From NCBI RefSeq assembly GCF_009763255.1, contig NZ_WSJB01000022.1, positions 124,001-188,000 of the forward strand: a DNA stretch of 64,000 bases, read 5' to 3'. A program made the position numbers and the translations under genes. Numbering within the stretch: position 1 is the stretch's first letter; each line of letters begins with the position of its first letter. The notes beneath the pieces were generated by a model. It searched no databases and had not been told where the DNA came from. It was given only the letters and a program-made list of their open reading frames with translations. This DNA is from Bordetella sp. 02P26C-1 (lineage in GTDB: Bacteria > Pseudomonadota > Gammaproteobacteria > Burkholderiales > Burkholderiaceae_B). Below, in pieces: positions 1-64,000 of the stretch.

Positions 1-634
1 CTACACCGCTGCGCTGTATGGTGCTAAAAGCCTGCAGACCGCCAATGGCCAGTACGATCTGCTAGCCGGTGCCGCTTACACCCATCACAATATCGATACG
101 CGTCGTCGGGTAACGCTCGGCAGTGATCAGAACTTGAAGAGTTCGTACGATGCCAAGAGCACGCAACTCTTCGCAGAAGCCGGTTACGGAGCCCAAGTTG
201 GCGCCAAGACAGTGGTGGGGCCCTATGTCGGCCTGGCCTGGACGGACCTTAAGTCTTCCGGTTTCAAGGAAACCGGTGGTTCGGCTGCTTTGCGCGGCAA
301 AGCGGATCATGATCACACCCTCGCGACGACGCTCGGTATCCGGGGTAAAACCGACTTTGATATTGGAGCCGCACATGCGTTCGTGCGCGGTGGTCTGGGC
401 TGGCGCCATACCAACGGTGACGTTAACCCCAGCCGCTCGTTGGCGTTCGTGAACGGCAATGGCGCTTCGTTCAGCGTTACCGGTGCCTCTATCGCTCGGG
501 ATGTCGCCACGCTCAACCTGGAGCTGGGTGCGGAAGTCGGGAAGAACACCACGGTAGGACTGAGCTATAACGGCCAGTTCGCCAAGGGTCTGACCGACAA
601 CTACGGATCGGTGTTTATGAAAGTCGGCTTCTAA
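1..634 (+). CDS. Autotransporter beta-barrel domain, C-terminal part (5' truncated by window edge)
   Basis: The reading frame is open from base 2 to the stop at 634, giving about 210 residues of the C-terminal translocator domain of a type V secreted protein. It shows alternating hydrophobic/polar strands with repeated glycines and aromatic residues (for example GAAYTHHNID, LFAEAGYGAQ, RGGLGWRH) and ends in KVGF, the terminal Phe that the Bam machinery recognises in outer-membrane barrels. The passenger lies outside the window, so adhesin, protease or other function cannot be assigned. An internal TTG at 134 is in frame but is not a start. A strong terminator follows. Confidence 0.82.
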   Translation, partial: YTAALYGAKSLQTANGQYDLLAGAAYTHHNIDTRRRVTLGSDQNLKSSYDAKSTQLFAEAGYGAQVGAKTVVGPYVGLAWTDLKSSGFKETGGSAALRGKADHDHTLATTLGIRGKTDFDIGAAHAFVRGGLGWRHTNGDVNPSRSLAFVNGNGASFSVTGASIARDVATLNLELGAEVGKNTTVGLSYNGQFAKGLTDNYGSVFMKVGF

Positions 635-682
635 GCATAAGCACCGGCGGACCCGGTTGTCTCACGGGCCGTTATGACTCCG

Positions 683-719
683 CCCCAACCCTGGCTGACC
701 GCCGGGGTTGGGGTTTTTT
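683..719 (+). terminator. Rho-independent terminator after the autotransporter gene
   Basis: A 9-bp perfect GC-rich stem (CCCCAACCC at 683-691, GGGTTGGGG at 705-713) with a 13-base loop is followed at once by six T. It sits about 50 bases past the autotransporter stop and should end that transcript before the aminotransferase gene. Confidence 0.9.
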
Positions 720-851
720 ACCTTCTGATTTGTCCCCTCTTCTTTGGTATTGAGGCACTGACGAGCGTCTCTCCAAGTTCGCCTCTGCGAATTCGGTCTC
801 GCCAGCCAAAGGTGTATGATTTCGCGCGAGTCTCTCTCTGGAATCATCCGC

Positions 852-2075
852 GTGAAAACCATCGACAAATCCTCCAAGCTCAATAATGTTGCATACGACA
901 TTCGTGGTCCCGTCCTGGACCGAGCGCGCGAGATGGAGGAAGCCGGCCAGCGCATCATCAAGCTCAATATCGGTAACGTGGCGGCCTTCGGAATTCAACC
1001 GCCCGACGAGATTATTCAGGACATCATTCGTAATGTTGCCGACGTGGCGGGCTATACGGATAGCAAGGGCCTGTTCGCACCGCGCAAGGCCGTCGTGCAT
1101 TACATGCAGAGCAAAGGTGTCATGGGCGTCGATGTCAATGACGTCTATCTGGGCAATGGCGCGTCCGAGCTTATTTCGATGAGCATCAACGCCCTGCTCA
1201 ACGACGGCGACGAGCTGTTGATCCCCTCCCCTGATTTCCCGCTGTACACGGCCGTCACCGGGCTGTCTGGCGGGCGTCCGGTACATTACCTGTGTGACGA
1301 AGGCTCGGACTGGATGCCGGACATCGAGGATATCCGTGCCAAGATCACGCCGCGCACGCGCGGTATCGTCGTGATCAACCCGAATAATCCGACCGGTGCG
1401 CTCTATCCGCGCGAGGTACTGCTGGACATCATTCAGGTAGCGCGTGAACACAATCTCGTGATTTTGTCGGATGAGATTTACGACAAAACGATTTATGACG
1501 ATCATGTCCACGTCAGCATGGCCTCGCTGGCTGACGATGTGCTGATTTTGACGTTCAATGGCCTTTCGAAGAACTATCGCTCTTGCGGATACCGCGCGGG
1601 CTGGATGGTGGTGACGGGCGACAAACGGCTGGCACAGGGTTATATCGAAGGGCTGAACATGCTCGCGTCGTTGCGTCTGTGTTCGAACACGCCGGGTCAA
1701 TTGGCGATCCAGACCGCGCTGGGTGGGTACCAGAGTATTAACGAGCTCGTCGGCCCTAACGGCCGGCTGCGCCGTCAACGCGATCTGGCTTACGATCTGC
1801 TGACCCAGATTCCCGGCGTGAGCGTCATGAAGCCCAAGGGCGCGCTGTATTTGTTCCCGCGCCTGGACCCGGCGGTGTATCCCATTACCGACGATCAGCA
1901 GTTCGCGTATAGCCTGCTGGATCAGGAACGTGTCCTGATCGTGCAGGGAACGGGCTTTAATTGGCCCAATCATGACCACTTCCGTATGGTATTTTTGCCA
2001 AATGCCGACGATTTGACCGACGCCATCGGGCGTTTGGATCGATTCCTCGCGCGGATGCGTAAAGACAAAGTGTGA
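852..2075 (+). CDS. alaA: PLP-dependent aminotransferase, AlaA-like (glutamate-pyruvate type)
   Basis: A fold-type I class I/II aminotransferase that probably makes alanine from pyruvate with glutamate as donor, in the cytoplasm. The N-terminus (IDKSSKLNNVAYDIRGPVL) closely resembles E. coli AlaA. The PLP lysine is Lys240 in LSKNYRSCGYRAGW, and the NPNNPTGALY and SDEIYD cofactor motifs are present. I chose GTG 852 because it gives 407 residues and places the Schiff-base lysine as in AlaA; an in-frame ATG at 816 would add 12 residues. In other proteobacteria the relatives AlaA and AlaC are hard to separate by eye, so the exact substrate is inferred. Confidence 0.85.
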   Translation: MKTIDKSSKLNNVAYDIRGPVLDRAREMEEAGQRIIKLNIGNVAAFGIQPPDEIIQDIIRNVADVAGYTDSKGLFAPRKAVVHYMQSKGVMGVDVNDVYLGNGASELISMSINALLNDGDELLIPSPDFPLYTAVTGLSGGRPVHYLCDEGSDWMPDIEDIRAKITPRTRGIVVINPNNPTGALYPREVLLDIIQVAREHNLVILSDEIYDKTIYDDHVHVSMASLADDVLILTFNGLSKNYRSCGYRAGWMVVTGDKRLAQGYIEGLNMLASLRLCSNTPGQLAIQTALGGYQSINELVGPNGRLRRQRDLAYDLLTQIPGVSVMKPKGALYLFPRLDPAVYPITDDQQFAYSLLDQERVLIVQGTGFNWPNHDHFRMVFLPNADDLTDAIGRLDRFLARMRKDKV

Positions 2076-2109
2076 GCCCGTAAGCCGGCCGCTGGAGACA
2101 TCCCCCAAC

Positions 2110-3255
2110 ATGCGTCTGAAAAACTGCCTGAATTTTCATGACTTCCGCACGCTGGCAAAACGCCGGCTGCCGGGGCCGATTTTCAACTACATCGACGGCG
2201 CCGCCGATGACGAAGTCACGTTGAGGCGCAATGCGGAAAGTTTCGAGCGTTGCGACCTTGTGCCCAACGTGTTGCGCGGTGTGCAGGATGTAGATTTGTC
2301 GGTCACCGTCATGGGGCAGAAACTCGCCATGCCGGTGTACTGCTCGCCAACGGCGCTGCAGCGACTGTTTCACCATCAGGGCGAGCATGCTGTCGCCGCG
2401 GCGGCTACGAAGTTCGGGACGATGTTCGGTGTGTCCTCGCTTGGTACGGTCAGCCTGGAAGCGATCCGCAAGCAATATTCCGGGCCGCAGGTCTATCAGT
2501 TTTATTTCCATAAGGATCGGGGCCTGAACCGCGCGATGATGCAACGCGCCAAGACGGCTGGCGTGAATGTCATGATGCTGACCGTAGACAGCATCACAGG
2601 CGGCAACCGTGAGCGCGATTTACGCACGGGCTTTTCGATCCCGTTCCGGCTGAACGTGGCGGGGTTGACGCAGTTCGCGATGAAGCCATCGTGGGCATGG
2701 AACTACGTGACGCACGAGCGCTTCCGTCTGCCGCAACTGGAGGAGCATGTGGATATGAGCGGCAGCGCGATGTCCATCGGCCGCTATTTCACTGAAATGC
2801 TCGACCCCGCAATGACCTGGGACGATGTCGCGCAAATGGTTCGAGAATGGGACGGACAGTTCTGCTTGAAAGGCATCATGTCTGTTGAAGATGCACGCCG
2901 GGCGGTGGATATCGGATGTACCGGGATCATACTGTCCAACCATGGCGGCCGGCAGCTCGATGGTTCCCGATCCGGGTTCGACCAACTCGCGGAAATTGTC
3001 GACGCGGTCGGTGACCGTATCGACGTCATGATGGACGGAGGCATTCAGCGCGGCACGCATGTCCTGAAAGCGTTATCGCTTGGCGCGAAGGCGGTGGGTG
3101 TTGGCCGATACTATCTATTCCCCCTTGCCGCCGCGGGCCAGCCGGGTGTGGAGCGCGCCCTGGGCCAACTGCGCAATGAAATCGAGCGGGCGATGAAGCT
3201 TATGGGCTGCAGGTCTGTGTCCGAGCTGTCGCGAGAGAATCTGCGCTTTCGTTAA
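2110..3255 (+). CDS. lldD: FMN-dependent alpha-hydroxyacid dehydrogenase (L-lactate dehydrogenase family)
   Basis: 381 residues, the usual size for the LldD/glycolate-oxidase TIM-barrel family, which oxidises L-lactate or a related 2-hydroxyacid to the 2-oxoacid using FMN and passes electrons to the quinone pool. The catalytic base is His278 in SNHGGRQLDG, followed by the FMN-phosphate segment (MMDGGIQRG, GVGRYYLFPL); Lys254 in CLKGI matches the flavin-contacting lysine. It starts 34 bases after the aminotransferase stop and may be cotranscribed with it; pyruvate would be a shared metabolite. Substrate (lactate, mandelate or other) is not decided by the sequence. Confidence 0.85.
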   Translation: MRLKNCLNFHDFRTLAKRRLPGPIFNYIDGAADDEVTLRRNAESFERCDLVPNVLRGVQDVDLSVTVMGQKLAMPVYCSPTALQRLFHHQGEHAVAAAATKFGTMFGVSSLGTVSLEAIRKQYSGPQVYQFYFHKDRGLNRAMMQRAKTAGVNVMMLTVDSITGGNRERDLRTGFSIPFRLNVAGLTQFAMKPSWAWNYVTHERFRLPQLEEHVDMSGSAMSIGRYFTEMLDPAMTWDDVAQMVREWDGQFCLKGIMSVEDARRAVDIGCTGIILSNHGGRQLDGSRSGFDQLAEIVDAVGDRIDVMMDGGIQRGTHVLKALSLGAKAVGVGRYYLFPLAAAGQPGVERALGQLRNEIERAMKLMGCRSVSELSRENLRFR

Positions 3256-3316
3256 TCCTGGCAAACGCACTGGGCATAGCGGGCGTCTCGCTCCAATCAC
3301 CGCAGACATGCGTAGT

Positions 3317-3334
3317 TTGCGGATCGAGCCGCAA
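3317..3334. terminator. Weak hairpin between convergent genes
   Basis: TTGCGG (3317-3322) and CCGCAA (3329-3334) form a 6-bp stem with a 6-base loop between the convergent lldD and decarboxylase-like genes. No T-run follows on either strand, so a terminator role is only a guess. Confidence 0.3.
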
Positions 3335-3372
3335 CCGGTGCCTTGCGTGCAGTGGTGCAGCCTATCGAGGCG

Positions 3373-4428
3373 CTAGACCACCCGCGCCCTGCCCTGCCTT
3401 CTTCCGCCCCTCTTTGTCTGCATGAACGCGGCCATTGCCTGTGACTCGCGCTCGGGACTGGCCTGGGATTCCTGTGCGAAATATTCCGCCGTACGAGCAA
3501 TGCCCTCTCTTGGCGGCACCTTCGGCGTCCAGTCCAGGTATTGTTGGGCCAACGAAATATCGGGGCAGCGATGGGCAGGATCGTCCACGGGCAGATCACG
3601 GAAAACTATGGGAACTTGCGCCCCGGTGCAAGCCCGCACCAGATCGGCTATCTCCAACATCGATAGCTCGGCCGGATTGCCAAGGTTAATGGGCTGCGTC
3701 ATGGCCGAAGGGCTTTCCATGAGCCGCACCAGGCCGTCAATCAGGTCATCGACATAACAGAACGAACGGGTCTGTGTGCCGTCGCCGTAGACGGTCAGTG
3801 GCTGACCCGCCAGCGCTTGGACAATAAAGTTCGATACGACCCGCCCGTCGTTGGGCGACATGTTTGGACCATAGGTGTTAAAGATGCGCGCGATTTTCAC
3901 CTCTACGCCCTCGGTGTGCGCGTACTCGGTGCAGATCGTTTCCGCACAGCGCTTGCCTTCGTCGTAGCAGGCTCGTGGGCCGACAGGGTTCACATGACCC
4001 CAGTACTGTTCTTGTTGCGGATGCTGCAGAGGATCACCGTAGACTTCACTAGTGGATGCCTGTAGCAGGCGCGCGCCGACGCGTTCCGCCAGCTCCAGCA
4101 TTTGAATAGTGCCCAGCACGCAGGTACGCAGCGTACGCAGCGGGTCGGCTTGATAATGTACGGGCGATGCCGGGCAAGCCAGATGATAGATGCGTGATAC
4201 CTGAAGGTCTGGGATCGGGTCCACCACGTCATGACGCATGACGGTAAGCATCGGGTGCGATGCCAGCGTAGCGAGATTGCTGGCGCGGCCTGTCTGAAAG
4301 TTGTCGAGGCAGATGACTTCCCATCCGTCCCGCAGTAAGCGCGCGCAGAGGTGGGAGCCTAAAAAGCCAGCCCCGCCCGCAACCAGCGCGCGCCCTGCCT
4401 TGTCATCGCTATGTATGCTGTCCATCAT
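3373..4428 (-). CDS. UDP-glucuronate decarboxylase-like NAD-dependent epimerase/dehydratase
   Basis: Extended SDR enzyme of 351 residues. The NAD-binding motif GGAGFLG is at residues 18-24, the active-site STSEVYGDP at 125-133 and the YxxxK pair is Tyr155/Lys159 in YDEGKRCAE; these three blocks are typical of UDP-xylose synthases, which oxidise and decarboxylate UDP-glucuronate. It would supply UDP-xylose or a UDP-4-keto-pentose for the glycan built by the neighbouring transferases. ATG 4428 was chosen because it overlaps the stop of the upstream glycosyltransferase by 4 bases (ATGA). It is the last gene of the cluster. A related UDP-sugar 4-epimerase role cannot be excluded. Confidence 0.8.
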   Translation of the reverse strand: MMDSIHSDDKAGRALVAGGAGFLGSHLCARLLRDGWEVICLDNFQTGRASNLATLASHPMLTVMRHDVVDPIPDLQVSRIYHLACPASPVHYQADPLRTLRTCVLGTIQMLELAERVGARLLQASTSEVYGDPLQHPQQEQYWGHVNPVGPRACYDEGKRCAETICTEYAHTEGVEVKIARIFNTYGPNMSPNDGRVVSNFIVQALAGQPLTVYGDGTQTRSFCYVDDLIDGLVRLMESPSAMTQPINLGNPAELSMLEIADLVRACTGAQVPIVFRDLPVDDPAHRCPDISLAQQYLDWTPKVPPREGIARTAEYFAQESQASPERESQAMAAFMQTKRGGRRQGRARVV

Positions 4429-5399
4429 GCCTGCTCCATTAGTGTGTCGAACACATTGATCCAGTCTCTGACGAACCGGTCCATTCCAAAACGTCGCAGC
4501 GCCGTTTCGCGCGCGGCCTCGCCCCATGCGCGTGCTAGCGCGGGTTCTTCGTTAAGCTGGCGTGCGACTTCGATCAGGCGCTCTACTCGGGTATCTACGT
4601 ACCCTTCCTTTCCATTGGTGATGACGGTGGGTAGCTCAGTGGTGCCAAAGCCTACGATAGGCAAGCCGGAAAGCATGGCCTCGATTAAGGACAAGCCCAG
4701 GCTCGCGTACCGAATGGGGCTGAAGAAGTATCGGTAACGCGAGATAAAGGCAGCGACTTCCATGTTTGGGATCTCGCCGATGCCGCCCAGGCTTTCCGCG
4801 TCCATGCCGATCAAGTCCAGCGGCGTCTTGCGCCTGACCTGCTCGAAAATATCGCGGCCGATGCGGCGCCCGCGTCGCGCGAGATGATTGGCTACCACAA
4901 TGCCGCGCTGCAGGCTTCCGTCGTAACGCGCTTGCGGAACGGGCACGCCGTGTTCGACGACACGCACGGGCATATCGCCACTGTCCCACATCACTGCATT
5001 AAAGGGCGTCACATGCACGAGCAAGCCACGCGAATGGGTGAACGGATGCCGAGTATCGGTGGGGTGCGGCTCGGGGGGATTGTGTTCGAGGTAAATGCTG
5101 GGCAGCGCGCGTTGACGATCTGTCAGCAGTAATTGGGCGTCCGCGAGGTTTTGTTTGTGCTGATACAGGACGCAGTCGAACTCCATCTCGGCCAGTGAGC
5201 TGGCCGGCACCTGGGTCAGATTAGGGGCCCATGGAATGCGCCGGCCCAGCGCACCGTATCCGGGAGCCGAATGGGATAGGCCCGGGACGATGAAGTCGTG
5301 AGGCACATGATGCAGGGCATATAGATAGTTGCCGTGGACATGCCAAGTCAGAACGCGTAGCCGGCGCGCGGGCTGAGGGACATCGGGTTGCGCATTCAT
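4425..5399 (-). CDS. Glycosyltransferase, GT-B fold (GT1/GT4-like)
   Basis: 324 residues from ATG 5399, which overlaps the stop of the preceding GT9 gene by 4 bases. The C-terminal donor-binding half is recognisable (SLGLSLIEAMLSGLPIVGFG, then TVITNGKEGYV), as in GT4-type transferases that use nucleotide sugars. The N-terminal half is less conserved and carries no membrane segment, so the protein should act at the cytoplasmic face of the inner membrane. Donor and acceptor sugars cannot be read from the sequence; context suggests a heptose-containing surface glycan. Confidence 0.75.
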   Translation of the reverse strand: MNAQPDVPQPARRLRVLTWHVHGNYLYALHHVPHDFIVPGLSHSAPGYGALGRRIPWAPNLTQVPASSLAEMEFDCVLYQHKQNLADAQLLLTDRQRALPSIYLEHNPPEPHPTDTRHPFTHSRGLLVHVTPFNAVMWDSGDMPVRVVEHGVPVPQARYDGSLQRGIVVANHLARRGRRIGRDIFEQVRRKTPLDLIGMDAESLGGIGEIPNMEVAAFISRYRYFFSPIRYASLGLSLIEAMLSGLPIVGFGTTELPTVITNGKEGYVDTRVERLIEVARQLNEEPALARAWGEAARETALRRFGMDRFVRDWINVFDTLMEQA

Positions 5400-6466
5400 G
5401 CTGTCCTCTCGATGAATTGCAACTGGGCGCGCGCGGCTGCGTGGACTTCTGCGGCCGACACGGCGAGTGCACAAGGATGGCCAAACGGGCAGGTCTCGTA
5501 GGCGCAGGGCCGACAGGGAACCTCGGCGGCCAACACCCGATGACGGCGGCGATCGAGCGGGGCCCAACGTCGCGTATCACTCCCGCAGGCCACGACCACG
5601 CTGGGGGTTTTCATGGCGGCGGCGATGTGAGAGACGCCTGTGTCATTGCAGACAAGAAGACGGCTGGTTCGCACCAGCGCGGCCATGCTGCCCAAGTGGG
5701 TGCGACCCGACAAGTCCGCGACCGGTACCGCGGCCTGCTGCCGCAGCGCATGTACCATGTCTCGCTCGCCGGCTGTGCCGGTCAAAGCCACGCGCCAACC
5801 TTCTTGATAAAGACCTCGTGCGACGGCGGAAAACCGGCTGATGGGCCAACGGCGGGATGCGAGCCGCGCCCCTGCGTGAATCAACACGATCTTATCTGGA
5901 TCGAGGCTGTGTTCGTCTAGCAGACGCGTCGCTTCGGCTTGGTCGGCCTCGCTGCACGGAAACTCCAAGCCCGACTCGTTCGCATCGTCCAAACCTGCGT
6001 ATCGCAATAGAGCGAGATAGCGTTCGATCTCTGGCAGCGTGTCCGGCCAAAGCATACGTGCGCCGGGCATCTCATCAGACGCCCGCGGCACGAAACCCAC
6101 CCAACGATCCGCACCGAACTGCTCCACGATCGGGTTCGATTGCTGGCCGCTCCCATGCAGTTGGATGGCGACATCCGCCCGCCAATCGCGCATGCGTCGG
6201 TAGAACTCGGGCAAGGCGGCCTCATTCGCCGCCTGCTCTGGAAAGGCAGAGATGCCAGGGAATTCCAGCAGCTCATCGATATAGGCGCTAAACCGTTGAA
6301 CGAATTCCCTCGCTCCCGCTAGCCCCACTAAAGCGATACGAGCTTGGGGAAACGCCCGACGCAAGGCACGAAACGCCGGCACCGAGCAAAGCATGTCGCC
6401 AAGTTGTAATGCCCGAAACACCGCGATGCGCTCGGGCGGACGAGCCGGATCGAGCACGGCGGTCAT
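5396..6466 (-). CDS. Glycosyltransferase family 9 (heptosyltransferase-like)
   Basis: 356-residue GT-B enzyme of the ADP-heptose:LPS heptosyltransferase family. Seen directly: the N-terminal FRALQLGDMLCSVPAFRALR block, the central LIHAGARLASRRWPISRF block that contacts the nucleotide, and CNDTGVSHIAAAM, the GT9 signature near the C-terminus. It begins at ATG 6466 with a 4-base overlap with the upstream GT2 gene. It probably adds a heptose to an LPS-core-like or other acceptor. A second GT9 (9173-10288) lies in the same cluster, which suggests at least two heptose additions. Confidence 0.82.
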   Translation of the reverse strand: MTAVLDPARPPERIAVFRALQLGDMLCSVPAFRALRRAFPQARIALVGLAGAREFVQRFSAYIDELLEFPGISAFPEQAANEAALPEFYRRMRDWRADVAIQLHGSGQQSNPIVEQFGADRWVGFVPRASDEMPGARMLWPDTLPEIERYLALLRYAGLDDANESGLEFPCSEADQAEATRLLDEHSLDPDKIVLIHAGARLASRRWPISRFSAVARGLYQEGWRVALTGTAGERDMVHALRQQAAVPVADLSGRTHLGSMAALVRTSRLLVCNDTGVSHIAAAMKTPSVVVACGSDTRRWAPLDRRRHRVLAAEVPCRPCAYETCPFGHPCALAVSAAEVHAAARAQLQFIERTA

Positions 6467-7449
6467 ACTGTGCCTCGCTGGAATCGAATGAGGCCGACGA
6501 CGCGCCAGGTGATCGATAGCACCGGTATGCACACCGAAGTAATGAGCAAGTCCGCCACGTCGCGCAGGGTATGCCGGGTGCCCTGCAGCCGTTTATAGAA
6601 AAACCATCCGGTCAGTACCGCCCAGATTCCTCCCGCAATGCTGGCGATACGCAGATGCCCTAGCAGCGCCAGCAATACTGCCGAGACAAAGGCTGCCGTC
6701 ACGCACAAGTAAAAGCGCGGCAAGTGTTTGCGAATATGCGCGTGGTACAAATCCGGATATTTGCGACGCAGCAACATGTCGAACATCACCTTCTTCTGCA
6801 TGCCGAGCCCTGCTGCAAAGCCGAACGGCCGCACGGGATGCAGCACGCGCGCCGCCGGTGCCCGCTCGATGCGATAGCCGTGCTTCAGCAAGGCGAAGTG
6901 CAGGTCCGAATCCTCGCGCCACGCCATCGTGTAGCGCGTGTCGAAGCCGCCCACATCGACTAACGCGGAGCGGCGCACGAACAGGTTGGCGGTGATGAAT
7001 TCCGATCGCGTCAGGCCAGCCGCGTCACGCTCATAATCGGTGGGCGGATTCGGCAACGGCATCTCGGTGACGCCCGTCACAGCGGCCACGCCGGCGGTCA
7101 TGGCCTGCAGCCCCTGTCCAAGCCAGTCGGGAGCTGGGATGGTGTCGTCGTCAGTGAACGCGATGATCTCGCCGTGTGCGGCCTGCCAGCCGCGGTTTCG
7201 CGCACCCGCGGGCCCCTGTGTATCCGCTACCGCAATGTAGCGCATGCGTGGTGCACTCGGGTGGTGCCGGGGCCACTCATCGACGAGCCGCCGCGTGGTG
7301 TCGTGGCAGCCGTCGTCACAGACGATGATCTCGAAACTGTCGCGTGGAAAGTGCTGCGCAGAAAGTGCCTCCAGACAGCGCGTCAGGAGATCCATGCGCC
7401 GATAGGTCGGCACCACCACGGAAACGAGAGGCACGGGCACAGCGTTCAT
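6463..7449 (-). CDS. Glycosyltransferase family 2, membrane-anchored
   Basis: 328 residues. The GT-A nucleotide-sugar site is clear: SVVVPTYRRMDLL at the N-terminus, CDDGCHD, the metal-binding FTDDDTIPAP and an acceptor-side WREDSDLHFALLKHG block. Residues about 248-290 form two hydrophobic segments (VTAAFVSAVLLALLGH and ASIAGGIWAVLTGWFF), so the enzyme is likely held at the inner membrane. The start at 7449 overlaps the carbamoyltransferase stop by 4 bases. The membrane anchor would fit work on a lipid-linked acceptor; the donor sugar is unknown. Confidence 0.8.
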   Translation of the reverse strand: MNAVPVPLVSVVVPTYRRMDLLTRCLEALSAQHFPRDSFEIIVCDDGCHDTTRRLVDEWPRHHPSAPRMRYIAVADTQGPAGARNRGWQAAHGEIIAFTDDDTIPAPDWLGQGLQAMTAGVAAVTGVTEMPLPNPPTDYERDAAGLTRSEFITANLFVRRSALVDVGGFDTRYTMAWREDSDLHFALLKHGYRIERAPAARVLHPVRPFGFAAGLGMQKKVMFDMLLRRKYPDLYHAHIRKHLPRFYLCVTAAFVSAVLLALLGHLRIASIAGGIWAVLTGWFFYKRLQGTRHTLRDVADLLITSVCIPVLSITWRVVGLIRFQRGTV

Positions 7450-9185
7450 CGCGGCTTTTCAACCAAATAAGAGCCAATCACGAGCGCGTCTAACGGCGAA
7501 CTCCAGAAACTCTCGACCGCATCGCGGGGCGTACATACGACCGGTTCGCCACGCGTGTTGAACGAGGTGTTCACCAAGACGGGTACGCCAGTACGCTGCT
7601 CGAACGCGGCGAGCAGGTCGTAATAGCGTTCGTTCTGATCGCGGCGGATCGTTTGCACGCGAGCGGTGCCGTCGATATGGCGCACGGCCGGGATCTGCTG
7701 CGCGCGATGCGGCAATACGTCGTAGACAAACAGCATGAACGGCGCACAGATCGAGGCCGCCCCGCGTCCATCGAACCATTGCACCGCGCGCTCCTCCATC
7801 ACCACCGGCGCGACCGGGCGGAAATCTTCGCGGTCTTTCAGGCCGTTCAGCCGCGCTTGCATGGAGCTGTCGATGGGGGAGGCCAAGATCGAGCGCGCGC
7901 CCAGCGCACGCGGTCCAAACTCCATACGTCCTTGGAACCACCCCAGGACCTTGTTATCGGCCAATAACTCCGCCGCCTCGTCGGCCACGTTCTCGAGTTT
8001 GCGATAGTTCAGGTGCGATTGATCGAGGAAGCGTTCGATTTCCTCGTCAGAGAATGCGGGGCCCAGATAAGCATGTTCCATCGTCCAGTTGCGTGGGCCC
8101 GCACGGCGTTGATAGTCGACATAGAGCGCCGCGCCTAGCGCGGTGCCTGCATCGCCGGCCGCCGGCTGCACCCAGACTTTTTCAAACGGCCCATCGCGCG
8201 CGATTCTGGCGTTCATCACGCAGTTCAATGCTACCCCGCCCGCCATCGACAGGTTGGACGAGCCGGTTTGACGATGCAGCCATTGGGCCATATGCAAGGC
8301 GGTCTCTTCCAGCACATACTGCAACGAGCTTGCGATGTTTTGATGTTGCTCGGTAAAGGGTTCGCCACGCCGACGCCCTGGACCGAAACGTTCTATCAGC
8401 TTTGCGGGATGCAACGCGTACCCGCCTTCTTCGTCCAAGGTCAAAATCTCGCGGAACTGATCGCGATAGATCGGCTTGCCATAGGAGGCCAACGCCATGA
8501 CCTTGTATTCGTCCGAAGAATGCAGAAAGCCCAGATACCGCGTGACCTCCTCGTAAAGCAACCCGAGTGAATGCGGCAGATCGATCTGCTTGATGCGTTG
8601 ATACCGGCCCTCGTGAAAGTGGCCGTAGCTGGTGGTAGTCCGTTCACCGCGTCCATCGAGCGTGAGCACCGCCGTGTCTTCGAAAGGAGCGGCGAGGAAT
8701 GCGCTGGCCTCGTGCGACAGATGGTGATCGAGATTGACCCATCGGTCCGTGATGTGTTGCAGCGACAACCCGTCCCATCTGGCAGAGGTCAAATGATGCG
8801 GCAAGCCATCCAGCAGCTGCCGCGGCGCATTCACCAGGTAGGATAAAAATAACGCGTCCCAAGGCGACTCCCCGTTCGGGCCGAAACCGGCCTTGGAGGG
8901 CTCGAGTGGCAGTACGACCTCCGGCTCCATATTGCCCGCCGGCATGAGGAGTTTGGGGTTATACGAGTAGACGATATGGTCTACATCGCGCATGCGCACA
9001 CCCGCCTCAGCGAGACAGTAATCAATGGCATGGTACGGCAACTGCCAGGTCGTGAAGGGAACCGGACGCTTACCGTGTTTGATACGGGTAAATCGCTCTT
9101 CCTCGGCGGCAGCGATGACGTGCCCGTCCCGCACCAGCGCGGCCGCGCAATCATGATAGGCGGCATTGATTCCTAGGGTAAGCAT
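7446..9185 (-). CDS. Carbamoyltransferase (NodU/CmcH/TobZ family)
   Basis: 579 residues, full length for O-carbamoyltransferases that use carbamoyl phosphate and ATP to put a carbamoyl group on a sugar or antibiotic hydroxyl. The N-terminal Kae1-like ATPase domain shows LGINAAYHDCAAALV, NLDHHLSHEASAF with the metal-binding His residues, and LSMAGGVALNCVMN; the C-terminal domain has EFGPRALGARSILASP. It overlaps the upstream GT9 gene by 13 bases and the downstream GT2 by 4. Surrounded by glycosyltransferases, it most likely carbamoylates a sugar of the cluster's product rather than a Nod factor or antibiotic. Confidence 0.87.
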   Translation of the reverse strand: MLTLGINAAYHDCAAALVRDGHVIAAAEEERFTRIKHGKRPVPFTTWQLPYHAIDYCLAEAGVRMRDVDHIVYSYNPKLLMPAGNMEPEVVLPLEPSKAGFGPNGESPWDALFLSYLVNAPRQLLDGLPHHLTSARWDGLSLQHITDRWVNLDHHLSHEASAFLAAPFEDTAVLTLDGRGERTTTSYGHFHEGRYQRIKQIDLPHSLGLLYEEVTRYLGFLHSSDEYKVMALASYGKPIYRDQFREILTLDEEGGYALHPAKLIERFGPGRRRGEPFTEQHQNIASSLQYVLEETALHMAQWLHRQTGSSNLSMAGGVALNCVMNARIARDGPFEKVWVQPAAGDAGTALGAALYVDYQRRAGPRNWTMEHAYLGPAFSDEEIERFLDQSHLNYRKLENVADEAAELLADNKVLGWFQGRMEFGPRALGARSILASPIDSSMQARLNGLKDREDFRPVAPVVMEERAVQWFDGRGAASICAPFMLFVYDVLPHRAQQIPAVRHIDGTARVQTIRRDQNERYYDLLAAFEQRTGVPVLVNTSFNTRGEPVVCTPRDAVESFWSSPLDALVIGSYLVEKPR

Positions 9186-10288
9186 GAAATCTCCTGTGGG
9201 CAGGGTGCTTGGGCAGGCGAATGCCCGTCCAAGTTAAGCAACTCCCGTGCCGCAGCGGTGACTTGTTGCGGCGCAACGCCGGTGAGGCATGCGTGATGCC
9301 CTTGCTCGCATACGCTGCGATAGCAGTATTTGCACGGGACGTCCTGATATAGAACTCGCGCCTGCGTTCGCCATGGCGTGTGTTGCGGGTTAGTCAGCGC
9401 GTACATATCCACCACGGGCACCCCGAGCGCAGCCGACAGATGGGCCGGGCCGCTGTTGTTGCAGATCATGACTCCGGCGGCTTCTAACACAGCACCCAGT
9501 TCACCCAGAGTGAGTTGGCCGGATAAATCGGTAAGCCCAGGCAGCATCGCACGACTGCGCTCTAACGCCTGGCTCAGCGCAGGATCCTCGTGCCCGCCTA
9601 ACAACAGTATGCGGCGCCCTTCCCCACGCAGGCCAATCAGCGCTTGCATCAGCATTTCGGCCGGATACCGGCGCGATGCGGCCGTTGCGCCTGCATGCAC
9701 ACCAATCCAGCCGCCTGTTTCGTGGATGCCGCGCGATATCAATTTGCGCCGCAAGGAAATCCGATCCGCGTCGTCAACATGGAACGACATCCGGGTATCG
9801 TCGCACTGCGCCCCAACATGATTCACGAGGTCTAGTTGGCGCTGAACTTCGTGGCGGATCTCGGTGGCAGGTTCGGTTTCCTTTACCCAATCGGAGATAA
9901 GGCGATAAGGGTTTTCGCGGCAGTGCGCGAGCACACGCGGTATGCCGGCTAGATGGCACATCAGCGCCGCAGGCAAGGGACTTTGACTATAGGTTGTGAA
10001 AATGACTGCGGCATCGGGACGTGCGCGGCGCAGGCGCTCGATGATTTCCAAGTCGGCGTGATTCCCGATCGAAGTGTTTTTTACCCATGCCGGGTCGTAG
10101 GCGATGGCGGTATCGACCTCGGGGATATGAGGCGCTAGGCGGGCGCCGGCCTCTGATGTCAATAGCGTCAAGTGTTTCGTGCCAGCCACGCGCAAGGCAC
10201 GCATGGCGGGGGTGCACATCAAAACATCCCCCATATTGTCTAGCCGGATGCAAAGCACATGTTCAACTTCGCTCCAGTCCCAGGACAT
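9173..10288 (-). CDS. Glycosyltransferase family 9 (heptosyltransferase-like)
   Basis: 371 residues from ATG 10288, just 2 bases after the gmhB stop. Family blocks are CIRLDNMGDVLMCTPAMRALR-like at the N-terminus, GVHAGATAASRRYPAEM in the nucleotide-binding part and CNNSGPAHLSAALGVPVVDMY near the end. Such enzymes transfer heptose from ADP-heptose onto LPS inner core or related acceptors at the cytoplasmic membrane. Position directly behind gmhB, which makes an ADP-heptose precursor, supports a heptose donor. A run of Cys/His residues near the C-terminus (CKYCYRSVCEQGHHAC) could bind a metal and also appears in other GT9 proteins of this type. Confidence 0.83.
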   Translation of the reverse strand: MSWDWSEVEHVLCIRLDNMGDVLMCTPAMRALRVAGTKHLTLLTSEAGARLAPHIPEVDTAIAYDPAWVKNTSIGNHADLEIIERLRRARPDAAVIFTTYSQSPLPAALMCHLAGIPRVLAHCRENPYRLISDWVKETEPATEIRHEVQRQLDLVNHVGAQCDDTRMSFHVDDADRISLRRKLISRGIHETGGWIGVHAGATAASRRYPAEMLMQALIGLRGEGRRILLLGGHEDPALSQALERSRAMLPGLTDLSGQLTLGELGAVLEAAGVMICNNSGPAHLSAALGVPVVDMYALTNPQHTPWRTQARVLYQDVPCKYCYRSVCEQGHHACLTGVAPQQVTAAARELLNLDGHSPAQAPCPQEISCLP

Positions 10289-10290
10289 CT

Positions 10291-10881
10291 TCAGGCTTCC
10301 TCCGCCGCTATCGTGGCGGCCATCGCGGCGAGCACCATTCGAGCCGCTGTGTGCAGATCGCCCGCACAGCGGTCTGGCTCGCGCCCCGGACCCATGCGCC
10401 ACTCTGTCTCGTTGCCAACGTCCAGCAGCACGCTGCGGCAACCAGCCAGATGACCGGCTTGCACATCGTCCAAGATGTCACCGATGAACCAGGACGCGTC
10501 CAGATCGATGTTCAATTCGCGAGCGGCGCGCAGGAACAAACCGGGTTGCGGCTTGCGGCAATCACAATTCAAGGCGTACTCGGTCACGACGCCAGCGGGG
10601 TCATGCGGACACCAATAAAACCCGTGTAGCTTTGCGCCCGCTTGCGTGAACATCTCTCCCAGCCGCTCGTGGACTGGCCCTAAGGCATCAGCGGAGAAGT
10701 ACCCGCGTGCCACGCCCGCTTGATTGCTGATCACCACGAGCGGGATGTTCGCGGCGCCCAGGCACGCCAACGCGTCACGGGCATGGGGCGCATACTCCAT
10801 ACGCGCCGGGTCCACGTTATAAGGAACATCACGCAAGATCGTGCCGTCCTTATCCAGAAACACGGCCGGCCTCAAGGCCAT
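10291..10881 (-). CDS. gmhB: D-glycero-D-manno-heptose-1,7-bisphosphate 7-phosphatase
   Basis: HAD-IIIA phosphatase of 196 residues, the family's usual size. The nucleophile and acid/base are Asp10 and Asp12 in FLDKDGT, and the zinc site is Cys91-x-His93 with Cys106-x-Cys108 (CPH...CDCRKPQPG), typical of GmhB. It removes the 7-phosphate from heptose bisphosphate on the way to ADP-heptose (or GDP-heptose in the alpha series). The start lies 10 bases inside the upstream SDR gene and the stop 2 bases before a GT9 gene. HldA/HldE, GmhA and HldD are not in the window. The anomer it prefers is not decided by these motifs. Confidence 0.9.
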   Translation of the reverse strand: MALRPAVFLDKDGTILRDVPYNVDPARMEYAPHARDALACLGAANIPLVVISNQAGVARGYFSADALGPVHERLGEMFTQAGAKLHGFYWCPHDPAGVVTEYALNCDCRKPQPGLFLRAARELNIDLDASWFIGDILDDVQAGHLAGCRSVLLDVGNETEWRMGPGREPDRCAGDLHTAARMVLAAMAATIAAEEA

Positions 10882-11600
10882 GATGTCTCCTTCATGGGTA
10901 AGACCATGACTTCCGGCACGACAGTTTCGGGCGGTTGCGTCAGCACAAAGCGCACGGCGCGCGCTACGTTGGCCGGATCCTGCAGGGTGCCGGCGTCAAT
11001 GTCCGGGAAGCGATCGAGCAGAAACGGCGTGCGCATACCCCCAGCCACGACGGCGCTGACTTTCAGGCCCTTGCCCCGTAGCTCCGCGTGCAACGCGTGC
11101 GACAGACCCATCAATCCCCACTTGCTGGCGTGATAGGCGCTAGCGTTGGGCCACGCACGACGGGCAGCCGTCGAGGCGATGTTGACGATATGGCCTCCGG
11201 GGCTGAGGTGGTCCTTACCCAGCTTGGCCATCAGAAACGGACCCGTGAGATTGGTGCGCAGCACACGCTCCCACACGTCGGTGTCGAGTTCATCAATCGG
11301 CGCGGTCACATCGATGCCCGCATTGTTGACGATCGCATCGAGCTTGCCGAATTGCGCGACGACCGCTTCCATCGTGCGGCGCACATCGTCGGCCACGCCC
11401 ACGTCCATACTGCAAGGCATGATGTTCGCGCCTTCGTCGCGCAGACGCTGCGCCGCGGTTTGTGCACGTTGTTCATGGATGTCGGCAAGTGCGACTTTGG
11501 CGCCCTCTTTTGCCAACATTTCACATATCGCCGCGCCCAGGCCGCTGCCGCCTCCCGTCACCAGCACCACCCGGCCTTCCAGCGTTTCGAAATCGTGCAT
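10872..11600 (-). CDS. Classical SDR oxidoreductase in the glycan cluster
   Basis: 242 residues with a complete classical short-chain dehydrogenase core: TGGGSGLG at 15-22, NNAG at 92-95, Ser143, Tyr156 and Lys160 (YHASK). It should bind NAD(P)(H) and oxidise or reduce an alcohol/ketone. Placement between a GT4 gene and gmhB, overlapping gmhB by 10 bases, suggests it modifies a sugar or sugar nucleotide, for instance a deoxy- or keto-heptose, but that is inference. Sequence alone would equally allow a fatty-acid or polyol substrate. Confidence 0.8.
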   Translation of the reverse strand: MHDFETLEGRVVLVTGGGSGLGAAICEMLAKEGAKVALADIHEQRAQTAAQRLRDEGANIMPCSMDVGVADDVRRTMEAVVAQFGKLDAIVNNAGIDVTAPIDELDTDVWERVLRTNLTGPFLMAKLGKDHLSPGGHIVNIASTAARRAWPNASAYHASKWGLMGLSHALHAELRGKGLKVSAVVAGGMRTPFLLDRFPDIDAGTLQDPANVARAVRFVLTQPPETVVPEVMVLPMKETSWP

Positions 11601-11612
11601 GTTGAGACTCCT

Positions 11613-12884
11613 TTAAGCTGCGATTTGCGCGGAGGGGCGAGCCACGTTGGTGACGCCGACCCCCATGCGTTGATAGACAGACAGAAGATCCTGCCCCACA
11701 CGCTGCCAGGTGTAGAGGCGTTTCGCGCGCAAGCGCCCGGCTCTGCCCATGCGCTCACGCAGGACGTGGTTCGAGGCCAGCTGCGCGAGCTTTTCTCCCA
11801 GACGATCGGGATCTTTCGCGGGGACCAGGAAGCCCGTCTTGCCGTCGACCACTGTCGTACGAATCCCACCCGTATCGGATCCGATCACCGGCAGTCCGCA
11901 CGCCATGGCTTCCACGGGGGTAATTCCAAACGGCTCATACCAGGGGGTGGTCACGAAGACATCGCTCGCGCTGTAGTACTTGGAGAGATCCGTGCGATTG
12001 CGGCGCCCGACGAATTGCACCCAAGGCGTCACGCCTTCGGCTTCGGCGATCCGACGCAAACGGCCGATCTCCGGGGTGGCTCGCTCGCATGGCTCTTCCG
12101 AGTTTCCACCCACGACCAGCAGACGGGCGTTTATCCCATGCACGTGGTGCAACCGAGCCAGAGAGCGAATGACGTTATCGACCCCTTTGCGAGGCACCAT
12201 GCGGCCGAGCTGCAGCATGGTGAATACATCATCATCCAATCCCAGCTGCGCGCGCATCGCTTGTTTCGGCAGTGGCTTCATTTCGCTGGCGTCATAGCCA
12301 CAAGGCACGATCTCGATACGACGCGGATCGGCGGCATACAGGTCGATCAGGTCGCGACGATCCTGCGGGCATTCGGCGATGATGCAGTCTGCATGACGGA
12401 CGATTTCCTCTTCGATGGCGAAACGGCTGTCTGGAAATTGATCCGCTTCTTGCTGGTATTGGCGGCGGACCTTGCCCAGGGCGTGGAACGTCACCACCAG
12501 AGGGACGCCATGTCGCTGGGCCACGGGCAGCGCGGCCAGCGCTGACATAAAGAAATTCGCATGAATGACGTCGTACGAGCGCACTTGCCGCGCAAAGTAA
12601 CGCTGCATGTAAGTGCTGAAGTCTTCCATGTAGGGCAGCATCTGCTCTTTGGGAAGGAAAGACGCCGGGCCGGCGGGGACGTGGACGATCTTGATGCCAT
12701 CGCCCCAAGGCTGCTCCTCGGGCAATAGAGGATTGTCTTTGCGCGTGAAGACGTCGACCTGAACGCCCGCGCGCGCCAGTTGGCGCGCGACTTGGGCCAC
12801 ATAAACGTTTTGTCCGCCGCTATCGACGCTGCCGGCGCAAGCAAGCGGGGACGCGTGCTCGCTGATCAGGGCGATTTTTCTCAT
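11613..12884 (-). CDS. Glycosyltransferase family 4 (MshA/sucrose-phosphate-synthase-like)
   Basis: 423 residues from ATG 12884, which has a GGAG ribosome-binding site 7 bases upstream; an upstream in-frame extension to 12992 lacks one. The N-terminus (ISEHASPLACAGSVDSGGQNVYV) matches the GGQNVYV donor loop of the MshA/sucrose-synthase branch, and the C-terminal domain has the EX7E-type block WYEPFGITPVEAMACGLPVIG. It transfers a sugar from a nucleotide donor with retention of configuration. It is separated from the fusion ABC gene by 167 bases, the only large gap in the cluster, so a second promoter may sit there, though I see no clear -35/-10 pair. Confidence 0.82.
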   Translation of the reverse strand: MRKIALISEHASPLACAGSVDSGGQNVYVAQVARQLARAGVQVDVFTRKDNPLLPEEQPWGDGIKIVHVPAGPASFLPKEQMLPYMEDFSTYMQRYFARQVRSYDVIHANFFMSALAALPVAQRHGVPLVVTFHALGKVRRQYQQEADQFPDSRFAIEEEIVRHADCIIAECPQDRRDLIDLYAADPRRIEIVPCGYDASEMKPLPKQAMRAQLGLDDDVFTMLQLGRMVPRKGVDNVIRSLARLHHVHGINARLLVVGGNSEEPCERATPEIGRLRRIAEAEGVTPWVQFVGRRNRTDLSKYYSASDVFVTTPWYEPFGITPVEAMACGLPVIGSDTGGIRTTVVDGKTGFLVPAKDPDRLGEKLAQLASNHVLRERMGRAGRLRAKRLYTWQRVGQDLLSVYQRMGVGVTNVARPSAQIAA

Positions 12885-13051
12885 AAGAAAGCTCCGTTTA
12901 GACCTAGCGCGTGGCAAGTGACATGCGCCGGTGCCCTGATGCAAAGCAAGTCGCGTGCCGCGCCGGCCGTGGGCGAGGCATTGCGTTTTCAAGGGTGATG
13001 CGGCACTTCTTACTTCTCCGGTAAGTACGACGGGATGAACAATCCCCCGCT

Positions 13052-15781
13052 CTAATGCTTAGTTACATCCGAGCGCGCCGCCGATCCGCCCGGCAAGAGC
13101 GCGCTGATGGTGGTCAGTAGTTCGGGCGCGTTCACGGGTTTGGCCAGGTGCACCTGAAAGCCCGCCAGCAAGGTACGAAGTCGGAATTCCGGCTCTGCGA
13201 AGCCCGATAGCGCAATGGCGGGCAATCGGTGGGCCAGCGTCGCGCCGCGTTCGGCTTCCAGCGCACGCAACCTTGCGACGACTTCGTAGCCATCCATATC
13301 GGCCATCGACAAATCGCACACCAACACATCCGGCCATTGATCCGTGGGCATCGCCTGAAACGCCGCCAGCGCCTGCGCGCCGCCGCCGTACGCTGCGATC
13401 GTCGCGCCGCTATCGCGCAGCACCTCCGCGACGACCTCGCGCGCTTCGTCTTGGTCGTCGATCAACATCACTTTGACACCCTGCAAATCGGATCTGAGGC
13501 TATCCTGCCGTTTGGGATGGGGTTCGATCGCACGGATCGGAAAGTCCGCAGACAGCACCATTCCCCCCGCGGAAGCCGGGGCGAGATTGAAGGTCCCCCC
13601 TTGACGCTGGACCTGCGCGGCGAGTTGCGCGGGATCCAAGTTAGCGGCCTGCTGGATCGCGTCGGGCGCGTGTAACGGCGGGCTTGACGCCATGTCACTA
13701 CGGCCGTCCGTGACCGCCAGATGTGCCATCGGTCCATGACGCTGTAACCGGATTTCGATTCGGCCGCCCGCTGGCGTGACGGCGATGGCATGCGCGCATA
13801 AATCCCAGACGAGCTGTTGTAAACGGCTCGGGTCGCCGGTGATGCGCGCTGCCTCCGCGCCCACCGTCGTATATAGATTAACCCCGCACTCTGCTGCCAG
13901 CTCGCGAATGGCATCGAGCACGCCTGCCACGAGCGTGACCAGGTTGACCGGCTGACGGGTATAACGATCCTGTCGCTCTTCCAGCTCGGATTGGCGTCGC
14001 TGCAGGGTCCACATTTGCGCATACATACCGTCGCGCTCGAGCAGATCCTCGTGGCGTCCCTGCTCGACGATACGGCCGCGATCCATCACGACGATATTGT
14101 CGGCATGAACAATGGTCGACAGCCGATGCGCAATAATCAAGGTGGTGCGGCCACGCGAAAGACGTTCCAATTCCGCCTGTATCGCGCGCTCGGTTCGGGT
14201 GTCCAGCGCCGAGGTCGCTTCGTCAAACACCATGATCGCGGGGTTCTTGAGAATCGCACGCGCGATGGCGATGCGCTGCCGCTCGCCGCCAGACAGCATG
14301 ATCCCGCGTTCGCCTACCGGCGTCTCGTAGCCGGCCGGCAAACTTTCAATGAAATCGTCCACGCGCGCACCGCGAGCGGCCTGAATAATTTGCTCGCGTG
14401 TGGCGCCCGGTGCGCTATACGCGATGTTGTACGCAATCGTCTCGTTAAAAAGGACCGTGTCCTGCGGCACGATGCCCAGGGACTTGCGAATGCTGCGCAC
14501 ATTCACGTGCCGCAGGTCCTGACCATTGATTCGGATGGAACCCGCCGTGGGGTCGTAGAAGCGAAACAATAGGCGGGCCAGTGTGGACTTGCCCGAACCG
14601 CTGCCGCCCACCACCGCGACGGTGGAACCTGCTGGCACGGTCAAGTCTATATCCCATAGCACTTGTCGCCCGGGCTCATAGCCAAAGTTCACGCCTTCGA
14701 AACGGATCTCGCCTGCGCCTGGGTCCAAGGCAGGCAAGGCCTCGTCGTCGCCGGTTTCGGCGGGCATGCGCAATAGATCGCACACCCGCTCCGCGTTGAC
14801 GAACGCCTCCTTTGCCTGGCGGAATATCAAGCCCAAGGTGTTTAGCGGCAAGCACACTTGGATGATGTAGGCATTTACCAGCACCAAATCGCCTACTGTC
14901 ATGCGCGCATCGACCACATGCTGCCCGGCTAGCAACATGACTGTCGCAACCCCGCAGGCGATCACAGCGCTCTGGCCCACATGCAGACGCGACAACGCCA
15001 ACTGATTGCGAATGCCTACGTCTACCCACTGACCCAGTACGCCACCCAGTCTGCGCGTCTCGAGGGCTTCATTCGCATTGAGTTTGACGGCCTCGTAGTT
15101 CAACAGGCTATCAACGATGCGCCCGCTCGCTCGCGAGTCCAGATCGTTCATCTGCCGCTGAAACACGATGCGCTTACGCACCATGATGACGGTGTAGGCG
15201 AAATAACCGGCAAAGGTCGCAGCCATCACCGCGGCGAACCAGGCGCTATAGCCCAGCACCAGAATGACCACCACCGATACCATCTCGACCAGCGTGGGCA
15301 ACAACGTAAACAGCGCCGTGCCCAGCAAGAAGCCTATCCCCGCTGTCCCGCGCTCCACATCCCGCGCGAGCTTGCCCGTTTGCCGCGTGCCATGAAATCG
15401 TGCACCCAGCCGTTGCAACTGCTCGAAGACGCGCAGCGTAAAGTCGGCCACCGCGCGCTGCACGACGCGCGCGAACACGACGTCGCGTAGTTCGGTAAAC
15501 AGGCTGCCCCCAAAGCGAATGACCGCGTAGCCCAAGAGCAAAAACACCGGCAGCACCAGCAAGCCGGGTTCACTGAGTTGATCGACAATGGACTTCAGCA
15601 GGAATGGCACCAGCACCATCAGCAGCTTGGCCACCACGAGGAGCGCCACCGCCGCGCCAGTGCGCGCCCGGTACTCCCACAGCGCCCGCAAGATGGTGCG
15701 CGTCACCTCTTTACGTGCAAAGCCGGTAGACCCGACATCGGCGCTCTTGGCGCCTGCATCGGGATCCGTCGGGCTATTCAT
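13052..15781 (-). CDS. Fusion: ATM1-type ABC exporter + degenerate histidine-kinase ATPase domain + receiver domain
   Basis: 909 residues from ATG 15781 (4-base overlap with the preceding GT2). Residues about 43-315 hold six hydrophobic segments of a half-exporter membrane domain, and the text resembles ATM1/HMT1 exporters (SLLNYEAVK, VNAYIIQVCLPLN). The nucleotide-binding domain is complete: Walker A GGSGSGKST 392-400, Q-loop Gln440, LSGGERQR 496-503, Asp520-Glu521, His552. Residues about 611-749 look like the post-DHp and ATPase part of a hybrid kinase (GDPSRLQQLVWDL, TPAGGRIEI, QGGTF), but there is no phospho-accepting His, the N-box Asn pair is replaced by Asp and His (WDLCAHA, 662-665), and the G1 box is VTDGRSD. 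Residues 768-893 are an intact receiver: Asp775/776, phospho-Asp823, Ser859, Lys881. It probably exports a substrate as a homodimer under phospho-control; the substrate is unknown. Confidence 0.85.
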   Translation of the reverse strand: MNSPTDPDAGAKSADVGSTGFARKEVTRTILRALWEYRARTGAAVALLVVAKLLMVLVPFLLKSIVDQLSEPGLLVLPVFLLLGYAVIRFGGSLFTELRDVVFARVVQRAVADFTLRVFEQLQRLGARFHGTRQTGKLARDVERGTAGIGFLLGTALFTLLPTLVEMVSVVVILVLGYSAWFAAVMAATFAGYFAYTVIMVRKRIVFQRQMNDLDSRASGRIVDSLLNYEAVKLNANEALETRRLGGVLGQWVDVGIRNQLALSRLHVGQSAVIACGVATVMLLAGQHVVDARMTVGDLVLVNAYIIQVCLPLNTLGLIFRQAKEAFVNAERVCDLLRMPAETGDDEALPALDPGAGEIRFEGVNFGYEPGRQVLWDIDLTVPAGSTVAVVGGSGSGKSTLARLLFRFYDPTAGSIRINGQDLRHVNVRSIRKSLGIVPQDTVLFNETIAYNIAYSAPGATREQIIQAARGARVDDFIESLPAGYETPVGERGIMLSGGERQRIAIARAILKNPAIMVFDEATSALDTRTERAIQAELERLSRGRTTLIIAHRLSTIVHADNIVVMDRGRIVEQGRHEDLLERDGMYAQMWTLQRRQSELEERQDRYTRQPVNLVTLVAGVLDAIRELAAECGVNLYTTVGAEAARITGDPSRLQQLVWDLCAHAIAVTPAGGRIEIRLQRHGPMAHLAVTDGRSDMASSPPLHAPDAIQQAANLDPAQLAAQVQRQGGTFNLAPASAGGMVLSADFPIRAIEPHPKRQDSLRSDLQGVKVMLIDDQDEAREVVAEVLRDSGATIAAYGGGAQALAAFQAMPTDQWPDVLVCDLSMADMDGYEVVARLRALEAERGATLAHRLPAIALSGFAEPEFRLRTLLAGFQVHLAKPVNAPELLTTISALLPGGSAARSDVTKH

Positions 15782-16704
15782 CGCGTGTACACGGTGTGCC
15801 GCAGCGTGGGCGCGGATTCTTCGTTCCACACCTCTTCTACACTGCGGCAGACCGGCTGGCAGAGGACTTGCCGGTAACGCGCCACCAGCCACGCTCCCGC
15901 CAAGACATCACGCGCCAGCCGCAGACGGTCTAACCAAGACGCACACTTGGCGAACACTTGAAAACTGCGGCGCAGCGCCATGCCCGCTGGAAATCTCAAC
16001 CATGCCGTCCAAATATCGTTTCTCGCCGTGAGGCTGCGGCGTTGGCGCGCGTCGCGCAGACGCGATGGTCGATGGTGCGTCACCACGTTTGGCGCGAACA
16101 CGATGCGACCGCCCTGCTCCATGATGTCCAACGCCAGCAGCGCTTCTTCGCCACCGATAAAAAACGGCGGCCAATAGCCTCCCGCCTTCCGAAATGCCTC
16201 GGTACGCATCACGCATGCGCCGGCCATAAAGCCGATCAGCTCCGGGCCGACCCCTTCAAAAGAGCGTAGCGGACTCGCCGCCATGATGTCGCAGGCAGGA
16301 TCGCTACGCGCGTCCTCTCCGACCACGATACGTGCGTTCAATACGGTGATGACGGGATGCGCGTCCAGAATATGTGCGGCAATGCTGAGCGAGCTGCCTT
16401 GCCACGCCGTGTCGTCGTCGCAGAATGCGACGTAGGGAGTGCGCACGCGCGCCACTCCCATGTTTCGCCCGGCGGCGCCCAAGTTGCTCGGCGCACGCAC
16501 GACTTCGACATGAGGATATTCGGCATGGACGCGCTCGCCGGTTCCGTCCGTGCTGGCGTTGTCCACCACAATGATCCGATAAGGGAGCGATGCGCCATCA
16601 CGCAGCCGTGTCAGGCGCGCGAGCGTGGCGCAGAGATCTTCCTTGCGGTTATAGGTCAGTACCACTATGGTCACGCGGGTCGCGTAGGCTTCGTCGGCAA
16701 GCAT
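15778..16704 (-). CDS. Glycosyltransferase family 2
   Basis: 308 residues. The GT-A nucleotide-binding and metal motifs are clear: TIVVLTYNRKEDL, NASTDGTGERVHAEYP and FCDDDTAWQ. It has no strong membrane segment. ATG 16704 gives a TGATG one-base overlap with the PIG-L gene; a GTG at 16707 gives a GTGA four-base overlap, and I cannot choose between them firmly. The stop overlaps the ABC fusion start by 4 bases, so both are made from one coupled message. Rhamnosyl- or other hexosyl-transfer is possible; the donor is unknown. Confidence 0.8.
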   Translation of the reverse strand: MLADEAYATRVTIVVLTYNRKEDLCATLARLTRLRDGASLPYRIIVVDNASTDGTGERVHAEYPHVEVVRAPSNLGAAGRNMGVARVRTPYVAFCDDDTAWQGSSLSIAAHILDAHPVITVLNARIVVGEDARSDPACDIMAASPLRSFEGVGPELIGFMAGACVMRTEAFRKAGGYWPPFFIGGEEALLALDIMEQGGRIVFAPNVVTHHRPSRLRDARQRRSLTARNDIWTAWLRFPAGMALRRSFQVFAKCASWLDRLRLARDVLAGAWLVARYRQVLCQPVCRSVEEVWNEESAPTLRHTVYTR

Positions 16705-17390
16705 CACTTGGCCTCCTCATTTAGTGCCAGTGCCCAATAGCCCTCAGGGCGCGCCAAGTCGTCGGGTCGTCGGCCAAATCCGGCGAGCTGGCTGCGATAA
16801 GCCAAGACGGCTTCAACCTTCTGTTGGGACCGCGCGGGCGCGGGTCCACGATGAACGTACACACCGCGAGCCCGGATCTCGAACAATCGCTCTTCGACCA
16901 GTCGGGCTCTCGCGCGATACGGGATGTCCTCATATGCCAGCCACTCTCTGGCGGGAAACGCTTCGATCAATGACAACAGGGTATTGGAGACCCGCACATG
17001 ATCGTCATGAAATAACCCTAGCGGCATGACCACGCGCTGGGGCTGCAGCGCTTGCAGCACATCTATCAGCGTCTGCCGCAATGGTTCCATATGGGGCTGC
17101 CAATCGCTGACATACTGGCTGTCTCGCAACCCCAACTCTTGCCCATCGCACCCGAGAATCGCCAGCGCTCGTCGGTTCTCTTGCAAGCGTTCTGCCATGG
17201 CCTCGCTGGCCGATGCAAACCCACAATTGCGATCCCAGTCCGTCAGGCGCATTGGATCGTCGGGTAGCCCCGTGCATACCGTCACGACAGTGGCGTTCGC
17301 AGTATGCGCGAGCAAATCTCCGCAACTGAACACGGCGTCGTCCAGATGCGGAGAGATGACGGCAACTAAGCCCTTGGCGTCAGCGAGCAC
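16704..17390 (-). CDS. PIG-L family N-deacetylase (LmbE-like)
   Basis: 228 residues from GTG 17390. Zinc-binding residues of the PIG-L fold are visible: His15 and Asp18 in SPHLDDAVFS, and the second block FHDDHVRVSN. Members remove acetyl groups from N-acetylglucosaminyl lipids, mycothiol precursors, antibiotics or bacillithiol precursors. As the first gene of the coupled set, it may deacetylate an N-acetylhexosamine that is then modified. It starts 37 bases after the DUF4142 stop, so it could be read from that gene's promoter. The acetylated substrate is unknown. Confidence 0.83.
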   Translation of the reverse strand: MLADAKGLVAVISPHLDDAVFSCGDLLAHTANATVVTVCTGLPDDPMRLTDWDRNCGFASASEAMAERLQENRRALAILGCDGQELGLRDSQYVSDWQPHMEPLRQTLIDVLQALQPQRVVMPLGLFHDDHVRVSNTLLSLIEAFPAREWLAYEDIPYRARARLVEERLFEIRARGVYVHRGPAPARSQQKVEAVLAYRSQLAGFGRRPDDLARPEGYWALALNEEAK

Positions 17391-17427
17391 GGTAAGATCA
17401 GCCGCGGGTGCGTCAGGCGCCTAAGCG

Positions 17428-18105
17428 TTACTGCTTCTTGGCCGGCACTACGCTTTTCTGCAGCGCTTGAGCCGCCTCCAAGTGCATCTTCAGGCTAGGC
17501 AGCGTCTCCGTGGCAAATTGCTTGACCTCGGGATCTTTGACATCCTGCGCGGATTTTTCGAACAGTTTGACCGCATCCTCATGCGCGTCCACGCCGATCT
17601 CATTGGCGTAAGCTTCGTCAAATCCTTCATCGCGCATGCTCAACGCCTTGAGCTTAGCCTTCTGCATTAGCGAAGGCTCGTTGGGCGGCTCATAGCCCTT
17701 GCTCTTAGCCAGTTCCGCGAGTTTTTGCGAAACCTTGGTATGGTCGTCGATCATCTTTTGCGCGAACTCTTTGACCTGGGCGTTCTGGCTCTTTTCGAGG
17801 GCGAGCTTGCTGCCCTCGATCTCTAGCGCACCGGATTGCGCGGCGTCATTCAGAAATTGCCGGTCGGCGCTGTCCAATTTGCTCACCGATTCGCTCGCCT
17901 GCGGGGTCGTCGGGGTCTGTGCGCCGGCCGCGCCGGTGGGCTGAGCGCCCGTCTGGCCACCTGGTAGCGTACCCGTTTGTGCACCGGTGGGCGTCTCTGT
18001 CTTGCCACCGGCGGGTGCTTCGCTTTGCGTGGTTTGTGCACTGGCAGCGCCGACCAAGCCAAATGCCAACAACACACTCAACCCACTGTGTACGATTCGG
18101 TTCAT
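17428..18105 (-). CDS. Secreted DUF4142 protein with Gly/Thr/Gln-rich linker
   Basis: 225 residues from ATG 18105, preceded by AGGAG; a longer in-frame extension upstream lacks support. Residues 1-24 form a signal peptide (LLAFGLVGAASAQ), residues about 25-75 are low-complexity (repeated TG, AQTG, GGQTG units) and residues about 80-215 are the helical DUF4142 domain (QFLNDAAQSGALEIEGSKLALEKS, FAQKMIDDH, ferritin-like bundle in predicted structure). The domain's biochemical role is not established; it is common in envelope or desiccation-stress settings. It is likely periplasmic. The link to the glycan cluster is only adjacency. Confidence 0.8.
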   Translation of the reverse strand: MNRIVHSGLSVLLAFGLVGAASAQTTQSEAPAGGKTETPTGAQTGTLPGGQTGAQPTGAAGAQTPTTPQASESVSKLDSADRQFLNDAAQSGALEIEGSKLALEKSQNAQVKEFAQKMIDDHTKVSQKLAELAKSKGYEPPNEPSLMQKAKLKALSMRDEGFDEAYANEIGVDAHEDAVKLFEKSAQDVKDPEVKQFATETLPSLKMHLEAAQALQKSVVPAKKQ

Positions 18106-18255
18106 GATTTCGATCTCCTGATGTTCTGTGGCGCTATTGCCGTTGCGACGGCGCCGGCTGGCGACGTTCCCGACATTCAGCAAGTCGCATGCCGGATAGA
18201 AGCTGCCCGGCGCGTGCTTGACGCGTTTGGGTCCGCCGCCTAAGCTTTGCGCCCC

Positions 18256-18912
18256 ATGCTCAGTGCTGCCGATATGACACTCACCGCCGCGCCTGCTAAA
18301 TCGATGTTCGTTGGAATCCTGCTTGCCGCCGGATTGGGCGAACGATTTACGGCGGCATCGACAGGACGGCTGCCCACCACGACGCATAAGCTTCTGGCAG
18401 CTATGCCCGACGGGCGGCGTGTCGCTCAGGCTAGCGCGCAGTCTTTACTGCGTGCCGTGCCGCAGAGCGTCGCGGTAGTGGCTGGACGGCCTGCTGGCCT
18501 GGCCGACTTACTCGCTGAACTGGGCTGCGAGCTCGTGCATGTCGCCGACTCGCCACGCGGGATGGGCATTTCGCTCGCCGCGGCGGCCGCGCATTGGATA
18601 GCGCGGCACAAGGATGGCCTCGAAATCTCGGCGTGCGTGGTCGCGCTGGCAGATATGCCCTGGGTGCGGACTGACACCATTCGCACGCTGCTAGACCATG
18701 CCGAGGCAACCCGTATCGTTGTGCCGGTCTACCAGGGGCGTCGCGGACATCCCGTCGTGTTTGGCGCGAGCTACTTCTCTGATTTGGCTGAACTGCAGGG
18801 CGACGCGGGCGCCAAAGCCCTACTGCAGCGCTACGGCGTCAAGGAAGTCGAATGCGACGATCCGGGCATTCTGCGGGATATTGATGTTCCCGGCGACCTC
18901 ATGATGTGCTGA
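18256..18912 (+). CDS. MobA/MocA-like nucleotidyltransferase
   Basis: About 218 residues. The N-terminal GILLAAGLGERF (20-31) is the nucleotide-binding signature of the MobA/MocA group, HKLLAAM gives the following lysine and ALADMPW the metal-binding Asp. Relatives are CTP:molybdopterin cytidylyltransferases that finish the cofactor of xanthine-dehydrogenase-type enzymes. No molybdoenzyme or other cofactor gene lies nearby. No convincing Shine-Dalgarno sequence separates the possible starts (ATG 18256, 18274 or 18304); 18256 is a choice of length only. Confidence 0.72.
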   Translation: MLSAADMTLTAAPAKSMFVGILLAAGLGERFTAASTGRLPTTTHKLLAAMPDGRRVAQASAQSLLRAVPQSVAVVAGRPAGLADLLAELGCELVHVADSPRGMGISLAAAAAHWIARHKDGLEISACVVALADMPWVRTDTIRTLLDHAEATRIVVPVYQGRRGHPVVFGASYFSDLAELQGDAGAKALLQRYGVKEVECDDPGILRDIDVPGDLMMC

Positions 18913-19002
18913 TTCGCTGGGTAGCCGTGTTAAAGCGGCATGATCAGCCCCCGAGCCAAGCACGCACAACGCCCTCGCGACCGCCGTGCGGTGAAACCTG
19001 TA

Positions 19003-19030
19003 TTGTCAAACGAGAAAAATTTGCAATAAT
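19003..19030 (+). promoter_or_regulatory. Sigma-70-like promoter upstream of doxX
   Basis: TTGTCA (19003-19008) and AATAAT (19025-19030) are separated by 16 bases in an AT-rich patch that stands out from its GC-rich surroundings, about 70 bases before the DoxX start. Confidence 0.55.
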
Positions 19031-19102
19031 GGCCGCACTCGTCGCCTCTCTCCTAGATGATTTCGGGGCGATCATTCCAACAATTCCACCGAGCCCGACA
19101 AC

Positions 19103-19504
19103 ATGAAATCTGACGACACCGGCAAGCTGATTGTGCGCCTTAGCGTGGGTATTCTGGTGCTCATGCACGGGCTGTTCAAATTATCGAGCGGCGTCGGTGG
19201 CATCGCCGGCATGTTGAGCTCGCACGGTCTGCCATCAGTACTGGCTTATGGCGCCTACGTCGGCGAAATTGTGGGCCCGCTGCTCGTTATATTGGGGCTG
19301 TTCAGCCGCCTGGGTGCGCTAATCATCGTGGTCAATATGATTTTTGCCATCCTGCTTGCGCATATGGGGCAACTGACCAGCCTGACGGGCCAGGGGGGCT
19401 GGGCGCTGGAGCTACAGGGCATGTTCCTGTTCAGCGCGCTGGCGGTGCTCTTTATGGGCGCGGGCCGCTTTAGTCTGGGCGGTGCCAGCGGTCGCTGGAA
19501 TTAA
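19103..19504 (+). CDS. DoxX family membrane protein
   Basis: 133 residues with four hydrophobic segments (about 10-28, 50-68, 72-90, 100-122) and the family's arrangement of glycines and small residues (VLMHGLFKL, YVGEIVGPLLVILGLFSRLGAL). DoxX proteins are small inner-membrane proteins, some linked to quinone/redox or thiosulfate oxidation; no function can be fixed here. It stands alone behind its own promoter and is convergent with arsC. Confidence 0.85.
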   Translation: MKSDDTGKLIVRLSVGILVLMHGLFKLSSGVGGIAGMLSSHGLPSVLAYGAYVGEIVGPLLVILGLFSRLGALIIVVNMIFAILLAHMGQLTSLTGQGGWALELQGMFLFSALAVLFMGAGRFSLGGASGRWN

Positions 19505-19566
19505 TGGACGTAGCGGGCCAGGCCCGCTCATCGTCGCGACGGCACGCAGAACGCGGCCGTCGTCGT

Positions 19567-19917
19567 TCAGGGCAGAATGTCTTTCACCACCTCCACCGGC
19601 CTGCCGAGGCGCGTGCCCTTCTCCGTGACCACAAAAGGCCGGTTGATCAGGATCGGGTTTTCAATCATCGCATCCAGCAACTGATCGTCGGTTACGCCCG
19701 GCGCGTCCAGCCCGAGTTCCTGATAGAGCGATTCCTTCGTACGCACCGCTTCACGCACGCTCAGGCCCGCCTGCTTGATCATGCCCGCGAGCGTGTCGCG
19801 CGACGGCGGATCTTTCAGGTACTCGATCACGGTGGGCTCGATCCCGGCATCGCGGATCATCTGCAGCGCGTTGCGAGAGGTGCTGCACCGCGGATTGTGA
19901 TAAATCGTCGCTGACAT
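19567..19917 (-). CDS. arsC: Arsenate reductase, glutaredoxin-linked ArsC family
   Basis: 116 residues. The catalytic Cys11 sits in HNPRCSTSR and the conserved arginine block NRPFVVTEKGTRLGRP matches the substrate-binding region of E. coli ArsC. It should reduce arsenate to arsenite with glutathione and glutaredoxin. It lacks the last ~25 residues of plasmid ArsC, as many chromosomal members do. No arsR, arsB or acr3 is adjacent, so a role in resistance is less sure than the fold; some relatives are Spx-like or of unknown use. Confidence 0.83.
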   Translation of the reverse strand: MSATIYHNPRCSTSRNALQMIRDAGIEPTVIEYLKDPPSRDTLAGMIKQAGLSVREAVRTKESLYQELGLDAPGVTDDQLLDAMIENPILINRPFVVTEKGTRLGRPVEVVKDILP

Positions 19918-19990
19918 ACGAATTCCTTCCTAGACCAAAAGCCAGAGTCTACCAACCGGCGCCCTTGCGTGACACCTGCTCGTCCCATCC

Positions 19991-21409
19991 TCAGGACTCT
20001 GGCCACACGGGCGGGTGCGACCCCGGTGGCATCGACGGTCGCGTCCAAGCGGCAGGCGTGTCCGCGAACCGGGCCGCGTGGCGCACGGCAGTCAAATCAC
20101 CGAAACCTGAGGGCGTCGTTTCGAGATAGTCGTCCACACTGGGCATGGCGCAGGCGAGCCCGCCCTCGACCCTACCAAGCGAACGCAGCCAGCGTGCCGT
20201 CCGCGCCAGCGAGACACGCACATGCCAGCTACCGCCCTGCGCCGCCTGGCGCATCAATGCAACCTGAGTCCCGAAAGCCATGAGGTAGCCAGAGGCATGA
20301 TCCAAAATCTGCATGGGCAGCGCGCGAGGACCATCAATCCCTGCCGCCAGCCCCTCGGCGTGGTTAAACCCCGAGGCCGTCTGCACCAGCGAATCGAATC
20401 CGCGCCGTCCCGACCAGGGGCCGTGCTCGCCATAGGCGGACAACGTCACATAAACAATGCCAGGACGTTGTTTTGCCGCCTCGGCCGCGCCAAAACCCAG
20501 CTCCTCGAGTCCGCCGGGCCTGTAACCCTGCACAAACACGCGCGCGTCCTTGAGCAGTTGGCGTAACGTCGATTGACCTGTTCCGGTACGCAAATCCACG
20601 TGGACCGAAAGTTTGCCCCGGCTTGTTTCCGCGATGGTGTCGATGTTTGGCAGATGCGGTGAATTGACGAGCATGACGTCCGCACCATAGGCCGCGAGCG
20701 CCCGCCCGCAGACGGGTCCGGCGATTATCCGCGTTAAATCGAGCACCCGGATGCCTTGCAACGGGCGCGTATCGGGCGTTTCTTGTGGCCAGGGTAACGG
20801 ATCGGCATCCGCTATCTTGGTGATCGATATCAGCGGTTGACTGGCCAGCGCGATGCCTTGCGGGTGCGCGTCCCATTCATCAAACGTGCGCATCGCCGCG
20901 ACGACCAGGCCGGCTTCGGCTGCCGCCTGCTCGAAATCCAAGGCAGTCCATCGCGCGAGCGCGTGCGTCACCGCCTCTTTCGAGGTGCCCGGCCCGGTGG
21001 GACAGCCCAGCAAAGCCAGCGCCCCGTCCCGGTGATGCGCAAAGTTGGCATGGATACGCAACCAGCCGCCATCCCCACAACGGTAGACGCCGGTAATTTT
21101 GTCGTGAATTTCCTGCTCGACGCCGCCGATTCGGAAATAACTGCGGCACTCCTGCGCCGCAGCCAGCATATCGACCGCGACGCGCTGTCTGGCGCCGCCG
21201 CGCAGAAAACCGATTTCGGCCGCAGCCAGCGCCGCGGCTGCCATGGTGACCTGGGCAGCTGCCCCCACCGCGAAAGACGAAGGAAATACCGGATCCTTGC
21301 CTGTCAGTTGGATGTGCGTTAAAGCCTCATCGGGCAGTGCCATGTCCCGCCACAGCGTCTGTAAAACGCTCTGTGCGTTGTTGGCGCCTGATAGGTCTTC
21401 CGGGCTCAT
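19991..21409 (-). CDS. Family III CoA-transferase (CaiB/BaiF) with rearranged halves
   Basis: 472 residues. The usual N-terminal Rossmann block (GIRVLDLTRIIAGPVCGRALAAYGADV) appears only at about residue 218, preceded by a segment that looks like the later part of the fold (AVDMLAAAQECRSYF, then YRCGDGGWLRIHANFAHHRDG). The catalytic Asp expected in the VxVSLxDA-type strand is not evident in either half (VDMLAAA and VRVSLARTA). Family III enzymes move CoA between carboxylic acids; this one may act on an unknown acid or may not be catalytic in the usual way. It is divergent from the glutathione peroxidase gene. Confidence 0.78.
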   Translation of the reverse strand: MSPEDLSGANNAQSVLQTLWRDMALPDEALTHIQLTGKDPVFPSSFAVGAAAQVTMAAAALAAAEIGFLRGGARQRVAVDMLAAAQECRSYFRIGGVEQEIHDKITGVYRCGDGGWLRIHANFAHHRDGALALLGCPTGPGTSKEAVTHALARWTALDFEQAAAEAGLVVAAMRTFDEWDAHPQGIALASQPLISITKIADADPLPWPQETPDTRPLQGIRVLDLTRIIAGPVCGRALAAYGADVMLVNSPHLPNIDTIAETSRGKLSVHVDLRTGTGQSTLRQLLKDARVFVQGYRPGGLEELGFGAAEAAKQRPGIVYVTLSAYGEHGPWSGRRGFDSLVQTASGFNHAEGLAAGIDGPRALPMQILDHASGYLMAFGTQVALMRQAAQGGSWHVRVSLARTARWLRSLGRVEGGLACAMPSVDDYLETTPSGFGDLTAVRHAARFADTPAAWTRPSMPPGSHPPVWPES

Positions 21410-21698
21410 CGACGTCTCCTTTTACGGGCGGCCCCTAGCAAAAGCCAAGGGCACACATGAGCAATTCTCTCAAAGGATAGGTGAAACGCGCCACCTCCTT
21501 ATTTCGCGCGTGGACTGCCATGCTAGTTCCACGAGGATGTCCGCGTGTCTGGTGATTACCTAGTTTCATCGGGCGCGGTGTAGCGACGCGTCGGTGTGCA
21601 CGGTCGTTCAATCACGTATTCATCCACGGGAACATGCAGGTAGCGTTACACTCCTTGAGGTTTACACCGCCCCGTATGCGACATCACAGGAGCCCACC

Positions 21699-22190
21699 AT
21701 GACCAACATCTATGACTTTTCCGTCACGGACATTCAGGGCCATGAACGCTCGCTTGAGGCGTATCGTGGCCAGGTGCTGCTGGTGGTGAATGTCGCGTCT
21801 AAATGCGGGTTTACGCCTCAGTACGCCGGCTTGGAAGAATTGCAGCGCGAGCTGGGGGCTGACGGATTTTCGGTGCTGGGATTCCCCTGCGATCAATTCG
21901 GTCATCAAGAGCCGGGTGACGAATCGCAAATCCAGCAGTTCTGCTCCACGCAGTATGGCGTCACGTTTCCCATGCACGCGAAGATCGAAGTGAACGGGCC
22001 GAACGCGCATCCCCTGTACCGTTGGTTAAAGGGTGAAAAACGGGGGGTGCTCGGCACCGAGGCGATCAAATGGAATTTCACGAAATTCCTCGTCGGTCGG
22101 GATGGCCAAGTGATCAAGCGCTATGCGCCAACAGATAAGCCGGCATCGCTTAGAAGCGACATACTAGCCGCTTGCAAGGCCGCAGAGTAA
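21699..22190 (+). CDS. Glutathione peroxidase family (thioredoxin-dependent type likely)
   Basis: 163 residues from ATG 21699 with AGGAG 6 bases upstream. The peroxidatic residue is Cys36 (NVASKCGFTPQY), Gln70 is in FGHQEPGD, and Trp125-Asn126 in KWNFTKF complete the catalytic tetrad. Cys82 in QQFCSTQYG lies where thioredoxin-dependent members keep their resolving cysteine, so thioredoxin may be the true reductant. It detoxifies hydrogen peroxide and organic hydroperoxides in the cytoplasm. Confidence 0.9.
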   Translation: MTNIYDFSVTDIQGHERSLEAYRGQVLLVVNVASKCGFTPQYAGLEELQRELGADGFSVLGFPCDQFGHQEPGDESQIQQFCSTQYGVTFPMHAKIEVNGPNAHPLYRWLKGEKRGVLGTEAIKWNFTKFLVGRDGQVIKRYAPTDKPASLRSDILAACKAAE

Positions 22191-22267
22191 GCCGGTGCAG
22201 TAACCCGTGCTGCGCCCTTTGCTGTCGTACCCCTCGCTTCGGCAGCGCTGATCCCGGGCGTCCCGTC

Positions 22268-22768
22268 ATGATTTTTTTAACGTCTCCCGATATGCCCGAC
22301 ACCGCTCCCCTACACTTCCGACGCGCTCGGCGCGACGATTTGGACACGCTGGTCACCCTATTGGCCGACGACGTCCTCGGCCGCGAGCGCGAGGATGCCT
22401 CGATGCCAGCCGTGTCCTGCTATGTCTTGGCGTTCGAAGCGATTGACCGCGACCCGAACCAGTTTTTGGCCGTGGCCGAGCGCTATGGCCATATCATCGG
22501 CTGCCTTCAACTGAGCTTCATCCCCGGCCTGTCACGTCGTGGGCTCTGGCGTGGCCAGATTGAGAGTGTGCGCATCGCTTCGGGCGAACGTGGCAGCGGC
22601 ATCGGCCGTTTGATGTTCGAGTGGGCCATTGCGCAATGCCGTGAACGCGGCTGCGGGCTGGTTCAACTTACGACCGACAAAAAACGCGGCGACGCCCGTC
22701 GCTTTTACGAATCTTTGGGTTTCACGGCCTCGCACGAAGGTATGAAGCTCGAGCTTGGCAGTCTTTAA
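22268..22768 (+). CDS. GNAT family N-acetyltransferase
   Basis: About 166 residues. Beta-1 is FRRARRDDLDTLVTLL, the acetyl-CoA pyrophosphate loop is SGERGSGIGRLMFEWAI (R/Q-x-x-G-x-G/A), and the C-terminal FYESLGFTASHEGMKLEL closes the fold. The substrate cannot be inferred. Starts at 22268 (ATG) and 22292 (ATG) are both possible and neither has a clear ribosome-binding site. It is 18 bases upstream of the lipoate-ligase accessory gene and may share its message. Confidence 0.8.
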   Translation: MIFLTSPDMPDTAPLHFRRARRDDLDTLVTLLADDVLGREREDASMPAVSCYVLAFEAIDRDPNQFLAVAERYGHIIGCLQLSFIPGLSRRGLWRGQIESVRIASGERGSGIGRLMFEWAIAQCRERGCGLVQLTTDKKRGDARRFYESLGFTASHEGMKLELGSL

Positions 22769-22786
22769 TCTGGAGTCCTCCTCGCC

Positions 22787-23062
22787 ATGCATGGTGAATA
22801 CAAAGTCCCCGGCGGCAAATTGGTTGTTGTCGACCTGGAAGTGAAAGACGGCTTGCTTGCCGATGTGCGCTTGAGCGGCGATTTTTTCCTGGAGCCGCCC
22901 GAGGCGCTGGACGATATCAACGCAAGTTTGTGCGGCTTGCCCGCTGAAAGCGATGAAACCAGCATCGCTGCCGCCGTGGCGCGGGCCTTGCCCAGCGGCG
23001 CCGAACTCTTCGGCTTTTCACCCGAGGCGGTTGCCGTCACCGTACGGAGGGCGCTGGCATGA
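22787..23062 (+). CDS. Stand-alone C-terminal (accessory) domain of lipoate-protein ligase, LplB-like
   Basis: 91 residues beginning MHGEYKVPGGKLVVVDLEV, followed by a GDFFLEPPEALDDIN block. This is the arrangement of the small domain that closes E. coli-type LplA and that exists as the separate LplB subunit in the bipartite archaeal enzyme of Thermoplasma acidophilum, where it is needed to form lipoyl-AMP. It overlaps the catalytic-domain gene by 4 bases (ATGA), as expected for subunits made in equal amounts. Assignment rests on motif memory and context. Confidence 0.75.
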   Translation: MHGEYKVPGGKLVVVDLEVKDGLLADVRLSGDFFLEPPEALDDINASLCGLPAESDETSIAAAVARALPSGAELFGFSPEAVAVTVRRALA

Positions 23063-23838
23063 GCGAACGTACTGCATGGAACGATTACCCCTGGGAACTG
23101 ATCCACGAGGCGCCCCAGGCGCCTGAATTGCACATGGCGCTGGACGCGGTCATCACCGACGAAGTCGGCGCCGGATTGCGGCCCCCTACCCTGCGCATCT
23201 GGGAATGGTCGCAACCCGCAGTCATCATCGGCCGTTTTCAATCACTGAAGAACGAAGTCGATCCCGAAGGCGCCGCCCGCTATGGCGTGAAGGTAGTACG
23301 CCGGGTCAGCGGCGGTGGCGCGATGTTCGTCGAACCGGGTAATACCATCACCTATTCCCTGAGCGTGCCGCAGGCGCTGGTGCAAGGGATGACGTTCCAG
23401 GAATCCTATGAATACCTCGACGCCTGGGTCATCCGGGCCCTGCAGGACCTGGGGATCAAAGCCTGGTATCAGCCGCTGAACGACATTGCTTCCGAGAGCG
23501 GCAAGATCGGCGGCGCGGCACAGGCACGCCGTGCCGGCGCCGTGCTCCATCATGTCACGATGTCTTATGACATTGACGCCGACAAAATGGTGCAGGTTCT
23601 GCGTATTGGCCGGGAAAAACTGTCCGATAAAGGCACCACCAGCGCGAAAAAACGCGTCGATCCGCTGCGCAGTCAGACAGGATTGGAACGTAGCGTAATT
23701 ATTGAACGCATGCTGCAGACGTTCCGTAGCCTGGCGCCGCTGACGCCCATTGCGCTATCGCCGAGCACCCTGGCCAAAGCGCAGGCCCAGGCCGAGGAAA
23801 AGTTTTCCACCGAGCAATGGACCGCTCAGGTCCCCTGA
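23059..23838 (+). CDS. lplA: Lipoate-protein ligase A catalytic subunit
   Basis: 259 residues of the biotin/lipoate ligase fold. RRVSGGGAMF (81-90) is the adenylate-binding glycine loop and NDIASESGKIGGAAQ (141-155) carries the catalytic Lys149; His164 and His165 follow. It attaches free lipoate to the lipoyl domains of 2-oxoacid dehydrogenases and the glycine-cleavage H protein. It lacks the C-terminal accessory domain, which is encoded just upstream. An octanoyl-transferase role is less likely given the retained adenylation motifs. Confidence 0.83.
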   Translation: MSERTAWNDYPWELIHEAPQAPELHMALDAVITDEVGAGLRPPTLRIWEWSQPAVIIGRFQSLKNEVDPEGAARYGVKVVRRVSGGGAMFVEPGNTITYSLSVPQALVQGMTFQESYEYLDAWVIRALQDLGIKAWYQPLNDIASESGKIGGAAQARRAGAVLHHVTMSYDIDADKMVQVLRIGREKLSDKGTTSAKKRVDPLRSQTGLERSVIIERMLQTFRSLAPLTPIALSPSTLAKAQAQAEEKFSTEQWTAQVP

Positions 23839-23846
23839 TACGACCT

Positions 23847-24665
23847 ATGCCCATGACTGCACCTTTTCGCTATCGTCTCCTCGCACCCGCCGGTATATTG
23901 GCTCTGGCGCTGCTCGCCGGCTGCGCGAGCTCGCCGCCGGCAAATATTTCCCTGCCTTCCGGCGTCCCGGAGCCTGCCCGCGCCGAGCAACAAGTCAGTG
24001 GCCTGAATGTCGAACGCATCGAGTGGAAAGGCACGAAGCCCGGTTGCCAGGGGGAATGTCCCACTATCCAAATTGATAGCGTGGCGTTTCCGGAGATACC
24101 GAAGCTCACGCCACTGGTGGACCATGTGCTGGCCTACATGACAGGGCTTGAGCCAGACCGCCCGCGCCCATACCAGACACTGGCGGAATACACGCAGTAT
24201 TTCTGGCAGACAGCACAACCGCGCGATGTGACGATCTTCAAAGCCGAGGTCAAAGACGTCAGCGACAAGATCATCGCCATCGAACTGCACACTGGCCAAT
24301 ACCTGACCGGCGCGGCGCATGGCATCCCCGCGACCCAATACCTGAACTGGCAGCGCGACCGCGAACGCGTTCTCGCGCTAGATGAAGCGCTGTTGCCGGG
24401 CCAACATCCCGCGTTCGTCGAGGCGTTGCGCCGCGCCCATCAAGCTTGGCTCGCGCAAAACCCGGACGCGCAGCAGGACCCGCAGGCGTACAACCGGATG
24501 TGGCCATTCCAGGAAAGCGACAATTTCGCGCTCACGCGCGACGGTGTGGTCGTGAAATACGACGCCTACTCCATTGCCCCGTACTCGCATGGGCAACCTG
24601 AACTGCGCATACCGTACGGGGAGCTTAATGGCATTCTGCGCCCAGAATTTATGGGCGGGTGGTAG
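23847..24665 (+). CDS. Outer-membrane/periplasmic lipoprotein, DUF3298-like
   Basis: About 272 residues. A lipobox LLAGC puts the lipid-modified cysteine at residue 26 after a hydrophobic stretch (GILALALLAG). The mature part contains a conserved GAAHGIPATQYLNW block and a closing YDAYSIAPYSHG/IPYGELNGIL block typical of DUF3298/RsiV-type domains. RsiV proteins bind lysozyme in Gram-positives; a peptidoglycan or lysozyme-related role here is only analogy. It starts 9 bases after lplA. Confidence 0.78.
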   Translation: MPMTAPFRYRLLAPAGILALALLAGCASSPPANISLPSGVPEPARAEQQVSGLNVERIEWKGTKPGCQGECPTIQIDSVAFPEIPKLTPLVDHVLAYMTGLEPDRPRPYQTLAEYTQYFWQTAQPRDVTIFKAEVKDVSDKIIAIELHTGQYLTGAAHGIPATQYLNWQRDRERVLALDEALLPGQHPAFVEALRRAHQAWLAQNPDAQQDPQAYNRMWPFQESDNFALTRDGVVVKYDAYSIAPYSHGQPELRIPYGELNGILRPEFMGGW

Positions 24666-24698
24666 TTATCCTAGTCGCCGTGGCCCAAGCGCGTCAGA

Positions 24699-25988
24699 TC
24701 AGGGATACAAGCCGCGCACCTGACGCGCTTGCAGAATCCGCGTGCACGCCACGATAAAGGCGGCCGTACGCAGGCTCACCTTGTGTTCTTTCGCGACCTG
24801 CGCCACGGCCGCATAGGCCTCGCGCATCAGGCGCTCAAGACGGCTGTTGATTTCGTCCTCGCTCCAGAAGAAGCTCGAGAAATCCTGCACCCACTCGAAA
24901 TAGCTGACCGTCACGCCACCGGCGTTGGCGAGCACGTCGGGGACCACATATACGCCGTTGTCATGCAAGATGTCGTCGGCAATTGGCGTCGTCGGGCCGT
25001 TTGCACCTTCCACCACGATTTTTGCGCGGATCTTGCTGGCGTTGTTCTCGTTGATCTGGCCTTCGAGTGCGGCGGGGACGAGGAATTCGGTTTCCAGCTC
25101 CCAGAATCGCTCATTGGCGAGCGCCTCGCCCGCGCTAAAGCCGCCCACGCCGCCTTTTTGCGACACATGATTCAGCAGCTTGTGCACATCCAGGCCGGCC
25201 GGGTTGTACACGGTGCCCGTGTGGTCCTGCACGGCGATGACCTTCGCGCCTACCTCATGGAACAGGCGCGCGGCGGTGCCGCCCACGTTACCGAAGCCTT
25301 GCACAATCACGCGAGCGCCGTTGAGGTCGATATTGCGGTCGCGCGCGGCTTCGCACGCAATCACGAACACGCCCCGGCCCGTGGCCTCGACCCGGCCCAG
25401 ACTACCGCCCAAGGCGATGGGCTTGCCGGTTACCACGCCCGTCGCCGTCGCGCCCTCGTTCATGGAGTAGGTGTCCATCATCCACGCCATGGTTTGGGCG
25501 TTCGTGTTCACGTCCGGCGCGGGGATATCCTTCGAGGGCCCGATGATGACGCCGATTTCCGACGTGTAGCGGCGCGTCATACGCTCGATTTCGGCTTGGG
25601 ACAGCATTCGGGGGTCGACGCGAATCCCGCCTTTCGCGCCGCCGTAGGGCAGATTGACCGCTGCGTTCTTGATCGACATCCAGGCCGCCAGCGCCATGAC
25701 TTCCGACAGCGTCACGTCTTGGTGAAATCGCACCCCGCCCTTGCCAGGGCCGCGAGAGGTATTGTGCTGGACGCGATATCCCTCGAAATGGGCAATCGTG
25801 CCGTTATCCAGTTCGATCGGCACATCCACGATCAGCGCCCGCTTGGGACGCTTGAGCGTCTCTACCCAGCGTGCCAAGGGACCCAGGTAAGGGGTGACCC
25901 GGTCTACCTGCTGCAGGTAAATACCCCATGGCCCGAGATGCTCGGCTTGCAAGTATGACGGCAATGTGTGGGAGGGCTGATCTGACAT
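24699..25988 (-). CDS. gdhA: Glutamate dehydrogenase
   Basis: 429 residues, the length of hexameric small-subunit GDH. Substrate/catalytic block [13 protein letters not shown] (Lys119), [10 protein letters not shown] (82-89) and the dinucleotide loop GFGNVG (231-236) are intact. It interconverts glutamate and 2-oxoglutarate plus ammonia; the coenzyme (NAD or NADP) is not fixed by these motifs. A long inverted repeat lies 57 bases upstream of its start, and a TACAAT-like -10 on the minus strand (26021-26026) lies between. Confidence 0.9.
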
Positions 25989-26044
25989 AGAGGAACTCCG
26001 AACGAGGAAGGGTTCACAGGATTGTAGCGACGAATTTTTAGCCG

Positions 26045-26078
26045 TCCCTAATTATTTTTAAAAAAATAAATTAGGGAC
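26045..26078. promoter_or_regulatory. AT-centred inverted repeat upstream of gdhA
   Basis: GTCCCTAAT (26045-26053) and ATTAGGGAC (26070-26078) are perfect inverted arms around an AT-rich centre that itself nearly continues the palindrome. It covers or borders the likely -35 region of gdhA, so it may be an operator; as RNA it would also form a stem. Confidence 0.5.
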
Positions 26079-26409
26079 ATATTTCGGTTTGTGCGTCTCT
26101 GCGGCCTGTCGGATGGTCGCTCGCGCTCGCTATCAGGCCATCCCTTTCCCTTTATCTTACGGTGCGCCTCCCATGGCGGCTACTCGCGGGGTGTATAAGA
26201 AAGCAACGGGGAAAGCGGATATTTGAAACAATTGACTGGCGGGCGACCGCAAGGTGCGCATAGGCCCCGGCATAGCGATGCAGGCTGCCGTGCGAGGACG
26301 CGACACTCAGAAAGTCACTTCGATCCTATTGCCCAGTTGACCGGCAGCCAGGTAAAACCTGCTGGCTGCGGCCGACGGGACATCAAGCGCTACAACGAGG
26401 GCCGGGCGA
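26079..26409. other. Non-coding gap between gdhA promoter and the ankyrin gene
   Basis: About 330 bases with no convincing gene. A weak 8-bp imperfect inverted repeat (GGATGGTC/GGCCATCC, about 26112-26144) is all I can see. It follows the 3' end of the ankyrin gene on the minus strand. Confidence 0.4.
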
Positions 26410-27288
26410 TCAGTCGTAGGTGCCTAATCGCACGCCGGTCACGCCGCCCACCGCGTTGGACGAGGATTTGGGCGCCTCCACCTGGGTGGCCTCGGTCGCA
26501 GGGTTCATAGTCGACGACGCTGCCGGGACCTGGCGCGGGGCGACAGCCGCGCCCGAGGATGCTTGCTCGTTCCCTGCGGGCGCGCCGCCCCGTTGCGCCA
26601 TCCGTGCGCGCTCGACCTGCGCGATCAGCTTGGTCAGCTCGTCTCCCAGCTTGCCTTGCTTGGCCGTGTAGGCCCAATCGGCTGCGTTTTGGCCTTTCAG
26701 GTTGCGCGTGGTCACGTCGGCGCCCGCGTCCATCAGCAGCTTGACCATTTCCCGGTTGCCCGACAATGCCGCCATCATGATGGGGGTGGTGCCCTCCGGC
26801 GACGGCGCATTGACCATGGCGTTGTGCGCCAGAAGCAGCTTTGCCGTCTGGATATGGCCCTTGGAAGCCGCATAGTGCAAAGGCGTCCAGCCCAGGCGAT
26901 TCACCTGCGCCCCACGGTTGATCAGCTTACGGGCACGCTCCGTGTCGCCCGCGACAGCGAGGTACATCAGAGCTGTCTCGTTAGCCGGATTCACCGCATT
27001 GAGGTCCGTGCGCGGGTCCGCTGCCAGCACGTCGAACACATTCCAAGCACCATCCACCACGGCCCGCATAAGGGCCGGCTGGCCGTTCTTGTAGAGCACG
27101 TTCGGATTGGCGCCTTGGCGCAACAGGGCCTGCAAGTCCGAGGCCTTGTCGTTGTGAATATAGAACCACCAATTACCGGGCACCGAGTCCGGCTGGGCCG
27201 CCTGGGCCATCCCGACCGGGGCGACCGAGATCGCGAGTGCGGCGGCGCAGGCGCGCAGATAGGTAGTGATGCTGGGCTCTCGATTCAT
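26410..27288 (-). CDS. Secreted ankyrin-repeat protein
   Basis: 292 residues. A signal peptide covers about residues 1-31 (AAALAISVAPVGMAQAA). Ankyrin repeats run from about 50 to 215, with clear units ALMRAVVDGAWNVF, GWTPLHYAASKGH, TPIMMAALSGNREMVKLLMDAGAD and QNAADWAYT. The last ~60 residues are Ala/Gly/Ser/Pro-rich with no fold. Such periplasmic ankyrin proteins (as near catalases in some bacteria) bind other proteins; no partner is visible here. A three-copy DNA repeat lies in its promoter region. Confidence 0.85.
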   Translation of the reverse strand: MNREPSITTYLRACAAALAISVAPVGMAQAAQPDSVPGNWWFYIHNDKASDLQALLRQGANPNVLYKNGQPALMRAVVDGAWNVFDVLAADPRTDLNAVNPANETALMYLAVAGDTERARKLINRGAQVNRLGWTPLHYAASKGHIQTAKLLLAHNAMVNAPSPEGTTPIMMAALSGNREMVKLLMDAGADVTTRNLKGQNAADWAYTAKQGKLGDELTKLIAQVERARMAQRGGAPAGNEQASSGAAVAPRQVPAASSTMNPATEATQVEAPKSSSNAVGGVTGVRLGTYD

Positions 27289-27336
27289 GCTGGACTCCGT
27301 AGCGGGCGGATGGCACTGCCTAAGGGTGGAGGCGAC

Positions 27337-27376
27337 TTTAAAGAATTCCCTTTAAAGAATTCTCTTTAAAGAATTC
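27337..27376. repeat. Three tandem copies of TTTAAAGAATTC (14-bp period)
   Basis: The 12-mer TTTAAAGAATTC occurs at 27337-27348, 27351-27362 and 27365-27376, separated by CC and TC. The array lies between tatD and the ankyrin gene, 48-88 bases upstream of the ankyrin start, and is AT-rich in a GC-rich genome. Confidence 0.9.
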
Positions 27377-27384
27377 AAATCAGA

Positions 27385-28155
27385 TTAACGCTCTATCTTG
27401 TTGAATAATTTGAAGAAGTTTTCTTTGGATGCTCGTGCCACGTCAGCCACCGGAATCCCTTTTAATTCAGCGATCTTCTCAGCCACGTGGATCACCTTCG
27501 AAGGGTCGTTGCGTTTGCCACGGTAAGGCACGGGAGCCAGGTACGGGGAATCCGTTTCGATCAGCAGCCGATCCAAGGGAATATTGGTCGCTACCTCGTG
27601 CACGATGCCAGCGTTCTTGAACGTGACAATGCCCGATAGCGAGATATAGAAATTCAGGTCGATCGCGGCCTGGGCGTGTTCCCAAGATTCGGTAAAGCAA
27701 TGCATGACGCCACCCACCTCGGCCGCGTTTTCTTCACGCAGGAGGCGCAAAGTGTCCTGTACCGATTCGCGGGTATGAATAATCAGCGGCAGATTCGATT
27801 GCTTGGCCACACGGATATGCCGGCGGAAACGGTCACGCTGCCAGTCCAGCGGCTCGCTCAGGCGGTAGTAGTCCAGGCCCGTCTCCCCGATGGCGACGAC
27901 TTTGGGGTGGCGGGCGAGTTCCAGCAACTCGGCTTCCGTAGGATCGATGGTGTCTTCGTAATCTGGGTGCACCCCGACGGATGCCCACAGATTGCGATGC
28001 GGCTGAACCAGATCGATCAGCCCCGGCCAATCCGGCATATTGACGCTGACCACCAACGCGTGGGTGACCTGATTCTGCTGCATCCGCTGCAAAATGTCGG
28101 GCAGCTCGGCGGCGAGGTCGGGGAAATTCAGATGGCAATGCGAATCAACGTACAT
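27385..28155 (-). CDS. TatD family metal-dependent DNase
   Basis: 256-residue TIM-barrel hydrolase close to E. coli YcfH. Metal ligands are in DSHCHLNF (His6, His8), GETGLDYYR (Glu), HCFTES and ETDSPYLAP (Asp). TatD proteins are 3'-5' exonucleases and AP endonucleases linked to DNA repair, and YcfH is often in the holB-tmk-mltG operon as here. It follows holB with a 9-base gap. Confidence 0.9.
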   Translation of the reverse strand: MYVDSHCHLNFPDLAAELPDILQRMQQNQVTHALVVSVNMPDWPGLIDLVQPHRNLWASVGVHPDYEDTIDPTEAELLELARHPKVVAIGETGLDYYRLSEPLDWQRDRFRRHIRVAKQSNLPLIIHTRESVQDTLRLLREENAAEVGGVMHCFTESWEHAQAAIDLNFYISLSGIVTFKNAGIVHEVATNIPLDRLLIETDSPYLAPVPYRGKRNDPSKVIHVAEKIAELKGIPVADVARASKENFFKLFNKIER

Positions 28156-28164
28156 ACAAACACT

Positions 28165-29214
28165 TCAACCTAGACAGGAATGCGCCACGCGCTGCAGGGT
28201 GGCGTGGGCAAATAATTTGGGACTGAGCGGATGCGTAGCCAGCCTGCGCTGCTGCGTCAGCCAGCGCGCACCTTCCGCGAGGCGTACGCTGTTGGCTCGC
28301 GAGGCGACCTGCCCGACCGTGCGTGCCAGCGACGGAAAATACCTCACGGGCGCGCCCGCGGCTGCCAACATTAGATCGGTGTAGAGGCGCTGCAGCGTAT
28401 CGATCCACTCGGCTGGCGCGGTTTTCTCGAGCCCTTCTGCCAGTGTACCGATATCGGGCGCCTGGCCCCGCGTCAGAGGTTCAAGTAGCGACGCCAGCCA
28501 GGGCGGGCAGGCCTGGCCCCCGCTCTGAGCCAACCGTAGTGCCGCAAGCGGCGCGCCACCGGCCGCAGCTAACCAGTCCGGGGCGGCGGAAACCCCCTGC
28601 TCTTGCAGCCATTGCAGCGACTGCGCCGGGCCAGGCGCGGGCAACGGCAGTCTGCGACAGCGTGACACCAGGGTCGGCAGTAATCGATCGGGCGCATCGG
28701 CGACGAGCAGAAAAACCGTATTGGGTGGCGGTTCTTCCAGCACTTTCAGCAGTGCGTTGGCGGATATCACGTTCAGCGCCTCGCCGGGATACACAAGAGC
28801 GACGCGCCAGCCGCCGCGATGAGTGGCGGTGTTGAACCAGGATTCCAGCGCTCGGATCTGATCGATCCGGATTTCCTTGGAGGGCGCGCGTTTCGCGCTG
28901 CCGCCCTCGCCCGCCGCGGCGTTGTCATCTTCAGCGGAAGCCACACCTTCCTGAGCGGCCACGGCCTCCGGGCGCACGCGGCGCAAATCCGGGTGATTGC
29001 CACTGGCCACCCAGGTACAAGCCGGGCAATGTCCGCAGGCGAGTTGATCAACAGGCGATTCGCAAAGCAGGCTGGCGGCCGCGGCGGAAGCGAATTCCAG
29101 TTTGCCTATTCCGGGCATGCCATGGATCAGCCAGGCATGAGCGAAGCGATCTCGCTGGGCCAACCAGTCTTGCGCGGTTTGATGCTGCCAGGGAAGGAAC
29201 TGCGCGGTACTCAT
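28165..29214 (-). CDS. holB: DNA polymerase III subunit delta'
   Basis: 349 residues of the AAA+ clamp-loader family. A zinc finger is visible as Cys51, Cys60, Cys63 and Cys66 ([16 protein letters not shown]). The P-loop region [10 protein letters not shown] keeps the Lys but lacks the following Ser/Thr, as expected for the stator delta' subunit that does not hydrolyse ATP well. An acidic/Ala-rich insert (about residues 92-112) is unlike the E. coli protein. It overlaps tmk by 4 bases. Confidence 0.87.
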
Positions 29215-29840
29215 GCCGGCTGCACGGCCGCGAGCGACCGCAGTTCGTTTTCCAGCTGTACGCGGATCTCATCGATGCTGCGGCTGGAGTCCACCACGCG
29301 CACGCGCTGGGGTTGCGCTTGGACCCGCGCATGATAGGCGGCGCGAGTGCGCTCAAAAAAAGCCGCGCCTTCGCGCTCAAAACGGTCGGGTTCTCGCGCA
29401 TCGGCCAAACGTGCACGTGCAATTTCAAGCGGCACGTCGAAAAGCAAGGTCAAATCCGGCTGTAAAGACGGCTGCATCCATTGCTCCAGCACAGCCACGC
29501 GTTCCACACCCAACTGGCGCCCGCCGCCCTGATAGGCGTAGGTCGCGTCGGTGTAGCGATCGCAGACCACCCATTCCCCGGCGGCGAGCGCGGGTTCGAT
29601 CACCTGGGCCACATGCTCGCAACGGGCGGCGAACATCAATAGCGTCTCGGTTTCCAAGGTCATGGGTTCGGTGAGCACCAGGCCCCGCAGGGTCTCGCCC
29701 AGCGGCGTGCCGCCCGGCTCGCGTGTGGTGACCACGCGATGCCCCTGTGAGCGGAGCTTGTCGGCGATCCAGTCGGTATGCGTGCTCTTGCCCGCGCCAT
29801 CGACGCCTTCCAGAGTGATAAAACGGCCACGTGCGGTCAT
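29211..29840 (-). CDS. tmk: Thymidylate kinase
   Basis: 209 residues. P-loop [10 protein letters not shown] (11-20), the DR motif [13 protein letters not shown] and a LID region ([12 protein letters not shown]) are present. It phosphorylates dTMP to dTDP with ATP for DNA synthesis. It lies between mltG and holB with 4-base overlaps on both sides, so expression is coupled. Confidence 0.94.
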
Positions 29841-30847
29841 TGCGTCTTGCCCAGGATATAGCGTGCTACGTTACGGTTGTGATCGGTCAGGTTAGCCGAA
29901 AACTCGCTCGTGCCGTTGCCGCGCGAAACAAAATAAAGATAGTTATGCTGCTCTGGCTGCACCGCCGCCAGGAGCGCCGCGCGTCCCGCGGCGGCGATCG
30001 GTGTAGGCGGCAGTCCGGTGCGTGTGTAGGTATTCCATGGCGTATCGGCCTGCAAGTCCGCCTTGCGGATGCGGCCCTGATAGCGATCGCCCATGCCGTA
30101 AATCACCGTGGGGTCCGTTTGCAGCATCATGCCAAGCTTGAGGCGATTGACGAATACCCCCGAGACACGGTTGCGCTCCGGGCCATGCCCGGTTTCCTTT
30201 TCCACGATCGAGGCCAAGATCAGCGCTTCGTAGGGCGACTTGAGCGGCAAGTCAGGCTGGCGCTGCGCCCAGACGCTTTGCAGCACCTCCTGTCCATGCT
30301 GGTAGGCACGGCGCAACAGGTCAAAGTCGGTCGTGCCCGGTGTGAAGACATAAGTATCCGGAAAGAACAGCCCCTCTGGCGATTTGTGTGTGGCGCCCAG
30401 CTTTTCCAACAAGGCCTCGTCGCTCATGTCGCCCAGCGTCTGCTTGATATCGGGATTCGCGCGCAGCGCCTCGCGCATCTGGCGATAGGTCCAGCCTTCC
30501 AACAGGGTGATTTGCCGCTGCACCATCTCGCCCCGGGCGAGGCGATCGAGCAGCTGGCGCGGCGTATCGCCTTGGCGGGCTTCGTAGCCTCCTGCCTTGA
30601 TCCGCTTGTCCTGCTCGGTCAGGCGCGCCAGCCACGCGAAGCCTTCCTCCCAGATGGGAATACCGGCCTCGGTCATGGCACGCGCCATCGCGCGCGGCGT
30701 GCTGCCGGGCGCCACAATGAACTCGACCCGCTCGGCGGGCAAGGCAATGGCGCGGTTCATCCAGTACCACGCGCCACCGGCCGCGGCCCCGACCAGCACC
30801 AGGACGATAAGCGCCGCCGCCAGCAAGTAATAAGAAAGCTTTTTCAT
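29837..30847 (-). CDS. mltG: Endolytic murein transglycosylase MltG
   Basis: 336 residues. One N-terminal membrane segment (about 5-28, [24 protein letters not shown]), then the YceG domain with the catalytic Glu in [10 protein letters not shown] and the conserved [13 protein letters not shown] block. It cuts nascent peptidoglycan glycan strands in the periplasm and sets their length. It is the first gene of the mltG-tmk-holB-tatD operon and is divergent from ygfZ. Confidence 0.93.
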
Positions 30848-30993
30848 AGGATGCGCAGTTTAAAGGATCGCGGACATTTGATCAGGCAGCCTTGGCCGCA
30901 GTGGGGGCATCGGTGCGTGAAGGGGTGCGGGAGGGGTATCATGGACCTATCCCGGCGCCGATGCGGCGCAGCACTACATTGCTATCGGAAACC

Positions 30994-32004
30994 ATGTCTG
31001 CTTTTTTTGATTCGATTTCGCCGAACACCGAAGGTTCGCACACCATCGCCCCGTTGTCGGACTATGCCGTCATCGCCGCGTCGGGCGACGACGCGTTGGC
31101 TTTCCTGCACGGGCAACTGACCCAGGATGTAACGGGTTTGTCTCCGGACGCGGCTCGCCTTGCGGGATATTGCACGGCTAAAGGACGCCTGTTGGCGACG
31201 ATGGTCATGTGGCTGGCGCAAGCCACCCAGGCCGACGAGGCAAAGCCCACTGATCCTCGGTTATACGCGCTGGTGCGTCGCGACTTGTCAGAAGCCTTGG
31301 TCAAACGCCTGTCGATGTTTGTGCTCCGGGCCAAGGCAAAACTCACGCTCACGCCCCTGCATGTCGCGGGCGTCTGGACCATGGCGGGTAAGGAAGCGAG
31401 CCTGGAAGCCGCTGCCGGCGGTGCGCTGCCCACCTCACCTTGGCAACGTGCGGAGCTGCCCACGGGCACCTGGATCGCGGCACCGTCTGTGACAGGCCCG
31501 CGTTGGTGGTGGATCGCGACCGATGAACAACTGCAGCAGGCCGCGGCTCTGGCGAGCCTATGCCGGCCAGGCGATGCCGACGCATGGCAAGCCGGCGATC
31601 TGGCTGCCGGCCTGCCCTGGGTATGTGCCGCGACGCAGGATCTGTTCATTCCGCAGACCCTGAACCTGGACCTCATCGAGGGCGTGAACTTTACCAAAGG
31701 CTGCTATCCCGGCCAGGAAGTGGTGGCGCGCAGTCACTATCGCGGAACCGTCAAACGCCGCACCGCGTATGGCCAGCTCGATTCCTCGACGCAAGCACCC
31801 GCGCCCGGCACGGACATCTACGACGCCCAGCACCCCGACGAGCCGCGCGGCCGGGTCGTCAACGCGGCACGCGGTGGGGCTCTATTCGAGATCGCGCTGG
31901 CGGCGCTGGACGGGGGTGATCTGCGGGTGGGCGCCGCCGATGGGGCAAAGCTGAGCGTGGCTCCCCTGCCCTATGACTTGGCGGACGGCGGCCATAAGCG
32001 CTAA
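30994..32004 (+). CDS. ygfZ: YgfZ/GcvT-like folate-binding Fe-S assembly protein
   Basis: 336 residues from ATG 30994 (GGAA 3 bases upstream). The diagnostic motif KGCYPGQE is at 235-242 with the reactive Cys237, after the DLIEGVNFT block. YgfZ supports maturation or repair of certain [4Fe-4S] enzymes with tetrahydrofolate. An upstream in-frame stretch to 30892 lacks a start signal. Divergent from mltG, as in many betaproteobacteria. Confidence 0.9.
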   Translation: MSAFFDSISPNTEGSHTIAPLSDYAVIAASGDDALAFLHGQLTQDVTGLSPDAARLAGYCTAKGRLLATMVMWLAQATQADEAKPTDPRLYALVRRDLSEALVKRLSMFVLRAKAKLTLTPLHVAGVWTMAGKEASLEAAAGGALPTSPWQRAELPTGTWIAAPSVTGPRWWWIATDEQLQQAAALASLCRPGDADAWQAGDLAAGLPWVCAATQDLFIPQTLNLDLIEGVNFTKGCYPGQEVVARSHYRGTVKRRTAYGQLDSSTQAPAPGTDIYDAQHPDEPRGRVVNAARGGALFEIALAALDGGDLRVGAADGAKLSVAPLPYDLADGGHKR

Positions 32005-32005
32005 A

Positions 32006-32899
32006 TCATCCCTGGGTCTTGTGCGTGTACAGATTGACGATGCTGGAAAAGTCCAACTTGCCATTGCCGTCGCCACTGTGCAGGGAATAAAGATTGCGCG
32101 CCAGTTCCCCCAGCGGGATGGAACTGCGCGTTGACAGTGCCGCTTCGGCGGCCAAGCCCAGATCTTTCAGCATCAAATCCACGCCAAAGCCGCCGGCATA
32201 GCCCTTGGCGGCCGGCGTGTTATCCATGACGCCGGGCCAGGGGTTGTACAGCTCGGTCGCCCAGTTGCGGCCGGAGCTTTTCGAGATGATGTCCGACAGG
32301 ACCTTGGGGTCGAGCCCGTTGGCCACGCCCAGGGCCAATGCCTCGGACGTGCCGGCCATCAGAATGCCTAACAGCATGTTGTTGCAGATCTTGGCCACCT
32401 GCCCCGCGCCCGCCGGGCCGGCGTGAAAGATGTTTTTCCCCATGGCTTCCAAAATCGGCTTGGCGCGCTCGAAGGCCGCCGCCTCGCCGCCAACGATAAA
32501 CGTCAGCGTGCCAGCCGCGGCGCCGGCCGTGCCACCCGACACCGGCGCATCCACCATGGTCAACCCGCGCGCGCGCGCCGCTGCGGCGACTTTGCGCGCG
32601 GAATCCGGAGCGATGGTGCTGCAGTCGATCACCAGCGCCGCCCCATCGATGGACGCCAGCAGGTTGGATTCGAGGTAAAGCGCCTCGACATGCTTGCTGG
32701 CGGGCAGCATCGTGATGACGACGTCCGCGCCCTGTGCCGCGTCGTCGGCCGAGGGGGCGGGCCGCGCTCCCGCGTCGGCCAGCGTGTTGACTGCCCCAGG
32801 CACGAGGTCGTACACGGCCAGATCGTGCCCAGCCTTGAGTAAATTGTGCGCCATCGGCGCGCCCATGTTGCCCAGACCAATAAACGCGATACGGCTCAT
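32006..32899 (-). CDS. mmsB: 3-hydroxyisobutyrate dehydrogenase
   Basis: 297-residue beta-hydroxyacid dehydrogenase. NAD-binding GLGNMG (8-13), substrate motif DAPVSGGTAGA and the catalytic Lys in GAGQVAKICNN are all present. It oxidises 3-hydroxyisobutyrate to methylmalonate semialdehyde in valine breakdown. Its two upstream neighbours carry out the preceding steps, which supports this over tartronate-semialdehyde reductase. The next enzyme, methylmalonate-semialdehyde dehydrogenase, is not in the window. Confidence 0.88.
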   Translation of the reverse strand: MSRIAFIGLGNMGAPMAHNLLKAGHDLAVYDLVPGAVNTLADAGARPAPSADDAAQGADVVITMLPASKHVEALYLESNLLASIDGAALVIDCSTIAPDSARKVAAAARARGLTMVDAPVSGGTAGAAAGTLTFIVGGEAAAFERAKPILEAMGKNIFHAGPAGAGQVAKICNNMLLGILMAGTSEALALGVANGLDPKVLSDIISKSSGRNWATELYNPWPGVMDNTPAAKGYAGGFGVDLMLKDLGLAAEAALSTRSSIPLGELARNLYSLHSGDGNGKLDFSSIVNLYTHKTQG

Positions 32900-32933
32900 G
32901 TCGGTGTCTCCTCGTTGTTTTGGGAAATGCGGA

Positions 32934-34097
32934 TTACTGTTGGCGACCCAGGTCGGCGAGCGGGTGCGCCTCGCCAGCCGGCCAGGGCGGCACGAAAAAG
33001 CGTTCTACCCAGTCCGGCGAGGCCTCTTCGAGCGTGGCGGGTTTCCAGTGGGGCTGCTTGTCCTTATCGATCAGCAGCGCGCGAATGCCTTCGCAGAAAT
33101 CGCCTTCGGCGGCGCAGACCAGCGCGGCGATGTATTCCGTGCGGAACACCTCGGCCAGCGAATCCAATCGCGTCTTTTGCAGCAGCGTGAACGCCAGACG
33201 CGCCGTCCCGGGAGCGCCCGCCAGCATGGTATTGGCTGCGCGCGCGAGCCAGGGATCCGGATCTGATTTCAGCTCGGCGATATCTTGATAGATCCGTGCC
33301 AGATCTTCGCCACGGCACAGCGCATCTACCCGCGCCGCATGCTGGCGCAGGGGCCCGGGTGCGAGCTCGTCGTCGGGCGCATGCGCCAGCAGCAGGCGAC
33401 GCAGCAGCGCTTCGTTCACAACTGTCGCGGCCTGCCCGTTCTCGTCAGGCGCTGTCGTCCAAGGCGTTTGCAGCAAGTCCTCGATAAAGACGGGCCAATC
33501 CGCGGACAGCAACCGGTAGTCAGCGACGCCCGCGAACAGCGCATCCGATGCATTCAATTGCGCACCCGTCAGCGCCAGAAATAGCCCGAGCCGCCCTTGC
33601 ATGTGATTCAACATCCAGGTGCCGCCCACATCCGGGAACAGCCCGATCGAAATCTCGGGCATGGCCAGGCGCGTGGTTTCGCTCACAACGCGGTGGCTCG
33701 CGCCCATCATGAGGCCCACGCCACCGCCCATGACGATGCCATGGCCCCAGCAGAGAATCGGCTTCGGGTAGGTATGAATCTGATAATCGAGCCGGTACTC
33801 TCGCTCGAAAAACGCCCGCGCCAACGGATTGGCCCACGCGCCCTGCCCCGCATGCTCCTTCATACTGTGATAGAGCCCGTGCAAGTCGCCGCCGGCGCTA
33901 AACGCCTTGCCGCCCGCGCCCTGCAACACCACTATCGCCACCTCATCGTCCTGTGCCCAGGCAGACAAGCGTTCCGCGAGCAAATCCACCATGTCGAGCG
34001 ACACGCCATTCAAGGTCTGCGGCGAATTCAGCGTGGCAAACGCCACCCGGGTGCCATTAGCGCAAGGTTTTTCTTCAAACAACACGGGCGCGGTCAT
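32934..34097 (-). CDS. 3-hydroxyisobutyryl-CoA hydrolase (crotonase superfamily)
   Basis: 387 residues from ATG 34097, which overlaps the dehydrogenase stop by 4 bases. The oxyanion-hole blocks AFSAGGDLHGLYH and WGHGIVMGGGVGLMMGASH and the catalytic block MPEISIGLFPDVGGTW are typical of HIBCH rather than simple enoyl-CoA hydratases, as is the length. It releases CoA from 3-hydroxyisobutyryl-CoA (or methacrylyl-CoA hydration product) in valine catabolism. Confidence 0.87.
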   Translation of the reverse strand: MTAPVLFEEKPCANGTRVAFATLNSPQTLNGVSLDMVDLLAERLSAWAQDDEVAIVVLQGAGGKAFSAGGDLHGLYHSMKEHAGQGAWANPLARAFFEREYRLDYQIHTYPKPILCWGHGIVMGGGVGLMMGASHRVVSETTRLAMPEISIGLFPDVGGTWMLNHMQGRLGLFLALTGAQLNASDALFAGVADYRLLSADWPVFIEDLLQTPWTTAPDENGQAATVVNEALLRRLLLAHAPDDELAPGPLRQHAARVDALCRGEDLARIYQDIAELKSDPDPWLARAANTMLAGAPGTARLAFTLLQKTRLDSLAEVFRTEYIAALVCAAEGDFCEGIRALLIDKDKQPHWKPATLEEASPDWVERFFVPPWPAGEAHPLADLGRQQ

Positions 34098-35248
34098 CGA
34101 ACATCTGCTCCTTTTTCTAACAATTGTCGGGCCACGATCACACGCATGATCTCGTTGGTCCCCTCCAAAATCTGATGCACCCGAGTATCTCGCACCAGGC
34201 GCTCCAGCGGATAGTCGCGCAAATACCCGTAGCCGCCGTGGATCTGTTGTGCGTCCAGACAAATCTGGAACCCCATGTCCGTGGCAAAACGCTTGGCCAT
34301 CGCGCAATAGGTGCCCGCGTCCGGCGCGCCCGCGTCGAGCTTGCACGCGGCCAAACGCACCATTTGACGCGCGGCCACCAGATGCGTGGCCATATCGGCG
34401 AGCTTGAACTGCAAGGCTTGAAATTCCGAGAGCGTGCGCCCGAATTGCCGGCGCTCGGTCATATATTGCCGGGCCGCATCCAGGGCGCCTTGGGCCGCGC
34501 CTACCGAGCAGGTACCAATGTTGATGCGACCGCCATCCAGGCCCTTCATGGCGATTTTGAAGCCTTCGCCTTCCTCGCCTAGCAGATGGTTCCCTGGCAC
34601 GCGCACATCTTCGAAGGTAATGGGCCGAGTGGACTGGCTATTCCAGCCCATCTTCTCTTCCTTACGGCCGTAGGAAATGCCCGGCGTGTCGGCCGGAACC
34701 GCAAAGGCACTGACGCCGCCTGGGCCATCGCCGCCCGTGCGCGCCATCACGACCAACAGATCGGTTTCACCGCCGCCGGAGATAAAGGCCTTTGCGCCAT
34801 TCAACACATAATGGTCGCCATCGCGCCGCGCGCTCGTGGTGAGCGAGCCGGCATCCGAGCCGGCATTGGGCTCGGTCAAACAGTACGAAGCCAGCTTCTC
34901 CCCGGACGCCAAGAGTGGACCCCAGCTCTCCCGTATCTCAGCTTGCCCCCACTGCCCGACCATCCAGGTCGCCATGTTATGTATCGTGAGAAAGGCCGTG
35001 GTCGATGGGTCCACGGCGGCCATTTCCTCGAACACGAGCGTGGCATCCAGCCGCGGCAGCCCCAGCCCGCCTATGTCCGGCGAGGCATAGATCGCGCAAA
35101 AACCCAGTTCACCGGCACGTGCGAACGCCTCGCGCGGAAATATGGCTTGCGCATCCCAGCGCGCGGCATTTGGGGCGAGCTCCCCCTGGGCATAGTCCCG
35201 CGCGGCTTGCGCAAAGGCACGTTGCTCGTCAGTCAGCTCCAGATCCAC
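34094..35248 (-). CDS. Acyl-CoA dehydrogenase, probably isobutyryl-CoA dehydrogenase
   Basis: 384 residues. FAD/substrate motif YCLTEPNAGSDAGSLTT, FGRTLSEFQALQFKLADM and the C-terminal HGGYGYLRDYPLERLVRD are standard for the family, with catalytic Glu362 in ILEGTNEIMR. The substrate is inferred from the two valine-pathway genes downstream; short branched-chain acyl-CoA is expected. It leads the operon and has a dyad operator about 80-95 bases upstream. Confidence 0.87.
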   Translation of the reverse strand: MDLELTDEQRAFAQAARDYAQGELAPNAARWDAQAIFPREAFARAGELGFCAIYASPDIGGLGLPRLDATLVFEEMAAVDPSTTAFLTIHNMATWMVGQWGQAEIRESWGPLLASGEKLASYCLTEPNAGSDAGSLTTSARRDGDHYVLNGAKAFISGGGETDLLVVMARTGGDGPGGVSAFAVPADTPGISYGRKEEKMGWNSQSTRPITFEDVRVPGNHLLGEEGEGFKIAMKGLDGGRINIGTCSVGAAQGALDAARQYMTERRQFGRTLSEFQALQFKLADMATHLVAARQMVRLAACKLDAGAPDAGTYCAMAKRFATDMGFQICLDAQQIHGGYGYLRDYPLERLVRDTRVHQILEGTNEIMRVIVARQLLEKGADVR

Positions 35249-35328
35249 AGCGTTGTCTCCCGTTTTTCGAACCGTCGAACCCGGATGCCGCCTTGTGAAC
35301 AGCCACCCCGTTCGCGTCGATGTTTATG

Positions 35329-35344
35329 ACGTTAACGTAAACGT
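35329..35344. promoter_or_regulatory. Overlapping ACGT-N2-ACGT dyads upstream of the valine operon
   Basis: A perfect palindrome ACGTTAACGT (35329-35338) overlaps ACGTAAACGT (35335-35344). The pattern resembles the LiuR-type operator known for branched-chain amino-acid genes in proteobacteria, as I recall it. A GATATT-like -10 on the minus strand (35356-35361) lies just upstream of it, so a bound repressor would block early transcription. Confidence 0.55.
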
Positions 35345-35366
35345 AAACCGGTGGGAATATCTTACG

Positions 35367-35378
35367 CCGTAATTACGG
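35367..35378. promoter_or_regulatory. Perfect 12-bp palindrome CCGTAATTACGG
   Basis: A second fully symmetric site in the same promoter region, upstream of the putative -10 for the valine operon. It could bind an activator or repressor; no family can be named. Confidence 0.4.
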
Positions 35379-35473
35379 AATATTTTTATTGCAGGCGCGT
35401 GAGGATGGGGTCGCCGATTAGCGGCGCTGCGCTTGGTTCGGCAGGGCGTCGGCGCGCGCCAACGAGCCCGCCG

Positions 35474-35815
35474 CTATAGCAACCCAGCCGGTCGTTCCCG
35501 CCCGGTGCGCGCAGCGGCCAGCGCGCGACGATGCTCAGCTCGGCGACGACGCGACACCATAGGGTCAAACGTCAGTTCGCGATAGACCTCGACGCGGTCG
35601 CCGTCGCTCAATGGCGTGTCGGCCTGGCATTGCTTGCCGAAGATGCCGACGCCCAGTTTCCATGGATCCAAGGTGGGAAACGCCTGAGCAAACCCGCTTT
35701 CTATCATCGCTTGCCGCACGGTCGCCCCAGCCGGCAGCGTGACCTCGCGCGCCCACGCGGAATCCGGCGTGGGATAACACACCAGCACACGCACGGTATC
35801 AGGCTCACTCGCCAT
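35474..35815 (-). CDS. rnfH: RnfH family ubiquitin-like protein
   Basis: 113 residues from ATG 35815, with the RnfH core (VLVCYPTPDSAWAREVTLPAG, GKQCQADTPLSDGDRVEVYREL) and a basic tail (RRRRAEHRR) common to this family. It is a beta-grasp protein of unknown cellular role. It overlaps the ratA gene by 11 bases, the conserved ratA-rnfH pairing next to smpB. Confidence 0.85.
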   Translation of the reverse strand: MASEPDTVRVLVCYPTPDSAWAREVTLPAGATVRQAMIESGFAQAFPTLDPWKLGVGIFGKQCQADTPLSDGDRVEVYRELTFDPMVSRRRRAEHRRALAAARTGRERPAGLL

Positions 35816-36239
35816 AAATCGCCTGCGCGCGTTTGGTGAACGAATCGATAAAACTCGTGGCGATTCGGTTGAACACGGGCCCAACCACCATCTCCAGGGC
35901 GCGATTCGAAAACGCATACTCCAAGGTGAACAGCACCTTGCAGGCGTCCTCGGCCAGAGCCTGGAATTCCCAATTCCCCACCAGCATGGAAAACGGCCCA
36001 TCGACCAATTCCAGCTGTATCCGCTTCGGATATTCGTGAGTATTGCGCGTGGTGAACTTCTGGCGCAGCCCCGCGAAACTGATGATCACGGAGGCTTCCA
36101 TCCCATGTTCGTCACGCGAGTGGACCTCGGTTCCGCCACACCAGGGCATGAATTCCGGATACTTATCGACGTCGGCCACCAACTCGAACATCTGGGGCGC
36201 GCTATAAGGAACCAGGACAGATCGCTGTACTTTATGCAT
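35805..36239 (-). CDS. ratA: RatA/COQ10-type START-domain protein
   Basis: 144 residues, whole length a START/Bet v1-like lipid-binding fold (YSAPQMFELVADVDKYPEFMPWCGG at the N-terminus). Relatives are the ribosome-association factor RatA of E. coli and the ubiquinone-binding COQ10 protein. A quinone-trafficking role is at least as likely as a toxin role. It is divergent from smpB. Confidence 0.85.
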   Translation of the reverse strand: MHKVQRSVLVPYSAPQMFELVADVDKYPEFMPWCGGTEVHSRDEHGMEASVIISFAGLRQKFTTRNTHEYPKRIQLELVDGPFSMLVGNWEFQALAEDACKVLFTLEYAFSNRALEMVVGPVFNRIATSFIDSFTKRAQAIYGE

Positions 36240-36329
36240 CGGCTATCGCAAATCGCTAGAATGGTTGGATTTTAACGGTAGCGCCGCTACCGCCGCTTTT
36301 TTCGCCGGAATTCTGCCCCAACAGCCTCT

Positions 36330-36797
36330 ATGAGCATTATCGACAACCGCAAGGCAACCCACGACTACTTCATCGAAGACCGCTTCGAGGCCGGGCTCGT
36401 CCTGCAAGGCTGGGAGGTCAAAGCCATTCGTGACGGTCGCGTGCAGCTCAAAGAGAGCTACGTGATCGTGCGCGACGGCGAGCTCTACCTGCTTGGCATG
36501 CACGTCAGCCCCCTGCCCACCGCGTCGACGCACATACACCCCGACGCCATGCGCACCCGTAAGTTGCTGCTCAAGGCCGAGGAAATCAGCAAGCTGATCG
36601 GCAAGGTCGAACAGCGCGGCTATACCCTCGTCCCTTTGAACCTGCACTACAAGAACGGCCGAATCAAACTCGACTTCGCGCTGGGCCGAGGTAAAAAACT
36701 GTACGACAAACGCGACACGGCCCGTGAAAAAGACTGGGCACGCGAAAAAGAACGCATGATGAAGCACGACACGCGCAACTCGCGTCGCGACGATTGA
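36330..36797 (+). CDS. smpB: SsrA-binding protein SmpB
   Basis: 155 residues, full length. The OB-fold core ([24 protein letters not shown], RPHGLYxx-like [35 protein letters not shown]) and the basic C-terminal tail ([15 protein letters not shown]) that mimics the anticodon stem are present. It works with tmRNA in ribosome rescue. No tmRNA gene is in the window. A short hairpin followed by six T (36277-36301) lies in its 5' region. Confidence 0.95.
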
Positions 36798-36858
36798 CCT
36801 GACTTCCGGCGCATCGATGGGTGAGCAAGTGGCTTGCCCACCACATTAATCGCCCGTA

Positions 36859-36889
36859 CTTGGGCCCTGCTTAACCCGCAGGTCCCAAG
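36859..36889. terminator. 12-bp hairpin between convergent smpB and qmcA
   Basis: Arms 36859-36870 and 36878-36889 pair over 12 bases with one mismatch around a 7-base loop. It lacks a T-run but is placed where both convergent genes must end. Confidence 0.5.
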
Positions 36890-36898
36890 TCGCGAGTC

Positions 36899-36926
36899 CG
36901 AGGGGATTTACCGGAAATCCGCCTCG
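36899..36926. terminator. Second hairpin between convergent smpB and qmcA
   Basis: CGAGG-GGATTT and AAATCC-G-CCTCG pair around ACCGG with one bulged base, ending 3 bases before the qmcA stop. No T-run follows. Confidence 0.45.
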
Positions 36927-36928
36927 GA

Positions 36929-37858
36929 TTAAACCGATTTATCGTTTTTGACAATCGTCATGGCGGTGGCGATCAATCCGCCCACGTCGGCCAGATTCGA
37001 CGGCAGAATCAAGGTATTGCCTTCCTTGGCCACATTGCTGAACGCATCGACGTAGCGCTCGGCGACCTTTAAGTTCACGGCTTCCATGCCGCCAGGCTGG
37101 CGTACCGCATCGCCGACCTGCGTGATCGCCTTGGCGGTGGCTTCGGCGATGGCCAGCACCGCTGCCGCCTCGCCTTGCGCCTGGTTGATCTGGGCCTGTT
37201 TCTCGCCCTCGGATCGGGCGATAGCAGCCTCCCGTTCGCCCGTGGCGATGTTGATCTGCTCCTGACGGCGGCCTTCGGAGGCGGCGATCAGCGCACGCTT
37301 TTCCCGTTCGGCGGTGATCTGGGCCTGCATGGCGCGCAGAATCTCGTTCGGCGGCGTCAGGTCCTTGATCTCATAGCGCAGTACCTTCACGCCCCAGTTC
37401 AACGCCGCCTCGTCCAACGACGCGACGATCGTGGCGTTGATGAAGTCGCGTTCTTCGAACGTGCGGTCCAATTCCATTTTGCCGATGACCGACCGCAGCG
37501 TGGTCTGTGCCAGCTGCGTGATCGCGGAAATATAGTTCGATGATCCGTACGACGCGCGCATCGGGTCGGTCACCTGAAAATAGAGCACGCCATCAACTTG
37601 AAGTTGCGTGTTATCCCGCGTGATGCAAACCTGGCTGGGCACATCGAGCGGGATCTCCTTGAGCGAGTGCTTGTACGCCACACGCTCGATAAACGGGATC
37701 ACAAAACCGGCGCCGGGCGAGAGCACGCGATCGAATTTGCCCAGGCGTTCCACGACCCAGGCGTGTTGCTGGGGCACGATAGCGATTGCCTTGACGATGA
37801 TCAGCAGCGCCAGGACGACCAGAACGATGAGCACTAGGGTGGAAGTTTCAAACATCAT
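36929..37858 (-). CDS. qmcA: SPFH/band-7 membrane protein, QmcA-like
   Basis: 309 residues. One N-terminal membrane helix (about 7-27), then the SPFH domain (VPQQHAWVVERLGKFDRVLSPG, FIPFIERVAYKHSL) and a long Ala/Glu/Gln-rich coiled coil (about 175-260). Paraslipin-type proteins organise inner-membrane microdomains. It forms the well-known pair with an NfeD protein, whose gene is immediately upstream. Confidence 0.9.
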   Translation of the reverse strand: MMFETSTLVLIVLVVLALLIIVKAIAIVPQQHAWVVERLGKFDRVLSPGAGFVIPFIERVAYKHSLKEIPLDVPSQVCITRDNTQLQVDGVLYFQVTDPMRASYGSSNYISAITQLAQTTLRSVIGKMELDRTFEERDFINATIVASLDEAALNWGVKVLRYEIKDLTPPNEILRAMQAQITAEREKRALIAASEGRRQEQINIATGEREAAIARSEGEKQAQINQAQGEAAAVLAIAEATAKAITQVGDAVRQPGGMEAVNLKVAERYVDAFSNVAKEGNTLILPSNLADVGGLIATAMTIVKNDKSV

Positions 37859-37962
37859 AGAGGGTGTTCCTGCTGGGAATGATGAAAGCCGCTCAAGCGC
37901 GTAACGCCTGACCGGTGCCTATGCCTGCACTGTACCGCACTGGCAAACCGCGCGCGCCATGG

Positions 37963-38385
37963 TCACACCTTTCGACTCAGAATCAGTCGCGTGCCGCGAA
38001 TCGCAGAGATCTGGTAGAGGCCCGGCTCAGGACTCTGATCGGCAGCCAGTTCGGCCTGCCAATGCGCGCCGCGATACCAGACGCGAGCTTGCCTGGCGTC
38101 GGACCAACTTTCCACATTGACCGTCTGGCCGATGTCCAAATGCACATCAGCATTGCGCCTGTCATCGACTTCGCGCTTTTTCAATACGCGCGTGGCGCGC
38201 AATATACCCAAACCGACCAGGCCGACTGCCGCGCATACGATCAACTGCCACTGCAATCCGACATCCATCCAGGCCGCCACGCCGCCCGCGGCGAGCCCTA
38301 AAGCCACCAGCAACAGATAGAATGTCCCGCTAGCCAGCTCGCCGATCAACGCGGCTATCGCGAGCCCGAACCAAATCCACATCAT
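37963..38385 (-). CDS. NfeD family membrane protein
   Basis: 140 residues: two hydrophobic segments near the N-terminus (WIWFGLAIAALIGELASGTFYLLLVALGLAAGG, LIVCAAVGLVGLGIL) followed by a small OB-fold domain (HLDIGQTVNVESW...RVWYRGAHWQAEL). It is the partner of SPFH proteins and lacks the ClpP-like protease part of longer NfeD proteins. The start has AAGG upstream, and a structured leader lies 16-104 bases before the start. Confidence 0.87.
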   Translation of the reverse strand: MMWIWFGLAIAALIGELASGTFYLLLVALGLAAGGVAAWMDVGLQWQLIVCAAVGLVGLGILRATRVLKKREVDDRRNADVHLDIGQTVNVESWSDARQARVWYRGAHWQAELAADQSPEPGLYQISAIRGTRLILSRKV

Positions 38386-38400
38386 GACAGCGCCTTTTGG

Positions 38401-38489
38401 TAAATGCCCCGCTAATCCGCTGCGAACCCGCAGGCGGTCGACTGCAACGCAGGGCGAATCAGGGGCATTTATCCCTGCGTTCTAGTCGA
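38401..38489 (-). promoter_or_regulatory. Interleaved-helix (pseudoknot-like) leader upstream of nfeD
   Basis: Three helices can be drawn. P1: TAAATGCCCC at 38401-38410 with its exact complement at 38462-38471. P2: 38417-38424 with 38429-38437 (one bulge). P3: 38438-38454 with 38473-38489, 15 of 17 pairs. The P1 partner strand lies inside the P3 loop, so P1 and P3 interleave. On the minus strand the P1 strand is next to the nfeD Shine-Dalgarno. It could be a regulatory leader, a small RNA or a repeat. Confidence 0.6.
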
Positions 38490-38572
38490 TTGTACGGATT
38501 TCTGTTCGAAGGCGATTTACTATCAGCGCTTGATGCGCGCGACTTTCGTGCCTGACTGACCTGAATACCGCC

Positions 38573-39328
38573 ATGAGCAACATCGAAGCCACCCGCGACC
38601 TACCTGTCCTCATTATTCATACCGGCAACCCCGACAAAGTGCTGCGCGGCTCGCACGGCGACTACGCCGAAATGTTGCGCCATGCCGCAGGCCTATTGCC
38701 GCAAGAGGTCCAGGTGATAAAGGTCTATCACGGGGAAACGATGCAGCCAGCTTCCTCCTATCGCGCCGCGCTGATCACCGGGTCTCCCGCCATGGTGACG
38801 GATCGGGAACCATGGAGCGAACGCACGGCGGACTGGATCCGCGAGGCCGCTGCCTTTGGGCTGCCCATGTTCGGCATTTGTTATGGTCATCAACTGCTCG
38901 CCGACGCGCTGGGTGGCAGCGTGGACTACAACCCGCTCGGGCGGGAACTGGGAACGCAAATCGTCGAATGTTTGCCGGCTGCCGTAGGCGATCCGTTGAT
39001 GACGGGTATGCCCGAGCGGTTCCCCGCCCAACTGCTGCATGCGCAGAGCGTCACGCAACTGCCTCCTGGTGCCGTGGCACTGGCTCGTTCGGACATGGAT
39101 CCGCATCAATTGGTGCGCTTGGCGCCATTTATTTATTCGGCGCAGTTCCACCCGGAATTCGGCTGCGAGTTCATGCGTGACCACCTCGAGCGCTATGCCG
39201 AGGATTACAAGAAAGAGGGGCTGGATATCCCGGCACTGGTGCAAGGTCTGGGGCCCACGCCCACGGCGGGCAACCTGGTGCGCCGTTTCCTGAAAGTCAC
39301 GAGTCGAAGCGCCGCGCGTACCGCCTAG
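38573..39328 (+). CDS. Class I glutamine amidotransferase-like protein
   Basis: 251 residues with the complete triad: nucleophile Cys103 in MFGICYGHQLLADALGG, and His193/Glu195 in QFHPEFG. It resembles stand-alone GMP-synthase-type amidotransferases, which release ammonia from glutamine or hydrolyse gamma-glutamyl compounds. There is no synthetase domain or partner nearby, so the acceptor is unknown. It is divergent from nfeD. Confidence 0.85.
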   Translation: MSNIEATRDLPVLIIHTGNPDKVLRGSHGDYAEMLRHAAGLLPQEVQVIKVYHGETMQPASSYRAALITGSPAMVTDREPWSERTADWIREAAAFGLPMFGICYGHQLLADALGGSVDYNPLGRELGTQIVECLPAAVGDPLMTGMPERFPAQLLHAQSVTQLPPGAVALARSDMDPHQLVRLAPFIYSAQFHPEFGCEFMRDHLERYAEDYKKEGLDIPALVQGLGPTPTAGNLVRRFLKVTSRSAARTA

Positions 39329-39351
39329 CGATCTTGCGCGGCGCTTGACCG

Positions 39352-40200
39352 CTATGCCGCGCGCACGACCTTCTGCCGCTGCACGCCCAGGCCCTCGATA
39401 CCGAGCTCCATCATGTCGCCGTGCTGCAGAAACACGGCCGGTTTCATGCCCATGCCGACGCCGGGTGGCGTACCGGTGATGATGAGATCGCCCGGCATCA
39501 GGGTCACATATTGGCTGATGTAGTGCACCAGATACTTCACCCCGAAAATCATCGTCGCCGTGTTGCCCGTCTGACGACGCACGCCGTTTACATCCAGCCA
39601 GAGATCCAACGCCTGCACATCGGCAACCTCGTCGGCCGTCACGAGCCACGGTCCGACCGGGCAGAACGTGTCCAGGCCCTTGCCCTTGTCCCACTGGCCG
39701 CCACCGCGCTCCAATTGCAGTTCGCGTTCGGACACGTCATTGACCAGGCAGTAGCCGGCGACGTGTTCCATCGCCTGCGCCTCGGAGACGGACTTCGCGC
39801 GCTTGCCGATGACGATGCCAAGCTCCACCTCCCAATCGACCTTGGTGGACGCCTTCGGAATAATCACGTCATCGTCCGGGCCGTTGAGGCTGGTGATTGC
39901 TTTGGTGAACAGGATCGGCTCTACAGGAATCGGCATCCCCGCTTCTTTCGCGTGATCAGAATAGTTCAGCCCAACCGCGATGATCTTCGAGATGCCGTTT
40001 AGCGGTACGCCAAATCGCACGGGTTGTTTGACCTCGGGCAACGTGGTCGCGTCAAGCTGGCGCAATCGATCGATGCCTTCGATGCTGAGCGTATCTGGCG
40101 TGATGTCCGCCAATGCACCGGACAAATCTCGCAAGGATCCGTCCTCGGCAATGATGCCGGGCTTCTCCTCTCCCCTTTCGCCATAACGCACCAATTTCAT
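39352..40200 (-). CDS. Fumarylacetoacetate hydrolase (FAA) family protein
   Basis: 282 residues from ATG 40200. The C-terminal catalytic domain has the metal-binding E-x-E (WEVELGIVIGK) and the TGTPPGVGMGMKP motif of FAA hydrolases/2-oxo-hydroxy-acid decarboxylases; LNYSDHAKEAG is also characteristic. It splits a C-C bond in, or decarboxylates, a dioxo acid. As last gene of the TauD-to-FAA operon it probably handles the end product of the pathway. Confidence 0.85.
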   Translation of the reverse strand: MKLVRYGERGEEKPGIIAEDGSLRDLSGALADITPDTLSIEGIDRLRQLDATTLPEVKQPVRFGVPLNGISKIIAVGLNYSDHAKEAGMPIPVEPILFTKAITSLNGPDDDVIIPKASTKVDWEVELGIVIGKRAKSVSEAQAMEHVAGYCLVNDVSERELQLERGGGQWDKGKGLDTFCPVGPWLVTADEVADVQALDLWLDVNGVRRQTGNTATMIFGVKYLVHYISQYVTLMPGDLIITGTPPGVGMGMKPAVFLQHGDMMELGIEGLGVQRQKVVRAA

Positions 40201-40236
40201 CTGCAAACTCCCTAGGTTGATGATCAAACAACGTTG

Positions 40237-41205
40237 TTATTGAGTCGGCGCGGCATCGGCGATTTTCTTCCAGTATGCCGCGTCTTGCTTAATGTACTCG
40301 GCGAAGGCTTCTCCGCTGACGGGATTGACGATCGTACCCTGCGAGACGAGTTTGTCACGGACGGCAGGCGTGCGTATGACTTCAAGTAGCGCAGTGTTGA
40401 GCTTGTTAATAACGGCGTCCGGGGTACCTTTAGGCGCCAGTACGCCCGACCAGAACGCCACTACGAAGTCTTTAACCCCCGCCTCCTCCATCGTAGGCAC
40501 GTTAGGCAGCACGGGCAGCCTTTCCTTGGTAGTCTGCGCCAGCGCCACCAACCGGCCTGACTCCACGAACGGCACGACGGGCAGTGCATTGCTGAACATT
40601 ACCTGCACCTGTCCTTCCACCAGTGCTGTCAGCGCCGGGCCTCCGCCTTGGTAAGGCACGTGCAACCAGTCCAGCCCCTCGCGTTGCTTGAACGATTCCG
40701 TGGTCAGGTGCTGGGGGGAACCCACGCCGGTCGAGGCGTAGTTGATCGACTTCGGATGCTGCTTGGTATGGGCGATCAGCTCGGATACCGATTTCACCGG
40801 CAATGACTTGGACGCCACGAGCGCAAAAGGGGACTCGGTCAACAAGGTAACCGGCTGGAAGTCAGACACCTGAAACAGGGATTTGGCATCAATGGCCGGT
40901 GTGATGGTGACGTTCGAGGTCGCCATCAATAGGGTGTAGCCATCCGGCTCGGCGCGCGCGGCGGCTTGCGTACCGATCGCGCCGGACGCACCGGCCCGAT
41001 TCACCACAATCACGCTTTGACCCAGTGACTTACTCAGTTCGGCGCCGACCAAACGTGCCAGGGCGTCGGTGCCTCCACCAGGCGGATAGGCAACAATCAT
41101 TCTGATGGGTTTATTCGGATAATCGGTAGAAGCCTGCGCGGTGATGTGCCCGGCCGCCAATGCAAACCCACCGGCAAGTGCGCAGATCAGAAAACGAAAT
41201 CTCAC
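40237..41205 (-). CDS. Bug-type (TTT) substrate-binding protein
   Basis: 322 residues with a signal peptide (LICALAGGFALAAGHITAQAS) and the Bug signature KPIRMIVAYPPGGGTDALAR. These periplasmic proteins bind carboxylates for tripartite tricarboxylate transporters or for sensing. No TctA/TctB membrane genes are in the window. A second Bug gene is directly upstream. Confidence 0.9.
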   Translation of the reverse strand: MRFRFLICALAGGFALAAGHITAQASTDYPNKPIRMIVAYPPGGGTDALARLVGAELSKSLGQSVIVVNRAGASGAIGTQAAARAEPDGYTLLMATSNVTITPAIDAKSLFQVSDFQPVTLLTESPFALVASKSLPVKSVSELIAHTKQHPKSINYASTGVGSPQHLTTESFKQREGLDWLHVPYQGGGPALTALVEGQVQVMFSNALPVVPFVESGRLVALAQTTKERLPVLPNVPTMEEAGVKDFVVAFWSGVLAPKGTPDAVINKLNTALLEVIRTPAVRDKLVSQGTIVNPVSGEAFAEYIKQDAAYWKKIADAAPTQ

Positions 41206-41227
41206 GTGTGGTCTCCTGTCTGTTGAT

Positions 41228-42247
41228 CTAATTATTGAGCTGGAGCTTCAAGCCCCCGACGATATCGCTGAACGCCGAGACCTCGCCTTGGTGAAACGCG
41301 GCGAAATCGGCGGGGCTGATCGTCCCAGGCTCGACATACGCACCGGTCAGTTTCTGTTTGACTTCCGGATTGGCGAGGACCTTCATCACCGCCTTTTCCA
41401 TCGCGAGCCTGCGGTCGTCCGCGAGTCCGGCAGGCGCGAACAGTGCGAACCAGCCCGTTTGATCTGCGTTCTGCACTCCTGATTCGGCTAACGTGGGCAC
41501 ATCGGGCATGAGCGCCGAGCGTTCTTTAGAGCTGACGGCCAAGGCACGCACTCTGCCATCCCGAATGAAAGGCATCACCGCGCCCGGCGTGACGAACATA
41601 CTCACCAAACGCCCGCCCACCAGATCGGTCAAAGCAGGACCGCTGCCGTTATAGGGCACGTGGAGGAGATCCGTACTGGTTGCCTTGGCGAACCGTTCAC
41701 CCAGGATATGCTGCGGCTGGCCGACGCCTGGGGTGCCATAGCTCACCTTGCCGGGGTGCTGCTTTGCATAGTCGATATAGTCGGCCACGCTTTTAAGAGG
41801 CGAGTCGCTGGCGACCACTAAGACTTCTGGCGCGGTAGCGACCAGACTGATGGGCGTGAAGTCCTTCACCGCGTCATAGGCGGGCTGCGATTGTAGCGCC
41901 GGCAAAATGGCGTGCGTGGCGGCCTGACCCATCAGAAAGGTATAGCCATCGGGCGCTGCTTTTTGCACATGCTTGGCGCCGATAAGGCCCGAAGCGCCAG
42001 CCCGGTTTTCCACGACCACGCTTTGCTTAAGATCGCGTGCCAAGTTATCCGCGACCAGTCTTGCAATAAAGTCGGTGCCACCCGCTGGCGGTCCGCCCAC
42101 TACGATGGTGATCGGCCGTGACGGATACGCGCCGCTCTCCGTCGTCGCGGCCACGCCAGGCGTACCGAATGCGAATGCCGTCAATGCGCCCAGCGCCATC
42201 AGGCGCCGACGTGTTTGACAGGTTAAAGCCTCTGCATCAGCTCTCAT
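41228..42247 (-). CDS. Bug-type (TTT) substrate-binding protein with Tat-like signal
   Basis: 339 residues. The N-terminus has RRRLMALGALTAFAFG, a possible Tat-type signal, and the mature start RPITIVVGGPPAGGTDFIAR is the Bug ligand-loop. It probably binds the carboxylate used by the adjacent catabolic enzymes. It is a paralogue of the protein encoded just downstream and not an identical copy. Confidence 0.9.
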   Translation of the reverse strand: MRADAEALTCQTRRRLMALGALTAFAFGTPGVAATTESGAYPSRPITIVVGGPPAGGTDFIARLVADNLARDLKQSVVVENRAGASGLIGAKHVQKAAPDGYTFLMGQAATHAILPALQSQPAYDAVKDFTPISLVATAPEVLVVASDSPLKSVADYIDYAKQHPGKVSYGTPGVGQPQHILGERFAKATSTDLLHVPYNGSGPALTDLVGGRLVSMFVTPGAVMPFIRDGRVRALAVSSKERSALMPDVPTLAESGVQNADQTGWFALFAPAGLADDRRLAMEKAVMKVLANPEVKQKLTGAYVEPGTISPADFAAFHQGEVSAFSDIVGGLKLQLNN

Positions 42248-42274
42248 GCTTTTGTCCCCTCTCTACCCTGTTTT

Positions 42275-43369
42275 TTAAGAATGGCGGGAATATCGTTGCT
42301 CGCGCAACGTACAACTCGCGATGCGGTCTTCGTCCACCTCCGGCCAGTATCCGGCCGGTAGATGCACGGCGCCTTGTCGAAAAGGCATCGGATTGCAGAA
42401 CAGGCTGAACCGCGTTTTTAGAAAGCCGTTCATCTCGCCCACCGTCTGCACACAGCGATGGCCGATCACCGTCTCGAACCAGCAGCCCAGATCCATCGAC
42501 ACACCATCGCCGAGTATCGGTGTCATGCCCAACGCGGTGATGCGGCGTAAACCCTGCTCCAGCGTTTTCGCACCGCCAAGCTTTTTGAGCTTTAACTTCA
42601 CGAATCCCACGTTGGAGATCGCGGCGGCGCGTTCGATATCCGGCAGGCCATAGATGGATTCGTCGAGCATGACAGGCACCGTGGAGACTTCGGCCACACG
42701 AGCATTGGCCTGCCAATCATCTGAACCGCACGGCTGCTCGAATAGCTCGATGCCGGCGGGCGCCAGCCGGCTGGCGAATGCCCGGCCATCCGCTTCATTG
42801 AATCCGCGATTCGCGTCCAGGCGTATGCTGCCACGGCCATTAAGGCACGACTGAATATGCTCGATGCGCGCCAAATCCTCGCGCCAATCGAATCCGACCT
42901 TGACCTTCAAGGTGCGGTAACCCTGCGCCAAAAGTGAATCCACTTCGTGGCGGATTTCCTCAGGCTCATGCCCCTGGCAAGGCGCGAGTAGCGGCATGAC
43001 GACTTCGTCAACATGACGGTAAATACCGTCATCCTTGAGCATCTCGGTAGCAGTATCGATCGTACTGGCGATGCCGGGGCATTTCGGCTGCGCTTTCGCG
43101 ATGATGGCGGCCACGTCGGCATTCTGGGATGCCACCAGGGCCCGCGCGGCTTCATTGGCCGCGGCCCATGACTCTTCGATGGATTCGTCGGTATAGCCGG
43201 GGATGATCAGGCATTCCCCCCATCCTATGCGACCCTCATCGTCAATGAGTCGAAGGATGAAGGGGTCAAACGAAGTCAGATCCCCCGACGACAGCTTATA
43301 AGGCGTGGTGAGCGGACACGAAACCTGCCGCACGATCGCTTGGCGAATGGACATAGGGTTCTCACTCAC
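42275..43369 (-). CDS. Enolase-superfamily enzyme (muconate-lactonizing/epimerase type)
   Basis: 364 residues. The capping domain is followed by a TIM barrel with KVK at Lys155/Lys157, metal ligands Asp185 (RLDANRG), Glu211 (LFEQP) and Asp236 (MLDES), and Lys258/Lys260 (FVKLKLKK) on the opposite side. Two-lysine active sites mark muconate-lactonizing, dipeptide-epimerase and hydroxyproline-type members rather than mandelate racemase. The substrate is unknown. It overlaps the TauD gene by 4 bases. Confidence 0.83.
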   Translation of the reverse strand: MSENPMSIRQAIVRQVSCPLTTPYKLSSGDLTSFDPFILRLIDDEGRIGWGECLIIPGYTDESIEESWAAANEAARALVASQNADVAAIIAKAQPKCPGIASTIDTATEMLKDDGIYRHVDEVVMPLLAPCQGHEPEEIRHEVDSLLAQGYRTLKVKVGFDWREDLARIEHIQSCLNGRGSIRLDANRGFNEADGRAFASRLAPAGIELFEQPCGSDDWQANARVAEVSTVPVMLDESIYGLPDIERAAAISNVGFVKLKLKKLGGAKTLEQGLRRITALGMTPILGDGVSMDLGCWFETVIGHRCVQTVGEMNGFLKTRFSLFCNPMPFRQGAVHLPAGYWPEVDEDRIASCTLREQRYSRHS

Positions 43370-44262
43370 GCTTCTGCGGCTGCCAAAACCTCTTCTCCGG
43401 TGACTTGCGTGCGGTAAAGCAAACGGCGCGTGTTGGGGTCAAAAGCATCTCGACGGTGCATCGTGCAGCGGTTATCCCACAGCACCAGATCGCCGAGCTG
43501 CCATTCCTGGGTCCAGACAAATGAATCCTGGCACGCGTGCTGCCAGAGTTCATTGAGCAAAGCTTCGCTGTCTTCAAGCTCAAGTCCGACGATATACGCC
43601 TTGCGACGCCGGCCAAGGAACAGACATTTCTTACCCGTCACGGGATGCACCCGAACCATTGGATGCGTGGCCCCCACGGTCTCGCGCGGGTCGGTATTGT
43701 CGACATAGCCCTTGCGTAAGCCACCGGCGCTATTTCGGCTGGCGTCATGCACGCAACGCAGGTCAGCGATTCTGCTCTTCAGACGGTCCGGCAACGTCTC
43801 GTAGGCCAGGTACATATTGGCGAACTGCGTATTGCCACCGGCGGGCGGGATCTCGATGGCATATAACGCGCTGCCCTTCGGCGGCTTGGGGTTATAGGTC
43901 ATATCGGAATGCCAGACTGCCTCGGAGGAGCCGAGGTCGCCGATGGGCTTGCCGTTGGCCACCACATTGGAAATCACGGTGATCTCTGGGTGCTGCCAAG
44001 CGAAATCCTCGCCCATTTGCGTACTGGCCGGCGGCGCTTTATCCAGATCGCCGAAATAACGGGAAAAGCGCACCAAGTCCTCGACCTCGAGTTTAGGCTG
44101 CCGACGGAATCGCAGCACGAGGTTATCGGCCCAGGCCTGCTTGATGATTTCTTGCTCGGTTTCGCTCAGATCTTGCGAGAGATCGACCCCGGCCACATCG
44201 GCACCGAGCGCCGCGCCCGATGGTTGGACGTGTACGGCATTTTTTTGCTCTATGACTTGCAT
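43366..44262 (-). CDS. TauD/TfdA family Fe(II)/2-oxoglutarate dioxygenase
   Basis: 298 residues from ATG 44262, preceded by GAGGAG. The iron ligands are His118 and Asp120 (VWHSDMTY) and His269 (CTMHRRDAFD); Arg280 would bind 2-oxoglutarate. Family members hydroxylate taurine, 2,4-D, pyrethroid or other carboxylates and so split them. It is the first gene of the operon and divergent from the LysR gene, which probably controls it. Confidence 0.87.
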   Translation of the reverse strand: MQVIEQKNAVHVQPSGAALGADVAGVDLSQDLSETEQEIIKQAWADNLVLRFRRQPKLEVEDLVRFSRYFGDLDKAPPASTQMGEDFAWQHPEITVISNVVANGKPIGDLGSSEAVWHSDMTYNPKPPKGSALYAIEIPPAGGNTQFANMYLAYETLPDRLKSRIADLRCVHDASRNSAGGLRKGYVDNTDPRETVGATHPMVRVHPVTGKKCLFLGRRRKAYIVGLELEDSEALLNELWQHACQDSFVWTQEWQLGDLVLWDNRCTMHRRDAFDPNTRRLLYRTQVTGEEVLAAAEA

Positions 44263-44319
44263 CCTGAATCTCCTCACGTTGGTCTTGCCGGTCGAGGAAA
44301 CTATAAGTACGATGAACTC

Positions 44320-44330
44320 ATTGGTCCAAT
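44320..44330. promoter_or_regulatory. Symmetric site in the tauD-like/lysR intergenic region
   Basis: ATTGGTCCAAT is an 11-bp perfect palindrome in the AT-rich 94-base gap between the divergent TauD and LysR genes. It is a candidate operator for the LysR protein, although its spacing is not the classical T-N11-A. Confidence 0.4.
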
Positions 44331-44356
44331 TTATTTATTCCATATAATTATTCATT

Positions 44357-45262
44357 GTGAAGATAAGACTGACACTGCGTCAGCTGGAGATATTCCGCGC
44401 ACTGGCCGACACGCTGAACTTCAGCGAGGCGGCCAAGGCCGTTCATCTATCCCAGCCAGCATTGAGCAATGCGATCCGCAAGATGGAAGAGATCGTGGAG
44501 GCGCCGCTGGTCGATCGCACCACGCGCTCGGTCCGGCTCACCTCCATCGGTCAAGAGCTGCTGAAAGTCACCACGCGCCTGCTGCACGACCTGGACGACG
44601 CGCTAGAAGACGTCAGCGCGTTGGCCCAGGGTAAAACGGGTCACCTCAGTGTCTCGGCCGTGCCGTCATTGGCGGCCACCTTTTTCCCGGAAGTCTTGCG
44701 CCGCTATCAGGAGAAATATCCGAACGTGGCGCTGCAAGCCCGTGACGCGCTCTCGGAGGCCTCTATCCAAGCGCTAAAAACCGGCCAGGTCGACATCGCT
44801 ATCGCGCCCGCGAAGCCCCACGACGATGAGCTGGTGCAGCATGCATTGTTTCGGGATCGGCTGGTATTGATTTGCCGGGCGGACCACGAGCTGGCGCAGT
44901 TCAATCGGGTCACGTGGTCCCGACTCTGGCCCTACCGGCTGGTGTCGCTGGCGACGACGAGTAACGTCCGTCACATACTCGAAGCCGAATACGCCCAGCA
45001 CGGCACGGCCTTTCAACCGGCATTCGAAGTCGAACAGGCCAGTACATTGATCGGGTTTATCATGAACGAGCTGGGCATCGGCATCTTGCCGGCTTCGTTG
45101 ACGCCGCTGCTGAATTTCAGCGGATTGAAGATGATCGAACTGGGCTCGCCAGAGATCCATCGATCCATCTGTGTGATGCATTTGAAGTCGCGAGCGCTCA
45201 CGCCCGCCGCGCAAAATTTCCTCGCCGACTGCCGGGAGCTGGCTGACAAATACGCGCAGTGA
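44357..45262 (+). CDS. LysR family transcriptional regulator
   Basis: 301 residues from GTG 44357. The N-terminal winged helix (LRQLEIFRALADTLNFSEAAKAVHLSQPALSNAIRKME) and the LysR substrate-binding domain (GHLSVSAVPSLAATFFPEVLRRY, ELGIGILPASL) are complete. It most likely senses an intermediate or substrate of the divergent TauD-enolase-Bug-Bug-FAA operon and activates it. Confidence 0.9.
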   Translation: MKIRLTLRQLEIFRALADTLNFSEAAKAVHLSQPALSNAIRKMEEIVEAPLVDRTTRSVRLTSIGQELLKVTTRLLHDLDDALEDVSALAQGKTGHLSVSAVPSLAATFFPEVLRRYQEKYPNVALQARDALSEASIQALKTGQVDIAIAPAKPHDDELVQHALFRDRLVLICRADHELAQFNRVTWSRLWPYRLVSLATTSNVRHILEAEYAQHGTAFQPAFEVEQASTLIGFIMNELGIGILPASLTPLLNFSGLKMIELGSPEIHRSICVMHLKSRALTPAAQNFLADCRELADKYAQ

Positions 45263-45357
45263 TGATTCCTCGCCGCCGGCTTGCGCGCCGCTCGATGTCG
45301 ATGACGCGCACGGCCGATACCTGCACACATCGCGATACCGCGCGTCCCGTCACGACA

Positions 45358-45388
45358 AAGCCCGGCTTTCGCTAGAAAGGCCGGGCTT
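45358..45388. terminator. Hairpin between convergent lysR and ppsA (1 of 3)
   Basis: AAGCCCGG (45358-45365) and CCGGGCTT (45381-45388) with an inner CTTTC/GAAAG pair. It is suited to ending both transcripts although T-runs are short. Confidence 0.6.
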
Positions 45389-45398
45389 ATGTATTGCG

Positions 45399-45419
45399 AC
45401 GCCTGATCAAGTCAGGCGT
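45399..45419. terminator. Hairpin between convergent lysR and ppsA (2 of 3)
   Basis: ACGCCTGA and TCAGGCGT form a perfect 8-bp stem with a 5-base loop. Confidence 0.4.
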
Positions 45420-45442
45420 GTAGACTTCTCTACGCGAGGATC

Positions 45443-45471
45443 AAGCGGCGGCCCATCCCGCGCCGCCGCTT
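45443..45471. terminator. Hairpin just after ppsA (3 of 3)
   Basis: AAGCGGCGGC (45443-45452) and GCCGCCGCTT (45462-45471) form a perfect 10-bp stem; it begins 12 bases past the ppsA stop on the minus strand. No U-tract is seen. Confidence 0.5.
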
Positions 45472-45483
45472 GCACTTAGCGAA

Positions 45484-47847
45484 TTACTTCGCCAGACGCT
45501 GCCACGTGTCGACCACCGTATCCGGGTTCAAGGACATGGACAGAATGCCTTCGTCCTTGAGCCATTGGGCAAAATCCGGATGGTCGCTGGGACCTTGGCC
45601 GCAGATACCCACGTATTTGTCCGCCGCCAGGCAAGCCTTGATCGCACGACGCAGCATGAATTTAACCGCGTCATCGCGCTCGTCGAAGTCGGCTGCCAGC
45701 AGCTCCATGCCCGAATCGCGGTCCAGACCCAGCGTGAGCTGCGTCATGTCGTTCGAACCGATGGAGAAGCCATCGAAATGCTCGAGGAACTGCTCCGCCA
45801 AAATCGCGTTGGACGGCACTTCGCACATCATGATCAGGCGCAAGCCGTTTTCGCCGCGCTTCAGACCATTGGTGGCCAACAGATCGACCACGCGCTTGGC
45901 TTGGCTGACCGTACGAACGAACGGCACCATGATCTCGACGTTGGTCAGACCCATGACATCGCGGACCTTCTTCAAGGCCTCGCATTCCATACGGAAGCAT
46001 TCCGCGAAGTCTTCAGCGATGTAGCGCGACGCGCCACGGAAGCCCAGCATGGGGTTCTCTTCCTCGGGCTCGTAACGCGAACCGCCCACCAGCTTGCGAT
46101 ACTCGTTCGACTTGAAGTCCGACATACGCACGATGACGGACTTCGGCCAGAACGCAGCGCCAATGGTGGCGATGCCCTCGGCGAGCTTTTCGACGAAGAA
46201 CGCACGTGGGCTGGCGTAGCCGCGAGCGGCCGATTCCACCGCTTTCTTCAGCTCGGCGTCGACATTCGGATAGTCGAGCACGGCCTTGGGGTGAATGCCG
46301 ATGTTATTGTTGATGATGAATTCCAGGCGGGCCAGACCCACGCCCGAGTTCGGAATCTGCGCGAAATCAAACGCCAGCTGGGGGTTACCCACGTTCATCA
46401 TGATCTTGACATCGATTGGCGGCATTTCGCCACGGCGGACTTCCTCGACCTCGGTCTCGATCAAGCCGTCATAGATGCGGCCTTCGTCGCCTTCGGCGCA
46501 CGATACCGTGACCGATTGGCCTTCTTTCAGGATGCTGGTGGCATCGCCGCAGCCCACGACAGCCGGAATACCCAGCTCGCGTGCGATGATCGCAGCGTGG
46601 CAAGTACGGCCGCCACGGTTGGTGACGATGGCCGAGGCACGCTTCATGACCGGTTCCCAGTTGGGGTCCGTCATGTCGGTGACCAGGATGTCGCCCGGCT
46701 GGACGCGGTCCATTTCCGAGATATCGCCGACCACGCGAACGGGGCCCGAGCCGATTTTCTGACCAATGGCGCGGCCGGTGATCAGAACTTGACCCGTGGC
46801 CTTGAGGCGATAGCGCTGTTGCACATCGTTGGCGCCCTGTTGCGACTTCACCGTTTCCGGACGCGCTTGCAGGATATAGATCTTGCCATCGATGCCATCG
46901 CGGCCCCACTCGACGTCCATCGGACGGCCGTAGTGTTTTTCGATGATGACGGCGTAGCGGGCCAGCTCGGCGACTTCGTCGTCCGTCAGCGAGTAGCGGT
47001 TGCGTTCGGACACGGGCACGTCCACCGTGCGCACGGCGCGGCCTTCGGTACGCTCGGGGTCAAATTCCATCTTGATCAGCTTCGAACCGATACGGCGGCT
47101 GACGATGGGATAGTGGCCGGATTCCAGCGACGGCTTGAAGACGTAGAACTCGTCCGGGTTGACCGCGCCTTGCACCACGGTTTCGCCCAAGCCGTAGGAC
47201 GAGGTGATAAACACCACATCTTGGAAGCCGGATTCGGTATCGATGGTGAACATCACGCCGGCGCTGCCCTTGTCCGAGCGCACCATGCGTTGCACGCCAG
47301 CCGACAGAGCGACTTCCGCGTGGGCGTAGCCCTTGTGCACGCGATAGGAAATCGCGCGGTCGTTATACAGCGAGGCGAAGACGTGACGGATCTTGTCCAG
47401 CACATCCTCGATGCCGACTACGTTCAAAAAGGTTTCTTGCTGACCGGCAAACGAGGCATCCGGCAAGTCTTCGGCGGTGGCCGACGAACGCACGGCGAAG
47501 GAACCCTTGCCATCGGCGTCCAGCGCGGCGAAAGCGGTACGGATTTGCTGCTCGAATTCGGCGGAAAACGGCGCATCGATGATCCATTGGCGGATCTCGG
47601 CGCCAGCCACGGCCAGTTCACGCACGTCTTCGGGATTCAACGTGCTCAGGCGCGTAGCAATACGCTCGTCCAGGCCAGAAGCCTTCAGGAAATCACGGAA
47701 GGCCTCTGCAGTCGTGGCAAAGCCGCCCGGGACGCGGACACCCGCGCCGGACAGCTGACTGATCATTTCACCTAACGATGCGTTCTTACCTCCTACCGAG
47801 TCCACGTCCGTCATGCGGAGCTGCTCGAACGAAACGACATACGACAT
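45484..47847 (-). CDS. ppsA: Phosphoenolpyruvate synthase
   Basis: 787 residues, close to the E. coli length. The phospho-carrier His417 is in [15 protein letters not shown], the N-terminal ATP-grasp part opens with [15 protein letters not shown], and the C-terminal PEP/pyruvate domain has MCEVPSN and [16 protein letters not shown]. It makes PEP from pyruvate and ATP for gluconeogenesis. Ribosome-binding site AAGGTGA precedes the start. The divergent neighbour is its regulator. Confidence 0.96.
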
Positions 47848-47877
47848 TTAAGTCACCTTTTACAATAGAGAAAGCGA

Positions 47878-47911
47878 GTTTGGTCAACACACCGTGATGC
47901 ACTGACCAAAC
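47878..47911. promoter_or_regulatory. 9-bp dyad in the ppsA/ppsR divergent promoter
   Basis: GTTTGGTCA (47878-47886) and TGACCAAAC (47903-47911) are perfect inverted arms with a 16-base spacer, centred between the two divergent genes and 31 bases upstream of ppsA. A shared operator is likely. Confidence 0.55.
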
Positions 47912-48004
47912 CAGCCTGAGACCGCTCTTTGGGGTGACTGATTGGGGGCAAATTGTACTCGGTCGGATACTCCTACCCTCCCCCTTGGTTGGAAAATTTT
48001 ACAT

Positions 48005-48835
48005 ATGGCTTCCTCCCCTATCGAACGTACTGTCTACATCGTCTCCGACAGTACGGGTATCACCGCCGAAACGTTCAGCAATTCGGTCCTGTCCCAGTTT
48101 GACCAAGTGCGGTTCAAGGCGATCCGGCTACCGTTTATCGACACGTTGGAGAAAGCCGAGGAAGTCGCCGCGCGCATCAACCGCAACGCGCGCGAGACCG
48201 GCTTTCCGCCCATTGTCTTCAGCACATTGGTCGACCCGGCTAGTATGGACGTCGTGCGCCGCGCGAACGGCGTTTTTTTGGATCTTTTTGCGACATTCGT
48301 GGGGCACATCGAACAGGCCTTGGGGATCAAATCCAGCCACTCGATTGGCCGTTCGCACATGGCGGCGAACTCGGAGGAATATCGGCGCCGGATCGACGCG
48401 ATCAACTTCAGCCTGGCACACGACGACGGGCAGTTCATCAATCAGTTGGATCAGGCGGATGTGATTCTCGTGGGCGTGTCGCGTTGCGGAAAGACCCCCA
48501 CCAGCCTGTATTTGGCGATGCAGTACGCCATTAAAGCCGCGAACTTTCCGCTGACGCCGGATGATTTCGAACGCGGCACGTTGCCCTCGACCGTGGTGCC
48601 GCATCGCTCGAAGCTGTTTGGCTTGTCGATTCAGCCCGAGCGTCTGGCCGAGGTGCGCAACGAACGTCGGCCGAACAGCCGTTATGCGAATCTGGAACAA
48701 TGCCGCTACGAAGTCGCCGAGGCGGAGCGCATGATGCGGCGCGAAGGAATCTCCTGGCTATCGACGACCACCAAGTCGATCGAGGAAATCGCGACGACGG
48801 TGCTGCAGGAAGTGGGCCTGGACCGGTCTAACTGA
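48005..48835 (+). CDS. ppsR: PEP synthase regulatory kinase/pyrophosphorylase
   Basis: 276 residues from ATG 48005 (DUF299 family). The P-loop-like GVSRCGKTPTSL starts at residue 157, with Cys where many homologues have Ser. The N-terminus VYIVSDSTGITAETFSNSVLSQF is typical. It inactivates PpsA by ADP-dependent phosphorylation and reactivates it with Pi. An upstream in-frame extension to 47942 is unlikely to be translated. Confidence 0.93.
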   Translation: MASSPIERTVYIVSDSTGITAETFSNSVLSQFDQVRFKAIRLPFIDTLEKAEEVAARINRNARETGFPPIVFSTLVDPASMDVVRRANGVFLDLFATFVGHIEQALGIKSSHSIGRSHMAANSEEYRRRIDAINFSLAHDDGQFINQLDQADVILVGVSRCGKTPTSLYLAMQYAIKAANFPLTPDDFERGTLPSTVVPHRSKLFGLSIQPERLAEVRNERRPNSRYANLEQCRYEVAEAERMMRREGISWLSTTTKSIEEIATTVLQEVGLDRSN

Positions 48836-48913
48836 TCGGCATTCACCAGGGCCGGGATATAGGCGCCGCCGTTGGGTAGCGGGTCCGGCCCTTGTGTAGC
48901 GAGAAGCGCGGCG

Positions 48914-49702
48914 CTAGCGAAGCGCGTTTTGACGGCGCTGCTCGAACAGACACAGTGCGGTCGCGATGCCGACGTTCAGAGACTCGACCTTGGGCGAATG
49001 GTCGATCCGCACGCGCAATTTCGCACGCGCCTGCAATTCGGCGCTCACACCCTGCCCTTCATGGCCAAGCACCCAGGCGCAGGCGGAAGGCAAGGCAGTC
49101 GAATACAGGTCTTCGGCCTGATCCAGCGTCGTGACTGCTAGAGGCACGTCCAAGCGCTCGACGCAGGAGATCAGATCCACATGTTCGTGAACCTTCAACG
49201 CGAAATGCGCGCCCTGTCCGCCACGCAAGACCTTGGGCGACCATGCCGCGGCGCATCCCGTGGAAAGCAACACGCGGCCTACGCCTGCAGCCGCGCACAC
49301 TCGCAGAATTGTGCCGACATTGCCTGGGTCCTGGACACGATCCAGCCACACCGTTGATTCATCGAATCGCTCTGGTAGCGTGGGCACTGGCGGATCGACA
49401 ACAAAAATGACGCCCTGGCCTGTCTCTACGGTTTCCAGATGCTTGAGGAGTGTCGTGGGGACGATGAGAATGTCGCGCGCAGCCATGGTGTCGCTCAGGC
49501 CTCGCAGTAGGTCCGCGAGTTCCGGCCGCTCTAGGCGTTCTTCAGCGAATACCGCCAAGGCGGGCGCGCCAGCGAGCGACAGCCACGACTGGCACAAATG
49601 CACGCCTTCGAGAATGGCGCGCTCTCCGCGTCGTCCGGCATGCTGCGCCAGCCGCTGCAACTGTTTGAACTGAGGGTTGTCGCGGGAGGCGATGTGTTTC
49701 AT
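48914..49702 (-). CDS. TrmH/SpoU family RNA 2'-O-methyltransferase
   Basis: 262 residues. The N-terminal substrate-binding domain begins IASRDNPQFKQLQRLAQH; the SPOUT knot has LDRVQDPGNVGTILRVCAAAG, LGHEGQGVS and LNVGIATALCLFE, which bind SAM. It methylates rRNA or tRNA; the position is unknown. It is the last gene on this strand before the ppsR region, and 122 bases separate it from rnhB. Confidence 0.88.
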   Translation of the reverse strand: MKHIASRDNPQFKQLQRLAQHAGRRGERAILEGVHLCQSWLSLAGAPALAVFAEERLERPELADLLRGLSDTMAARDILIVPTTLLKHLETVETGQGVIFVVDPPVPTLPERFDESTVWLDRVQDPGNVGTILRVCAAAGVGRVLLSTGCAAAWSPKVLRGGQGAHFALKVHEHVDLISCVERLDVPLAVTTLDQAEDLYSTALPSACAWVLGHEGQGVSAELQARAKLRVRIDHSPKVESLNVGIATALCLFEQRRQNALR

Positions 49703-49824
49703 GACGAGAAGTTTGGGCGATAGACACTAAGGCGGCAACAAAGGCGTTGCGCGAATCTGCCAAAGGCGAATATTAGGCGCCTTCAGACGATGAGGCCGCG
49801 ATTCGACGTGGCGGCGAACGATTC

Positions 49825-50442
49825 CTAGACGGCCGCCGCGAGCAACTGGCGCACGGGCGCGAAACTGCGACGGTGCTCCAGACACGGGCCATGCTCGCGT
49901 AGGCGAGTCAAATGCAGAGCCGTGCCATATCCCTTGTGCTGGTCGAAACCATACTGTGGGAACTGTTCGTGCAGGCGCAGCAAATCGGCATCGCGCGCGG
50001 TTTTGGCCAAAATCGAGGCCGCTGAAATCGCGGGCACAAGCGCGTCGCCCTTTATCACGGTCTGTACGGTGCAACGCAGCGACGGCGCTTGATTGCCATC
50101 GACCATCGCAACCTGCGGAAACTGCGCTAGTCCTTCGACCGCGCGCTGCATGGCCAACATGGTGGCGCGCAGGATGTTCAGCGTGTCGATTTCCTCGACC
50201 GTGGCGCTGGCCACGCACCAGCTCAGCGCGCGCTCACGGATATCAAAAGCCAGCTCTTCCCGGCGACCCGCGGTCAGTACTTTCGAGTCTGCCAGACCCA
50301 AAACGGGCCGTGACGGGTCCAAAATCACTGCCGCCGCGTAGACCGCACCGGCCAACGGGCCACGACCGGCCTCGTCCACGCCGGCCATCGTGATGCCCGT
50401 GAAATCCGGGGTAATGTCGCTGAAAAGGCTATGCTGGTCCAT
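49825..50442 (-). CDS. rnhB: Ribonuclease HII
   Basis: 205 residues. Asp23-Glu24 in [22 protein letters not shown]-like region, then [11 protein letters not shown] and the later catalytic Asp residues give the DEDD metal site. It removes ribonucleotides and RNA primers from DNA. It overlaps lpxB by 14 bases. Confidence 0.94.
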
Positions 50443-51616
50443 GAGCCACGTCGAGGATGGCGCGAGCAGCCAGTGTGGCCGTATCGCGCGTTAAATCATG
50501 ATGCATCTGGGTAAATCGCGACTGCACTCGCGCCGCATGCGCCTCGTCAGTCAGGGCTTCCCAGGTTGCAGCCGCCAGTTTGTCCGGCGTGGCGTCATCC
50601 TGCAAGAGCTCGGGCACGGCAAAGTCGCGCAACAGGACATTCGGAAGCCCCACCCAGGGCAGATACGGGCGCTGCTGACCCGATTTCCAGGCCATGATAC
50701 GCCGCATCCAAGGCGACAAATAGTAGGAAATCACCATCGGCCGCTTAAACAGCGCGGCTTCCAGGGTCGCCGTCCCGCTCGCCACCAACACCGCATCGCT
50801 GGCTTCCAAAGCGGTCCACGCAACCGGCATCCGGTCTGCCGCCGGCACATCGTCGGCCGTAATGCACCGCAGCCCCGGCACGGGATACTGTGCCAAGATC
50901 GCCTCAAACTCTTGCCGACGTTGCGCGTTGACCATGGGGACCACGCAAACCAGTGCAGGATCACGTTTCCGCAGCTGCTGAGCCGCTTGTAAAAAACGCG
51001 GCGCCAGGATGCGAATCTCCGAGGACCGGCTGCCCGGCAGAATCGCCAACACCCGGGCGTTGTCATCTAAGCCAAGGCGGTGACGTGCCGCTGCGCGGTC
51101 CGGCTCCATGGGGATGGCATCGGCTAGCGGATGGCCCACGTACGTGACGGGAATCCGCTCTTTGCGGTATAGCTCTTCCTCGAAAGGAAACAGCACGAGC
51201 ATATGCGAGACCGCTTCGCGAATCTTGTGGATGCGTTCGTAACGCCAAGCCCAGATAGAGGGCCCCACGAAGTGCACCGTGGGAATACCGGCTTGTCGAA
51301 GCTGTAATTCGAGCTTCAGATTGAAGTCAGGCGCGTCCACGCCCACGAAGACCGAGGGCGGCGTCGCCAGCCAGCGGCGTTTCACATCGCCATACGTGCG
51401 CAGCAAGCTCGGCAGACGCTTTAACGCGTCTACATAGCCGAACACCGTCAGCGCGTGCATAGGATGCCAGGCTTCGAAACCGGCCGAGTCCATGGCTGGC
51501 CCGCCAATCCCCTGACAACGCAGATCGGCCTGCGCGGCGCGCAAGCCATTGATGACACGGCTGGCCAGCAGGTCGCCCGAGGGCTCGCCCGCGACCATGC
51601 CGACAGTGATGGTCAT
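50429..51616 (-). CDS. lpxB: Lipid-A-disaccharide synthase
   Basis: 395 residues of the GT19 family. N-terminal [18 protein letters not shown] and central [17 protein letters not shown] plus LPGSRSSEI are diagnostic. It joins UDP-2,3-diacylglucosamine and lipid X into the lipid A disaccharide at the inner membrane. It overlaps lpxA by 4 bases. Confidence 0.95.
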
Positions 51617-52407
51617 GGACGGATGATGCCCCGGGTAGAGGCGTCGAAAAAGTCGATCAGAACCTGCAGCGCTTCGGCGGCATCCGGATGCGATTGCTGG
51701 CGGGCACGCAGCTCGGCGCGCGCCTCATCCAACGAGAAGCCACGGCGAAACACGATCTTGTACGCCTCGCGCAGGCTGCTGATCACCGAGGCGCTGAAGC
51801 CCCGGCGCTTGAGGCCTTCGACATTGATGCCGACCGGACGGCAGGGGTTGCCCGCGCCCAACACAAACGGCGGCATATCCTGCATGAGCGAGCTGTTGCC
51901 GCCGGTCATGCTGTGGGCGCCGATCTTGCTGAACTGGTGCACGCCCGTGAGTCCACCGACAATCGCCCAGTCGCCGACGTGCACATGCCCACCCAATTGC
52001 ACCGAATTCGCCAAAATGGTGTTGTTGCCCACGTGGCAATCATGCGCCACGTGCACGTAGGCCATGATCCAGTTATCGTTGCCGATCGTGGTCAGGCCAC
52101 CGTCTTGGACCGTGCCGGTATTGAAGGTCGTGAATTCACGGATCGTGTTGCGGTCACCGATCACCAGACGCGTGGGTTCACCCGCGTACTTCTTGTCCTG
52201 CGGCATGCCGCCGACAGAGCAATAACGGTAAATCCGGTTCTCGCGCCCGATCGTGGTGACACCATCGATCACGCAATGCGGCCCGATCTCCGTCCCGGCA
52301 TCGATGGTGACATCTGGGCCGATAACCGAATACGGCCCGACGCGCACGCTGCTGTCGAGCTTGGCGGCCGGGTCGACCAAGGCTGTGGGATGGATATTTC
52401 CAGACAT
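51613..52407 (-). CDS. lpxA: UDP-N-acetylglucosamine acyltransferase
   Basis: 264 residues of left-handed beta-helix hexapeptide repeats (for example [35 protein letters not shown]). The catalytic His lies in this AHDCHVGN region, and [20 protein letters not shown] contains the downstream His. It adds the first hydroxyacyl chain of lipid A. The fabZ stop is directly upstream. Confidence 0.96.
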
Positions 52408-52863
52408 TTAAGCTTCCAAGCTACGGATTGCGCACATCAGCTTGGCTTCGGCCACGACTTGGCCGTCCACTAAGGCGCGCCCGGAATATTTACAGATCGC
52501 GCGGCTAAGCCGCTCGGCTTGCACTTCCAGACGGAGCTGGTCACCCGGCACCACGGGTCGACGGAAACGGGCCTCGTCGATACCCACCAGGTAATACGCC
52601 GTCTTGGCGCTGTCGCACTTCAGGCCACCGTCCTCGTCCGTGAACGAAAACAGCGCGGCCGCCTGCGCCATGGCTTCGGTGATGAGCACACCCGGCATGA
52701 CCGGATGATGCGGGAAATGTCCCTCGAAGAACGGTTCATTGATCGACACGTTCTTGATGGCGACGATGGATTTGCCCGGCACGATCTCCAGAACGCGGTC
52801 GATGAGCAGCATCGGATAGCGATGCGGCAAACGCTCCATGATCGCCTTGATGTCGAGTTCCAT
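52408..52863 (-). CDS. fabZ: 3-hydroxyacyl-ACP dehydratase FabZ
   Basis: 151-residue hot-dog fold. His49 in [15 protein letters not shown] and Glu63 in ITEAMAQ are the catalytic pair. It dehydrates 3-hydroxyacyl-ACP, competing with LpxA and LpxD for the same substrate. Position between lpxD and lpxA is the conserved order. Confidence 0.96.
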
Positions 52864-52897
52864 TTCTAAAAATTCCTAGCGTATTTGATAGTTGCGC

Positions 52898-52920
52898 CGC
52901 CCTCGTCGAACGCGAGGGCG
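52898..52920 (-). terminator. Hairpin in the lpxD-fabZ gap
   Basis: CGCCCTCG (52898-52905) and CGAGGGCG (52913-52920) form a perfect 8-bp stem with a 7-base loop, starting 2 bases past the lpxD stop. Without a U-tract it is more likely an mRNA processing or attenuation element than a full terminator. Confidence 0.5.
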
Positions 52921-52922
52921 TG

Positions 52923-54077
52923 TCAGTCTTTCTCGAGTGCGCGCAGCCGGCGGCGCAGCTGCGACAGCTGTTGTATCACAGCGGCATTGCGCTGCCACTG
53001 GCCATGCTCCGCATACGGATACACGCCAGTGTAACGCCCCGGCTGGGTAATGCTCGACGTCACCGCCGTCCCACCGGAAACATGCACATCGTCCGCGAGC
53101 GTCAGATGACCCGACAGCATGGCGGCGCCCGCGATCGTGCAACGTGAGCCAATAACGGTGGACCCGGCAATCCCCACGCACGCGGCGATCGCGGTATGTG
53201 CCCCGATACGGACGTTGTGAGCGATCATGATCTGGTTGTCCAGCTTCACGCCATCGCCAATCACCGTGTCTTCCAGCGCGCCACGGTCGATCGTGGTGTT
53301 CGCGCCGATCTCGACATCATCGCCCACACGCACGCCGCCAAGTTGCGCGATTTTGCCCCAGGCGCCCTTGCCCAAGGTCGGATCGGGCGCAAAACCGAAG
53401 CCGTCAGCGCCCAGCACGGCGCCGCTATGGACGATGGCGCGTGCGCCAATGTGCACATTGTCGTAGAGCGTGACACGGGCGTGCAGCATGCAATCGGGAC
53501 CGACAGTCGAGCCGGCGCCGATGACGCAGCCCGGGCCGAGCGTCGTGCCGCGCGAGATCCGTGCACCAGCCTCGACCACGCAGTGCGGACCGATGCGCAC
53601 ATCGTCCTCGATCACGGCGTCGGCAGCGACCACGGCCAGCGCATGCACGCTGGCGGGCAGTTTTGGGCGACGCGCGGCGTCGAACCATTGGGCCAGCCGA
53701 GCGTAAAGCAGGTACGGGTGCGCACACACCACGCGCAAAGCGGCGGGCATCTCGGCGTTGGCCGCCATGGCTTGCGCCACGTCGGGCGTGACAATCACGG
53801 CAGCCGCCCGCGTACCGGCAAGCTGTGCTTGATAACGCGGATTGCTCAGGAATGTGATTTCTTCCGGACCGGCAGACGCCAACGTGCCTATGCCTCGAAT
53901 TTGGGGCATAGGCACGCCCGCCGAGGCTGCGCCGGTAGCGGCAGCCTCGGCAAGATCCAGACTTCGCACATCCCCGGCCTTACCGGACTCAATCCGCAGA
54001 TCAAGCCCTTGGGTGTTCACCGACGCCAGCAGCGCATCCAGGGCCGGGGCGCGGGCGGTATCCAGCAGGACAGGCAT
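52923..54077 (-). CDS. lpxD: UDP-3-O-acylglucosamine N-acyltransferase
   Basis: 384 residues, somewhat longer than the E. coli protein (341). The N-terminal uridine-binding domain includes [15 protein letters not shown], followed by hexapeptide repeats with the catalytic region [24 protein letters not shown] and a C-terminal helix ending in [14 protein letters not shown]. It adds the second hydroxyacyl chain to the lipid A precursor. Confidence 0.95.
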
Positions 54078-54088
54078 GCGACCTCGGC

Positions 54089-54649
54089 TTAACGACCGAG
54101 GGCCTGGATCACCTTGTCGGTGATGTCAATGCGAGGATTGACCGTCACGGCGTCTTGCACGATGAGGTCATAGTTTTCTTTCTCGGCGATGTTCTTGATG
54201 GCCTGGTTGGCCTTGGTCACGATCGCGGAGAATTCCTCGTTGCGGCGACGATTGAAGTCTTCCTGGAATTCACGGCGCTTGCGCTGCAGGTCCGTATCCA
54301 AACGGGCCAGATCGCGCTGACGGTTGACGCGGTCGGTCTCCGAAAGGACAGGCGCGTCCTTGTCGAATTTTTCGACTTGCGTGCGCAGGCTGTTGCTCAG
54401 GCGTTGCAGCTCGTCGTCACGTTTCTTGAATTCTGTCTCGATCTTGCTCTGCGCGGTCTTGGCCGGGCCGGACTCACGCAGGATGCGCTCCGTGTTCACG
54501 AAACCGATCTTGGTGCCTTGCGCATGGGCCGGCAGCGTCACGGCGGAACCGAGGAACAGCGCACCCGCCAGGGCCAGCGACCCGCGCAGTTTGCCAACGC
54601 GTGTTGCACGCGCCGGGCTCGAGGTGTTGAGTGCGTAATCAGACGTCAT
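54089..54649 (-). CDS. skp: Periplasmic chaperone Skp/OmpH
   Basis: 186 residues from ATG 54649 with AAGGTGAG upstream. A signal peptide with a long n-region ends near AHAQG (about residue 44), then the beta/coiled-coil Skp fold ([12 protein letters not shown], long helices rich in Lys/Glu/Arg/Gln). It carries unfolded outer-membrane proteins to BamA, whose gene is upstream. Confidence 0.92.
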
Positions 54650-54705
54650 GAAAATCTCACCTTCGAATGAGGTAAAGCAAAGCCGTTATTGTGCCACTAA
54701 TCCAA

Positions 54706-54730
54706 CAAGAGGCCGTGTTGCGGCCTCTTG
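54706..54730 (-). terminator. Hairpin in the bamA-skp gap
   Basis: CAAGAGGCCG (54706-54715) and CGGCCTCTTG (54721-54730) form a perfect 10-bp stem with a 5-base loop, 39 bases past the bamA stop. No long U-tract follows, so partial termination or mRNA protection is more likely than complete stopping. Confidence 0.6.
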
Positions 54731-54769
54731 CCGGTGTGTACAGGCGTAACCGGATGGTCTTTTGCAGAA

Positions 54770-57100
54770 TTAGAACCCGGTACCAATCTGGAACTGGAAT
54801 GCTTGCAGGTCGTCGCCCGATTTGGAGTTAAGCGGACGAGCATAGGAAAGCTGCAAGGGACCCAGCGGCGACTGCCACGACAAGCCGATACCGGCCGAGA
54901 AGCGCCAGCCGCAAGGATCTTGCACACCATGCCCGGGTTCACCCGTCGTGCACTTCATCCCGTTGCCCGGACTGACTTGGCCCGCGTCGGTGAACAGGAA
55001 CCACCGCAAAGTACGATCCTTGGACGCACCCGGGAACGGCAGATACAACTGCGCATTCGCCACAATACGACGGGCGCCGCCCAGATAGTCGTTCGTCAGC
55101 GTATCGCGCGGACCCAATGATGCACCGTCATAGCCGCGCACCGTACCGATACCGCCGGCGTAAACGTTCTTGATCACCGGGAAGTCTTTGTTGCTATAGG
55201 ACGCGCCGTAATCCACCATGCCATTCAAGGCTAGGGTGTAGGCACGGCCAAGCGGAACGTAGTACTGCTGCTGAGCCGTCAGCATGTAGTACTGCAGATC
55301 CCCGGCGGAAACGTCGGCCTTCAGGCGGGTGTAGGAACCCTTGGTCGGCGCCAGTGCGCTGTCACGCGTGTCTTTCGACCAGCCAGCATTCAGGATAAAC
55401 GCATTCGTCGTATCGCCATATTGCTTGACGAAATCACGGTAGGCTTGCGGCGAATTGTTGTACAGGTCGATGCTGTTGCGCTCGTACGTACCACCCAGGA
55501 AGATCCGGTCGTATTCCGAGATCGGCACGCCGAAGTTCATCCCCAGACCCAGCGATTTCACACGATAGTCGCCGTCGTTATTGTTGAACGGTTCGACCAC
55601 GCGATAGTAAGCCGAAGTCGTGCGGCTGATGCCATCCTTGGTGAAGTACGGATCGGTGTGCGACAACACCACGGCACGGTTGGTCTTGCTGGTGTTGAAC
55701 TGCAAGGTCAGGTTCGTGCCGCTACCGAAAACGTTGTCTTCGCTGATCCCGGCCGAGAAGATCGCCTTTTCCGTGGAACCGTAGCCCACGCCCAGGTTGA
55801 TCATCCCAGTGGGTTTTTCTTTCACGTCGACGTTGACGTCGACCTGGTCGGGCGAACCTGGCACCGGATCGGTCGAGACGTTGACCTCGTTGAAATAGCC
55901 CAGACGGTCGATACGATCGCGCGAGATCTTCAGATCGCCCGAGTCATACCAGGCGGCTTCTTGCTGACGCATCTCGCGACGCACCACCTCGTCGCGGGTG
56001 CGAGTATTGCCGCCGATCTGAATGCGACGTACGTAAACGCGACGGCTCGGGTCGATGTAGAACGTCAGATCGGCCTCGTGGTTTGCACGATCCAGCGTCG
56101 GGTTCGGGTTGACGTTCGCGAATGCGTAACCGAGTTCGCCCAGGTAGTCGGTAATGGCCTTGGCGGAATCGTTAACCTCGGCTGCGTTGAAGGTCTCGCC
56201 CTCTTTGACCTGCACCAGCTTCTGGATTTCCGAATCCAGGCCGAGCAAGTTACCCGCCAGCTTCACATTGCGTACCTTGTAAGGCTCGCCTTCGTGGATG
56301 GTGACGGTGATGTAGATGTCTTTGCGATCCGGCGAAATCGTGACCTGCGGCGGCTCGACCGAGAATTCCAGGTAGCCTTGATCCAGGTAGAACGAACGCA
56401 GGCGTTCAATATCGCCCTCGAGCTTTTCGCGCGAATACTTGTCTGTGCCCGTATACCACGTCAACCACCCCGGCGTGGTCAGCTGAAACAGATCGAGCAG
56501 CTCGCTTTCGGAGAAAGCCTTGTTGCCCACGACGCTGATCTGACGGATCTTGGCGACATCGCCTTCGAACACGTCAAAGCTCACGCCCACGCGGTTGCGC
56601 GGCAACGGGGTAACGGTGGCGGTGACCTCGACGCCGTACTTGCCCTTGCCCAGATATTGCTCTTTCAGCTCGTACTCGGCGCGTTCCAGCATGGATTGAT
56701 CGAAGATCCGCCCTTCGCCAAAACCCACCTGCAGCAGCGATTTCGTGATGGCGGCGGAGTCGAATTCGCGCATGCCGTTGAACGTGACGGACGCGATGGT
56801 CGGCCGTTCTTGCACGACGACGACGACTTCGTCGTTGCTCGTTTCGATCTTGACGTCGCTAAAGAAACCCGTGCCATAGAGTCGGCGCACGGCTTCCGTT
56901 GCCTCGGATTCGGTGAATCGCTCACCTACCTTGACCGGCAGATAGCCGAAAATCGTGCCGGCGTCCGTACGCTGAATGCCTTCGACACGGATATCCCGTA
57001 CGACAAAAGGCTCGAAGGCATGTGCAATCGCCGGCAAGAGCAGCGCGGCAAGCAAGCCCGGCATCAAGCCTTTTTTGTGATGAAACATCCGAGAAAACAT
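54770..57100 (-). CDS. bamA: Outer-membrane protein assembly factor BamA
   Basis: 776 residues. A signal peptide (about 1-28) is followed by five POTRA domains (about 30-430) and a 16-strand barrel with the conserved loop-6 motif VRGYDGA (in GIGTVRGYDGASLGPRD) and the terminal Phe in QIGTGF. It is the core of the machine that inserts barrels, including the autotransporter at the window's start. It lies between rseP and skp. Confidence 0.96.
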   Translation of the reverse strand: MFSRMFHHKKGLMPGLLAALLLPAIAHAFEPFVVRDIRVEGIQRTDAGTIFGYLPVKVGERFTESEATEAVRRLYGTGFFSDVKIETSNDEVVVVVQERPTIASVTFNGMREFDSAAITKSLLQVGFGEGRIFDQSMLERAEYELKEQYLGKGKYGVEVTATVTPLPRNRVGVSFDVFEGDVAKIRQISVVGNKAFSESELLDLFQLTTPGWLTWYTGTDKYSREKLEGDIERLRSFYLDQGYLEFSVEPPQVTISPDRKDIYITVTIHEGEPYKVRNVKLAGNLLGLDSEIQKLVQVKEGETFNAAEVNDSAKAITDYLGELGYAFANVNPNPTLDRANHEADLTFYIDPSRRVYVRRIQIGGNTRTRDEVVRREMRQQEAAWYDSGDLKISRDRIDRLGYFNEVNVSTDPVPGSPDQVDVNVDVKEKPTGMINLGVGYGSTEKAIFSAGISEDNVFGSGTNLTLQFNTSKTNRAVVLSHTDPYFTKDGISRTTSAYYRVVEPFNNNDGDYRVKSLGLGMNFGVPISEYDRIFLGGTYERNSIDLYNNSPQAYRDFVKQYGDTTNAFILNAGWSKDTRDSALAPTKGSYTRLKADVSAGDLQYYMLTAQQQYYVPLGRAYTLALNGMVDYGASYSNKDFPVIKNVYAGGIGTVRGYDGASLGPRDTLTNDYLGGARRIVANAQLYLPFPGASKDRTLRWFLFTDAGQVSPGNGMKCTTGEPGHGVQDPCGWRFSAGIGLSWQSPLGPLQLSYARPLNSKSGDDLQAFQFQIGTGF

Positions 57101-57154
57101 GTGCTTGGCTATCCTAGGTCGAGCAAATGGCGTGAGATTTTATTCGATCGTCTG

Positions 57155-58486
57155 TTACGTGAACAGGCGAGCGAAGTCGTTAAATAAAGCTAAGCCCATC
57201 AGACTGGCTAATATTCCGATACCCGCGCGTTGTCCCATATCGATCCAACGCTCAGGCGGCGGACTGCCGCGAACGATTTCGACGAAATAGTACAGCAGAT
57301 GCCCTCCATCCAACATGGGAATAGGCAACAAGTTCAAAACACCGATACTGATACTAATGAGCGCGAGGTACGCGATATAAGCCGCAAAGCCCATTCTGGC
57401 GGTCTGACCGGCGTAGTCCGCGATGGTGACCGGCCCCGTGATATTGCGCCAGGAAACCTCGCCGATGACCATGCGCCCCAGCATGCGTAGCGACAACCAG
57501 GCCGTATCCCAGGTGCGCACGACGCCGTCCGTTACGCTGCCGATCAGGCCATGACGCACAGTCACCATGGGAACGGTACCGCCCAATTGCACCCCGATAC
57601 GTCCGACAACCTTGCCATCGACCGTCTCGGCCCGAGGAATCACGGACAGAGAGACCTCGGCGCCATTGCGCAGCACGGTCAGGGGCAAAGAGGAGCCTGC
57701 GTGCTCTCGGATCGTCTGAACCAGCTGCGTCGAATCGGGATCGATAAGCTCGCCCGCACGGATGATGCGGTCGCCATCGATCAATCCGGCACGGGCGCCC
57801 TCGCCTCCCTCGATGACGGCGCGCACGACCGGCTTGGGCTGAGCCAGCCGCAGACCAACCTCGGCCAGCGGATCGCCGCGTTGCGGGTCCATCTGATTGG
57901 GTGGCACTTGCAAGCTGCGTTCAACGGTCTTGCCATCGGCCGTGCGCACCTGAACGTTCACGCGTCCCCCGGTGGACAACACATCCGTCAGCCGCCAGCG
58001 CGCATCGGTCCACGACTCCACGGGACTATCATCGATTGCCAGAATTTGATCCCCGCCACGAAATCCCGCCAGTTGCGCGGGGGTCTCGGCGGCTGGCGGC
58101 CCGATCAGCGCTACCGGCTCTTCGGTGCCCGCGAGGTTAAGGCCGGTATAAAGGGCGACAGCCAGAATCAGATTAAATAACGGGCCAGCCGCCACAATGG
58201 CGATACGACGGCCTACGGGCTGAGTATTAAATGACCGTGCGGCCTCGGCGCGCGTGGCGCCCGCTGGCGGGTCATCCTGCATTTTGACGTAGCCGCCCAA
58301 GGGGATGGCCGACAACGCCCACTCTGTGCCATGTTTATCGGTGCGTTGCGCCAGTACTTTGCCAAACCCCACGGAAAAGCGCAGTACCCGCACGCCGCAC
58401 AGCCGCGCGACCCAATAGTGGCCTAGCTCATGAAACGTGATGAGGATGCCCAGGGCAACGGCAAAGGCGAGCAGAGTGAAAAGCAT
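57155..58486 (-). CDS. rseP: Site-2 protease RseP
   Basis: 443 residues. The zinc site HELGH (His19-Glu20-xx-His23) and the distal Asp in NLLPIPMLDGGHLLYYF are within membrane segments, with two PDZ domains between (about 105-330). It cuts anti-sigma factor RseA and remnant signal peptides in the inner membrane. Confidence 0.95.
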   Translation of the reverse strand: MLFTLLAFAVALGILITFHELGHYWVARLCGVRVLRFSVGFGKVLAQRTDKHGTEWALSAIPLGGYVKMQDDPPAGATRAEAARSFNTQPVGRRIAIVAAGPLFNLILAVALYTGLNLAGTEEPVALIGPPAAETPAQLAGFRGGDQILAIDDSPVESWTDARWRLTDVLSTGGRVNVQVRTADGKTVERSLQVPPNQMDPQRGDPLAEVGLRLAQPKPVVRAVIEGGEGARAGLIDGDRIIRAGELIDPDSTQLVQTIREHAGSSLPLTVLRNGAEVSLSVIPRAETVDGKVVGRIGVQLGGTVPMVTVRHGLIGSVTDGVVRTWDTAWLSLRMLGRMVIGEVSWRNITGPVTIADYAGQTARMGFAAYIAYLALISISIGVLNLLPIPMLDGGHLLYYFVEIVRGSPPPERWIDMGQRAGIGILASLMGLALFNDFARLFT

Positions 58487-58509
58487 GGTGGGGTGAGCGG
58501 GTTCTTCTG

Positions 58510-59709
58510 TCAGGCCAGGCCGAGGTTACCGGTATAGGCCCGCGTTTCCGCATCCAGGGCCAGCACATCGGCGAGAGAGTCGAGCGTAACAGAAGACCGT
58601 TGCTGCTGCCATTCCAGCGCAGCGGCAATGACCCGGGGAATCCAGGTATAGCGCAGCCGGCCCGCGAGGAATGCCGCCACCGCCACTTCATTGGCCGCGT
58701 TCAGCGCAATACAAGCGCCCTGCCCGCTACGCAACGCGTCGAACGCCAGCGCCAGGCACGGAAACCGATTCAAATCCGGTTTATCGAATTCGAGACAGCC
58801 GGCTTTGGCCAGATCCAACGGACTCACGCCGCTGGCTAAGCGGTCGGGAAAACCCAGTCCATAGGCGATCGGCGTACGCATATCCGGTTGACCGAGCTGC
58901 GCCAATACCGACCCGTCGTCGTACTCCACCAAGGAATGCACGACGCTTTGCGGGTGTATCAGTACCTCGATCCGTTCGGCCGGCATGGCGAACAGCCAGT
59001 GCGCCTCGATGACCTCCAGCCCCTTGTTGAGCATGGTCGCGGAATCGACGGAGATCTTGCGGCCCATACTCCAGTTCGGATGCTTACAGGCCTGATCGGG
59101 GGTGACGTCGTGCAGATCCTGCGGATCGTGCCGGCGGAAAGGACCACCAGACGCGGTCAGCAACAACCTCCGCACGCCTCGAGCGGGTTCGGTCGGCGCG
59201 CCAGCGCGGTCGCCTCGGGGCATGCATTGAAAAATCGCGTTGTGTTCGCTATCGATCGGCAACAATTCAGCGCCGTTGTCGCGCACGGCCTGCATGAACA
59301 GCGCGCCGGCGGCTACCAGCGCCTCTTTATTGGCCAACAGCACCCGTTTTCCCGCCTGAGCGGCCGCCAGCGCGCCCGGCAAGCCAGCCGCGCCCACGAT
59401 CGCCGCCATCACGGTATCGCACGCAGGATCGGCAGCGGTATCGGCCAAGGCTTGCGCGCCGACGCGAATCTCCGGCATAGCCCGGCCGGTCGGCCAGGCA
59501 GCGAGAAAACACTGTCGCGCCGCGGTATCGGGAACGACCACCACGGCGGCGTTGCTCGCGGCAGCCTGCTCGGCCAGCCGCTCCATGCGGCTATGCGCCG
59601 ACAGCGCATACACGCCCAGCCTGTCTGGATGACGGGCAATCACATCGAGGGTGCTTTCACCGATAGATCCCGTGGCTCCCAGGATCGCAACACGTTGAAA
59701 ACGGCTCAA
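58510..59709 (-). CDS. dxr: 1-deoxy-D-xylulose-5-phosphate reductoisomerase
   Basis: 399 residues. NADPH loop GATGSIG at 11-17, metal/substrate motif [12 protein letters not shown] and [20 protein letters not shown] are intact. It makes MEP in the non-mevalonate isoprenoid pathway and feeds UppS downstream in function. It overlaps cdsA by 4 bases. Confidence 0.96.
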
Positions 59710-60557
59710 GACAACACTCCAGACAGCAAAAAGGCAAACGGTGCGACGGGCAGTATCGCGTCAATGCGGTCATACACACCACCGTGGCCGGGTAACAGAT
59801 TGCTCGAATCTTTGCGTCCCGCACGGCGTTTCAACAGGGACTCGAACAGATCCCCGACAATAGAAATCGCGCCAAGCAAGGCGGCGGCAAGCAATCCCAG
59901 CGGCAGACCCAAACGCGCGAACAGCGACTCGCCAAAGCTGCCGGCCCAAAAGCTCGATCCCCAAACCCAGACCACGGCGCCCAGCACGCCCGCCACCGCG
60001 CCGGCAATGGTTTTGCCTGGGCTGACCTTCGGTGCCAGTTTGCGCTTGCCGAAAGCCCGGCCGGCAAAGTAGGCGGCGATGTCCGCGATCCACACCAAAG
60101 CCAGCAACGACACGACGAACCACCAGCCACGCTGCATGAAACCCAACGCCAGAAGCGACCACGCGGTAAAGATCGCCGGCACGCTGAAAAGCGACCACAT
60201 CACGCTGGCCGGTGGCGCACTGGAACGACCCTGTACCACGGCGCCCGTCGCGCCGAACGCCCACACCAGCGCCACGATAGGCGTCAGGATTTGCACGACG
60301 ATATCCCGCCATGAGGCGCCACCGTCTTGCAACCACATCCATGCAGACCCCAGCATCAGCACAAACGCGAGCACCGCCACGCCGACGCAAACTGCGCCCG
60401 AGGGCGGCTGACGCACGGTCAGACGCAACCATTCCCAGCAGGCGCAAGCCGCGCCCAACGCGAGCAAAGCGGTGAATGGCCACGGGTTATCCGAGGCCAG
60501 CGTCATCGCAAGCACGATGAGCAGCACCACGGCAGTAATAACGCGTTGAACGAGCAT
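59706..60557 (-). CDS. cdsA: Phosphatidate cytidylyltransferase
   Basis: 283 residues from ATG 60557 (GGAG upstream); the longer frame to 60722 is inside uppS and unlikely. Several membrane segments precede the CDP-diglyceride motif ([16 protein letters not shown]) and the C-terminal block [25 protein letters not shown]. It makes CDP-diacylglycerol, the precursor of all membrane phospholipids. Confidence 0.95.
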
Positions 60558-60576
60558 CAGAAAGTCTCCGTAAAGC

Positions 60577-61341
60577 TCAGCGTGCCGCCTCTTCGCGCAG
60601 TTGCGCGCTGGTGCGCCCGAAACGACGTTCGCGCGTGCGATACCACTCGAACGCGGCGTCGAGCTCTTCCATCCCGAAATCGGGCCAGTACAAGTCGGTG
60701 AAATACAGCTCGGTATATGCAAGCTGCCAGATCAGAAAATTGGAAATGCGTTGCTCACCACCCGTGCGGATGAACAGATCCGGCTCCGGCGCCCACGCCA
60801 TGGACAAATGCGCGCTGAGAGCCGCTTCGTCGATGCGTTGCGGGTCTTGTGCCAATTCGGGACGCTGCGCGAGCATGGCGCGCGTGGCCTGCAGCACATC
60901 CCAGCGGCCGCCATAATTGGCCGCCACGGTCAGATGCAGACGATCGTTATGCGCCGTGCGAGCCTGGGCATCGGCGATCAAGGTCTGGAGCCTGGGCTCG
61001 AAATGCGACAGATCGCCCACCACGCGTAACCGCACGCCCTGCTCGTTGAGCTTGTCCACCTCGCGTTCGAGCGCCTGCACAAAAAGCCGCATCAACAGGC
61101 CGACCTCTTCGGCGGGTCGGCGCCAATTTTCCGAGCTGAAGGCAAACAACGTGAGGTAACGCACCCCTCGCCGCCCGCAAGCCTCGACAACGCGACGCAC
61201 GGCCTGCACGCCCTTGGCGTGCCCTGCTGTACGCGGCAAAAGCCTGCGCGTTGCCCAACGACCGTTGCCGTCCATGATGATGGCCACGTGCTGCGGCACT
61301 GCGTGGGTGGCGGGGATCGCCTGGGTCGAGCTAGTTACCAT
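60577..61341 (-). CDS. uppS: Undecaprenyl diphosphate synthase
   Basis: 254 residues from ATG 61341. Asp24 in [10 protein letters not shown] and the [11 protein letters not shown] block are diagnostic of cis-prenyl transferases. It makes the C55 lipid carrier for peptidoglycan and for glycan clusters such as that at 3373-17390. Confidence 0.96.
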
Positions 61342-61380
61342 GTGGAAACGGGAACGGCCATAAAGGCTGGCTGAAAAACA

Positions 61381-61432
61381 TTGCGCCGCCACACCGACAC
61401 CGCGCCGGTGAGACAGCAACGGTACGGCGCAA
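61381..61432 (-). other. Nested inverted repeats in the frr-uppS gap
   Basis: Outer arms TTGCGCCG (61381-61388) and CGGCGCAA (61425-61432), inner arms CACCG (61392-61396) and CGGTG (61406-61410). The element sits in the 123-base gap before uppS and could shape the message or mark a promoter region. Confidence 0.45.
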
Positions 61433-61464
61433 GCGGCGCGCGCGCGAACAATACCTGACCGCGA

Positions 61465-62025
61465 TTATACGGTCATGATCTCCGCTTCTTTGGTGGCCAC
61501 GATCTTGTCGATTTCGGCCACGTGACGGTCGGTGAGCTTTTGCACTTCATCGGAAGCGCGGCGCTCGTCGTCCTCGGAAATCTCCTTTTCCTTGACCAGC
61601 TTTTTCAACGCTTCGTTGGCTTCGCGACGCAGGTTGCGCACGGCCACTTTGGCGTCCTCGCCTTCGCTCTTGACCACTTTGGTCAGATCACGGCGGCGCT
61701 CTTCGGTCAGCGCGGGCATGGGAACGCGGATGGTCTCGCCCATGGAGATGGGATTCAAGCCCAGATCCGATTCGCGGATGGCCTTTTCGATGACCGAAAG
61801 CATGGGCTTTTCGTAGGGCTGAACGCTGATCGTACGCGCGTCGACCAGGTTGACGTTCGCCACCTGGCTCACGGGCACGGGCGAGCCGTAGTACTCGACC
61901 TGGACGTGGTCCAGAATACCCGTATGAGCACGACCGGTCCGGATCTTGGACAGGTTGGTTTTCAGCGTGTCCAGCGACTTGGCCATGCGAGTTTCGGCCG
62001 ATTTGCGGATTTCTGCGACGCTCAT
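61465..62025 (-). CDS. frr: Ribosome recycling factor
   Basis: 186 residues, standard for RRF. The helical bundle starts [28 protein letters not shown]-like and the second domain includes [16 protein letters not shown]. It splits post-termination ribosomes with EF-G. It follows pyrH after 14 bases. Confidence 0.97.
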
Positions 62026-62039
62026 GGAAATATCCTTTG

Positions 62040-62756
62040 TTAAACGTGTACCAACGTGCCTTCGTCTTCGCCCATGACAACACGTTTGAGTGCGCCGGAC
62101 TTATTGATCGAAAACACTTTCAGAGGCATTTTTTGATCGCGGCAGAGCGCGAATGCCGTGGCATCCATCACCTCGAGACGACGCACGATGGCTTCGTCGA
62201 AGCTGATGCGGGTATAGCGCGTAGCCGTCGGATCTTTGTTGGGATCGGCGCTGTAGATGCCATCCACCTTGGTGGCCTTCAGCACGATCTCCGCACCGAT
62301 TTCAGCGCCACGCAGCGCGGCAGCCGTATCGGTGGTGAAAAATGGGTTACCCGTACCCGCCGCGAAAATCACGACCTTGCCCTCTTCGAGGTAACGCAAG
62401 GCTTTGGGGCGGATGTAAGGCTCGACCACCTGGTCGATATTCAAGGCGGACTGCACGCGGGCATCCACGCCTTTGTTCTTTAGCGCATCCTGCAGCGCCA
62501 GGGCATTCATGATGGTGGCCATCATGCCCATATAGTCGGCGGTCGCGCGGTCCATTCCTTGAGCACCCGGCGCCACGCCACGGAAAATGTTGCCGCCGCC
62601 AATGACGATGGCCAACTCGACGCCCAGCGCCGCTACTTCTGCAATTTCATCGGTCATGCGCACGATGGTCGCGCGATTGATGCCAAAGGCATCGTCGCCC
62701 ATCAGCGCCTCGCCGGAAAGTTTGAGAAGAACCCGTTTGTATGATCTGCTGCTCAT
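62040..62756 (-). CDS. pyrH: UMP kinase
   Basis: 238 residues of the amino-acid-kinase fold. [15 protein letters not shown] at the N-terminus, [11 protein letters not shown] and the UMP-binding region [17 protein letters not shown] are conserved. It makes UDP and is allosterically controlled by GTP and UTP in related bacteria. Confidence 0.97.
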
Positions 62757-62804
62757 AGGTGATGTCCCCGAGGAACAATCCGACGAAAATGTAAGACGAG
62801 AATA

Positions 62805-62835
62805 GGGCCGGACTAGATAATAATCTAGCCGGCCC
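62805..62835 (-). terminator. Hairpin in the tsf-pyrH gap
   Basis: Arms 62805-62818 and 62823-62835 pair over 13 bases with one bulged A and a 4-base loop. It lies 17 bases past the tsf stop. It lacks a U-tract. Confidence 0.55.
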
Positions 62836-62851
62836 AGAGTACTACGATAAC

Positions 62852-63730
62852 TTAAGCTTGACCCGCGGCGGCGGCGGCGACTTCAGCGGCGAAGTCGGTG
62901 GTCTTTTTCTCGATGCCTTCACCCACGACGAACAGGGCGAACTGGCTGATCGAGGCGCCTTTTTCCTTGAGCATTTGCTCAACGGATTGCTTGTCGTTCT
63001 TGACGAAGGGCTGAGACATCAGCGTGACTTCCTTCAGGAACTTCTGCACCGAACCTTCGACCATCTTGGCGACGATTTCGGCGGGCTTGCCCGATTCGGC
63101 GGCCTTTTGCTCGGCAACCGAGCGCTCGGCGGCGATGTCTTCGGCGGCAACGCCGTCAGCGTTCAGGGCCTTGGGCTTGGTCGCAGCGATGTGCATGGCC
63201 AGGTCCTTGCCGACTTCTTCGGCGCCGGCGAATTCAACCAGCACGCCGATCTTGCCGCTGTGCACGTAGCTGGCCAGCGAGTTGGGCGTTTCGATGCGCT
63301 GGAAGCGGCGCACGGACACGTTTTCACCGATCTTGCCAACCAGGGCGGTACGGGTCGTCTCGACCGTGCCTTCGCCCATCGGCAGCGCCGACAGCGCGGC
63401 CACATCGGCGGGCTTCTGGGTGGTGACGAGCTTGGCCAGGTCGTTGACGAAAGCAACGAAGTCGTCGTTCTTGGCGACGAAGTCGGTTTCGCAGTTGACT
63501 TCGATAACGGCGCCTTGCTTTGCGTCGTCCGAGATGTACAGACCGATCAGGCCTTCGGCGGTCACGCGCGAAGCGGCCTTGCTGGCCTTGTTACCCAACT
63601 TGACGCGCAGGATTTCCTCGGCGCGAGCCAGATCGCCTTCGGCTTCGGTCAGGGCCTTCTTGCACTCCATCATGGGCGCGTCGGTTTTCTCGCGCAGTTC
63701 CTTAACGAGGGCGGCGGTAATTTCAGCCAT
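62852..63730 (-). CDS. tsf: Elongation factor Ts
   Basis: 292 residues from ATG 63730. The N-terminal [20 protein letters not shown] block and the core [20 protein letters not shown] motif (Asp-Phe contacting EF-Tu) are clear. It exchanges GDP on EF-Tu. A longer frame to 63775 is not supported by a start signal. Confidence 0.97.
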
Positions 63731-63814
63731 GATTGCTCCAATTTCGCTTAGATATGCCCCGACTGACCGGGACACATGATTTGATTCGACAAGACGCCCG
63801 CATTGAGCGGGCCA

Positions 63815-63881
63815 GAGACGGGAGCCCGTCTCGAACGGGTCGGCCCGGCCGCGTCGCCATGCGGCGACAGGGCCCGGGCCG
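63815..63881 (-). other. Paired GC-rich hairpins in the rpsB-tsf gap
   Basis: A perfect 8-bp stem GAGACGGG/CCCGTCTC (63815-63832) is followed by a two-part stem with outer arms 63841-63848 and 63874-63881 and inner arms 63853-63858 and 63863-63868. Both are in the 160-base spacer after rpsB, where attenuation is known in other bacteria. Confidence 0.6.
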
Positions 63882-63890
63882 GGTCAGGCA

Positions 63891-64000
63891 TTAGGCCTGG
63901 TTGTCCTGCACTTCGACGAACTCTTCCGAACCTTCGGTGGCTTCTTCGACCAGACCGTTCAGGTTTTGCTCGCGGCCTTCCAGCACGGCGTCGGCGATGC
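63891..64000 (-). CDS. rpsB: 30S ribosomal protein S2, C-terminal end (truncated by window edge)
   Basis: The last 36 residues read IADAVLEGREQNLNGLVEE and end EFVEVQDNQA before TAA at 63891. This acidic tail and its place just upstream of tsf identify rpsB. The rest lies beyond the window. Confidence 0.88.
   Translation of the reverse strand, partial: IADAVLEGREQNLNGLVEEATEGSEEFVEVQDNQA

Follow-up and report, generated by a model that had tools for sequence, protein, structure and literature searches.

Most two-component signals have transcription, or a separate partner protein, as their target. The locus described here raises the question of whether an export pump itself, and not only the gene for it, may be switched by such a signal. 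In the window, the whole stretch of 64,000 nucleotides from Bordetella sp. 02P26C-1 that was analysed, one open frame of 909 codons plus stop occupies positions 13052-15781 of the minus strand. The preliminary description had reported the unbroken frame for a 909-residue polypeptide, which the ORF reading confirms, and had not given the strand. The gene and its parts are:

13052..15781, minus strand, stop included: ABC half-exporter/pseudo-HATPase/receiver fusion gene, 909 amino acids (ORF, Pfam, alignment)
14852..15652, minus strand: ABC_membrane domain, Atm1-like, residues 44-310, with pocket positions Q208 and H267 (Pfam above cut-off; Atm1 likeness and pocket comparison)
14210..14653, minus strand: ABC_tran domain, residues 377-524 (Pfam above cut-off; motif alignment)
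13511..13969, minus strand: CA-like segment, a degenerate remnant of a histidine-kinase ATPase, residues 605-757, with no HisKA found and no G1 box (Pfam, motif and profile comparison)
13106..13471, minus strand: receiver domain, residues 771-892 (Pfam Response_reg, alignment)
13313..13315, minus strand: codon of the predicted phospho-acceptor Asp823 (Asp in 72/74, alignment)

The ATG at 15781 shares the sequence ATGA with the stop codon of the glycosyltransferase gene just upstream (15778-16707), which fits a start at this codon; the open frame itself reaches further, to a GTG at 15892. A Pfam search places the exporter, kinase-like and receiver parts in the one frame (HATPase_c below cut-off). 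The same domain order recurs in 74 distinct full-length fused proteins from Burkholderiales, the window protein included, drawn from many assemblies (L175 of genome G410, cut by a contig end, was dropped from protein counts). Carriers of the fusion include Paraburkholderia terricola (L022) and Hydrogenophaga pseudoflava (L030). A contig search of genomes finds the fusion in one frame at 42 of the 80 loci kept from 111 confirmed. Because of these loci and proteins, the fusion is neither chance nor artefact. Homologues that are consistently separate proteins, the outcome that the preliminary description had named as speaking against it, are not what was found, and homologues with the same fusion rule out, for all practical purposes, a frame or assembly error that joined two genes.

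The N-terminal part has one membrane domain and one ATPase domain with catalytic motifs, as befits an ABC half-exporter. The motif residues in the ABC_tran domain are Lys398 (Walker A), Gln440 (Q-loop), Ser497-Gly498 (signature) and Asp520 with Glu521 (Walker B), while Asp527 (D-loop) and His552 (H-loop) lie just past the Pfam stretch; all eight positions are kept in 74/74 proteins. The ATM1-type membrane domain and the ABC ATPase with its catalytic motifs thus stand as first described. Against solved structures, phmmer places 7n58, 7pqx (which we take to be CtAtm1) and the ATM1-type heavy metal exporter 4mrn at E 4e-145 to 3e-142, with ABCB19 and P-glycoprotein in a like range. The top solved relatives by sequence are ABCB25 (AtAtm3) and a fungal Atm1, with ABCB1-type proteins close behind, and the pocket region matches only ABCB7, ABCB25, ATM1 and ABCB6, at E 1e-20. 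Judged by nearest solved relatives, the exporter belongs to the Atm1 family.

It departs from that family in the glutathione pocket. Six of the eight conserved pocket residues of Atm1, a list that includes R328 and N387 (PMC9000953), are kept, so the protein lacks the full Atm1 set. The R328 equivalent is Q208 in 73/74 fused proteins and the N387 equivalent H267 in 72/74, in contrast to R and N, respectively, in 53/53 stand-alone exporters (18 distant, paralogous or partial rows were dropped from this comparison of 74 with 53 proteins). Of two trees, one was built from 75 of 116 rows and the other from 48 chosen rows; in the 48-row tree the exporter forms a clade with support 100/100 apart from other stand-alone Atm1-like exporters. 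Scores against two NCBIfam models fall below the curated cut-offs (MsbA, 403.8 bits against 602; PglK, 180.5 against 1000), and the MsbA equivalog assignment was rejected on this ground. By match counts, at least 29 of 33 fused genomes hold a second exporter of the Atm1-like kind; the genome of the window has no second one above 36%.

The exporter gene travels with a glycan cluster, an association absent from the preliminary description. The neighbouring genes in the window are:

15778..16707, minus strand: family 2 glycosyltransferase, stop overlapping the exporter start as ATGA (domain search)
16704..17390, minus strand: PIG-L deacetylase (domain search)
11613..12992, minus strand: family 4 glycosyltransferase, MshA-like below the family cut-off (family search)
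10872..11600, minus strand: short-chain dehydrogenase (domain search)
10291..10881, minus strand: HAD phosphatase, GmhB-like below cut-off (family search)
9173..10441, minus strand: family 9 (heptosyltransferase-like) glycosyltransferase (family search)
7446..9185, minus strand: carbamoyltransferase (domain search)
6463..7449, minus strand: family 2 glycosyltransferase (domain search)
5396..6532, minus strand: second family 9 glycosyltransferase (family search)
4425..5567, minus strand: group 1 glycosyltransferase (domain search)
3373..4527, minus strand: NAD-dependent epimerase/dehydratase (domain search)

Of the 73 fused loci, 61 have three or more cluster genes, as against none of the 50 stand-alone loci, a set in which some loci have short flanks or belong to far lineages and from which L078 and L079 were excluded and L123 and L124 set aside as members of the fused clade. 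At most one cluster gene stands beside the other 12 of the 73, L016, L029, L038 and L120 among them. The linkage extends to whole genomes. Among the matches listed, 35 of 200 genomes of the family carry the fusion (G410, with its cut gene, included), and the cluster carbamoyltransferase is present in 35/35 of these and in 5/165 others, also where it is unlinked; the genomes counted are related to one another. One fused genome, G495, had first been found among six carbamoyltransferase-bearing genomes, and a tail profile was then run over all 200 to guard against bias. Among the matches listed, it returned the same 35, as 34 strong tails (E 3e-79 or lower) plus the cut G410, and the next match (3e-66) lies in a frame of 696 amino acids, which leaves no room for exporter and tail together.

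These data bear on what is exported. An Atm1-type exporter of thiols or metal conjugates that just happens to adjoin the glycan cluster would account for the likeness to ABCB25 and 4mrn and for the six kept pocket residues. It sits poorly with the Q208 and H267 replacements, the second such exporter in most fused genomes and the constant company of the carbamoyltransferase even when unlinked, and is very unlikely. A housekeeping Atm1 is likewise made unlikely by the separate clade, the glycan-cluster context and the two changed pocket residues. The exporter belongs to a clade of its own, tied to the glycan cluster. An Atm1 duplicate would have become a homodimeric ABC half-exporter whose cargo, exported or flipped, is what the neighbouring cluster makes; this is probably a glycan or glycolipid that is short, of heptose type, carbamoylated and in part de-N-acetylated.

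The C-terminal tail of about 300 amino acids has a different origin. Among solved structures, its profile finds the CA domains of kinases and the receivers of hybrid kinases. In the window protein, the HATPase_c match covers residues 649-693 only (18.9 bits against a cut-off of 26.4; profile positions 1-45 of 111), His takes the place of the N-box Asn and DGR stands where the G1 box (DxGxG) would be. A Pfam search with a limit of E 10 finds no HisKA in the window protein, and one with a limit of E 0.01 finds none in 47 of the 74 tails, taken from residue 604. The N-box Asn is present in 43/74 proteins and GxG-type remnants in 11/74; DxGxG occurs in 2/74 (L017, L041), sited in the linker to the receiver and off the G1 place. 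Of the marks of a hybrid histidine kinase, HisKA with its phospho-acceptor His is not found and the N, G1 and G2 boxes are not intact, and the absent motifs rule out an active kinase. Of the 'kinase-like ATPase domain' first described, the kinase-derived origin stands and the ATPase domain was overstated, the HATPase_c match being partial and below cut-off and its motifs lost. From its motifs, the middle segment is a pseudo-ATPase, so self-phosphorylation of the protein in the usual way is unexpected.

The receiver is well kept. Response_reg matches residues 771-892 at 62.6 bits (cut-off 30.2), and the key residues D775, D776, D823, S859 and K881 are all present, as had been claimed; all five are intact in 69/74 fused proteins. 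The tail shows dN/dS below 0.4 in 22/22 non-overlapping pairs of about 80-96.5% identity, with dS above 1 and rough in several, the pair of the window protein and L009 among them. The fusion is thus conserved and under purifying selection. Five of the 74 (L015, L029, L036, L156, L161) have lost a key residue and keep the tail, so phosphorylation is not essential in every member. Of the two alignments, A1 holds 60/74 proteins and A2 47/74, with L015, L029 and L036 outside A2. Such broken receivers and a CA part degenerate throughout would suit a tail that acts independently of phosphorylation, as a docking or stability domain tying the exporter to glycosyltransferases or to a cell site, with receiver residues kept for the fold. 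Five key residues in 69/74 and D823 in 72/74 argue against this, and we consider it unlikely. As to origin, a single fusion event fits, though not strongly, with support 87/55 in the 48-row tree and 86 in the 75-row tree. Two clade members, L123 and L124, have no tail and both sit in glycan clusters; they may have lost it, as an alternative to never having had it.

The reading that we prefer, at a probability of about 0.5, is an Atm1-derived homodimeric half-exporter for the cluster glycan or glycolipid, in which phosphorylation of the built-in receiver gates transport, with shared sigma-54/NtrC control of the cluster. Its C-terminus would be what is left of a hybrid histidine kinase, namely the end with the CA domain and the receiver. 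Since the dimerisation part with its histidine is gone and the CA catalytic motifs are lost, the exporter dimer may stand in place of the kinase dimer stem, with the CA remnant serving as spacer or docking element. Phosphate for Asp823 would come from a kinase or phosphotransfer protein whose gene lies elsewhere, and the change of receiver state would help or hinder closure of the two nucleotide-binding domains and so set export activity. The direct switching of export by phosphorylation put forward in the preliminary description is plausible on these grounds. The same signalling network would also drive cluster transcription through sigma-54 and an NtrC-type regulator.

The observations on the transcriptional arm concern the regulator and a promoter-like site:

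12945..12960, minus strand: promoter-like site of the sigma-54 type, between the exporter gene and that for the family 4 glycosyltransferase (pattern search)

The NtrC-type regulator is present in 35/35 fused genomes, but also in 42/165 without the fusion. Six loci chosen for closeness of regulator and carbamoyltransferase are an unfair sample of linkage. The sigma-54-type pattern occurs at 3 sites in the window against 2.7 expected, which is not above chance alone. A like site at a like place is found at 18/73 loci against 117/2960 random stretches, the pattern and place having been picked after the first matches and 17 of the 18 loci being near relatives. A neighbour-gene survey of fused loci found no partner kinase conserved beside the fusion gene, and hybrid kinases lie near only 8/76 loci. 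A hybrid kinase of the window's own genome (G000:C13) was rejected as partner, with matches in 12/200 genomes and the fusion in only 5 of these. A kinase inside the cluster was also rejected: a frame of 521-672 amino acids recurs at six loci, and each of the three that were scanned encodes a family 5 glycosyltransferase.

The tail could also report rather than control, in the way that BceAB-type transporters signal to BceS-like kinases. The exporter would then sense flux or product, and its receiver would draw phosphate from, or dock, the kinase that sets cluster transcription. The regulator in every fused genome and the sigma-54-like site behind the exporter gene agree with this; the 42 genomes that have the regulator and no fusion, and a fused-locus neighbourhood with no conserved kinase gene, do not, and such a role is improbable. 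The gated exporter has a fuller form, in which the built-in receiver switches glycan export, sigma-54/NtrC transcription of the cluster answers to the same phosphorelay, one signal sets both synthesis and export, and the exporter dimer takes the place of the kinase stem. This combination is advanced tentatively, as somewhat less probable than not. If the exporter is gated, it would be a direct case of post-translational export control by Asp phosphorylation. The receiver lies covalently within an ABC exporter and is kept by selection across several Burkholderiales families, and whether a receiver can gate an ABC pump becomes testable with a single protein. In common soil-dwelling and host-associated bacteria, the fusion further points to a glycan system that has an exporter and a regulator of its own.

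The preliminary description knew of no characterised protein with this domain order, and in the open-access papers searched no account of the architecture was found, including by Pfam names, nor of the glycan system by its cluster enzymes. The fusion shares with Atm1-type half-exporters (AtAtm3/ABCB25, fungal and bacterial Atm1) the domain layout, the catalytic motifs and the TM6 stretch PLN.LG...R, and differs in its tail, in Q208/H267 for the pocket Arg/Asn, in the glycan cluster and in its separate clade. In order and sequence, the CA-like part and the receiver follow hybrid histidine kinases, but no HisKA is found, the CA motifs are not intact and an ABC exporter replaces sensor and stem. 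Like MsbA, PglK and similar glycolipid flippases it is, judged by context, a half-exporter dedicated to a glycan; unlike MsbA and PglK it has a receiver tail and scores below both NCBIfam cut-offs. In Myxococcus (PMC12802240), the phosphorylated receiver EpsW stimulates a polysaccharide pathway post-translationally through EpsZ, which sets a precedent for receiver control of a glycan enzyme; EpsW is there a protein of its own with a single domain, and its target is a phosphoglycosyl transferase, whereas the receiver of the fusion is a domain of the exporter. A transporter fused with two-component parts is found in the SLC5-STAC histidine kinases CrbS and CbrA (PMC9100948), where a symporter domain precedes the signalling domain; in the fusion an ABC exporter is followed by a pseudo-ATPase and a receiver.

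The exporter gene (13052-15781, minus strand) is a single open frame of 909 codons, and Pfam places ABC_membrane, ABC_tran and Response_reg in its product above cut-off, which bears out the preliminary description of one polypeptide joining an ABC half-exporter to a receiver. The ABC ATPase was also described as catalytically complete, and the Walker A Lys, Q-loop Gln, signature Ser and Gly, Walker B Asp and Glu, D-loop Asp and H-loop His are invariant in 74 of 74 fused proteins. The kinase-like ATPase domain claimed for the middle segment stands as to origin and not as to integrity. A profile built from 47 tails (this segment plus the receiver) matches solved structures of kinase CA domains and of receivers, including ZraS, DivL, RetS and a hybrid kinase, whereas the N-box Asn is present in 43 of 74 fused proteins and the DxGxG pattern in two (L017 and L041), both times within the linker to the receiver. 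The HATPase_c match in the window protein is weak and partial. Judged by its sequence, the segment is best described as a decayed kinase CA domain. Scanned one by one at E 0.01, 47 tails give Response_reg in 47, HATPase_c in 27 and HisKA in none. All five key receiver residues are present in 69 of 74 fused proteins, and at least one is missing in L015, L029, L036, L156 and L161.

An artefact joining two genes can be set aside, since the same one-frame architecture recurs in 74 distinct full-length proteins, that of the window included. A contig scan of genomes confirmed 111 relatives, and the 80 loci taken forward comprise 42 full-length fused frames of 875-978 aa, one broken fused copy (L052) and 37 stand-alone exporters lacking the tail, of which two are truncated at a contig end. 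Titles of fused records name Bordetella, Achromobacter, Paraburkholderia, Burkholderia, Trinickia, Chitinasiproducens, Hydrogenophaga, Azohydromonas and Propionivibrio. Among 399 genomes of the order, a match reaches the receiver in at least six and any match at E 1e-110 occurs in at least 320. Among 200 genomes of the family the receiver is reached in 33 (among the matches listed); together with G410, cut by a contig end, and G495, where the match skips residues 420-458 within a single frame, this gives 35 fused genomes. The tail profile returns the identical 35 from the same 200, again among the matches listed: 34 genomes with strong tails plus the truncated G410. The class sample (369 genomes) holds 14 with a match at E 1e-190, a strict limit that distant versions would escape, and the tail is reached only in the window's own genome. 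The fusion is also found on plasmids, in records of Paraburkholderia, Caballeronia, Burkholderia and Cupriavidus; eight of the 18 records with a match span 80% or more of the protein (in one the match stops at residue 795), and in the five of these eight with a listed feature that feature bears a general ABC name. The fused frame of G495 (G495:C9:10847-13390; loci L204 and L209) is 895 aa long, and the stretch of ABC ATPase that the match jumps includes the Q-loop. The broken copy, from a Paraburkholderia symbiont record, is still adjoined by glycan genes.

The surroundings of the exporter gene contain the following features:

3373-17390, minus strand throughout: glycan cluster with PIG-L deacetylase, glycosyltransferases of families 2, 4 and 9, dehydrogenase, GmhB-like phosphatase, carbamoyltransferase and epimerase
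12945-12960, minus strand: sigma-54-type promoter-like site between the exporter and family 4 glycosyltransferase genes, alone no better than chance

The exporter's start ATG shares an ATGA overlap with the stop of the preceding glycosyltransferase gene, so that the two look like one operon. At least three cluster genes adjoin 61 of 73 fused exporters, with at most one at the other 12, and 0 of 50 stand-alone exporters (setting aside L123 and L124, tail-less members of the fused clade, which have them). Carbamoyltransferase (E 1e-150) occurs in 40 of the 200 family genomes, all 35 fused ones among them, and the fusion in none of the 160 genomes without it (Fisher 5e-34, relatedness of genomes ignored). 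The enzyme is present without the fusion in G438, G479, G520, G524 and G563, two of which are only 70 and 86% complete. Of the 12 loci with at most one cluster gene alongside, eight (L157, L158, L159, L163, L164, L167, L176 and L177) have the enzyme elsewhere in the genome, and in five of these eight cases (G447, G400, G411, G414 and G473) other cluster genes are also near it. That the two occur together even where they are not neighbours is the strongest evidence suggesting that pump and cluster work together. Wzx, Wzy and initiating-transferase families are absent from the Pfam matches of ten cluster-region proteins, suggesting that the product is a short glycan or glycolipid. The family 4 glycosyltransferase (11613-12992, minus strand) is nearest to MshA, at 287 bits against a cut-off of 462.5, and has a PIG-L deacetylase in the same cluster; mycothiol synthesis uses enzymes of these two kinds together.

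The assignment of the membrane part to the ATM1 type holds, as sequence comparison with solved structures ranks ABCB25 (AtAtm3) and a fungal Atm1 first, closely followed by a bacterial ATM1-type heavy metal exporter and ABCB1-type proteins. In a careful tree 26 fused proteins group with L123 and L124 in one clade (support 100/100) that excludes the remaining 20 stand-alone exporters; a branch with support 87/55 (86 in a quick tree) separates the fused set from all other proteins. L123 (9862-11697) and L124 (7973-9895) lie inside similar glycan clusters and could represent either the pre-fusion state or loss of the tail. Q208 is found in 73 of 74 fused proteins versus Arg in 53 of 53 stand-alone ones, and H267 in 72 of 74 versus Asn in 53 of 53; L123 and L124 also have both. 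The two positions align with R328 and N387 of AtAtm3, which belong to eight conserved glutathione-pocket residues according to PMC9000953, and the other six are invariant among 60 aligned fused proteins. A second exporter of the same kind is present in 29 of 33 fused genomes (by match counts, among the matches listed), the next best match in the window's genome being 36%. The fused exporter is thus as a rule an extra copy, and we infer that it has a new task.

Over 22 pairs, some with saturated dS, counted-site dN/dS ranges from 0.02 to 0.16 in the ABC part, from 0.02 to 0.28 in the CA part and from 0.03 to 0.37 in the receiver. All three are under purifying selection, which is weaker than on the pump for the CA part in 20 pairs and for the receiver in 19. 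The fusion joint follows the ABC ATPase and precedes the CA domain; the exporter's own dimer would therefore stand where the kinase dimer stem was. The CA remnant would serve as a spacer, and phosphorylation of Asp823 would alter the seating of the receivers on both ATPase domains; we give this reading an even chance (about 0.5). Confidence in gating through Asp823 is limited by the five broken receivers and by the lack of a known donor, and the main rivals assign the tail either a reporting (sensor) role or a docking role independent of phosphorylation.

The search for a kinase belonging to the glycan cluster found none. The window's genome encodes a hybrid kinase (HisKA, HATPase_c and receiver, two stretches each) beside an NtrC-type regulator, and both lie some 40 kb away from the exporter (L197 1196-4915 and 5474-6892); as a partner it is rejected because its presence does not track the fusion. 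Outside fused exporters the closest tail-profile matches, among those listed, are frames of 675-696 aa (G502:C1:2636701-2637654, G482:C1:2385943-2386896 and G521:C1:1297515-1298450), possibly kin of the tail-donor kinase. Neighbourhoods of 76 loci contain sigma-54 activators at 11 and hybrid kinases at 8, those of L188, L120 and L122 confirmed by Pfam. An activator pair lies inside the cluster at five loci of other genomes and ahead of the exporter gene at a sixth (L223), all six picked for closeness of regulator and carbamoyltransferase. In the pairs of L188 and L183, Pfam finds one member with a receiver and the other without. Relatives of the receiver-bearing activator (E 1e-140) occur in 35 of 35 fused genomes versus 42 of the 165 without the fusion, and 16 of the 35 have one no more than 16 kb from the carbamoyltransferase. 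A sigma-54-type site lies 3′ of the exporter gene at 18 of 73 loci, 17 of them close in kind to that of the window, and 5′ of it at 7 of 74, versus 117 of 2960 length-matched random stretches (Fisher 1e-9 for the 3′ site, with pattern and position selected post hoc, after the first matches). Near the activators is a glycogen-synthase-like family 5 glycosyltransferase (L218 13574-15376, L219 15536-17554, L223 4755-6320); a similar frame is common to all six activator loci, three of which were scanned.

No description of the fusion architecture or the glycan cluster was found in the open-access literature searched, including PMC6424863, PMC9000953, PMC3162934, PMC8231446, PMC7912956 and PMC12802240, and the preliminary statement that no characterised protein is known to have this domain order agrees with that literature. 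The nearest working parallel to the fused receiver is EpsW, a receiver that stimulates the EpsZ transferase but is a separate protein (PMC12802240).
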